From the NCBI GenBank assembly GCA_024643425.1, contig JAHEMY010000015.1, positions 1-35,672 on the forward strand: 35,672 nucleotides of DNA. The letters are read 5' to 3'. The notes under the pieces were generated by a model. The model saw nothing but the letters and a program-made list of their open reading frames with translations, made no database searches and was not told the origin of the DNA. Positions within the stretch are counted from its first letter, which is position 1; every line of letters starts with the position of its first letter. Source of the DNA: Flavobacteriaceae bacterium (GTDB taxonomy: Bacteria > Bacteroidota > Bacteroidia > Flavobacteriales > Flavobacteriaceae). The position numbers and the translations under genes are program-made. Shown here one piece after another: positions 1 through 35,672 of the stretch.

Positions 1-1869
1 AAGGAAGCCTTTCACACAGGACGTGGACGTGTAGTGATGCGAGGAAGGGCCACGTTTGAAGAAGTGGCCGGAAGAGAATGCATCATAGTTACTGAAATTC
101 CATATCAAGTGAACAAGGCGGATATGATTAAAAAGACCGCCGATCTTGTAAACGATAAGAAAATTGAGGGTATTTCGAACATTCGAGATGAATCCGACCG
201 AAAGGGAATGCGTATTGTTTATATCCTTAAGCGTGATGCGATTCCTAATATCGTATTGAATATGTTGTATAAGTACACGGCGCTTCAATCGAGTTTTAGT
301 GTGAACAATATCGCCTTGGTCAAGGGGCGTCCGCAAATGCTCAATTTAAAAGAATTGATCCATTACTTTGTGGAACACCGCCATGAGGTGGTGACACGCC
401 GTACCACCTATTTACTTCGTAAAGCTGAAGAACGAGCGCACATCCTAGAAGGATTGATTATTGCTTCCGATAATATTGATGAAGTAATTGCGCTAATTCG
501 TTCGTCTTCCAATGCGGACGAAGCGCGTGAAAAGTTGATTGAGCGTTTCAGCCTTACCGAGATTCAAGCACGGGCGATTGTTGAAATGCGATTACGTCAG
601 CTTACAGGTCTGGAGCAGGATAAACTTCGTAGTGAATATGAAGAGTTGATGAAGACCATTGATGATTACAAAGATATTTTGGCGAAAAAAGAACGCCGAA
701 TGGAAATCATTAAAACCGAGTTGGCTGAAATTAGAGAGAAATATGGGGATGCCCGTCGTTCTGAGATTGAGTATGCAGGAGGAGATGTAAGTATCACCGA
801 TTTAATTCCTGATGAGCAAGTGGTAATTACCATCTCACATGCGGGATACATCAAACGAACTTCTTTAAGTGAATACAAAACTCAGAATCGTGGGGGAGTA
901 GGGCAAAAAGCCTCGGCTACACGAAATGAAGACTTTCTTGAACATATGTTTGTGGGAACCAATCACCAGTATATGTTATTCTTTACACAAAAAGGTAAGT
1001 GTTTCTGGATGAGGGTTTTTGAGATCCCGGAGGGAAGTAGAACTTCAAAAGGAAGAGCGATTCAAAATCTTATTAATATTGAACAAGATGATAAGGTGAA
1101 AGCCTTCATTTGTACACAAGATTTAAAAGACGAAGAGTACATCAATAGCCATTATGTAATCATGGCCACCAAAAAAGGACAGGTTAAGAAAACTCCTTTA
1201 GAGCAATACTCGCGTCCTAGAACGAATGGAATTAATGCCATTACCATTAAAGACGAAGATGAGCTGTTAGAAGCTAAATTAACCACAGGAGATAGCCAGG
1301 TAATGTTGGCGGTGCGCTCCGGAAAGGCCATTCGTTTTGAGGAAGAGAAAACACGGCCAATGGGTCGGAATGCCTCGGGCGTTCGTGGAATCACCTTGGC
1401 AAATGCGAAAGATGAAGTAATTGGGATGGTGACCATTAATAATCCTCAAGAAGAATCAGTTCTCGTGGTTTCAGAGAATGGTTATGGAAAACGAACCTAT
1501 ATCGATGACCCTGAAGATGGTGAGGCTGTTTACAGAATTACCAATCGTGGTGGAAAAGGAGTGAAAACCATTTCCATTACAGAAAAAACTGGTAATTTAG
1601 TAGCCATAAAAACAGTGGTCGATTCAGACGATTTAATGATTATCAATAAATCGGGAATCGCCATTCGTATGGCAGTAGAGGATTTACGAGTAATGGGTCG
1701 AGCAACCCAAGGGGTTCGATTAATCAAAGTTCGCGAGGAAGATTCTATTGCGGCAGTGGCTAAAGTGATGCATGACGATGATGAAGTAGAAGGCCTAATT
1801 GAAGGTGAAGCTTCAGAAAATGGCACTGTGATTGATGAGAATGAATCAAATAATGATAATAACGAATAA
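1..1869 (+). CDS. gyrA: DNA gyrase subunit A (5' end outside window)
   Basis: This is the GyrA subunit of the type II topoisomerase that introduces negative supercoils. The reading frame is open from base 1 and 622 residues are visible. The missing N-terminal part would hold the winged helix, catalytic Tyr and quinolone-resistance region. The first visible residues (KEAFHTGRGRVVMRGRA) match the tower-domain region of GyrA. A long coiled-coil follows (about residues 120-240, heptad-like E/K/L-rich stretches), then the six-bladed C-terminal beta-pinwheel. A GyrA-box-like QNRGGVG lies in the first blade and a related NRGGKG in the last. The acidic tail (DDDDEVEGLIEGE and on) is usual for GyrA. 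GyrA is preferred over ParC because of the full pinwheel and acidic tail. A secreted TPR gene follows after 15 nt, so the two may be cotranscribed. Confidence 0.96.
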   Translation, partial: KEAFHTGRGRVVMRGRATFEEVAGRECIIVTEIPYQVNKADMIKKTADLVNDKKIEGISNIRDESDRKGMRIVYILKRDAIPNIVLNMLYKYTALQSSFSVNNIALVKGRPQMLNLKELIHYFVEHRHEVVTRRTTYLLRKAEERAHILEGLIIASDNIDEVIALIRSSSNADEAREKLIERFSLTEIQARAIVEMRLRQLTGLEQDKLRSEYEELMKTIDDYKDILAKKERRMEIIKTELAEIREKYGDARRSEIEYAGGDVSITDLIPDEQVVITISHAGYIKRTSLSEYKTQNRGGVGQKASATRNEDFLEHMFVGTNHQYMLFFTQKGKCFWMRVFEIPEGSRTSKGRAIQNLINIEQDDKVKAFICTQDLKDEEYINSHYVIMATKKGQVKKTPLEQYSRPRTNGINAITIKDEDELLEAKLTTGDSQVMLAVRSGKAIRFEEEKTRPMGRNASGVRGITLANAKDEVIGMVTINNPQEESVLVVSENGYGKRTYIDDPEDGEAVYRITNRGGKGVKTISITEKTGNLVAIKTVVDSDDLMIINKSGIAIRMAVEDLRVMGRATQGVRLIKVREEDSIAAVAKVMHDDDEVEGLIEGEASENGTVIDENESNNDNNE

Positions 1870-1884
1870 ATAAAATTCATTACA

Positions 1885-3153
1885 ATGAAAAAACAAGTTT
1901 TACTGGCAGGAGTACTGTTATTTTCTGTCTTTACATGGGCTCAAAAAAAAGAAATTCGCAAGGCTGATAAAGCATTGGAGGATTTAAATTATAACGAAGC
2001 CATGGCTTTCCTAGCGCAAGCAGAGCCTTTATTAGGTAGTGCGGATAAAGATTTGAAAGCTCATTATTACTTAGTCGAAGCAGAGGTACTTATGGGGCAA
2101 GCCAATAAGGTGGACGGTGCCAAACTTAAAAAAGCGGCCGAATCACTGTTAAAGGCGGAAGGATTGAATGGCGATTCTAAAATGGAGGATCGAATGGCAC
2201 AAGTGAAAGAAAAGTTGCGCATTGAGTTAGTCAATAGTGCCATTGCAGATCAAAATACTAAAAGTTACGAGTCGGCTGCCAATAAATTGAAAGAGGCTTA
2301 CAACATAAGTAAAAAGGATACTTCTTATTTATACTTTGCTGCCGGTAACTTAGTAAACGGTAAGAAATTTGACGAGGCATTAGGTATTTATGAAGAATTG
2401 ATTGGAATGGGTTATACCGGTGTTCAGGATGAATACGTGGCGACCAATAAAGAAACAGGAGAGCTAGCAACTTTTGGGTCTAAAGCGGAGCGAGATAATG
2501 CCATTAAGTTTGGTTTGTACATTAATGCGTTGGATCGTAAGAGTGAGTCGGTGGAAGCAGACTTACTGCAGAAGGTAACGCTAATTTACATAAATAAGGG
2601 AGATAATGAGAAAGCCTTATCTGTGATGGAGAAAGCTCGTGCTGCAAACCCGGATGATGTAAACTTAATGCGTTCAGAGGCCGATTTAGCTTATAAAATG
2701 GGTGATATGACCAAATACAACCGAGTGATGAACGAAGTAATTAAAACAGACCCGAACAATCCTGAGTTGTATTATAATTTAGGTGTGGGTGCTGCTCAAT
2801 TAGGGGAGAAGGAAAAAGCGCGTTCATACTATATGAAAGCACTTGAGATTAAACCTGATTATTCGTTTGCTCAAATCAATATGGCGGCCTTGATTCTAGA
2901 AGGGGAAAGCGTTATTGTTGAAGAAATGAACGGACTTGGAAATTCCCGAGCAGACAATGCCCGCTATGACGAATTGAAGGAAAAGCGTCAAAATATGTAT
3001 AGAGAGGCGATGCCATATTTGGAGAAAGCTTCGGCTTCTACGCCAGATAATGCAGAAATTATTCGAACCTTAATGAATATTTATAGTCAGGTTGGAGAAG
3101 ATGCAAAATTCAAAGCAACAAAAGCGAAACTTGAAGCGCTTGAAGGAAATTAA
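1885..3153 (+). CDS. Secreted/periplasmic TPR-repeat protein
   Basis: A 422-residue protein with a clear Sec signal peptide (MKKQVLLAGVLLFSVFTWAQ, cleavage likely after Ala19). The rest is alpha-helical with tetratricopeptide repeats. The best ones are around residues 245-340, with the pattern of small and aromatic residues seen in NPELYYNLGVGAAQLGEKEK and the following KALEIKPDY. TPR arrays are protein-docking scaffolds, so it probably works in the periplasm or on the envelope, but its partner is unknown. It starts 15 nt after gyrA, with no promoter visible in the gap, and ends at a strong hairpin terminator shared with the convergent gene. Gene position downstream of gyrA does not reveal its job. 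Confidence 0.85.
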   Translation: MKKQVLLAGVLLFSVFTWAQKKEIRKADKALEDLNYNEAMAFLAQAEPLLGSADKDLKAHYYLVEAEVLMGQANKVDGAKLKKAAESLLKAEGLNGDSKMEDRMAQVKEKLRIELVNSAIADQNTKSYESAANKLKEAYNISKKDTSYLYFAAGNLVNGKKFDEALGIYEELIGMGYTGVQDEYVATNKETGELATFGSKAERDNAIKFGLYINALDRKSESVEADLLQKVTLIYINKGDNEKALSVMEKARAANPDDVNLMRSEADLAYKMGDMTKYNRVMNEVIKTDPNNPELYYNLGVGAAQLGEKEKARSYYMKALEIKPDYSFAQINMAALILEGESVIVEEMNGLGNSRADNARYDELKEKRQNMYREAMPYLEKASASTPDNAEIIRTLMNIYSQVGEDAKFKATKAKLEALEGN

Positions 3154-3170
3154 TCCGATGCATAAATAAC

Positions 3171-3201
3171 AAAAAAGGCTTCCAATTTGGAAGCCTTTTT
3201 T
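3171..3201. terminator. Bidirectional intrinsic terminator
   Basis: An A6 run, a GGCTTCC/GGAAGCC stem with an AATTT loop, and a T6 run. The A and T runs pair with each other, so it can work in both directions. It lies between the convergent TPR gene (+) and the NlpC/P60 gene (-). Confidence 0.9.
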
Positions 3202-3202
3202 A

Positions 3203-3952
3203 TTAGACGATTTTTTTTATCACACGCAGTTTATGGGAGTGTTTTCGGGTATCGGTATTAAATATGCCGGTATGGTCCAGATGGTCGATTCGAACTTTAC
3301 CATGTGCATGAATGATGCGATGGTCTTCCATAATAATTCCAACATGAATAATCGACCCTTCATGGTTGTCGAAAAATGCTAAATCCCCTGGCTCACTTTC
3401 CTCTATAAAACTTAGCGCCTCACCTTGCGTTGCTTGGTCCTTGGCGTCACGTAGTAATTGATATCCGTTAAGCTGATAGACCATCTGGGTGAGCCCACTG
3501 CAATCAATTCCAAAGGGAGATTTTCCGCCCCATAAATAAGGACTGTTCAAAAAGCTAAGAGCAGTTTCTATCAAATGCTTTTTTGTATGTTTTCCTGAAA
3601 CTACCGATCCGTCATAATGGTGATTCAATAGCGAAGTTCCATGTAATGAACTTCCTATTGGGATGGTAAGCAATTCTCCGTTTTGGGTTGAAATTAAATT
3701 TACCAAATCGGCAGCATATTCCGGTAATGCTTTTGAAACAGTAAGGTGGTCTTCTTCTGAGATCTCAAAATATTGTTTGTTATCAATCCAGCCTTCATAG
3801 CGATCGAAATCTAGTCGAATACGGCTCCATTTGCTGCGGTGGTCCAGTACTTTGAACGACTGCCCATAAAGCACCTGGCTCACCATTTCGGAGGCATCGG
3901 AAGGCTCGAAACGCAAAGGAATAATACTGAGATTGCAAATACCGTATTTCAT
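3203..3952 (-). CDS. NlpC/P60 family cell-wall endopeptidase with N-terminal SH3-like domains
   Basis: A 249-residue cysteine peptidase of the NlpC/P60 (C40) family, whose members cut the gamma-D-Glu to diamino-acid bond of peptidoglycan stem peptides. Residues 1 to about 110 look like two bacterial SH3 modules (V/I-L-Y-G-Q-S-F-K-V-L, W-S-R-I-R, Y-E-G-W-I-D). The catalytic domain starts near residue 125 and has Cys151 in the DCSGLTQ motif, His203 in HVGIIM and His215 as the third active-site residue. No signal peptide is evident, which fits a cytoplasmic muropeptide-recycling enzyme of the YkfC type better than a secreted hydrolase. It lies 15 nt downstream of the thiolase gene on the same strand and is probably cotranscribed with it. 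The family is clear; substrate and location are inferred. Confidence 0.88.
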   Translation of the reverse strand: MKYGICNLSIIPLRFEPSDASEMVSQVLYGQSFKVLDHRSKWSRIRLDFDRYEGWIDNKQYFEISEEDHLTVSKALPEYAADLVNLISTQNGELLTIPIGSSLHGTSLLNHHYDGSVVSGKHTKKHLIETALSFLNSPYLWGGKSPFGIDCSGLTQMVYQLNGYQLLRDAKDQATQGEALSFIEESEPGDLAFFDNHEGSIIHVGIIMEDHRIIHAHGKVRIDHLDHTGIFNTDTRKHSHKLRVIKKIV

Positions 3953-3967
3953 TAAGCTGGCAGCCTG

Positions 3968-5146
3968 TTAAGCTCGTTCAATCACCATGGCCGAAGCTCC
4001 ACCACCTCCATTGCAAATGGCTGCAGCGCCTAACTTGGCGTTTTGTTGTTGTAAAACGTTTAACAATGTAATCACGATTCGAACGCCACTGCAACCTAAT
4101 GGGTGCCCTAATGAAACGGCACCACCATTCACATTCACGTTAGAATCATTAAGGCCTAGGATTTTCATATTGGCTAATCCTACTACGGAAAACGCTTCGT
4201 TAAATTCAAAGAATTCTATATCTTCCAAATTAACATTGGCTTTTGCTAGGGCCTTAGGAAGGGCTTTGGCAGGCGCCGTAGTGAACCATTCCGGTTCTTG
4301 CGCGGCATCGGCATAACTTTTTATAAATGCAAGTGGCTCAAGACCTAATTCCTTTGCCTTTTCTTCACTCATAAGAACCATAGCGCCGGCACCATCGTTG
4401 ATGGTAGATGCATTGGCAGCCGTAACGGTACCGTCTTTTGTAAAAGCAGGACGTAAGGAAGGAATCTTGTCCATTCGTACGTTCTTGTATTCTTCATCTT
4501 CGGAAACAACTATAGGTTCTCCGCGTCGCTGAGGCACTTCCACAGAAATAACTTCGTTTGCGAATTTCCCTTCTTTCCAAGCTTTTGCCGAGCGTTCATA
4601 AGATTGAACCGCAAAAGCATCTTGATCTTCTCTTGAAAATTTATATTCGGTAGCGCAGGCATCTGCACAAACTCCCATGGCATTTTGGTCGTACGCATCG
4701 ACCAGTCCATCTTTCTGCATTCCATCGACCATAGTTACCGGGCCAAACTTCTGTCCATTTCTCATATGGACATAGTGCGGGATATTGCTCATGCTTTCCA
4801 TTCCTCCTGCAACCACAACATCAGCATCACCCAAAGCAATTGCTTGAGCTCCTTGCATTAAAGCTTTCATCCCTGAGGCACAAACTTTATTAACCGTTGT
4901 ACAAGGAACTGTATTCGGAATCCCTGCGCCAAGGGCAGCCTGACGGGCAGGTGCTTGTCCTACACCGGCTTGAACCACATTTCCCATATAAACTTCAGAA
5001 ACTTGACTAGGATCCAGATTGATTTTTTGAAGCGCCCCTTTAATGGCGGCACTTCCTAGTTGAGCGGCAGTCAGACTGGACAAACTTCCCATAAAACTTC
5101 CTATGGGGGTTCTTACAGCTGAAACGATAACTACTTTATGATGCAT
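3968..5146 (-). CDS. Acetyl-CoA C-acetyltransferase (thiolase)
   Basis: A 392-residue thiolase that reversibly condenses two acetyl-CoA to acetoacetyl-CoA, or cleaves 3-ketoacyl-CoA. It has the three hallmark residues: nucleophile Cys89 in NKVCASGMKA, His348 in the GHPLG motif, and Cys378 in CNGGGGAS. Length and residue numbers equal those of the classical biosynthetic thiolase of Zoogloea. This favours the short-chain acetyl-CoA acetyltransferase type, although beta-oxidation thiolases are related. Its own promoter is visible upstream. No other fatty-acid or ketone genes adjoin it; the only partner is the NlpC/P60 gene downstream, which is not functionally related in any obvious way. Confidence 0.93.
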   Translation of the reverse strand: MHHKVVIVSAVRTPIGSFMGSLSSLTAAQLGSAAIKGALQKINLDPSQVSEVYMGNVVQAGVGQAPARQAALGAGIPNTVPCTTVNKVCASGMKALMQGAQAIALGDADVVVAGGMESMSNIPHYVHMRNGQKFGPVTMVDGMQKDGLVDAYDQNAMGVCADACATEYKFSREDQDAFAVQSYERSAKAWKEGKFANEVISVEVPQRRGEPIVVSEDEEYKNVRMDKIPSLRPAFTKDGTVTAANASTINDGAGAMVLMSEEKAKELGLEPLAFIKSYADAAQEPEWFTTAPAKALPKALAKANVNLEDIEFFEFNEAFSVVGLANMKILGLNDSNVNVNGGAVSLGHPLGCSGVRIVITLLNVLQQQNAKLGAAAICNGGGGASAMVIERA

Positions 5147-5174
5147 GAGTATATGTTTAATTCGAATAGTGTTG

Positions 5175-5205
5175 CAAAATTACATATTATAAATGAATTA
5201 TTCAG
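5175..5205 (-). promoter_or_regulatory. Bacteroidota-type promoter of the thiolase gene
   Basis: Read on the minus strand, TAATTTTG matches the TAnnTTTG -7 box exactly. A CTG (consensus TTG) stands 20 nt upstream as a weak -33 box. It sits about 30 nt ahead of the ATG. Confidence 0.5.
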
Positions 5206-5222
5206 GATGCGAATTCCTTTGC

Positions 5223-5254
5223 TTGGGATAAATGAAAGCTTATTCATACCTTTA
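5223..5254 (+). promoter_or_regulatory. Candidate promoter of the 7TM-HD gene
   Basis: TTG, then 21 nt, then TACCTTTA, which is seven of eight bases of TAnnTTTG. The start ATG is only 19 nt further on, implying a short leader. It shares the 127-nt divergent region with the thiolase promoter. Confidence 0.45.
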
Positions 5255-5273
5255 CTTTTCGATCCCTTTCTAA

Positions 5274-7313
5274 ATGAAAAACTTACTCGTTTTCTTAACT
5301 AAAAATCAGTCCTCGATTTACAAGGTATTTTTATTTTTAGTTTCCACCGTATTGGTTATTTACCTTTTACCAAAAGGCGGCCAGTTCAAATATAACTTCC
5401 AAAAAGGAAAGCCATGGCAATACGAAAATCTGTATGCGCCATTCAATTTTACCATAAAGAAAAGCAGGGAGACGATAGAAAAAGAGGAACAAGACATTCG
5501 ATCCAGTGTTGTTCCATTTTTTGATCTGGAGAAGGAGGTTTCTATTAATGCGTTTCAAGCGTTTTCAGCGCAAATTGAAACCGCTTATGTTGACAGCCTG
5601 TATACTACTCCAAAAGTAATTGCCAAGGAAATTGGATTAAATATTATAAATAGTGTTTATCAAGTTGGCGTAATTAATGAGAATGCCTCGTTCAATTCGG
5701 AGCAGCTTATTTATGTCAAGGACGACACCAATGTGAGCGAGCATGTGTTCTCCCAGGTCTTTAAAAAGGACCAGCTTTCCTATGTAATCGACGAGCGCAC
5801 AACCAATTTTAAAGATATCCGTCCCTTATTAAGTGAATTGCTTTCTACTGTGATTATCGCGAATGTGAGTTACAACTCAAGGCTTACAGAGACAACAGTT
5901 GAATCGATGATCAAAGAGATCAATCCTAATAAAGGGATTGTAGAGAAAGGTTCGCGCATTATTGCGAAAGGAGAAGTTGTTGAAGGGGAGAAGTACCAGA
6001 TTTTGAATTCCTTGAAAGAACAATTCCAGAGCCAGGTTTGGAGTCAGAATAACTATTACTGGTTGGTGCTAGGCTATTCGTTATTGGTTTCGCTTGTTTT
6101 CATAATGTTGTTTTTATTCTTAAGAATGTATCGCGATGTGATTTATCAGAATAACACCAAGGTGAGTTTCATCTTTTTTAATGTGATTGTGATGGTGTTT
6201 ATAACCACCATGGTTGTAAAGTATGACACTACCTACATTTATGTGATTCCCTTGTGTATATTGCCTATTATCCTGAAAAGCTTTTTCGATGCGCGTTTGG
6301 GACTTTTTGTTCATGTGCTTACCATCTTGTTGTTAGGATTTATTGTCCCGAACAGCTTTGAATTTATGTTTCTGCAAATCATTGCTGGGATTGTTACCAT
6401 ATTAACGGTTTCAGAGTTATACAAACGTGCTAATTTATTTGTTTCGGTAGGGCAGATTACGCTAATTTATATTGTAGGATACTTTGCCTTTTACATTATT
6501 CAAGAAGGGAATGTTCAGCAAATATCGTGGGAGACCTTTCTGTATTTTGTGATTTGTGGCTTGCTGACATTATTTGCCTTTCCTTTGATTTATGCCTATG
6601 AAAAAATGTTCGGACTTGTTTCTGAGGTATCCTTATTGGAATTGAGTAATACTAATTCCGATTTAATGAAGGAACTTTCGAACAAGGCTCCCGGTACATT
6701 CCATCACTCGCTGAATGTGGCAAATTTATCGGAAGCAGCTGCCAATGAGATTGGGGCGAATTCGATGTTGGTGAGGGTAGGAGCGTTGTATCACGACATT
6801 GGCAAGATGAGCAACCCGACCAATTTCACCGAAAACCAAATGAATCTGATAAATACCTTAGACGAGTTGGCACCTAAGGAAAGTGCGAAAATTATTATCG
6901 ATCACGTGATTAAAGGAATTGAAATTGCACGAAAGAATAAGCTTCCGGACCGCATCATCGATTTCATACGAACGCATCACGGTACCAATACGGTGTATTA
7001 TTTTTATAAAAAGGAACAAGAATTAAGTGGTAATGCCAATCCGGACGATTTCAGGTATCCGGGTCCGAAACCCTTTTCTAAAGAAACGGCAATCTTAATG
7101 ATGGCGGATAGTGTAGAAGCGGCTAGCAAGAGTTTAAAGGAGCCAACTTCCTCGAAGATAGATACTTTCGTGGAGAATATTATTAATTCACAGATGGAGA
7201 ATGGGCAGTTTATTAATGCCAATATTACCTTCAAGGAAATAGAGACCATCAAGAAGGTTTTGAAAAAGAAATTGAATAACATGTATCATTTGCGGGTGGA
7301 ATATCCTGAATAA
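5274..7313 (+). CDS. 7TM-HD domain phosphodiesterase (PgpH-type, probable c-di-AMP hydrolase)
   Basis: A 679-residue membrane protein with the domain order of the PgpH/YqfF family. There is an N-terminal membrane anchor (about 17-35), a large extracytoplasmic region (about 36-260), seven hydrophobic helices (about 265-455) and a cytoplasmic HD hydrolase domain. Metal ligands are visible: HH at 477-478 in GTFHHSLNVA, the HD pair at 507-508 in YHDIGKM, and later HH in RTHHGTN. Characterised relatives degrade cyclic di-AMP to pApA. The substrate here is inferred from family membership. It is a monocistronic gene followed by a tRNA unit. I see no c-di-AMP cyclase in the window. Confidence 0.9.
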   Translation: MKNLLVFLTKNQSSIYKVFLFLVSTVLVIYLLPKGGQFKYNFQKGKPWQYENLYAPFNFTIKKSRETIEKEEQDIRSSVVPFFDLEKEVSINAFQAFSAQIETAYVDSLYTTPKVIAKEIGLNIINSVYQVGVINENASFNSEQLIYVKDDTNVSEHVFSQVFKKDQLSYVIDERTTNFKDIRPLLSELLSTVIIANVSYNSRLTETTVESMIKEINPNKGIVEKGSRIIAKGEVVEGEKYQILNSLKEQFQSQVWSQNNYYWLVLGYSLLVSLVFIMLFLFLRMYRDVIYQNNTKVSFIFFNVIVMVFITTMVVKYDTTYIYVIPLCILPIILKSFFDARLGLFVHVLTILLLGFIVPNSFEFMFLQIIAGIVTILTVSELYKRANLFVSVGQITLIYIVGYFAFYIIQEGNVQQISWETFLYFVICGLLTLFAFPLIYAYEKMFGLVSEVSLLELSNTNSDLMKELSNKAPGTFHHSLNVANLSEAAANEIGANSMLVRVGALYHDIGKMSNPTNFTENQMNLINTLDELAPKESAKIIIDHVIKGIEIARKNKLPDRIIDFIRTHHGTNTVYYFYKKEQELSGNANPDDFRYPGPKPFSKETAILMMADSVEAASKSLKEPTSSKIDTFVENIINSQMENGQFINANITFKEIETIKKVLKKKLNNMYHLRVEYPE

Positions 7314-7354
7314 CAATACTTATCAAAAAAAACATAAAAAACGCCTTCATTTTT

Positions 7355-7385
7355 TTGTGTTATTGAGTAATTAAAAATACATTTG
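7355..7385 (+). promoter_or_regulatory. Promoter of the tRNA-Ser/tRNA-Pro unit
   Basis: TTG, exactly 20 nt, then TACATTTG, a perfect match to the Bacteroidota TTG-N20-TAnnTTTG promoter. Transcription would start near 7392, about 32 nt ahead of tRNA-Ser. The same layout, including TTGTG at -33, precedes tRNA-Arg. Confidence 0.75.
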
Positions 7386-7423
7386 CATCCGCATTGAAAA
7401 ATGCACGATCTTACAGATTGACA

Positions 7424-7507
7424 GGAGAGGTGCCAGAGTGGTAATGGAGCAGATTGCTAATCTGTCAACGGGTAACCGTTGCCAGGGTTCGAATCCCTGT
7501 CTCTCCG
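7424..7507 (+). tRNA. tRNA-Ser (anticodon GCU)
   Basis: A type II tRNA. The acceptor GGAGAGG pairs with TCTCTCC (one G-U). The anticodon stem GCAGA/TCTGT carries loop TTGCTAA with anticodon GCT, reading AGC/AGU codons. A long variable arm (AACGGGTAACCGTT) and the T-arm CAGGGTTCGAATCCCTG follow. The discriminator is G and the 3' CCA is not encoded in full. It is cotranscribed with tRNA-Pro, 36 nt downstream. Confidence 0.97.
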
Positions 7508-7543
7508 CAAGTGAAAAAGTGAATTAACAGCCTAGCTGTTTCA

Positions 7544-7621
7544 CGGGGTGTAGCGTAGCCCGGTTATCGCGCCTGCTTTGGGAGCAGGAGGTCGCAGGTT
7601 CGAATCCTGCCACCCCGACCA
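7544..7621 (+). tRNA. tRNA-Pro (anticodon UGG)
   Basis: Acceptor CGGGGTG pairs with CACCCCG. The anticodon stem CCTGC/GCAGG carries loop TTTGGGA with anticodon TGG. The T-arm is GCAGGTTCGAATCCTGC. The discriminator A is followed by an encoded CCA (7619-7621), unlike tRNA-Ser and tRNA-Arg in this window. Confidence 0.97.
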
Positions 7622-7626
7622 ACAGA

Positions 7627-7656
7627 AGCCCAGCATAGAAGTGCTGGGCTTTTTTA
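7627..7656 (+). terminator. Intrinsic terminator of the tRNA-Ser/Pro unit
   Basis: Nine-bp stem AGCCCAGCA/TGCTGGGCT with a 6-nt loop followed by T6. The U-tract continues as TTTTTTATTTC, which is complementary to an A-rich arm about 30 nt downstream. Confidence 0.9.
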
Positions 7657-7775
7657 TTTCCACAAAGCAAAAGCTTGCTTTATGCTGCCTTGGAAATAAA
7701 AAAGAACATAAACGCGCAGCGTTTAGGGTTTTTGTTGAGCACCGACCCCACTTCAGGATCAACGCAGTAAATCCT
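7649..7775 (+). repeat. Post-tRNA structured element (single copy, behind tRNA-Pro)
   Basis: A non-coding stretch that begins in the terminator's U-tract. A perfect 14-bp inverted repeat, CTTTTTTATTTCCA (7649-7662) and TGGAAATAAAAAAG (7691-7704), encloses a smaller AAAGCAA/TTGCTTT hairpin. Next come a 7-bp hairpin TAAACGC-GCA-GCGTTTA (7709-7725), a 29-nt spacer, and AGGAT (7755-7759) pairing with ATCCT (7771-7775). The same order of parts, with different bases, occurs in each 102-bp repeat behind tRNA-Arg. Function unknown. On the minus strand the 7-bp hairpin is followed by TTTTTTATTTC, so it could also act as a reverse-facing terminator. Confidence 0.6.
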
Positions 7776-7885
7776 TAGGAGTATTTTCGTAAATTGGGGG
7801 ATAGAGTCAATATTAAGTTTGAATAACTCATTTCTTAAATTAAACTTTAATTATTTGAAGATTACATTTTGCTTTATCCTATGCA

Positions 7886-8044
7886 GGTCGCGTCAGTGAT
7901 GGCGCTTATTTTGTGAACGAATTGGTCAAGTCAGACCCAAGATTACCGTTTGGTGGAACCAAAAAATCAGGCTATGGACGTGAGTTAGCAAAGGATGGGA
8001 TGATGGAGTTCGTCAATCGAAAGACTGTTTATGTAAAAAAATAA
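7886..8044 (+). pseudogene. 3' remnant of an NAD(P)-dependent succinate-semialdehyde/aldehyde dehydrogenase gene
   Basis: The frame ending at the TAA of 8042-8044 encodes the C-terminal ~50 residues of a succinate-semialdehyde dehydrogenase-type enzyme. It includes VKSDPRLPFGG, KKSGYGREL and the ending EFVNRKTVYVKK. The frame is open only from 7859 (in-frame TGA at 7856). No start codon precedes the homology, and the catalytic Cys/Glu and NAD-binding parts are absent. It is therefore a truncated remnant that cannot form an enzyme. The conserved residues are intact, which suggests a fairly recent deletion or recombination. It lies between a tRNA locus and the MscS gene, a typical position for rearrangement. 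Confidence 0.8.
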
Positions 8045-8075
8045 TAGACCGCTTATTAATTTGACATTTAAATCT

Positions 8076-8921
8076 ATGGAGACTTTAAAAAATATTCTTG
8101 CGTTGGAGATATTCAGTTTCGATGATTACTCGATCAAAGTCTCGAACCTAGTTGCCGTATTTGTGATCCTTGTGATTACAAGAATTGCATTATGGTTGAT
8201 AAAGAGAGCTTTATTTCGAAAACAGAAAGGAGTCAAAAGGGATAACGGCAATACATATGCTTTATATCAAATCATAAAGTATGTGATCTGGGTGATGGCG
8301 ATCGGATTTATTTTAGAAGCATTAGGAATAAAAGTCACCTTGTTATTAGCAGGTTCTGCGGCTTTATTGGTGGGTGTTGGATTAGGGCTACAACAAACCT
8401 TTAACGATGTTATTTCAGGTATAATTTTACTATCTGAGCGATCCATAAAAATAGATGACGTTTTAGAAATAGATGGTGATATTGTGAAAATAGAAAGTAT
8501 AGGCTTGCGTACCTCTAAAGCCTTAAATAGGGATGATATTTCCATTATTATTCCAAATTCTTTAATCACAACGAGCAAAGTGATTAACTGGAGTCACCAA
8601 TCAGAGAAAACACGATTTAGAATAGACGTAGGGGTCGCTTACGGCAGTGATGTTGATAAGGTCATTAAAATATTAGAGGAAAGTGCGTTTGAGCATGCTG
8701 AAGTTTCAAACAGAGAGTTGGTAGAAGGTAGATTAATGAACTTTGGGAATTCATCGTTGGATTTTCAACTTTTATTTTTTAGCAAAAATATATTCAGAAT
8801 AGGAAAAGTGAAAAGCGATATTAGGCGAATTATTAGTAGAAAATTTTCTGAAAATAATATCACCATTCCTTTTCCACAAATGGATTTGCATCTAAAATCC
8901 GATTCCACAAAAAAAATATGA
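8076..8921 (+). CDS. Small-conductance mechanosensitive channel (MscS family)
   Basis: A 281-residue MscS-type channel that opens under membrane tension to release solutes during hypo-osmotic shock. Two N-terminal helices (about residues 18-38 and 65-85) precede the pore-lining TM3, rich in Gly/Ala (LLAGSAALLVGVGLGLQQ). The conserved NDVISGIILL and the beta-domain follow, with a C-terminal alpha/beta part ending in the ITIPFPQMDLH signature common in the family. I start it at the ATG of 8076; a TTG at 8061 would add five residues without improving the N-terminus. It stands alone, 31 nt after the dehydrogenase remnant. Confidence 0.92.
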   Translation: METLKNILALEIFSFDDYSIKVSNLVAVFVILVITRIALWLIKRALFRKQKGVKRDNGNTYALYQIIKYVIWVMAIGFILEALGIKVTLLLAGSAALLVGVGLGLQQTFNDVISGIILLSERSIKIDDVLEIDGDIVKIESIGLRTSKALNRDDISIIIPNSLITTSKVINWSHQSEKTRFRIDVGVAYGSDVDKVIKILEESAFEHAEVSNRELVEGRLMNFGNSSLDFQLLFFSKNIFRIGKVKSDIRRIISRKFSENNITIPFPQMDLHLKSDSTKKI

Positions 8922-8963
8922 TCAAGCTGCGATAGGGAGTACTGCATTAATTTCTTAATAATA

Positions 8964-8994
8964 TTGTGAGGTTCGAATGGTGTAATTATATTTG
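8964..8994 (+). promoter_or_regulatory. Promoter of tRNA-Arg
   Basis: TTG, exactly 20 nt, then TATATTTG, a perfect TTG-N20-TAnnTTTG promoter. Predicted start near 9001, about 35 nt ahead of the tRNA. It closely resembles the promoter at 7355-7385. Confidence 0.75.
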
Positions 8995-9035
8995 CACCGC
9001 TTTTAGCGTGAGTTAAGAGCACTTTCAGTAGAAAG

Positions 9036-9109
9036 GGTCGCGTAGCTCAGTTGGATAGAGCATCTGCCTTCTAAGCAGACGGTCACAGGTTCGAATCCTG
9101 TCGCGATCA
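9036..9109 (+). tRNA. tRNA-Arg (anticodon UCU)
   Basis: Acceptor GGTCGCG pairs with CGCGATC (one G-U). D-arm GCTCAGTTGGATAGAGC, anticodon stem TCTGC/GCAGA with loop CTTCTAA (anticodon TCT, reading AGA/AGG), and T-arm ACAGGTTCGAATCCTGT. The discriminator is A, and CCA is not encoded. Confidence 0.97.
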
Positions 9110-9120
9110 CTTAAAGCACA

Positions 9121-9150
9121 AAGCCATGCAAGATTGCATGGCTTTTTTAT
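9121..9150 (+). terminator. Intrinsic terminator of tRNA-Arg
   Basis: Ten-bp stem AAGCCATGCA/TGCATGGCTT with a 4-nt loop, followed by a T run and ATTTC. As at tRNA-Pro, CTTTTTTATTTC (9142-9153) is complementary to GAAATAAAAAAG at the start of the downstream repeats. Confidence 0.9.
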
Positions 9151-9187
9151 TTCGACAAATCACCAAGCTAGCTTGGGGGGTTTAGGA

Positions 9188-9289
9188 GAAATAAAAAAGG
9201 CTAGACTTGCGAAGCAAGGATGCTTTGTATTTTCACACGGGAGATGCAAGGACCTGCAATCCTGTCTTAATGGCTTGGCAGTTTTGTAG
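9188..9289 (+). repeat. 102-bp tandem repeat, copy 1
   Basis: Unit begins GAAATAAAAAAG. The first 65 nt (9188-9252) are identical in all three copies. They contain the small hairpin CTTGC-GAA-GCAAG (9206-9218) and the spacer with CACACGGGAGATGC. The 3' part (ACCTGCAATCCTGTCT and a diverged 22-nt linker) varies. Non-coding; no known family assigned. Confidence 0.85.
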
Positions 9290-9391
9290 GAAATAAAAAA
9301 GGCTAGACTTGCGAAGCAAGGATGCTTTGTATTTTCACACGGGAGATGCAAGGATCTGTAATCCTGTCTAGCTTGCTAGAATGATTTAGGA
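9290..9391 (+). repeat. 102-bp tandem repeat, copy 2
   Basis: Exactly 102 bp after copy 1. This copy has the most complete fold: GCTAGAC near its start is complementary to GTCTAGC near 9366-9372, enclosing the CTTGC/GCAAG hairpin and a perfect AGGAT-CTGTA-ATCCT hairpin (9351-9365). Confidence 0.85.
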
Positions 9392-9472
9392 GAAATAAAA
9401 AAGGCTAGACTTGCGAAGCAAGGATGCTTTGTATTTTCACACGGGAGATGCAAGGATCTTTATTCCTGGTTA
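9392..9472 (+). repeat. 102-bp tandem repeat, copy 3 (3' end diverged)
   Basis: Starts 102 bp after copy 2 with the same 65-nt core. The 3' hairpin survives as AGGA...TCCT. Similarity fades by about 9472, close to the stop codon of the convergent gene at 9495. Confidence 0.8.
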
Positions 9473-9494
9473 GATTCTAAATTAATCGAAGCAT

Positions 9495-10316
9495 TTATTT
9501 CTTTTCATCACTTAATTTAAACTGATAGATATTCCCTCCGGTGGTTCCGGTGCGTTCATCGGTAATGATAAGCGTATTATCATTTAAAAAACAAATACCC
9601 TCTTTTTGTGAAGTATGGTTTAGGGAGATTCTTTCGATGTTTCCTGAAAAGAACTGATCTTCGGGAAAATTAGACAACACCCAGATTTGTCCGTGATTCA
9701 ACAACACCACTTTCGAGCCATCGGGTCGGATATCGGCAGCCGTTATACGGGTTTCGTCTCCTTTAAGATGAAACGTAGTTACTACCTGAGCCAAATGTTT
9801 TCCCAGTTTATTTGGGACCTTTAATACAACGCCGGTTTTTTTAGTCTTACTGAAAATATAAAAGAAATCTTGCCATAAAAAGAATCCTTCAAAGTCGTTT
9901 TTTTTATGAGGTTTTGGAAGCGTGAATTCGATGGATTCAGCCACCACTTCCTCTTTTGCGTCCATTGCGTTTGAAACTTTGTAAATGGTAAAGTGCTTAC
10001 GTTCTTTACGATTGTTTCCAAAATCACCGATGTACAGATTTCCCTCCGCATCACTGGTTAATTCTTCCCAATCTACATTGGAAGCCCTTTTAACATTGAG
10101 ATCCCGTACCCACTTTCCAGAATAAAGATCGAAGCCATACAAATGATCGTCGTTACTCTGATCCTCAATTCCCCAAATAATATCGGTGCCGGGGATAATT
10201 TCAGCAGCAGAGATCTCCTTAAGTGCTGAAGGCAAATCGTGAATAATTTCTAAGGTTCCCGTTTGAGCGGTTATGGAGAGGCTTAATAAGAAGGTCGAAA
10301 TAATAAAAATACGCAT
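9495..10316 (-). CDS. Secreted protein, probable beta-propeller fold
   Basis: A 273-residue exported protein beginning MRIFIISTFLLSLSITAQ, a good signal peptide. I chose this ATG (10316) over a longer frame from 10364 because it puts the signal peptide at the N-terminus and avoids overlap with the gene ahead. The mature part is rich in short beta-strand repeats with Gly/Asn/Asp turns (GNLYIGDFGNN, DIRPDGSKVVLLNHGQIWVL, ICFLNDNTLIITDERTGTTGGNIY), as in propeller-like sugar- or ligand-binding proteins. No catalytic motif is seen, so function is unknown. It is the last gene of a four-gene minus-strand operon, 28 nt after the methyltransferase. Confidence 0.75.
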   Translation of the reverse strand: MRIFIISTFLLSLSITAQTGTLEIIHDLPSALKEISAAEIIPGTDIIWGIEDQSNDDHLYGFDLYSGKWVRDLNVKRASNVDWEELTSDAEGNLYIGDFGNNRKERKHFTIYKVSNAMDAKEEVVAESIEFTLPKPHKKNDFEGFFLWQDFFYIFSKTKKTGVVLKVPNKLGKHLAQVVTTFHLKGDETRITAADIRPDGSKVVLLNHGQIWVLSNFPEDQFFSGNIERISLNHTSQKEGICFLNDNTLIITDERTGTTGGNIYQFKLSDEKK

Positions 10317-10344
10317 GCAAAAAAGATAAGGATTTTGTTCAAAC

Positions 10345-11526
10345 TTAAAAAGCCGATGTTTCAATAACTTTTTCTGTTACTAAAAGTACCTTTTCACCGT
10401 TTTGAAGGCTCGTGAAAAATAAGTAAGAATCTCCGCCTTCTTGAATTTTCCATTTGTTTCGCAGTTGTACCACGCTTTCAGGGAAATTTCGGGTTGTAAT
10501 GTTGGCCTTAGTCTTTATAAAAGATTTCATGGTTGCTTTTTTATAAGGCAACACCTCCCTAATTTTAAATCGGCGTCCGGGAAATTCTATTAATTTATCG
10601 CTAGTGTAAAGGTGAGCGTGCGGGGCTAGTTTCAAAACAGCAAATGCTTGAGCTACTTCATGAAATGCACCGGCCTTTAGTATGGCGGCATTTGGTTCGT
10701 AGAGGTAGGTGTTCGGTTCAGAATAAGCAGCACTCATGTCTAAACCGTATGTAAAGTGAAATTGTTGAGGGGATCCCTGACCAAAATTAATCGTATGAAT
10801 TTTAAGAGGAAGCTTGGGTGCTGCTGAAATCAACCATAACAACTCTTTTACTTCATTATTCACTGCGACTATGTGAATTTCCTGAACCTGTTTTAAATCG
10901 TTCAATCCAACCGAAAGATCAAGCATGGGGGAAGTTTTGATTAGAAGGGTAGGAGCATGCTTAAGCAATAGGTCTAAATGTTCAACCACGTTAGGCTCAC
11001 AATCCGAAAGAAAAAAAACCTTTCCCTTGGATTCGTGTCGTCGGGCAGGATCCAAATAGATCAAGTCAAATCGACGGTCCTTCATACCATCCAGACCATC
11101 GCCTGTAAGACATTCAATGTTGTTTGCTGCTAGCATGTTGAAATTATGTGCGGCCAACAAGGAAAGTTCATCGTTATGCTCTACATGCAGCACTGTTTTA
11201 AATTGCTTTGCAAAAAAATAGGCATCTACTCCAAAACCGCCGGTAAGGTCGGCCATAGAGGTTCCTTTAACAATGGAGGCCTTATATGTTGCCGTAATTT
11301 CGGAAGAGGTTTGCTCTAAATTTAATTTAGGAGGGAAAAGAGTGTTTTCAGCCGCATACCAAGTAGGTAATTTTTGAGCGCATTTTCGGTAGCCTTCAAT
11401 TTGTTGCAGTAATTCTGAAATGGAGATCCCTTCAAACGGACTGCCTTTAAAAGCCAACGAGGCAATATCTCCGTCGTAGTTCCGAATAAATTCTTGGACG
11501 TCGGTATGGAGGAGTCGTTCATTCAT
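10345..11526 (-). CDS. THUMP-like domain class I SAM-dependent methyltransferase
   Basis: A 393-residue protein. The centre is a Rossmann-fold methyltransferase, with motif I MADLTGGFGVDAYFFA (around residue 90) and the acidic LIYLDPARR motif, which resembles the catalytic DPPY/DPAR loop of nucleic-acid methyltransferases. The C-terminal third resembles the THUMP-like domain found with RNA-binding methyltransferases in Bacteroidota. A likely substrate is RNA, but which one is not known. The ATG at 11526 lies within the end of the SpoU-family gene (8-nt overlap, ATGAATGA), supporting translational coupling. A longer frame from 11571 would overlap by 53 nt and is not preferred. Confidence 0.82.
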   Translation of the reverse strand: MNERLLHTDVQEFIRNYDGDIASLAFKGSPFEGISISELLQQIEGYRKCAQKLPTWYAAENTLFPPKLNLEQTSSEITATYKASIVKGTSMADLTGGFGVDAYFFAKQFKTVLHVEHNDELSLLAAHNFNMLAANNIECLTGDGLDGMKDRRFDLIYLDPARRHESKGKVFFLSDCEPNVVEHLDLLLKHAPTLLIKTSPMLDLSVGLNDLKQVQEIHIVAVNNEVKELLWLISAAPKLPLKIHTINFGQGSPQQFHFTYGLDMSAAYSEPNTYLYEPNAAILKAGAFHEVAQAFAVLKLAPHAHLYTSDKLIEFPGRRFKIREVLPYKKATMKSFIKTKANITTRNFPESVVQLRNKWKIQEGGDSYLFFTSLQNGEKVLLVTEKVIETSAF

Positions 11527-12055
11527 GGGTTGCAATTTGAAAGAGTGCGATGGCCGTAGCTTGGGCGACATTCATACTGCTATTTTGTCCGAACATAGGA
11601 AGGTGCACAATTTCATCGGCCCTTGCCAAGACATCATCTGAAATGCCATGATTTTCATCGCCCACCAACAACGCAATTTTATGATTTAATAATGCCCGTG
11701 ATTGTGCAATGGGAATGCTTGACTTAGTAATCTCTAAAGCTATTACAAGGTAGCCTTTGGATTTTAATGCATCAATGGCAATAAGTAAGTCAAAATTCTC
11801 CTGAAATGACAAACGAGTTTGTGTGTTTCGGGCCGTTTTTCGAAATCTTGCCGAATCGATTGGAATCGATCGATTTGAATAAATTTTTAGAACTCCGAAG
11901 GCATCCGAAGTTCTAAAAATGCTTCCCAGATTTGCGGGTCCATTTACACCATCACAGAGCAGAACAAGTTCTTTCGTAGGCGTTAAGGGTTTATAATTGG
12001 CGTGAACCGACTGCAAAGTGCTAATTTTCAAATACGTATTGAACAAGGTTGGCAC
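11519..12055 (-). CDS. SpoU/TrmH family RNA 2'-O-methyltransferase
   Basis: A SPOUT-class methyltransferase of about 170-178 residues with all three SpoU motifs: motif 1 NLGSIFRTSDAFGV with the catalytic Arg, motif 2 LLVGDENHGIS, and motif 3 LPMFGQNSSMNVAQATAIALF. These enzymes methylate ribose 2'-OH in tRNA or rRNA; the target nucleotide cannot be told from sequence. There is no ATG in frame. The candidates are GTG at 12055 (35-nt overlap with the gene ahead) and TTG at 12031 (11-nt overlap), and the second may be the true start. A 12-bp inverted repeat lies inside the coding region at 11883-11920. Confidence 0.88.
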   Translation of the reverse strand: MPTLFNTYLKISTLQSVHANYKPLTPTKELVLLCDGVNGPANLGSIFRTSDAFGVLKIYSNRSIPIDSARFRKTARNTQTRLSFQENFDLLIAIDALKSKGYLVIALEITKSSIPIAQSRALLNHKIALLVGDENHGISDDVLARADEIVHLPMFGQNSSMNVAQATAIALFQIATHE

Positions 12056-12665
12056 CCATCTGAAGTGCCTTCAATCGAACTTCCGGGGGATCGTTATGAA
12101 TTTCGGGGTTTTCCCAGCCATCGCCTAAATCACATTCATAGGTATAAAGAAGTACCAATCTTCCTTCGATGGTAATGCCAAAGGCTTGTGGTCTCGAATT
12201 TTCATGTTCGTGGATTTTAGGAAGGCCTTTAGGAAAATTGAATTTTTGTTTGAAGATTGGGTGGTCTGCAGGCAATTCATTTAATGCCTCATTGGGAAAT
12301 AATTTCTTGAGCTCCTTGCGAATATAGGGGTCCATCCCGTAATTGTCGTCTATATGCAAAAAACCACCACTCAGCAGGTATTGCCTTAGGTTGTTTATCT
12401 CTTCATCTGAAAAATAAACATTGCCATGGCCGGTCATATGGACAAAAGGGTAATTAAATAACTCTGCATCACCGGGGGTTACCGTAGCGGGTTTACTTTT
12501 AAGGGAAGTATTGATTTGTTGGTTGCAAAATTGAATAAGGTTGGGTAGGGACGTAGGATTACTATACCAATCACCACCGCCTCCATAGCGTAATAAGGCA
12601 ATTTCTTGGGAATTTCCAATGGCAGAAATAAAAAGAAAAAGTATGAAAGCAAATCTTAAACCCAT
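12021..12665 (-). CDS. DUF4159 domain protein, exported
   Basis: A 214-residue protein with a signal peptide (MGLRFAFILFLFISAIGNSQ). The mature part has the features of the DUF4159 family: ALLRYGGGGDWYSNPTSL near the start, a central FVHMTGHGNVYFSDEEI and LRQYLLSGGFLHIDDNYG, then a conserved LPADHPIF. The fold is predicted to be glutamine-amidotransferase-like without a convincing catalytic triad. Members occur in gliding and aerobic Bacteroidota, and the function is unknown. It is the first gene of the minus-strand operon running to 9495. Confidence 0.83.
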   Translation of the reverse strand: MGLRFAFILFLFISAIGNSQEIALLRYGGGGDWYSNPTSLPNLIQFCNQQINTSLKSKPATVTPGDAELFNYPFVHMTGHGNVYFSDEEINNLRQYLLSGGFLHIDDNYGMDPYIRKELKKLFPNEALNELPADHPIFKQKFNFPKGLPKIHEHENSRPQAFGITIEGRLVLLYTYECDLGDGWENPEIHNDPPEVRLKALQMGANLVQYVFEN

Positions 12666-12705
12666 CTTTCAAAAGTACTCTTTTGTTAGGTAGGGAAAAA
12701 GTATT

Positions 12706-12879
12706 TTAAATTTTGTTTAGTATTTCACCAAACAGTCCGTGCGTAAATAATTTCCAATCTTTCGAAATCACATTCGTTTTGTGCTTTTGAGAAGCTGAAA
12801 GGAATTTTAGGGGAGATTCCGAGATAGAAACTGTTGTAATGGTTCCATTACTGCTGGGGCTCAGTTTTTTGGCATTCAT
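12706..12879 (-). CDS. Possible small protein (57 aa), unknown
   Basis: An ATG-started frame of 57 codons in the 310-nt gap between DUF4159 and rsmE. It is a basic, Ser/Lys-rich peptide (MNAKKLSPSSNGT... ending FGEILNKI) with no signal peptide, membrane segment or recognised motif. The region upstream on the same strand is very AT-rich, with ATCGAT-containing palindromes (12900-12960) but no clear promoter. It could be a real small gene or a chance frame. The rest of the gap shows nothing else I can name. Confidence 0.35.
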   Translation of the reverse strand: MNAKKLSPSSNGTITTVSISESPLKFLSASQKHKTNVISKDWKLFTHGLFGEILNKI

Positions 12880-12975
12880 CGGTTAAGTTTTTGAATCAAT
12901 TTGGTGATTGCAAGATAATAAATATCGATTAAACACCAAATTTTATCGATAAAAAACAAAAAATTAAATATTTAT

Positions 12976-13689
12976 TTACACTAAATTAACAAGTGAAATG
13001 GTGTGAACGGCAGCAATAGCAGCGGTTTCCGTGCGTAAACGACGTTCTCCCAGGGAAGTAGGAATGAAGGAATGTTCTAAGGCTTTCTGTATTTCATTGG
13101 TGGAAAAATCTCCTTCAGGACCAATTAAAATGGTATAAACGCCTTTAGGTTGGATGCAGTTTTTTAATAATTCTTTCGGTTGATCTTCACAATGCGCAAT
13201 TAATTTTTGCCCTTTTATGGTGGACGATTGAGCTAAAAATTGCTGAAATGATTGTGATGGCAAAAGGATTGGCTTATAGGCTGAAAGGCATTGCTTCATG
13301 GCACTTTCAATAATTTTTTCGAGTCGTTCTGGTTTGATTACGGTTCGTTCACTATGATCACAAACAATGGGTGTAATGGAAGTTACTCCAAGCTCAGTAG
13401 CCTTCTCCAAGAACCACTCAAATCGATCGTTATTTTTGGTTGGGGCGACTACCATGTGTAGTTCGTAGGGTAGAGGATCTCTTAATTCGAAAGAAAGAAC
13501 CTGAGCTCTGCAATTTTTTTGATCGACCAAATCCAATTCGGCTTCAAACCAACCGCCCTTGCCGTTTGTCACTTGAATACGATCTCCTTCTTTTCGACGT
13601 AAGACTTTGGCAATGTGTCTGCTTTCCTCCTTATCAAAAAAAAGCTCCTTCGCATGCTCCAATAAGTTCGCTTGATAGAATAGTTGCAT
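12976..13689 (-). CDS. rsmE: 16S rRNA (uracil-1498-N3)-methyltransferase
   Basis: A 237-residue RsmE of normal length. It methylates N3 of U1498 in 16S rRNA on the assembled 30S subunit. The N-terminal PUA-like domain (HIAKVLRRKEGDRIQVTNGKG) is followed by the SPOUT domain with IGPEGDFS and the knot motif LGERRLRTETAAIAA. Its start codon shares one base with the stop of the TfoX-N gene ahead (TAATG), so it is translationally coupled in the tsaD-TfoX-rsmE operon. Confidence 0.95.
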   Translation of the reverse strand: MQLFYQANLLEHAKELFFDKEESRHIAKVLRRKEGDRIQVTNGKGGWFEAELDLVDQKNCRAQVLSFELRDPLPYELHMVVAPTKNNDRFEWFLEKATELGVTSITPIVCDHSERTVIKPERLEKIIESAMKQCLSAYKPILLPSQSFQQFLAQSSTIKGQKLIAHCEDQPKELLKNCIQPKGVYTILIGPEGDFSTNEIQKALEHSFIPTSLGERRLRTETAAIAAVHTISLVNLV

Positions 13690-14024
13690 TAGCTTTTCGT
13701 TTTCAATTTTGCATGTTCCATCCCTAATTCCACCCAGTTTTGGAGTCTTTCTTCAGTAGTTAGACCTTCCAAGGAAACGTAAACAAATTCCTTTAAGGGC
13801 TTTCCGGTAAAATCCATGGGGAATACCTCGGGTTTTTTCAAGGCATCTTCCATTTTTTCAGCAACAATCCGCACCATTAATTGCTGTTTAATTTCTCCCA
13901 CACACATTTTTCCTTTGTATAAAAAGCAAGTTCCCCCAAACATTCTCTTTTCAGTAATATGAGACTGCCAAGGTATTAGCGCCGCTCGAACGCGGTCGAT
14001 CAACTCTTTCGATACCGGATTCAT
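13689..14024 (-). CDS. TfoX/Sxy N-terminal domain protein
   Basis: A 111-residue protein made of the TfoX N-terminal domain alone, with the typical MFGGTCFLYKGKMCVGEI motif and a C-terminal FVYVSLEGLTTEERLQNWVELG segment. In Haemophilus and E. coli, full TfoX/Sxy controls competence genes with CRP. Single-domain versions such as this are common, and their role is not established. It is wedged between tsaD and rsmE with 1-nt overlaps on both sides, so it must be made together with two RNA-modifying enzymes. Confidence 0.88.
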   Translation of the reverse strand: MNPVSKELIDRVRAALIPWQSHITEKRMFGGTCFLYKGKMCVGEIKQQLMVRIVAEKMEDALKKPEVFPMDFTGKPLKEFVYVSLEGLTTEERLQNWVELGMEHAKLKTKS

Positions 14025-15046
14025 TATAATTTCATACGTGCCGAAGCGATTACATCTTGTTCTGAAAAAAGGTTTTGTTTGTATTTCAATTCTCCCACAA
14101 TGGCAATCATTGCGGCATTATCGGTACAATATTCGAAAGGAGGAATATACGTGGTCCATCCCAAAGTAGTTTCCGCTTTCTTTAAGGCAGTTCGAATACC
14201 GCTGTTGGCCGAAACGCCACCCCCAATGGCTATTTGTTTGATGTTCGTAATACGGACAGCATTTTTTAGCTTATCCATTAAATAATCCACAATAGTATGC
14301 TGAATACTTGCACAAATATCGTTTTTATGATCTTCAATAAAATTTGGATTCTTGGCGGTCTCTCGTTCGATAAAATAAAGAATCGCCGTTTTAAGTCCGC
14401 TGAAACTAAATTCCAAGTCACCTACTTTAGGCTTGGTGAATTTAAAAGCTTTTGGATTTCCCAATTGTGCGTATTTATCGATGAGTGGACCTCCTGGATA
14501 AGGCAATCCTAAGATCTTAGCCGATTTATCAAAAGCTTCACCGACGGCATCATCAATGGTTTCGCCCAGCACTTCCATGTCGAAATAGTTGTTCACTTTT
14601 ACAATTTGGGTATGTCCGCCACTAATGGTGAGTGCAATAAAGGGGAACTCTGGTTTCGACTGATTTTCGTTCTCTATAAAGTGTGCTAAAATATGCGCTT
14701 GCATATGATTTACAGCGATTAAGGGAATGTCTAATCCCATGGCCAACGACTTGGCAAAACTGGTCCCCACCAGCAATGAACCCATGAGTCCGGGACCTTG
14801 TGTAAATGCTATGGCATTTAATTGTTTTTTGTCGATATTTGCTCTGCGCAATGCTTGATGAACCACAGGAACAATGTTTTGTTGGTGCGCACGTGAAGCA
14901 AGCTCTGGAACAACACCTCCGTAGGCTTCATGTATTTTTTGACTGGCAACAACATTGGATAAGACCCTGCCGTTATGTATCACAGCAGCAGCTGTATCGT
15001 CACAAGACGATTCAATTCCGAGGATGTATGTATTTTGTTTTTTCAA
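14024..15046 (-). CDS. tsaD: tRNA N6-adenosine threonylcarbamoyltransferase
   Basis: A 340-residue Kae1/TsaD protein, the enzyme that attaches the threonylcarbamoyl group to A37 of ANN-reading tRNAs (t6A), working with TsaB and TsaE. Visible signatures are ESSCDDTAAAV at the N-terminus, the metal-binding HMQAHILAH, SGGHTQIV, GGGVSANSGIR and the final CTDNAAMIA. The start is a TTG at 15046, which gives the usual N-terminus (KKQNTYILGIESSCDD); no in-frame ATG exists. First gene of the three-gene operon, divergent from the TamB-like gene. Confidence 0.96.
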   Translation of the reverse strand: MKKQNTYILGIESSCDDTAAAVIHNGRVLSNVVASQKIHEAYGGVVPELASRAHQQNIVPVVHQALRRANIDKKQLNAIAFTQGPGLMGSLLVGTSFAKSLAMGLDIPLIAVNHMQAHILAHFIENENQSKPEFPFIALTISGGHTQIVKVNNYFDMEVLGETIDDAVGEAFDKSAKILGLPYPGGPLIDKYAQLGNPKAFKFTKPKVGDLEFSFSGLKTAILYFIERETAKNPNFIEDHKNDICASIQHTIVDYLMDKLKNAVRITNIKQIAIGGGVSANSGIRTALKKAETTLGWTTYIPPFEYCTDNAAMIAIVGELKYKQNLFSEQDVIASARMKL

Positions 15047-15135
15047 AAATGACGCATTTATTGGGTGTAAAATTAAAACATTAAAGGTTTATCAGAAAAC
15101 TTCTTAAAATATTAAAACGAATCCTCGTTGCAATC

Positions 15136-18100
15136 TTGCTCCTTTTGCTATTGTTGGTCATTGTTTTGTCTATTCCTTCCGTTCAAACCAAAATAGGGAA
15201 ACGGGTTACGGAAAAGCTCAATGCAGATTATGGAACCGACATCAATATAGAACGTTTAGGACTTAATTGGAAAGGAGAAGTAGATATTCGAAATGTATTA
15301 ATTCGCGATCATCATCAAGACACCCTTATCTATTCGGAGTATTTGAACACCAACCTTTTAAGCATTAAAAAATTGCTCGACGGGAATTTAGATTTTGGGT
15401 TTATAGAATTAGAAAATGCACAACTCCTGGTAAACACCTATGAAGGAGAAGTAGACGACAACCTTTACATTTTTACTGAAAAGTTCAATAGCGGAGACAC
15501 CACTGAAACCGAGCCATTTCAGCTGTGGAGCAGGAACATCACTTTGGTGAATTCCCGCGTTCGCGTTAGTGATGAAAATCAAGAAGAACCGCTTGCCATA
15601 GATTTAAAAAATATACAGTTGGATGCCGACGATTTTTACGTTGACGACGTTAATGTGGGCGCTCAAATTGAACACTTATCTTTTCTTGAAAGTCGTGGGA
15701 TTGTGGTTTCAAACCTTCAAGGTGGCTTTGAGTATAAAGAGACGCAGTTGTTTTTAAATGAATTTGTATTGGATACAGAGCATTCTCAACTTCAAGGAAA
15801 TCTTGTGCTTACCTATGAGGATGGAATGGCCGACTTTATTAATAAGGTCGTGATTGATGCGAACTTCAGGGAATCAAGAGTTTCCACCAACGATTTAAAT
15901 AACCTATATCCTGAATTTGGGCAAGACATCGACATCAATGTGGAAGGTGATTTTCATGGAATCTTAAACGATTTTTCATTTGACAATGCCAACTTAACGT
16001 TTGGAACTACCCGATTTTCAGGAAATTTTGAATTCAAAAACCTTTTGAGTGATGAGGAATATGAAATTCATGGAAAACGTCATCAAATTGGAACCAACTA
16101 TTTCGATCTTAGACGTTTTATGCCAAACGTAATTGGAGCTAATTTGCCGGAAGCATTAAAAAAGTTCGGAGCTTTTTCGGTGGATGGGAATAGTGATTTA
16201 TTAGGAGATTTTCTGAAAACAAACAGTAAAATTAGTAGTGCCCTTGGTATTGCGAATGCCAATCTTGAAATGGGTAATATTAAAGACTTCAGCAATGCCT
16301 TTTACAAAGGTTCTATTGAAGTCAAAAAATTTAAACTAGGCCAACTTGCGAATAGCACTTCCTTAGGATTGGTCGATGCAAATTTAACTTTTGAAGGACG
16401 AGGGTTCACAGAAAAAACTATTAGCACACAAATCAATGGGGATATCTATTCATTTGATTTTTCTGGGTATACCTACCGGAATATTAAGGTGGCAGGAAAT
16501 TTAAAAAATCCCTTGTTTAATGGTCATTTATCCATTAGCGATCCAAATTTACTCATGGAATTTGAGGGACTTATCGATGTTTCGGCGGAGCTAAACCACT
16601 ACGATTTTGAGGCTAATATCGAATTTGCCGAATTGAATAAATTAAACTTATTTAAACGAGATAGTGTTTCTGTGTTTACTGGAGATATTAAAATGGATAT
16701 GGACGGAACAAATATCAACGATGTTGCGGGATCCATTCAGTTTAGCAAGACGTTTTATCAAACAGCTGAAAAAGATTTCTTTTTTGACGACTTCGCTATA
16801 AACTCTAGCTTTGAAGAAGAAGAAAGGACCATTGAAGTGACTTCCCCGGATATTATTAACGGACGGATAAAAGGCAAGTTCTTATTGGAAGACATCCCTT
16901 ATTTATTTAGAAATTCCATTGGTAGTATATATACCAATTTCATTCCAATTCAAGTAACTACAGATCAATACATCAATTATGAATTTGAGATCTATAACAA
17001 AATTGTAGACGTATTTATTCCGCAATTACAACTTGGAGAAAATACGCGATTGAAAGGATCTGTGTACTCTGACGAGTCTAAATTTAAATTAGACTTCAAA
17101 TCGCCCGAGCTTATTATCGATAAAAATTACCTTGGTAAGGTAAATGTACAGTTAGACAATGATAACCCACTGTTTAATGCCTACATTTCAGTAGACTCCT
17201 TGTACAACGGTTTCTATAATGTCACCGATATAAACATCATTAACAAAACCCTCAAGGATACACTTTACGTTCAATCACGATTTAATGGAGGATCTGAAAG
17301 TCAGGATTTGTTTAATTTGTCTCTCTATCATACCATCAATCCTGAAGGAAAATCTGTCGTCGGAATTAAACGATCTAAAATTAATTATGCAGGGAACGAT
17401 TGGTATCTGAACAGGGATAACAATAATCTGAACAAAATAAGTTTTGACGATAACTTTACCGATATCCGATTAGATTCCCTCAGTTTGAGGCATGAGGATG
17501 AAATAATTCAGGTAGCTGGTTTTAAAAATGATAGCACAGCAATGGATGTGAAGATGCAGTTTGACAATGTAGACATCGGAAAGCTCGTGCCTAAAGTTGA
17601 CAGCTTGGATTTAACGGGAAGAATTAATGGAAACTTAAACGTACGAAAAAAAGGTAGTTCCTATTTTCCTGCTTCTCAAATTGTTGTATCCGACTTAAGC
17701 ATGAATAAAATTTCGATGGGGGATTTGGATTTAAAAGTTGTTGGAAATTCAGATTTGACGAGGTATACCATTACATCATCATTGCATAACGACCAGTTTA
17801 GTTCATTTAAAGCGAATGGATATTTAAATGTCGAAAATAATAAGTCATCGATCGACATGGATGTCGTTTTTCAAGAATTTAACCTTTCAGCATTTAGTCC
17901 ACTCGGAGGAGAAGTAATAAGTAATTTAAGGGGAATGGTGAATGGGACTGCCAAGGTTACCGGTGACTATAAATCGCCTAATATTAATGGAAGTTTGTTA
18001 CTAAACAACGCAGGATTAACAGTACCCTATTTGAATACCGACTTCGATTTGGATGCACAAACCGCTATTTTTCTAACTAAGGATAGATTTAGTATAAATC

Positions 18101-19521
18101 CGACTACGATTACCGATACAAAATACAAGACAACCGGAATATTAACAGGAAGGGTAGTGCATAATAATTTTTCCGGGTGGGGGTTAGATCTAGAAATTGA
18201 TACCGATCGATTGTTGGTATTGGATACGCCCGCCGATGAGGATGCCCTATACTACGGAACGGCATTTATTAGTGGTGAATCGACCATCAAAGGACCGGTG
18301 GATGAGCTGGTGATACACGTGGCTGCTACCACCGAAGAAGGAACCAAATTTAAAATACCCATTAGCGATGCGGCAAGTATTGGCGATGATTCTTTTATTC
18401 GCTTTATTTCTCCGGAAGAAAAACGGGCCCGAATTAACGGGGAAACTTTTGTTGCGGAACAAGTGAAGGGATTAACCTTGAAATTTGATCTTGATATTAA
18501 CGATAATGCTGAAGTTGAAATACTTGTCGATCAGGAAAACAACTCCAGTTTTAAAGGTCGTGGTGCGGGATTGATGTTTTTGGAGATCAACACTTTAGGA
18601 AAGTTTAAAATGTGGGGAGAATTTGTCATCATACAAGGGAATTACGATTTCCGCTATCGTGGGATTGTTGATAAAACCATTGACGTAGTCCCAGGGGGTC
18701 GAATTACTTGGAATGGGGAGCCTACCCAAGCCCGATTGGACCTAACGGCCAAATACAAAGTAGATAATGTTAATCCTTCCGCTTTGTTGGATAACCCTGC
18801 ATTAAATAGCACTATAGCTGTAGATGTTTTATTGAATCTTTCAGGAGAAATTATGCAACCCGATTTAGATTTTCAATTGAATTTTCCGAATGTTTCTTCC
18901 ACCGTTCGTGAAGAATTAAATGTGAAATTAAGTGATAAAGAACAACGACAAATCCAAGCGATTTACCTAGCAGCAACAGGATCGTTTCAAGGAGATGGGG
19001 GACAGAATTTGGCAGGAACCCTTACAGAACGGGTGAATAAATTGGTGGCTGACATATTTTCTGATAGTGAGTCTAAATTTAAGGTATTACCAACTGTAGG
19101 GACTCGCCAAGGTTCGTTAAACGATCAGTTAGAGTATCAGGTAGGAGTCCAAATTTCCACCCAAATCTCTGAACGCGTTTTAATAAACGGAAAAGTAGCA
19201 GTTCCCGTTGGCGGAGCCAACGAATCTAGTGTTGCGGGCGATATTCAAGTGCAGTGGCTGGTAAATGAAGATGGTAGCCTTCGTATAAATTTCTTCAACC
19301 GTCAAGCCGATTTGCAATTTATTGGGGAGGATCAGATTTTTGAACAAGGGGCCGGGGTTTCTTATACCGTCGATTTCGATACTTTCCGTGAATTAATGAA
19401 GAAGCTTTTCAACAAAAAGCTCACTTTAGAATCGGAGAATGAACTTCCAATTGTACCCGATGACAATACCTTCCCCGGAGATTTTAACTCCTCAGGCCTA
19501 CAAAATAAAGAGGACGAATAA
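15136..19521 (+). CDS. TamB-like AsmA-superfamily protein (DUF490), inner-to-outer membrane bridge
   Basis: A very long protein (1461 residues from the first usual start) with an N-terminal membrane anchor and about 1400 residues of repeating beta-strand segments. It ends in the TamB C-terminal domain (around residues 1130-1430, e.g. GRGAGLMFLEINTLGKFKMWGEF and the LDLTAKY region). TamB-type proteins form hydrophobic grooves thought to carry phospholipids to the outer membrane, or to help outer-membrane protein assembly. The TTG at 15136 falls inside the hydrophobic helix. The frame is open back to 15085 and encodes a basic segment (RKLLKILKR) just upstream, so the real start is probably near 15085-15100 at an unusual codon. 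The stop lies 2 nt from the convergent RidA-family stop. Confidence 0.88.
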   Translation: MLLLLLLVIVLSIPSVQTKIGKRVTEKLNADYGTDINIERLGLNWKGEVDIRNVLIRDHHQDTLIYSEYLNTNLLSIKKLLDGNLDFGFIELENAQLLVNTYEGEVDDNLYIFTEKFNSGDTTETEPFQLWSRNITLVNSRVRVSDENQEEPLAIDLKNIQLDADDFYVDDVNVGAQIEHLSFLESRGIVVSNLQGGFEYKETQLFLNEFVLDTEHSQLQGNLVLTYEDGMADFINKVVIDANFRESRVSTNDLNNLYPEFGQDIDINVEGDFHGILNDFSFDNANLTFGTTRFSGNFEFKNLLSDEEYEIHGKRHQIGTNYFDLRRFMPNVIGANLPEALKKFGAFSVDGNSDLLGDFLKTNSKISSALGIANANLEMGNIKDFSNAFYKGSIEVKKFKLGQLANSTSLGLVDANLTFEGRGFTEKTISTQINGDIYSFDFSGYTYRNIKVAGNLKNPLFNGHLSISDPNLLMEFEGLIDVSAELNHYDFEANIEFAELNKLNLFKRDSVSVFTGDIKMDMDGTNINDVAGSIQFSKTFYQTAEKDFFFDDFAINSSFEEEERTIEVTSPDIINGRIKGKFLLEDIPYLFRNSIGSIYTNFIPIQVTTDQYINYEFEIYNKIVDVFIPQLQLGENTRLKGSVYSDESKFKLDFKSPELIIDKNYLGKVNVQLDNDNPLFNAYISVDSLYNGFYNVTDINIINKTLKDTLYVQSRFNGGSESQDLFNLSLYHTINPEGKSVVGIKRSKINYAGNDWYLNRDNNNLNKISFDDNFTDIRLDSLSLRHEDEIIQVAGFKNDSTAMDVKMQFDNVDIGKLVPKVDSLDLTGRINGNLNVRKKGSSYFPASQIVVSDLSMNKISMGDLDLKVVGNSDLTRYTITSSLHNDQFSSFKANGYLNVENNKSSIDMDVVFQEFNLSAFSPLGGEVISNLRGMVNGTAKVTGDYKSPNINGSLLLNNAGLTVPYLNTDFDLDAQTAIFLTKDRFSINPTTITDTKYKTTGILTGRVVHNNFSGWGLDLEIDTDRLLVLDTPADEDALYYGTAFISGESTIKGPVDELVIHVAATTEEGTKFKIPISDAASIGDDSFIRFISPEEKRARINGETFVAEQVKGLTLKFDLDINDNAEVEILVDQENNSSFKGRGAGLMFLEINTLGKFKMWGEFVIIQGNYDFRYRGIVDKTIDVVPGGRITWNGEPTQARLDLTAKYKVDNVNPSALLDNPALNSTIAVDVLLNLSGEIMQPDLDFQLNFPNVSSTVREELNVKLSDKEQRQIQAIYLAATGSFQGDGGQNLAGTLTERVNKLVADIFSDSESKFKVLPTVGTRQGSLNDQLEYQVGVQISTQISERVLINGKVAVPVGGANESSVAGDIQVQWLVNEDGSLRINFFNRQADLQFIGEDQIFEQGAGVSYTVDFDTFRELMKKLFNKKLTLESENELPIVPDDNTFPGDFNSSGLQNKEDE

Positions 19522-19523
19522 GT

Positions 19524-19904
19524 CTATCGAGAAGCAATCATAGAAATTTCTACATTCACAGACTTTGGCAAGGTTGCAACAGCGACCGTTTCACGAGCAG
19601 GTGCAGTAGCTTCGTCAAAATAACCGGCGTATACTGCATTCACGGCAGAAAAGTCATTCATATCATTTAAAAAAATAGACGTTTTCACCACATTTGAAAA
19701 ATCCATATTAGCAGCTGCTAATACCGCCTTTAGATTTTCCATTACTTGTTTGGTTTCTGCTTCAATGGAGTCCATGATTAAATCGCCACTCACAGGATCG
19801 AGCGCAATTTGTCCTGATGTATAGAGTAGAGCGCCAATTAACACACCTTGGCTATAAGGTCCGATAGGAGCAGGGGCGTTGGAAGTTTGAATAATTGTTT
19901 TCAT
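19524..19904 (-). CDS. RidA family (YjgF/YER057c/UK114) enamine/imine deaminase
   Basis: A 126-residue RidA-family protein. RidA hydrolyses reactive 2-aminoacrylate and other imines formed by PLP enzymes, protecting them from damage. The key Arg is present in APARETVAVATLP, as are the N-terminal APAPIGPYSQGV and TSGQIALDP motifs and the C-terminal VNVEISMIA. It is full length and cytoplasmic. It lies 18 nt downstream of lptD on the same strand and is probably cotranscribed with it; no functional link to LPS export is evident. Confidence 0.94.
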   Translation of the reverse strand: MKTIIQTSNAPAPIGPYSQGVLIGALLYTSGQIALDPVSGDLIMDSIEAETKQVMENLKAVLAAANMDFSNVVKTSIFLNDMNDFSAVNAVYAGYFDEATAPARETVAVATLPKSVNVEISMIASR

Positions 19905-19922
19905 AGAAATTAATATAAATGC

Positions 19923-22673
19923 TTATAAACGTTGGTCGGCTTCACGACGTTTGTCGTATTTGATATCACTTAAAATACTGCCTCGAATACCAATAAAGAA
20001 ATTCCAAGAAGTATTTCGAGCACCAATAGGTGTCCAGCTGAAACGCATCACCCAACTTTCAAGGTCTCGTTCAAACCGCAATTGGGTAAGTGTAACTCCT
20101 TTGTTTTTAAAATCGTATCCCGAGGAGATTCCTACCTTCCAGCGTGGAGACAATTCTACATTGGAACTCATCATAAGGGATTGCGACGATATCTCGTTTT
20201 GTCGTTGTTGATTGGCATAAGTAATGGTGTAAGCCAAGCGCAAATCCCAGGGGATATCATACTGGTACCAGGACCGATCCTTATCTTCTTTTTTATCGCG
20301 TTCGTTCGTGTTTTTTAAATCGGCGATATCCCTGCCTTCTCCAAATAAATCATCGGGGCGTCCACCATTTCGAAAAGTATCGCTATTAAAACTATCATCT
20401 TCGTCTTCATCTTCGTCTTTTCCTCCCTCAAAATCTTTGCTTGAAAAGGAATAATTAAAACTTAAGTTCGCATTCGTCAATCGAAATAAACTTCCTCCAT
20501 TATTAATATTGAATTCATCAATCCGTTGGTTGTTCGAATCTAAAGCATAAGGATCTAGAGATCCGGTAAAGTTCAGATCCAACTTTTTAACCACCGGAAT
20601 ACTCCCATTGAACTGTAAATTACTCCAATTTAGAGAATCTGCCGAGAAACTATAAGCGGTTGAAAAATTTAGGTTATTTAGCAAGGAGATCTTCTTTGGT
20701 TCGGTTGCGGTGGTGTCGGGATTTCTAACTTTTGCTTCAATGGTATTACTAAGGGATAATCCTATGCCACTCGAATAAAGACGCCCGGGAGCACCGTAAA
20801 TGGTGTTTTCAAATCTTGAATACTGCACCACCTCATTGTTTACTTCTTCATCGGCACTCACAATGGTATATTCATCATAGTACTGCTCAAACCCGGGACT
20901 AATGCTATAATTTATCGATGGGCGAACTACATGGCGAATGGCTTGAATTTTCTTGTCTTCCCCAAAGTTGAACATTCCGTAAAGTGTGGTTCCAACCCCG
21001 GTTGAAAACCCATAGGTACGATAACTATCAAATCCGGAAATGGTATCCTGAACGACTCCGCCATTGCCATTATTTAATTCGGAATCGTAACTGCGTTGAA
21101 TCGTCTTTCCAACCCAAGTTTCTTGATAATTGGTACCCATAGAGAAACTTAGGTATTTTAATACTTTAAAATTAGTACTGATGGGAATTGAATGTCTTGC
21201 ACCAATCTGCGCCGATTTAAACATTTCCGGCTTAAAAAATAACGAATCGGTAGTTTGAATGCGATTTTCTGCGGTTACATCGTACTGTAAATTGATGTTT
21301 TGAAAAACGCCTTTTTTGGCACCTGCTTTCGGTGCAAAAGGAAAAATACGAGAAACACTTCCGTTGAAATTTGGAAGCGACATATTAATCGCTTGTGACT
21401 GCGTATTTTGCGTATGCGTAGCTGCTACACTAAATTGAATCTGAGGTTCAGTTTCAAAGCTTTTAGAATACGAAATAGAGGAGCTAAGCGTATTTACCAA
21501 CTGACTCGCATTGTTGGTTTGGTTAATCGATTGTTGCAAGTAACGTGAACTCCCTAGGTTCACCGAAGCACTAAAGCGCGAACTCGGATTTACTTTGGCG
21601 TCTTGAGAATGAGACCATCGGATGTTGTAGAGAGAACTTTCAGTAAAGTCAGGAAACCCACGCTCGCTATTAATTAAGTTTTCATACCGAAAACTTAAAT
21701 TTCCACGAAACTTATAACGCAAGGCATAATCGCTATCCAATCGAAAACCATAACTTCCGCCGGTATAGTAATCTCCCAATACCGACAAATCCACATAGTC
21801 GTTAATGGCAAAATAGTATCCACCATTCTGGAAGAAAAACCCTCTGTTATTATTCTCACCTATGGTAGGAATTACAAAGCCTGACGCTCGGTCTTCAGTG
21901 AGTGGGAAAAATGCAAAAGGCAACCCAACAGGAAGCGGTACATCGGCAATGTACAAATTGGTCAAACCGGTCACCACCTTTTTCTGAGGAACAAATTTGG
22001 CCTTTCGGGTATAGAAATAATATTCGGGGTCGTCAATATTTTCTGAAGTCGTAAACCTCACATTCCTCAAGAAATACACCGAATCGTTTTCCTTTTTGGT
22101 GATTTCAGAAAGCACATTCATTTCATTTTGAAAGGTACGTGAGTTGTAGACCAAGGCCTTTTTAGTATCAAAATTAAATCGTATCGAGTCCGGTTCAACT
22201 TTGTTAGACCCTTGCACAAATACTGGTCGTTGGCTATAGACTCCGGCGCTATCGATACCTTTGGCATAGACTTCATTCTTATTGTAATCAAGAATAATCA
22301 AGCCTGCATTAATCTTATAATCTTGATAGTTGATAAATGCATTATTGTACATATAGACCTTACTGTTTCGCTGATCCATATACACATAGTCCTCACCATA
22401 ATATTCTACGATATCCTCCAACAGTTCTTTTTTAGGTTGTAGGCTATCTACTTTTACAGTATCGACCCGAGCCGTCGATTTAGGAAGTTCCGTAAGGAGG
22501 GTATCTTTAACGAAAATGGTTGTTGAATCTTCTTTTACCGGAATAATTACCTGGTTTTTGGCAGGAGGATCTTGGGCATACAAGGCAACACTGCAAAGGA
22601 GCAGAAGGGCAAAATTTAGAAAAACTAGAGTTCGTTTATTTTGCAATGCTTTGGTGCGATTTTTTGTAAACAA
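19923..22673 (-). CDS. lptD: LPS assembly outer-membrane protein LptD (Bacteroidota type)
   Basis: A 916-residue outer-membrane protein that, with LptE, inserts lipopolysaccharide into the outer leaflet. A signal peptide (LVFLNFALLLLCSVALYAQ) is followed by an OstA/LptA-like N-terminal domain (about 85-250, beta-jellyroll strands such as VYMYNNAFINYQDYKINAG). A very large beta-barrel follows with the conserved LPVGLPFAFFPL and RASGFVIPTIGE. A low-complexity acidic loop (DEDEDD, about residue 755) marks a surface or periplasmic loop. The only start near the signal peptide is a TTG at 22673. It is divergent from the amidase gene. Confidence 0.87.
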   Translation of the reverse strand: MFTKNRTKALQNKRTLVFLNFALLLLCSVALYAQDPPAKNQVIIPVKEDSTTIFVKDTLLTELPKSTARVDTVKVDSLQPKKELLEDIVEYYGEDYVYMDQRNSKVYMYNNAFINYQDYKINAGLIILDYNKNEVYAKGIDSAGVYSQRPVFVQGSNKVEPDSIRFNFDTKKALVYNSRTFQNEMNVLSEITKKENDSVYFLRNVRFTTSENIDDPEYYFYTRKAKFVPQKKVVTGLTNLYIADVPLPVGLPFAFFPLTEDRASGFVIPTIGENNNRGFFFQNGGYYFAINDYVDLSVLGDYYTGGSYGFRLDSDYALRYKFRGNLSFRYENLINSERGFPDFTESSLYNIRWSHSQDAKVNPSSRFSASVNLGSSRYLQQSINQTNNASQLVNTLSSSISYSKSFETEPQIQFSVAATHTQNTQSQAINMSLPNFNGSVSRIFPFAPKAGAKKGVFQNINLQYDVTAENRIQTTDSLFFKPEMFKSAQIGARHSIPISTNFKVLKYLSFSMGTNYQETWVGKTIQRSYDSELNNGNGGVVQDTISGFDSYRTYGFSTGVGTTLYGMFNFGEDKKIQAIRHVVRPSINYSISPGFEQYYDEYTIVSADEEVNNEVVQYSRFENTIYGAPGRLYSSGIGLSLSNTIEAKVRNPDTTATEPKKISLLNNLNFSTAYSFSADSLNWSNLQFNGSIPVVKKLDLNFTGSLDPYALDSNNQRIDEFNINNGGSLFRLTNANLSFNYSFSSKDFEGGKDEDEDEDDSFNSDTFRNGGRPDDLFGEGRDIADLKNTNERDKKEDKDRSWYQYDIPWDLRLAYTITYANQQRQNEISSQSLMMSSNVELSPRWKVGISSGYDFKNKGVTLTQLRFERDLESWVMRFSWTPIGARNTSWNFFIGIRGSILSDIKYDKRREADQRL

Positions 22674-22748
22674 CTTTTTTAATAAGTTCCACAGAAATCA
22701 ATGGCTTTACAGCAATCGATTTTATAAATTGGCTTAGTTTTTGAAAGC

Positions 22749-22756
22749 CAAAATTA
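22749..22756 (-). promoter_or_regulatory. Candidate -7 box for lptD
   Basis: TAATTTTG on the minus strand matches TAnnTTTG exactly, about 75 nt ahead of the TTG start. No TTG stands 19-21 nt upstream, so support is partial. Confidence 0.35.
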
Positions 22757-22829
22757 CATATATTTTTTGGCTTCATTTTGAAATAATACAATTTTAAAAT
22801 AACCGAAAACTCTGAACGTTACACATCCT

Positions 22830-23948
22830 ATGAAAACGAAACTGTTTATTGGTACCGTACTTTTTGGAATCCTGCTTTTACTTCCTTCTTTTTTGAATGT
22901 ATCGAACGACCCAACAAAACCTTTTATTGTGGTTTTGGATGCCGGACATGGTGGCAAGGATAGCGGGAATGTTGGAAATGGATTTTTGGAGAAAGAGATT
23001 GCTCTAGATGTTACTCTACAGGTTGGTGCTATCTTAGAAAAGGAACCGGATTTTAAAGTAATCTATACACGAAAAACGGATGTCTTTATAGAGCTCGTCG
23101 ACCGAGCTCCGGTGGCTAATAAAGCCGACGCCGACTTGTTTGTCTCCATTCATTGTAATTCGCACCATACCCAAGCATCGGGCGCAGAGACTTTTGTAAT
23201 GGGGCTTAGTAAGAGTGATAAGAACCTCAATACCGCTAAAAAAGAGAATGAAGTAATTTTCTTAGAAGACAATTATGAAGAGAAATATGCGGGATTTGAT
23301 CCATCATCTCCCGAATCCCTCATTGGACTTACCTTGCTTCAGGAGGAATATTTGGACCAAAGCATCATGTTGGCTGGATTAATTCAGAATAATTTCGTGA
23401 ATAACCTAAAGCGAAAAGACCGCAGTGTAAAGCAAGATGTATTTTGGGTGCTTCATCATTCGTACATGCCCAGTGTTCTTATTGAATTAGGTTTTCTTAC
23501 CAATAAATCTGAAGGACCTTATATTAATTCGAAAAAAGGTCGGCGCGAAATGGCTCGAGAAATCGCTAATGGAATAATTGCTTATCGAAAGAATTTATCT
23601 TTAGGTACAACGGGAGCTCAAAATCCTGTAATCACTAAGAAAGAACTTGATGATGCTATTGAAACTACCGAAAAAAGAACCTTTAAGGATGTGGTTTTTA
23701 AAGTTCAAGTGGCCGCAAGCAGCAAAAAGTTAGAAACTAAAGCATATAATTTTAATGGGTTGGATGAAATAAGCAGGGTAGAAGAGGATGGACTCTATAA
23801 ATATTTTTACGGCGAAACCTCCGATTATAATCAAATTGAATTAATGAAAACATTTGCCCGTGAAAAGGGCTATCCATCCAGTTATGTCGTGGCTTTTAAA
23901 AATGGAGAAAAAGTTAAATTGTCGGAAATACTAAAAGAAGGAGACTAA
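22830..23948 (+). CDS. N-acetylmuramoyl-L-alanine amidase (Amidase_3) with SPOR-like C-terminus
   Basis: A 372-residue exported zinc amidase that removes stem peptides from peptidoglycan during cell separation. An N-terminal hydrophobic segment (about 4-22) is the signal or anchor. Zinc ligands are His40 (LDAGHGGKDSG), Glu54 (FLEKEIAL) and His108 (VSIHCNSH), with the catalytic Glu in VLIELGFLTNKSEG. The C-terminal ~80 residues (FKVQVAASSKKL ... YPSSYVVAFKNGEKV) look like a SPOR-type septal peptidoglycan-binding domain, which would direct it to the division site. First gene of the long plus-strand cluster, 80 nt ahead of the MCE gene. Confidence 0.92.
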   Translation: MKTKLFIGTVLFGILLLLPSFLNVSNDPTKPFIVVLDAGHGGKDSGNVGNGFLEKEIALDVTLQVGAILEKEPDFKVIYTRKTDVFIELVDRAPVANKADADLFVSIHCNSHHTQASGAETFVMGLSKSDKNLNTAKKENEVIFLEDNYEEKYAGFDPSSPESLIGLTLLQEEYLDQSIMLAGLIQNNFVNNLKRKDRSVKQDVFWVLHHSYMPSVLIELGFLTNKSEGPYINSKKGRREMAREIANGIIAYRKNLSLGTTGAQNPVITKKELDDAIETTEKRTFKDVVFKVQVAASSKKLETKAYNFNGLDEISRVEEDGLYKYFYGETSDYNQIELMKTFAREKGYPSSYVVAFKNGEKVKLSEILKEGD

Positions 23949-23997
23949 TAATTTTAAGGACAACCAAAATTTAACCTACGCTTAGGATAATTATTTC

Positions 23998-24005
23998 TAA
24001 ATTTG
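23998..24005 (+). promoter_or_regulatory. Candidate -7 box ahead of the MCE gene
   Basis: TAAATTTG matches TAnnTTTG exactly and lies 23 nt before the TTG start, within the 80-nt gap after the amidase gene. No good -33 TTG is seen. Confidence 0.35.
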
Positions 24006-24028
24006 TTCGAAACACAAAAATCAAGCCT

Positions 24029-24973
24029 TTGAAGCTCTCAAGAGAAGTAAAAACAGGAATATTTGCGATTGTATCCATTTTGTTATTCATACTGGGATAT
24101 AATTTTTTAAAAGGCGCAGAGCTGTTTGAAAACGAGAATATTTTTTATGCCAAATACAAAAATGTAGCAGGGCTCGCACCGTCGGCTCCTGTTACCGTGA
24201 ACGGAATGCAAGTGGGAAAGGTTCGAGATGTTTATTTGGCAACAAACAAAGGCGGTGAAGTGATCGTTGAGTTTACGATCGATAAGGATTTCCAATTTTC
24301 AAAATCCAGTGTGATTCAGATCTACAGTAGCGGATTTATTGGCGGAAATAATTTGGGAGTAATTCCGGACTATAGCTCATCAGTGATGGCGAAATCGGGT
24401 GATACCTTAGCCGGTCAGTTACAAGCAGGAATGATCGACGGAATTTTGGAGAAATTCACACCCATCGAAAAAAGTATTTTGGCAACCTTGGTGAAATTAG
24501 ATACGGTTTTGGTTGATGTTGACAATTTATTGGACGCCAAAACAAAGAATAACTTAAAACAAAGCATCGCGAATTTGAATAAGACAATGGCCTCTTTCAA
24601 TGGAGTAGCATCCAACATGAATGAGCTTTTTGATGAAAATAAAGATTCAATGGATCGCATGTTCGTCAATCTTGATGTAACCACAAAAAATTTAGCTCAG
24701 TTTTCTGATTCCTTGGCTCAAATAGAAACAGGTAAAATTATGTCCGATTTATCAGAAGCGATTGCTAAGTTCAATTCGATTGCAGCGCAAATTGAACAAG
24801 GAGAGGGAAGTGTAGGAAAACTATTAAAAGATGATGCCTTGTATGAAAATTTAGAAGGTGCATCCAAACAACTTGAGCAACTGCTGCAAGACATGAAGTT
24901 GAATCCTAAAAGGTATGTTCATTTTTCTTTGTTCGGAAAACGTGCAAAAACTTATGATGCCCCAGAAAACTAA
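24029..24973 (+). CDS. MlaD/MCE family lipid-transport protein
   Basis: A 314-residue protein with one N-terminal membrane helix (about 9-27) and an MCE domain (about 38-115; AKYKNVAGLAPSAPVTVNGMQVGKV). A long helical coiled-coil tail follows, rich in Asn, Leu and Ser. MCE proteins form hexameric rings that bind phospholipids between the inner and outer membranes. The matching ABC permease and ATPase (MlaE/MlaF) are not in this window. The start is a TTG directly before KLSREVKTGIFAI, the normal MCE N-terminus. It is followed after 8 nt by the membrane Fe-S gene. Confidence 0.92.
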   Translation: MKLSREVKTGIFAIVSILLFILGYNFLKGAELFENENIFYAKYKNVAGLAPSAPVTVNGMQVGKVRDVYLATNKGGEVIVEFTIDKDFQFSKSSVIQIYSSGFIGGNNLGVIPDYSSSVMAKSGDTLAGQLQAGMIDGILEKFTPIEKSILATLVKLDTVLVDVDNLLDAKTKNNLKQSIANLNKTMASFNGVASNMNELFDENKDSMDRMFVNLDVTTKNLAQFSDSLAQIETGKIMSDLSEAIAKFNSIAAQIEQGEGSVGKLLKDDALYENLEGASKQLEQLLQDMKLNPKRYVHFSLFGKRAKTYDAPEN

Positions 24974-24981
24974 GCAATTCT

Positions 24982-26283
24982 ATGGACTACCTACCTAACA
25001 TAATTTTTCTTTTAATCCTCGGTGTAGGAATTGGATATTTTACCAAAAACATCCGAATAGTAATCCGCAACATTAAATTAGGCTTGGAAGTAGATGCTTC
25101 AGACCATCGAAAAGAACGTTGGAACAATGTCATTCGGATAGCCCTGGGTCAGTCTAAGATGGTTGTGCGACCTGTTTCCGGTTTTATGCACCTTATTGTT
25201 TATGTTGGTTTTGTGATTATTAACATCGAAGTGCTTGAAATCATTATCGATGGTATCTTTGGAACGCACCGAATCTTTTCTTTCCTAGGAGGTTTTTATG
25301 GATTTTTAATAGGATGTTTTGAATTATTGGCCGCCTTAGTTTTTATTGCGGTAATCGTATTTTGGGTGAGGAGAAACGTGCTGAAATTGGCAAGGTTCTG
25401 GAAACCTGAGATGAAAGGATGGCCAAAGAAAGATGCCGATTTTATTCTATATTTTGAAATGGTGCTGATGACGCTCTTTTTGGTCATGAATGCAACCGAT
25501 GTGCATTTTCAAGCGATGAATAACGGGAATTGGGTATCTCAATTCATTGCCGTTGCCTTTGAAGGAGTTTCTGTAAATTCCTTACACCAAATTGAACGAA
25601 CTTCTTGGTGGCTGCATATTATTGGTATTTTGGTATTCTTAAATTACTTGTACTATAGCAAACACCTGCATATTTTATTAGCGTTTCCCAATGTTTACTT
25701 TGGCCGCGTGAACCCTACAGGGCAATTTAAAAATTTAGCTTCAGTTACCAAAGAAGTGAAATTAATGATGGATCCTGCGGCAGACCCATATGCAGCACCG
25801 CCTGAAGGGGCAGAGGCTCCGGCAAAATTTGGAGCGAGTGATGTGGCCGATTTATCACAAATACAACTCTTGAATGCCTACACGTGTACAGAATGTGGCC
25901 GTTGCACTAGCGAATGTCCTGCCAATCAAACCGGAAAGAAATTATCTCCGCGAAAGATTATGATGGATACACGAGATCGCTTGGAAGAAGTAGGTAAGAA
26001 CATCGATAAAAATGGTTCCTTTCAACCCGATGGCAAACAATTACTCGACGATTATATTACTCGTGAAGAGCTTTGGGCGTGCACAACCTGCAATGCATGT
26101 GTTGAAGCTTGCCCGGTGAGTATCGATCCGTTATCGATAATTATGGATATGAGACAATACCTGGTGATGGAGCAGTCGGCAGCGCCAAACGAATTGAACG
26201 TAACTATGACGAACATAGAAAATAATGCGGCTCCCTGGCCTTTTAACCAGATGGATCGAGCCAATTGGATTAATGAATCTTAA
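24982..26283 (+). CDS. Membrane-bound 4Fe-4S protein (NarI/HdrC-like)
   Basis: A 433-residue protein. The N-terminal ~240 residues contain about five membrane helices with several His residues (GFMHLIVYVG, RTSWWLHIIGILVF, SKHLHILLAF) that could bind haem, as in NarI/HdrE-type quinone-facing subunits. A cytoplasmic dicluster domain follows, with CTECGRCTSECP and CTTCNACVEACP, each binding a 4Fe-4S cluster, as in HdrC and GlpC. It would carry electrons between a soluble CCG-type protein (two genes on) and the quinone pool. The physiological donor is not known. Confidence 0.88.
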   Translation: MDYLPNIIFLLILGVGIGYFTKNIRIVIRNIKLGLEVDASDHRKERWNNVIRIALGQSKMVVRPVSGFMHLIVYVGFVIINIEVLEIIIDGIFGTHRIFSFLGGFYGFLIGCFELLAALVFIAVIVFWVRRNVLKLARFWKPEMKGWPKKDADFILYFEMVLMTLFLVMNATDVHFQAMNNGNWVSQFIAVAFEGVSVNSLHQIERTSWWLHIIGILVFLNYLYYSKHLHILLAFPNVYFGRVNPTGQFKNLASVTKEVKLMMDPAADPYAAPPEGAEAPAKFGASDVADLSQIQLLNAYTCTECGRCTSECPANQTGKKLSPRKIMMDTRDRLEEVGKNIDKNGSFQPDGKQLLDDYITREELWACTTCNACVEACPVSIDPLSIIMDMRQYLVMEQSAAPNELNVTMTNIENNAAPWPFNQMDRANWINES

Positions 26284-26301
26284 AAATAGAAACTCTGATA
26301 C

Positions 26302-26736
26302 ATGAAAAAGAACGACGTAGATAAATTATTAAATGAAAAATTAGAAGCGGGAGCGAAAGTAAGTCCTGTGCTTCCGGAAGGAGTTAAAAACTACCTTATC
26401 GATATTGATGGAACCATTTGTGACGATATTCCCAATGAAGAACCGGAACGCATGGCAACAGCTCAAGTGTACCCAGATGCCTTAGCTACCTTAAATCGCT
26501 GGTACGACCAAGGGCATGTGATTTGCTTCTTTACCTCAAGAACAGAAGAACATCGTGAGGTAACTGAAACTTGGTTAAATAAATATGGGTTTAAATACCA
26601 CTCGATGGTGATGGGTAAACCACGTGGGGGAAATTACCATTGGATAGATAACCATTTGGTAAAAGCGACACGATACAAGGGTAAATTTACCGATTTGGTG
26701 GAGAAAGAAGTAACCATCGAAGTATTCAAAGATTAA
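26302..26736 (+). CDS. Small HAD-like phosphatase
   Basis: A 144-residue protein with HAD superfamily motif I DIDGTICDD (Asp nucleophile near residue 31), motif II FFTSRTEEHRE and a C-terminal WIDNHLVK acidic motif. Conserved relatives in flavobacteria sometimes carry the name phosphoheptose isomerase, but the SIS fold of that enzyme is absent and HAD chemistry is what the sequence supports. The substrate is unknown. It sits between the two Fe-S protein genes (gaps 18 and 4 nt), a position that suggests coexpression with them. Confidence 0.8.
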   Translation: MKKNDVDKLLNEKLEAGAKVSPVLPEGVKNYLIDIDGTICDDIPNEEPERMATAQVYPDALATLNRWYDQGHVICFFTSRTEEHREVTETWLNKYGFKYHSMVMGKPRGGNYHWIDNHLVKATRYKGKFTDLVEKEVTIEVFKD

Positions 26737-26740
26737 AACT

Positions 26741-27532
26741 ATGAATGAAGTTTTGAAGGTTCCAACGATGGCGCAATACATGGCGGAAGGCAAGCAGCCT
26801 GAAGTTTTGTTTTGGGTAGGATGTGCGGGTAGTTTCGACGATCGCGCCAAAAAAATAACCAAAGCATTTGCAAAATTATTGAATCGATGTCAGGTGGATT
26901 TTGCGGTATTGGGAACTGAAGAAGGTTGCACCGGAGATCCTGCAAAAAGAGCAGGAAACGAATTTTTATTCCAAATGCAAGCCCTTATGAACATCCAAGT
27001 CTTAGATGGTTATGAGGTGAAGAAAATCGTAACAACTTGTCCACACTGTTTTAATACTCTCAAGAATGAATATCCCGAATTGGGAGGCTCTTATGAAGTA
27101 ATGCATCATACTCAGTTTTTGAAGGCACTATTGAATGAAGGCAGATTGAAAGTGGAAGGGGGTATGTTCAAAGGAAAACGAATTACTTACCACGATCCAT
27201 GCTATTTAGGGCGTGCAAATAACGAATACGAAGCACCAAGAGATCTGCTGCGGAAACTTGAAGTTGAACTAGTAGAAATGAAACGTTGCAAATCCAGAGG
27301 CCTTTGTTGTGGAGCGGGTGGTGCTCAAATGTTCAAGGAACCTGAAAAGGGAAATAAAGACATAAACATCGAACGTACCGAAGAAGCTTTGGAAACAGAG
27401 CCTACCATTATCGCCGCCGGTTGTCCTTTTTGCAACACCATGATGACCGATGGTGTGAAAGCCAAGGAAAAAGAAAATGACATCCAGGTAATGGATGTGG
27501 CAGAAATGATTGCCAATGCTGCCGATTTATAG
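26741..27532 (+). CDS. (Fe-S)-binding CCG-domain protein (HdrB/LutA-like)
   Basis: A 263-residue soluble protein with two cysteine-rich CCG domains. In the second the motif is complete: HDPCYLGR, GLCCGAGGAQMF and AGCPFC. In the first it is altered: VGCAGSF, then EEGCTGDPAKR in place of CCG, then TCPHCFN. CCG domains bind unusual Fe-S clusters and serve as the catalytic or electron-handling subunit in HdrB, GlpC, LutA and succinate dehydrogenase SdhE. With the membrane Fe-S protein upstream it forms an HdrBC-like pair. The reaction is unknown. Confidence 0.88.
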   Translation: MNEVLKVPTMAQYMAEGKQPEVLFWVGCAGSFDDRAKKITKAFAKLLNRCQVDFAVLGTEEGCTGDPAKRAGNEFLFQMQALMNIQVLDGYEVKKIVTTCPHCFNTLKNEYPELGGSYEVMHHTQFLKALLNEGRLKVEGGMFKGKRITYHDPCYLGRANNEYEAPRDLLRKLEVELVEMKRCKSRGLCCGAGGAQMFKEPEKGNKDINIERTEEALETEPTIIAAGCPFCNTMMTDGVKAKEKENDIQVMDVAEMIANAADL

Positions 27533-27562
27533 GCATTATTGAAAACCCTAATTGATTGATCC

Positions 27563-28048
27563 ATGTTGACAGAATTCTCAAACTTACCAAACGATTCCCG
27601 TATTTGGATTTATCAGTCCAGCCGCAAACTAACCGACGTGGAAGTGGATTTTGTGACCAAGGAAGCGAAAGTGTTTTTGGAAAAATGGACGGCTCATGGC
27701 GCCGATTTGGAGGCTGGTTTTGAAATAAAATACCACCGGTTTCTCGTGCTTGGTTTAAATCAAACCAATGCATCTGCCTCAGGATGTAGTATCGACGCTT
27801 CTGTGCATTTTATTCAATCTTTAGAGAAGGCCTTAGGGGTCGACTTGCTCGATAAAATGAATGTCACCTTTTATTCCGGGGATTTCATTGCCCATAAATC
27901 TTTGATAGAATTTAAACAAATGGCCAAAAACCGGTCGGTTTCAGGAAATACAGTGGTATTTAACAATTTGGTCAACACCAAAGAAGAATATTTAGAACAT
28001 TGGGAGGTGCCGGCAAAAGACAGTTGGCACAGCCGATTTTTAGCATAG
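27563..28048 (+). CDS. Conserved flavobacterial protein of unknown function
   Basis: A 161-residue soluble protein with no signal peptide or membrane helix. Relatives in flavobacterial genomes are often labelled ABC transporter ATPase, but there is no Walker A P-loop, Walker B or LSGGQ signature here, so that name is not supported. Residues that look conserved include WIYQSSRKL near the start, the central SASGCSIDASVHFI, and VVFNNLVNTKEEYLE with the C-terminal WHSRFL. It lies 30 nt after the CCG protein gene and 19 nt before the NagZ fusion gene. Confidence 0.75.
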   Translation: MLTEFSNLPNDSRIWIYQSSRKLTDVEVDFVTKEAKVFLEKWTAHGADLEAGFEIKYHRFLVLGLNQTNASASGCSIDASVHFIQSLEKALGVDLLDKMNVTFYSGDFIAHKSLIEFKQMAKNRSVSGNTVVFNNLVNTKEEYLEHWEVPAKDSWHSRFLA

Positions 28049-28067
28049 TTTTTGTGCCTTTAGCCCT

Positions 28068-30986
28068 ATGAATCGAATTGTTATAACCTCATTATTATTT
28101 TTTCTTTTTCAAGTTGTTACTGCACAACAATTAAATCCATTACTCGTAGAGCGTGGAAAAATTCAGCAGGAACAATGGGTGGATAGCGTGTTCAATAAAA
28201 TGTCCCTCGAAGAAAAAGTGGGTCAGTTATTTATGGTGGATGTTTTTTCCAGCGACCCGGTGGGAAACACCAAGAAAATCAAAAACCTTATCGACGAATA
28301 CCATATCGGTGGAATTATTTTTTCCAAAGGAGGTCCTGTTCGACAAGCAAAAATGAACAACGAATTTCAAGCTTATTCAAAAGTGCCTCTTCTAATAGGG
28401 ATGGATGCCGAATGGGGCCTCGCAATGCGCTTGGATTCGACTTTTGCCTATCCATGGAACATGACCCTAGGAGCCATAAAAGACAATAATATTGTGGAGC
28501 GGGTGGGAGCGCGTATAGGTGAGCACTGCAGAAGACTTGGTGTTCATTTTAATTTTGCTCCCGTTGTCGATATCAATACCAATCCTGATAACCCCATCAT
28601 TGGAAATCGTTCATTTGGTGAAAATAGAGAGAATGTAACTCAAAAAGCCCTTGCATTTATGAAAGGAATGCAGAGTGCCGGGGTATTGGCAAATGCGAAA
28701 CACTTTCCGGGCCATGGGGATACGGATACCGATTCTCACAAAACGCTACCTACTTTAATGTTCGACCGCGCTCGTCTAGATTCTATTGAATTATATCCCT
28801 ACAAAAAAATTATTAACGAAGGTTTGAGCAGTGTCATGGTAGCTCATTTAAATATTCCGCAGTTAATTTCAGAAGCAGGTTATCCTTCTTCTATTTCGAA
28901 AGACGTTGTCACACACCTTTTACAGGAAGAATTAGGCTTTAATGGCCTCATTTTTTCTGATGCGCTAAGCATGAAAGGAGCTTCAGAATTTAAAGACCCG
29001 GGAGCCATTGATTTAGCGGCATTTTTAGCCGGGAACGATGTGTTGTTAATTTCAGGGAATATTCCAAAAGCACACCAATTATTGGTAGAGTCGTATAATA
29101 GCGGTGTTATTGCTCCCGAACGCTTGGAGCATTCAGTAAAAAAGATACTGATGGCTAAGTACAAGGTAGGGTTAAATAATTTTCAGCCTATTGAAACCGA
29201 ACATTTGGTGGACGATTTAAACACGAAGGAGGATGAGGCACTGTATGAAGAAGCAATGGCGAATGCTATTACCTTAATTGACAACAAGACCTCCATAGTG
29301 CCTATTAAAGAGCTTCAGAACAAGAAAATTGCCTATGTGAATTTTGGTGATGATTCCGGTGAAGTGTTTTTGGAGTATTTAAATAAATACACGAAGGTTG
29401 ATTGGATAAAAGCCTCTAGTTTAGACGAGTACATGTCTTTTTTAGAGCCCTATGATGAAGTAATTATAGGCTTTCACAAATCGAATGCCAACCCGTGGAA
29501 AGATTATAAAATAGAATCCAATGAATTGGTTTGGATGTACGAGATCGCTCGAAAATACAACGTTATTCTTGATGTATTTGCACGACCTTATGCTTTACTG
29601 GATTTAAAAACTACCCAGAATTTTGAAACAATAATTGTTTCGTATCAAAATAGTGAAGTTGCTCAGCAGCTATCGGCACAAATGATTTTTGGTGCGCGAC
29701 AAATGAAAGGAGTTTTACCGGTTTCCTTAGGAGCTCCATTTAATGTTGGAGCGACCTGCGCTAGCACATCCTTGAATCGACTACAATATGGCGTCCCGGA
29801 AAGCGTAGGAATGGATAGTAAAGTGCTTCTTAAAATTGATTCCTTAGCTCAAAAAGGGTTTTATAACGGGATGTATCCCGGAGCGCAAGTGCTGGTAGCC
29901 AGAAAGGGGAAAATAATTTATTCAAAAAGTTTTGGGCATCATACTCCAGCCAAGTTGCGGCACGTTGAGCAAACGGATTTGTATGATGTGGCATCGCTCA
30001 CAAAAATTTTAGCGACCTTGCCCATGGTGATGGAGTTGTTCGATCAGAACGTTATTAATATGGAAACCACAATTGGTGAAATGATGCCTGATTTTAAGAA
30101 TTCGAATAAAGGAGATATCACCTTAAAACGAATGCTTTCCCATAATGCCCGCTTTGAAGCATGGATTCCTTTTTATACGAAAACATTGGACAAACGTACG
30201 GGTGCTCCCTCATCCGACTATTATTCTAGAACTCGAAAAGAAGGATTTACATTACCTGTAGCCGATAAACTGTTTATGCGTAAGGACTACAAGGATACTA
30301 TTTACGATATCATCAAAAAAAGTGACCTCCGGAAGCGTAATGGATACAAATACAGTGACTTGCCATATTATTTATTGAAACGTTATTTGGAGTCTTATTA
30401 TAAGAAACCTTTAGATCAATTGGTGCAATCTCATTTTTATGAATCGTTGGGAGCTACATATACCACTTATAAACCACTAGATAAATTTAGCCTCGATCAA
30501 ATTCCTCCTACGGAAGAGGATAATACCTTCCGAATGCAAAAAGTGCATGGATACGTTCATGACCAAGGTGCTGCCATGATAGGCGGTGTTGGAGGGCACG
30601 CAGGACTTTTCAGCAATGCAAACGATATCGCTAAAATCATGCAAATGTATCTTTGGGATGGAAGTTACGGTGGGAAACAATACATGAGCCCAGAAACACT
30701 CAAAGCTTTTAATACCTGTTATTTTTGTGATGAAAATGTAAGGAGGGGCGTTGGTTTCGACAAACCTCAACTAGGTACAGCAGGTCCTACATGTGGATGT
30801 GTATCTATGACGAGTTTTGGGCACAGTGGATTTACAGGAACTTTTACTTGGGCCGATCCGGAAGAAGAAATTGTTTATGTGTTTTTATCCAATAGAACGT
30901 ATCCGGATGTTGAAAACAGAATGTTGATAAGCAGTGATCTCAGAAGTGAGATCCAAGAATTTATTTATAAAGCCATTAAAGATTGA
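28068..30986 (+). CDS. Periplasmic GH3 beta-N-acetylhexosaminidase fused to a beta-lactamase-like serine hydrolase
   Basis: A 972-residue exported protein with a signal peptide (residues 1-19). Residues about 35-385 form a NagZ-type GH3 domain with KHFPGHGDTDTDSH (the flexible loop with the catalytic His/Asp pair) and nucleophile Asp298 in FSDALSMKG. Such enzymes remove GlcNAc from muropeptides. A middle GH3 C-terminal-like domain (about 390-570) precedes a class C beta-lactamase/DD-peptidase-like domain (about 590-972). That domain has S643-L-T-K646 (SxxK), Y762-S-D764 and H919-S-G921, all three active-site motifs. The fusion is known in Bacteroidota; the hydrolase half may be an esterase or peptidase rather than a true lactamase. 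bshA begins 7 nt after its stop. Confidence 0.9.
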   Translation: MNRIVITSLLFFLFQVVTAQQLNPLLVERGKIQQEQWVDSVFNKMSLEEKVGQLFMVDVFSSDPVGNTKKIKNLIDEYHIGGIIFSKGGPVRQAKMNNEFQAYSKVPLLIGMDAEWGLAMRLDSTFAYPWNMTLGAIKDNNIVERVGARIGEHCRRLGVHFNFAPVVDINTNPDNPIIGNRSFGENRENVTQKALAFMKGMQSAGVLANAKHFPGHGDTDTDSHKTLPTLMFDRARLDSIELYPYKKIINEGLSSVMVAHLNIPQLISEAGYPSSISKDVVTHLLQEELGFNGLIFSDALSMKGASEFKDPGAIDLAAFLAGNDVLLISGNIPKAHQLLVESYNSGVIAPERLEHSVKKILMAKYKVGLNNFQPIETEHLVDDLNTKEDEALYEEAMANAITLIDNKTSIVPIKELQNKKIAYVNFGDDSGEVFLEYLNKYTKVDWIKASSLDEYMSFLEPYDEVIIGFHKSNANPWKDYKIESNELVWMYEIARKYNVILDVFARPYALLDLKTTQNFETIIVSYQNSEVAQQLSAQMIFGARQMKGVLPVSLGAPFNVGATCASTSLNRLQYGVPESVGMDSKVLLKIDSLAQKGFYNGMYPGAQVLVARKGKIIYSKSFGHHTPAKLRHVEQTDLYDVASLTKILATLPMVMELFDQNVINMETTIGEMMPDFKNSNKGDITLKRMLSHNARFEAWIPFYTKTLDKRTGAPSSDYYSRTRKEGFTLPVADKLFMRKDYKDTIYDIIKKSDLRKRNGYKYSDLPYYLLKRYLESYYKKPLDQLVQSHFYESLGATYTTYKPLDKFSLDQIPPTEEDNTFRMQKVHGYVHDQGAAMIGGVGGHAGLFSNANDIAKIMQMYLWDGSYGGKQYMSPETLKAFNTCYFCDENVRRGVGFDKPQLGTAGPTCGCVSMTSFGHSGFTGTFTWADPEEEIVYVFLSNRTYPDVENRMLISSDLRSEIQEFIYKAIKD

Positions 30987-30993
30987 TAACAGT

Positions 30994-32130
30994 ATGAAAA
31001 TAGGTATTGTATGTTACCCAACCTTTGGTGGAAGTGGCGTTGTAGCTACCGAACTTGGAATTGCACTTGCAGAAAAAGGGCATGAAATTCATTTTATAAC
31101 CTACAAACAACCGGTTCGATTAGAACTACTATCACATCACATTCACTTTCATGAAGTATCGGTTCCGCAATACCCCTTATTTCAATACCAGCCCTACGAA
31201 TTAGCCCTATCTAGCAAATTGGTTACGGTAGTGAAAGAATTTAAGTTAGATCTTTTGCACGTACACTACGCGATCCCGCATGCCTACGCGGGTTATATGG
31301 CAAAAAAAATGTTGGAAGAAGAAGGAATTCGAATCCCAATGGTCACTACCCTTCACGGAACGGACATTACCCTAGTTGGGAACCATCCCTTTTACAAACC
31401 CGCGGTTACTTTTAGCATCAATAAAAGTGATGCGGTGACTTCGGTTTCTCAAAGTTTAAAAGACGATACCCTAAGATTGTTCGATATAAAACAAGAAATC
31501 GACGTGGTTCCAAACTTTATCGATATTGAAAAGCACAGCCTCACTTATACGGATTGCCAACGAGCCATGATGGCTAATGAACAGGAACGAATTGTCACAC
31601 ACGTAAGTAACTTAAGACCTGTGAAACGAATACAAGATGTGATTGAAGTATTTGATCGCATTCAAAAGAAAATTCCTTCCAAATTAATAATGGTAGGTGA
31701 GGGACCTGAAAAGGAGCCTGCAGAGCGATTGGTGACAGAAAAGGGAATTGCTGAAAAGGTATTATTCCTTGGAAATAGTGATGAAGTCAATAAAATATTA
31801 AGTTTTAGCGATTTATTTATTCTACCCTCTGAAAAAGAAAGCTTTGGATTAGCTGCCTTGGAAGCCATGTCAAGTGGGGTTCCGGTAATTTCAAGTAATA
31901 CGGGAGGTTTACCTGAAGTTAATGAACATGGTGTTAGTGGATATCTTCACGATATAGGCGATATTGAAGGGATGGCAGCGCATGCGATTCATATATTAGG
32001 GGACGATAAGACCTTACATGAATTTAAACAAAACGCAAAAAAGGTAGCCTACCGTTTTGAAACTAAAAATGTTGTCCCCCTTTATGAAGCCGTTTACGAA
32101 AAAGCTTTGGCCTTATCGGTTTCAATGTGA
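30994..32130 (+). CDS. bshA: N-acetyl-alpha-D-glucosaminyl L-malate synthase
   Basis: A 378-residue GT4 glycosyltransferase, the first enzyme of bacillithiol synthesis, joining UDP-GlcNAc and L-malate. The N-terminus MKIGIVCYPTFGGSGVVATELG is diagnostic of BshA, and the C-terminal EX7E motif appears as PSEKESFGLAALEAMSSG. I start at the ATG of 30994; the longer GTG-started frame (30934) would overlap the gene ahead by 53 nt. BshB and BshC are not in the window. Last gene of the plus-strand cluster, closed by a strong terminator. Confidence 0.95.
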   Translation: MKIGIVCYPTFGGSGVVATELGIALAEKGHEIHFITYKQPVRLELLSHHIHFHEVSVPQYPLFQYQPYELALSSKLVTVVKEFKLDLLHVHYAIPHAYAGYMAKKMLEEEGIRIPMVTTLHGTDITLVGNHPFYKPAVTFSINKSDAVTSVSQSLKDDTLRLFDIKQEIDVVPNFIDIEKHSLTYTDCQRAMMANEQERIVTHVSNLRPVKRIQDVIEVFDRIQKKIPSKLIMVGEGPEKEPAERLVTEKGIAEKVLFLGNSDEVNKILSFSDLFILPSEKESFGLAALEAMSSGVPVISSNTGGLPEVNEHGVSGYLHDIGDIEGMAAHAIHILGDDKTLHEFKQNAKKVAYRFETKNVVPLYEAVYEKALALSVSM

Positions 32131-32144
32131 TTAAATTATAAAAG

Positions 32145-32169
32145 AAAACCCCGCTACTGCGGGGTTTTT
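32145..32169. terminator. Bidirectional intrinsic terminator after bshA
   Basis: Ten-bp stem AAAACCCCGC/GCGGGGTTTT with a TACT loop and flanking A/T runs, between the convergent bshA (+) and outer-membrane barrel gene (-). Confidence 0.9.
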
Positions 32170-32187
32170 ACTATTTAGGATCTATGT

Positions 32188-32676
32188 TTAAAATTGGTAC
32201 CGAATACCTAAGGCGATGTCTAAATCTAGATTGTCGTTATAATCGCCGAAGCCAAATTCAGGACGAAAATCAAGGGATAGCATTAATGGAATATCAAAGT
32301 TATACTCGATTCCAACATCTCCTGCTCCATAAAAATAGGTTTCTGAATCATCATTATAGCCTGGAAAATTGTCTTCAAAATTTACTTGACCAACACCGCC
32401 TCCAACACCTGCATACCAATTAAAATTACCGTCCAGTACCCAAACCCAATGATAAAGTCCGGTTAAGCGAAATGCGTTGAAGTTCTTATTGGAGCGCCAC
32501 CCCAAATCCAATTCCAATCGATTGTTGTCACCCAAGCCTCTTTGATAACTCACTTCAGTGCCAAACCCGTCATTGTCACCTAAACGAAGACCAATGGCAT
32601 TTTTTGCAATGGTTTGTGAATTTGCCGAAACAGTGAATGCGATGATGGCAATAAGGGAAAAAAATACTTTTTTCAT
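32188..32676 (-). CDS. Small outer-membrane beta-barrel protein
   Basis: A 162-residue protein with a signal peptide (MKKVFFSLIAIIAFTVSANSQ) and a mature part of alternating polar/hydrophobic strands with Gly and aromatic residues (NAIGLRLG, NRLELDLGW, WYAGVGGGVGQ, YFYGAGDVGIEYNF). It ends in the aromatic residue expected for a BAM-inserted barrel (IRYQF). It is about the size of an eight-stranded barrel of the OmpA/OmpX/OmpW type. No specific function can be given. It is a single gene. Confidence 0.85.
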   Translation of the reverse strand: MKKVFFSLIAIIAFTVSANSQTIAKNAIGLRLGDNDGFGTEVSYQRGLGDNNRLELDLGWRSNKNFNAFRLTGLYHWVWVLDGNFNWYAGVGGGVGQVNFEDNFPGYNDDSETYFYGAGDVGIEYNFDIPLMLSLDFRPEFGFGDYNDNLDLDIALGIRYQF

Positions 32677-32700
32677 AGTGCTTATTTAATAGTTAGTAAA

Positions 32701-32708
32701 CAAAACTA
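32701..32708 (-). promoter_or_regulatory. Candidate -7 box of the barrel gene
   Basis: TAGTTTTG on the minus strand matches TAnnTTTG, 25 nt ahead of the ATG. The -33 region is weak. Confidence 0.4.
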
Positions 32709-32810
32709 CAAGGATTAAGTTTTTATAACTGTTAATGCCTTGCCAAGAATAATAACGAAATTTACAAAGTTTTATTAAACAAGTTAAAACTCTTTTCTAC
32801 TTTTACATAA

Positions 32811-35672
32811 ATGCCTACTACGTCCGAACTAAGCTTATTTGCGAAAGAATTTGATGGAAGCTTCCACTTTGATAAGCTTCATAAAGATCTCTATGCCACC
32901 GACGCATCTGTGTATCGAAAGTTGCCACTAGCCGTGGCCTATCCTAATAGTGAAAAAGGAATCCAACAACTCGTTCATTTTGCCAGAACTATTAATACTA
33001 GTTTAATCCCCAGAACGGCGGGAACTTCTCTGGCAGGGCAATGTGTTGGAGAAGGAATCGTAGTTGATGTTTCAAGAAATTTCACAAAAATCTTATCGCT
33101 GGATACCGATAATAGAACAGTAACAGTCCAACCGGGTGTTATTAGGGATGAGTTAAATGCTTATTTACATCCTTATGGATTGTTCTTCGGCCCAAATACA
33201 TCAACAAGCAATCGTTGCATGATAGGAGGGATGGTCGGAAATAACAGCAGTGGCACAACATCCATAAAGTATGGAGTAACGCGCGACAAGCTCAGCAGCA
33301 TTAAAACAGTACTATCAGATGGATCTGTTGTCGGATTTTCAGAACTCACCGAACCTGAACATACATCAAAACTTACATTAGAAAATCTTGAGGGTAAAAT
33401 TTATAATGTACTCTACGATGAATTAAGCAATCAGGAAGTACAACAAGAAATTAGAAAAGAATATCCGAAAAAAGGGATTCATCGAAGAAATACAGGTTAT
33501 GCGGTAGACGCTTTGATTGACTCAAAAATTTTCGACTTAAATTCAGAGGAACCCTATAATATTTCCAAATTATTGGCTGGAAGTGAAGGTACGTTGGCGT
33601 TTACTACAGAAATTACTCTGAAATTAGACCCTTTGCCACCCCCTGTTTCTGCCATGATTGCTGCACAGTATGCGACCCTTGGAGCATGCATGAAGGATGT
33701 GGTGATTGCCATGAAGCACGATTTGTTCACCTGTGAGCTCATGGATGATGTTATTCTGGGATGTACTAAAAAGAATAAAACCTATGAACCGTATCGGGAT
33801 TTTATTGTAGGAGATCCAAAGGCGTTGTTATTATTGGAACTAAGGGACCATACTGAAGAAGGGCTAGAAAAACAAGTCAAGGAATTAATGGATCACTTGA
33901 AACAGAGTGAAAATTCCAATCATCAAACAGTGCTGAAAGGCGAAAAGATAGATCAAGCACTGGAACTTAGGAAAGCTGGATTGGGGCTTTTAGGAAATAT
34001 GGTTGGGGATCGTAAAGCCGTGGCTTGTATCGAAGATACCGCGGTAGCTGTTGCCGATCTTCCCGAGTACATTGCCGAATTTGATGCACTCATGCTTAAG
34101 CACAAACAAGAAGCGGTCTATTATGCCCACGCAGGAGCCGGGGAACTTCATTTACGGCCTATTCTCAACCTCAAAAAAGAAATTGACGTATCCCTATTTA
34201 GAACCATCACCACCGATGTAGCTAAGTTGGTTAAAAAATACCAGGGCTCATTATCCGGAGAACACGGAGATGGCATTGTTCGAGGAGAATTCCTGGAAAT
34301 GCAAATTGGTGCTTCGAATTTCGCATTATTAAAAAAGATTAAACACACCTTTGATCCGGATAACATTTTTAACCCGGGTAAGATTACCGACGCCTGGCCC
34401 ATGGATGAATCACTTCGTTATGAAGTGAATCGGACGGAGCCCAACATTAACTCCTTTATGAATTTTGAAGATTCGGAAGGAATACTTCGGTTGGCTGAAA
34501 AGTGTAATGGGAGCGGAGATTGCCGTAAAACATCAAATAGCTCTGGAATGCTTTGCCCGAGTTACCATGCCACCAAAGACGAAAAAGATACTACACGAGG
34601 AAGGGCAAATGTCTTACGTGAAGTCCTCACTAATAGCAACGAGTTGAATAAATTCAATTCTGAAGAATTAAAAGCGGCTTTTGACCTATGTATAGGGTGT
34701 AAAGCTTGCTCGAGTGAATGTCCAAGTAATGTTGACATGGCGACAGCCAAAGCCGAGTTTTTGTATCAATATCAAAAAGCAAATGGAACTTCATCAGTAC
34801 ATCGTCGTTTTGCAAAAAGTTCGTTGTTGCAAGCCAAGATGAGTACATTTCCAAGGCTTTTCAATATCCTGTTTCAAAACTCAATAACTTCTTCGCTTAT
34901 TAAGAAGTTCAATGGAATTGCCTTAGAACGAAGTTTGCCGCTATTATCCGAGCAATCATTTAGTAAGCTTGCAAAGCAACTTCCTAAATCATTAGACCAA
35001 GGCAGAAAAGTGTATTTATTTGTTGATGAATTTAGCAATTTCCTCGAGTCGGACATCGCGATAGACGCATATGAATTACTCACAGGACTTGGCTATTCGG
35101 TTATACCCATTCATCACCTTGATAGCGCGCGAGCGCTCATTAGCAAAGGGTTTTTAGAAGAAGCTAAGATTGAGGTGGAACAAAACATAGCAGCATTAAA
35201 AGACTTGGTTTCTGCCGAACATCCATTATTAGGGATAGAACCATCGGCTATTTTAGGGTTTCGAGATGAATATCCTCGATTGGCTTCCGATTCTGAATTG
35301 GCAAGAAAGCTTGGTGCTTCTTGTTTTCTGATTGAAGAGTTCTTGTCGGCAGAAGCAGCTTTGGGTCGTATTGACGTGGCAAAATTCACCAAGGAAGAAA
35401 AGCAAATTAAGATACATGTACACTGCCATCAAAAGTCGTTGAGTACTCAAAAAGTAACATTCGATCTATTAAACCTTCCCGCGAATTATAAGCCCACGCT
35501 CATTCCAAGTGGTTGTTGCGGTATGGCAGGTAGTTTTGGGTACGAAAAAGAACATTACAACGTGAGCATGAACATTGGTGAAACAAAATTATTTCCTGCC
35601 CTTCGAAAGTTGGATGCTGAAACATTAATTGCAGCCAATGGAACTTCATGCAGGCATCAAATTTTGGATGGT
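32811..35672 (+). CDS. FAD-linked oxidoreductase fused to Fe-S/CCG domains (3' end outside window)
   Basis: The frame is open from the ATG at 32811 to the window end (954 residues, few missing). The N-terminal half is a VAO/PCMH-type FAD domain with RTAGTSLAGQ (68-77) and GGMVGNNSSGT, then an FAD-oxidase C-terminal domain (CxHAGAGE-like YAHAGAGELH and SGEHGDGIVRGEF). The Fe-S part has Cys565, Cys571 and Cys582 (NGSGDC ... LCPSY), then CIGCKACSSECP from Cys627. It ends with a CCG motif (C902-C903-G904, SGCCGMAGSFGYE) and a GTSCRHQ motif. This is the domain plan of YdiJ-like D-2-hydroxyacid (D-lactate or D-2-hydroxyglutarate) dehydrogenases. The exact substrate is not determined. Its start lies 134 nt from the divergent barrel gene. 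Confidence 0.9.
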   Translation, partial: MPTTSELSLFAKEFDGSFHFDKLHKDLYATDASVYRKLPLAVAYPNSEKGIQQLVHFARTINTSLIPRTAGTSLAGQCVGEGIVVDVSRNFTKILSLDTDNRTVTVQPGVIRDELNAYLHPYGLFFGPNTSTSNRCMIGGMVGNNSSGTTSIKYGVTRDKLSSIKTVLSDGSVVGFSELTEPEHTSKLTLENLEGKIYNVLYDELSNQEVQQEIRKEYPKKGIHRRNTGYAVDALIDSKIFDLNSEEPYNISKLLAGSEGTLAFTTEITLKLDPLPPPVSAMIAAQYATLGACMKDVVIAMKHDLFTCELMDDVILGCTKKNKTYEPYRDFIVGDPKALLLLELRDHTEEGLEKQVKELMDHLKQSENSNHQTVLKGEKIDQALELRKAGLGLLGNMVGDRKAVACIEDTAVAVADLPEYIAEFDALMLKHKQEAVYYAHAGAGELHLRPILNLKKEIDVSLFRTITTDVAKLVKKYQGSLSGEHGDGIVRGEFLEMQIGASNFALLKKIKHTFDPDNIFNPGKITDAWPMDESLRYEVNRTEPNINSFMNFEDSEGILRLAEKCNGSGDCRKTSNSSGMLCPSYHATKDEKDTTRGRANVLREVLTNSNELNKFNSEELKAAFDLCIGCKACSSECPSNVDMATAKAEFLYQYQKANGTSSVHRRFAKSSLLQAKMSTFPRLFNILFQNSITSSLIKKFNGIALERSLPLLSEQSFSKLAKQLPKSLDQGRKVYLFVDEFSNFLESDIAIDAYELLTGLGYSVIPIHHLDSARALISKGFLEEAKIEVEQNIAALKDLVSAEHPLLGIEPSAILGFRDEYPRLASDSELARKLGASCFLIEEFLSAEAALGRIDVAKFTKEEKQIKIHVHCHQKSLSTQKVTFDLLNLPANYKPTLIPSGCCGMAGSFGYEKEHYNVSMNIGETKLFPALRKLDAETLIAANGTSCRHQILDG

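Follow-up and report, generated by a model that had tools for sequence, protein, structure and literature searches.

Short non-coding elements with a four-way-junction fold behind tRNA genes of Flavobacteriaceae probably insert at the T-arm

Tyrosine recombinases integrate genomic islands and prophages in tRNA genes, and the T-arm and anticodon of tRNA and tmRNA are classic integrase targets. The elements described here share with such islands the choice of tRNA and tmRNA genes, the restoration of the 3' part, the displacement of the old end and the capacity to accrete in tandem, but they are only about 100 to 180 bp long, lack an integrase (no integrase gene was found in the window elements) and carry a covarying palindrome. 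The Escherichia coli tyrT repeats (rtT RNA) resemble our elements in that they are arranged in tandem downstream of a tRNA gene and include a portion of its 3' end; however, rtT is confined to one operon, whereas ours lie behind many tRNAs and have a four-way fold and a T-arm mimic, and membership was rejected as the main explanation, with no Rfam rtT match (window at the gathering threshold; ten loci at E up to 1). In integrons, attC sites have the consensus boxes RYYYAAC/GTTRRRY. We propose as an analogue their single-strand site, which folds with mismatched bases, and stacking at one site is common to both systems, but our elements are without cassette genes and, by eye, their boxes do not fit RYYYAAC/GTTRRRY; attC identity was rejected as the main explanation. 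MITEs have terminal inverted repeats, a target duplication of short, fixed length and a parent transposon; in our elements, inverted repeats are present in the interior, the duplicated part is the tRNA 3' part, and no parent came to light in these analyses.

Two further systems are compared as far as the excerpts of their sources describe them. REP/REPIN palindromes with RAYT (Y1) transposases are, like our elements, short, palindromic, non-coding and present in many copies (PMC3733652, PMC3116915, PMC2817692), but ours are bound to tRNA genes and duplicate the tRNA 3' end; a REP/RAYT system was rejected as the main explanation, and the source genome, a 96% complete draft, gave no Y1 match (PF01797: 0 matches in G000, the source genome, and in the relatives G117, G140 and G129; 1 in G153). 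GIY-YIG homing elements, e.g., T4 SegB, associate with tRNA genes (PMC13096335, PMC2988022), and small GIY-YIG frames occur at tRNAs in the genomes studied here, but the window modules are without protein and have the T-arm side duplicated. At the title and abstract level, none of the literature matches listed described comparable tRNA-associated elements. Rfam recognized no family except tRNA in the window at the gathering threshold and, at ten loci with E up to 1, gave besides tRNA only sub-gathering matches, mostly to microRNA families, in agreement with an earlier sequence-only reading of this DNA, which knew of no named family with such a layout.

The window, i.e., the whole stretch of 35,672 nt analyzed here, comprises positions 1 to 35,672 (forward strand) of contig JAHEMY010000015.1 of Flavobacteriaceae bacterium GCA_024643425.1. 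Its two elements lie, like their hosts, on the + strand, one behind tRNA-Pro(TGG) (7544-7621 by ARAGORN; Rfam match 7544-7618), with a tRNA-Ser at 7424-7508 (ARAGORN), and one behind tRNA-Arg(TCT) (9036-9110, ARAGORN). In the Pro element, the trailer CAACAGAAGCCC (7620-7631) forms the left arm of a stem, H4, whose right arm, trailer' (7726-7737), pairs with it through 10 Watson-Crick and 2 G.U pairs; the same pairing covaries in relatives. H1, the tRNA-Pro terminator hairpin (7626-7651, from sequence and hairpin search), is followed by the terminator U-tract CTTTTTTATTTCCA (7649-7662), the left arm of H2, by a central hairpin AAAGCAAAAGCTTGCTTT (7664-7681, likewise from sequence and hairpin search) and by the right arm of H2, an A-tract (7691-7704) that an inverted-repeat search identified as the exact complement of the U-tract. 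The 12-nt core of H2 consists of CTTTTTTATTTC (7649-7660) and its complement GAAATAAAAAAG (7693-7704), and exact pairing reaches 14 nt. Next come H3 (7709-7725), a small hairpin TAAACGC-GCA-GCGTTTA with a GCA triloop supported by sequence, folding and hairpin search, and the end AGGATCAACGCAGTAAATCCT (7755-7775; AGGAT at 7755-7759, ATCCT at 7771-7775), which resembles a tRNA T-arm and has intact counterparts elsewhere. The displaced tRNA-Pro 3' end expected after 7775 is eroded.

The Arg element repeats this order in unlike sequence. Its trailer, H1 terminator hairpin (9120-9145) and U-tract CTTTTTTATTTC (9142-9153) occupy 9111-9153 and are followed by a central hairpin, CCAAGC-TA-GCTTGG (9163-9176; sequence and hairpin search), the complementary A-tract GAAATAAAAAAG (9188-9199; inverted-repeat search), H3, CTTGC-GAA-GCAAG (9206-9218; sequence and folding), and the T-arm-like end AGGACCTGCAATCCT (9249-9263), where AATCCTGTC (9258-9266) is part of the 3' end of the same tRNA-Arg. 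The right half forms a 102-bp tandem array found by repeat search (9171-9476), with copies at 9171-9272, 9273-9374 and 9375-9476, the second and third being 87 and 86% identical to the first. The gap between U-tract and A-tract is 32 nt (Pro) or 34 nt (Arg), the elements span about 154 bp (Pro) and 366 bp (Arg), and the window's list of open reading frames holds none of at least 80 aa confined to either element. Direct reading of the sequence thus bore out what the sequence-only reading had described, namely, one order of parts with kept shape behind both tRNAs, a U-tract with its exact complement, and 3-nt-loop hairpins followed by AGGAT..ATCCT (7709-7775 and 9206-9263). The tandem array, the trailer:trailer' pairing and the likeness of the AGGAT..ATCCT end to a tRNA had gone unmentioned.

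The U-tract/A-tract repeats exceed chance expectation. Exact 12-nt inverted repeats with a gap of 15 to 60 nt occur in the whole window only at the Pro and Arg loci; none of 1,000 dinucleotide shuffles per local region reached 14 nt (Pro) or 12 nt (Arg), and 20 shuffles of the whole window contained no such repeat 17 times and one repeat 3 times. On comparison of sequences, the layout belongs to a predicted four-way-junction fold that is kept by compensatory change and consists of the trailer:trailer' stem, the terminator hairpin, the U-tract:A-tract stem with its central hairpin, and the 3-nt-loop hairpin. The cruciform imagined in the sequence-only reading is a sensible picture. Among 137 cluster-final records from five genomes, we chose 28 elements by eye, leaving aside as of other geometry the relatives' Pro-ggg and Pro-tgg, the GAATAAAT type at Arg-tct/Arg-acg and the two Leu-caa of the source genome. 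In these 28 hand-chosen elements, complementarity was locus specific for both U-tract:A-tract and trailer:trailer' (0 of 2,000 permutations each), and in all five genomes the inverted-repeat score of matched partners lay above the average for mismatched ones (computed on 125 records of the 137, those long enough and with no tRNA within 200 nt).

Alignments gave a similar result. In A1, made of nine Val/Arg elements (9 of 16 listed; A2 holds another 3 of them), 98% of the cells pair and both partners vary in 10 of the 17 pairs; shuffles matched this in 0 of 500 cases on four of five measures and in 15 of 500 on the fifth, the H4 and H1 columns having been selected after A1 was viewed. For the terminator alone, two of the five measures were reached by shuffles (2/500 and 73/500). 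H2 was left unscored on A1 because the center aligns poorly. With three Ser-tga elements, RNAalifold returned a four-way junction. The covariation that the sequence-only reading had suggested looking for was thus present in both permutations and alignments. H3 has a GNA triloop in 15 of the 26 cases in which it was found and H1 in 0 of 28 (Fisher p 9e-7, equal search settings); a first run, which gave 14/25 for H3 and chose a tRNA-Arg-tct hairpin other than that of the sequence-only reading, had used unequal settings and was therefore repeated.

At well-preserved loci, the T-arm-like end leads into a second copy of the same tRNA's 3' end, after which come a further trailer and terminator. When up to 2 mismatches were allowed, the last 14 nt of a tRNA recurred in the following 700 nt in 26 of 162 tRNA records from five genomes, compared to 0 of 162 with the tail of another tRNA. 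By eye, 13 of the 26 are non-coding with a T-arm junction, 5 contain a GIY-YIG frame and 8 are other repeats. The same test was weak (8/131, control 3/131) in 80 named loci, most of which show no more than the Ser/Pro/Arg cluster; by eye, three of the eight are clear, two come from a single genome whose layout is different, one lies next to a masked stretch and two look like chance. Restoration of the 3' end with displacement of the old copy, the mark of tRNA-targeting elements, is thus seen at other loci, and since both displaced ends in the window are eroded, the case for insertion rests on those loci.

Comparison of relatives revealed filled and empty sites, whose old and new trailers differ. 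For tRNA-Met, the sequence past the displaced end in the filled site (G129, L226), CTACTAAGC..GACGCAT, is that found directly after the tRNA in the empty site (G117, L205), and G140 (L168) and G153 (L144) form a filled/empty pair at Leu-taa, with trailer ACAAAAGC. G309 and G246, which belong to the same genus, have an orthologous tRNA-Arg-acg, identified by the same upstream flank. One element there is common to both (its first ~125 nt differ by 4 mismatches and 2 gaps), but its tRNA-side neighbors are wholly different and measure 173 versus 114 nt; tRNA 3' ends separate the stacked elements. In G309 the stack sits behind a further 1.7-kb insertion and not directly after an intact tRNA. Related elements also occur behind different tRNAs: in a comparison of 133 regions, 36 pairs whose members lie behind differently named tRNAs matched at E<=1e-6, a set that includes other repeats and one coding pair. 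Examples are Arg-tct and Arg-acg in G153 (88% over 85 nt) and, in the source genome, the Pro-tgg of the window and Ala (81% over 54 nt). tmRNA genes seem to be targets as well, with two copies in G392, where the tmRNA 3' end is a putative identification. The three lines of evidence, from filled and empty sites, from stacking and from kinship between elements at different tRNAs, together indicate insertion with restoration of the 3' end.

We therefore consider it likely, on the basis of sequence comparison, that non-coding elements of about 100 to 180 bp insert into tRNA genes at the T-arm and restore the 3' end, with a fold that is perhaps a recombinase substrate. Each copy would bring a new tRNA 3' end, its own trailer and its own terminator, so that the tRNA stays whole, and would displace the old 3' end with its trailer and terminator to a position beyond a T-arm-like hairpin. 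Insertion is probably a site-specific recombination. The imperfect palindrome between the ends could form the four-way junction and may act as (single-stranded) DNA, perhaps as the substrate of a recombinase supplied in trans; tandem expansion of the right half, also seen at L009 and L040, and decay of the displaced tRNA end would then lead to the state in the window. A more specific version, which we regard as possible but rather doubtful, is that of protein-free cassettes of ~150 bp whose moving form is folded single-stranded DNA, with a four-way junction, a GNA-triloop hairpin and a T-arm mimic with a C.A mismatch, and which a host recombinase such as XerC/D or a trans-acting nuclease inserts at the T-arm; they would stack like integron cassettes, the tRNA remaining functional. 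No mobilizing enzyme was identified, and neither excision nor transfer was seen, movement being judged from filled/empty comparisons. The 96% complete draft of the source genome holds two tyrosine recombinases (PF00589), both of Xer size and neither on the window contig.

Compensatory change is equally expected of a functional RNA, and it has to be weighed whether selection on RNA maintains a cis-acting structure in the tRNA transcript that serves as a two-way terminator, traps read-through or guides 3' trimming. The fold begins at the trailer, overlaps the terminator and pairs with compensatory change; 7 of 28 H1 loops are GNRA tetraloops, as expected for RNA; and four + strand units fold better as RNA than their shuffles (z of -2.54, -2.29, -3.13 and -2.56) and better than the - strand (-0.68, -0.46, -2.23 and -1.79), which, together with an invariant G.U retained in H4 of A1, favors RNA over DNA. 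We nevertheless judge this explanation quite unlikely, as some 17 of 28 source-genome tRNAs are without the fold, the elements duplicate tRNA 3' ends and stack, the A-tract is transcribed only once the terminator has formed, and GNA triloops are favored in H3 and absent from H1, a preference that we count as a DNA-like loop in favor of insertion. The proposal of the sequence-only reading that the module mainly competes with the tRNA terminator is likewise not supported: H1 would be complete before the A-tract is transcribed, as judged from their order, each element has its own terminator, and the evidence favors inserted elements that duplicate the tRNA 3' end.

That the elements are non-autonomous partners of small GIY-YIG endonuclease elements, which would be compatible with T-arm insertion, is unlikely: a tRNA lies within the fetched stretch for 11 of 18 small frames (<200 aa, five genomes; three of the 11 are further copies in one tandem array) versus 0 of 10 larger ones, and five records have a duplicated tRNA part behind the frame, but by eye the start of this part lies not in the T-arm but in the anticodon arm or still nearer the 5' end of the tRNA, and no end sequence common to both element types was demonstrated. 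It is very unlikely that we are looking at solo attachment ends of ordinary tyrosine-recombinase islands that lost their middle; although T-arm and anticodon suit integrases and the 1.7-kb remnant at the G309 tRNA with stacked elements is island-like (TTGTACG-type repeats, by eye, in an anticodon-arm duplication; its 263-aa protein has no Pfam match at 0.001), a covarying inner palindrome and a layout recurring behind many tRNAs are unlike random deletion remnants, and the source genome offers only the two Xer-size recombinases. Template switching can create and repair palindromes, and right halves do expand in tandem, as at the Arg locus of the window, but an origin in place without mobility, in which template switching and tandem duplication acted on the tRNA 3' end and its terminator, is highly improbable: different tRNAs carry related elements, congeners carry unlike ones at the same orthologous tRNA, and the old and new trailers of filled/empty pairs differ.

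If T-arm insertion is correct, tRNA genes, known docking sites of large islands, also host elements barely longer than a tRNA that, although gene-free, still replace the tRNA end and terminator. It would then become testable what moves the elements, whether selection acts on DNA or RNA, and how often bacterial tRNA trailers and terminators are mobile in origin. By eye, of the 28 distinct cluster-final tRNAs in the source genome, about 11 are followed by the layout, with locus-specific sequence, as are tRNAs of four relatives. The sequence-only reading had held that tRNA loci lacking the module would speak against it; such loci do exist (by eye, about 17 of the 28), which fits patchy insertion, and the kept shape stands. 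A DNA similarity search with one 102-nt unit found nothing beyond the Arg locus in the source genome and 98 others, indicating that the layout and not the sequence is conserved. A search with a subtype motif hit 45 of 395 genomes (2 with the reversed control) and was noisy: ARAGORN placed an intact tRNA just upstream of 1 of 30 motif loci, and 4 of 8 inspected among the other 29 were such elements. Three source-genome contigs (L009, L022 and L327) have one of their ends within such an element, and the elements may explain assembly breaks at tRNA genes.

Within 7424-9110 of the window lie the genes for tRNA-Ser, tRNA-Pro and tRNA-Arg, with a 679-aa ORF upstream of them. Direct reading of the window sequence confirmed that the module parts named by the sequence-only reading behind tRNA-Pro (7649-7775) and tRNA-Arg (9142-9472), namely, a terminator U-tract, its A-tract complement, a small hairpin with a 3-nt loop and an AGGAT..ATCCT end, are present there. 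The exact U-tract/A-tract inverted repeat measures 14 nt behind tRNA-Pro and 12 nt behind tRNA-Arg, lengths that none of 1000 local shuffles attained. These two loci are the only places in the window where 12-nt inverted repeats match exactly across a gap of 15 to 60 nt. The right half of the tRNA-Arg module occurs as three tandem copies of 102 bp, in which AATCCTGTC, following each of the first two units, is the sole remnant of the displaced tRNA 3' end; behind tRNA-Pro, that remnant is AATCCT. Stranded behind tRNA-Pro, between its element and an MscS-type channel gene (8061-8921), is a gene fragment: 52 orphan codons for the C-terminus of an aldehyde dehydrogenase (7886-8044; PF00171, E 4e-8).

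By eye, the same order of parts was recognized behind 11 of the 28 distinct cluster-final tRNAs of this genome (29 rows, Arg-tct appearing twice): Val, Ala, Arg-acg, Arg-tcg, Arg-cct, two Met, Pro-ggg, Ser-tga, Pro-tgg and Arg-tct. Two Leu-caa loci, which show a related but distinct fold, were counted apart. The module is not universal: tRNAs lacking it, which the sequence-only reading would have held against its proposal, do exist here and include Glu, Cys, Leu-gag, Thr-ggt and Trp (by eye). Module sequence is unlike at every locus, and the A-tract is in most cases the full or near complement of its own U-tract (8 to 13 of 13 positions in the 11 loci), while the stretch 3' of the small hairpin approximates the complement of the locus's own trailer. 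Since assembly contigs begin or end inside elements (L009, L022 and L327), the copy number is probably underestimated.

Complementarity was higher within than between loci in all five genomes, with mean scores of 12.3 against 8.9 for the 25 records of this genome and 9.9 to 11.4 against 8.4 to 8.7 for the other four, only 4 to 6 loci per genome lying above the 99th percentile of mismatched pairs. For 28 hand-chosen elements, none of 2000 permutations matched the observed value, for U-tract:A-tract and trailer:trailer' alike. In nine aligned Val/Arg elements, whose terminator hairpin was also scored alone, 98% of the cells pair in the outer stem and upper terminator hairpin, and 10 of 17 pairs show both-sided changes; this result was never matched by shuffles on four measures (15 of 500 on a fifth), and pairing fell to 40 to 43% when the partner was shifted by one column. 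Their outer stem contains one invariant G.U pair and, adjacent to it, a likewise conserved non-pairing C opposite A. Both-sided changes also occurred at 14 of 55 pairs in three Ser-tga elements, for which RNAalifold independently yielded a four-way junction, in agreement with the earlier proposal that shape is kept under unlike sequence and with the covariation it called for.

Whether this fold acts as DNA or RNA was judged from its loops and strands. Under equal search settings, a GNA triloop was present in 15 of the 26 small hairpins found in the 28 elements and in 0 of 28 terminator hairpins. C-GNA-G triloops have exceptional stability as DNA, and tetraloops are favored in RNA; because the small hairpin is rich in such triloops, we infer that a DNA role is to be preferred, although the better folding, as RNA, of the + strand than of the - strand counts against it.

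The AGGAT..ATCCT end resembles a tRNA T-arm with its loop replaced, many elements reading GGAT-C...A-ATCC (by eye) where the tRNA has GG-TTCGA-ATCC. At well-preserved loci, it leads into a repeat of the 3' end of the host tRNA, behind which come a second trailer and terminator. The own last 14 nt recurred within 700 nt downstream, with at most 2 mismatches, in 26 of 162 tRNA records from the five genomes, versus 0 of 162 in a control with another tRNA's tail. Inspected by eye, 13 of these 26 were non-coding elements with a T-arm junction, five contained a GIY-YIG frame and the remaining eight were repeats of other kinds.

Empty and filled sites were found in relatives. The trailer of tRNA-Met begins with CTACTAAGCgaGACGCAT at the empty site of genome G117 (L205), while in its G129 counterpart (L226) the element is present and CTACTAAGCttGACGCAT follows the displaced 3' end; tRNA-Leu-taa, empty in G153 (L144) and filled in G140 (L168), shows the same pattern. 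Behind tRNA-Arg-acg, where the two genomes have the same upstream flank, there are two elements in G246 versus three in G309, of the same genus. The two genomes share one element (4 mismatches and 2 gaps over its first ~125 nt), whose tRNA-side neighbor, tRNA end included, is wholly unlike, at 114 versus 173 nt. In G309, a further insertion of 1.7 kb separates the three elements from the intact tRNA and repeats that tRNA from the anticodon arm onward. This island-like remnant (L332/L333) has TTGTACG-type end repeats, an HTH-like frame (by eye) and a 263-aa membrane-like protein without a Pfam match. In G392, two elements stand behind one 3' end, presumably that of tmRNA.

Kinship links elements that lie behind differently named tRNAs: among 133 regions, 36 such pairs matched at E<=1e-6, some other repeats and one coding element included. 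Examples are Arg-tct and Arg-acg of G153 (88% over 85 nt), Arg-acg of this genome with Arg-tct of G129 (71% over 208 nt), and the Pro-tgg module of the window with that of Ala (81% over 54 nt). A second palindrome family, of the GGCCCCTCGCTAAAAATGTCC..GGACATTTTCTTAACGCTCGGTC type, also lies behind tRNA genes (L181, L224, L191, L196, L199, L019 and L214), in some cases with a duplicated tRNA end.

Of 395 genomes in the order, 45 contained a match to the motif of one subtype, against 2 for the reversed control. ARAGORN placed an intact tRNA immediately upstream of one of 30 fetched motif loci, and four of 8 others inspected by eye had tRNA or tmRNA 3' ends (L300, L303, L308 and L319), L300 and L303 belonging to another family, f11. 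Among 80 named loci, clear cases were IP30a_bin.12 (same assembly as G129), Altibacter sp. EAC109 and Polaribacter sp. HJF.25; Ulvibacter antarcticus had a different tandem layout, and the own-tail count was weak (8/131 versus 3/131).

Besides tRNA, no Rfam family reached its gathering score in the window or in ten loci, consistent with the initial reading, which knew of no named family with this layout, and none of the listed literature matches, which cover subscription journals thinly, described such elements. For these reasons, we regard the modules as a form of a known kind, that of elements which insert into tRNA genes. On the simplest reading, site-directed insertion at the T-arm would restore the tRNA and would be followed by decay and tandem expansion. 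This draft genome gave no match to a Y1 transposase and encodes two tyrosine recombinases (frames of 314 and 315 aa), which look like XerC/XerD, judging from their frame size and from comparison with those of the other four genomes. Small GIY-YIG nucleases are a candidate partner of the non-coding elements: for 11 of 18 such frames in the five genomes, the fetched stretch included a tRNA, although three of the 11 are additional copies within a single tandem array. The aligned GIY-YIG elements likewise restore the tRNA, in their case starting at the anticodon arm.

Small GIY-YIG genes lie at tRNA genes where part of the tRNA is duplicated, the duplicate having an altered anticodon or variable region (L234, L192, L185, L150, L241 and L254), and G140 has four tandem copies with pseudo-tRNA-Pro-like pieces adjoining tRNA-Pro; they look like a tRNA-homing element in their own right. 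Three further GIY-YIG frames away from tRNAs (L240, L245 and L255) bear short repeats on their flanks, e.g., of the GTCAGTTCGAGTGATCC and TGTCATTCAGAG types, as if nuclease and repeats travelled together.
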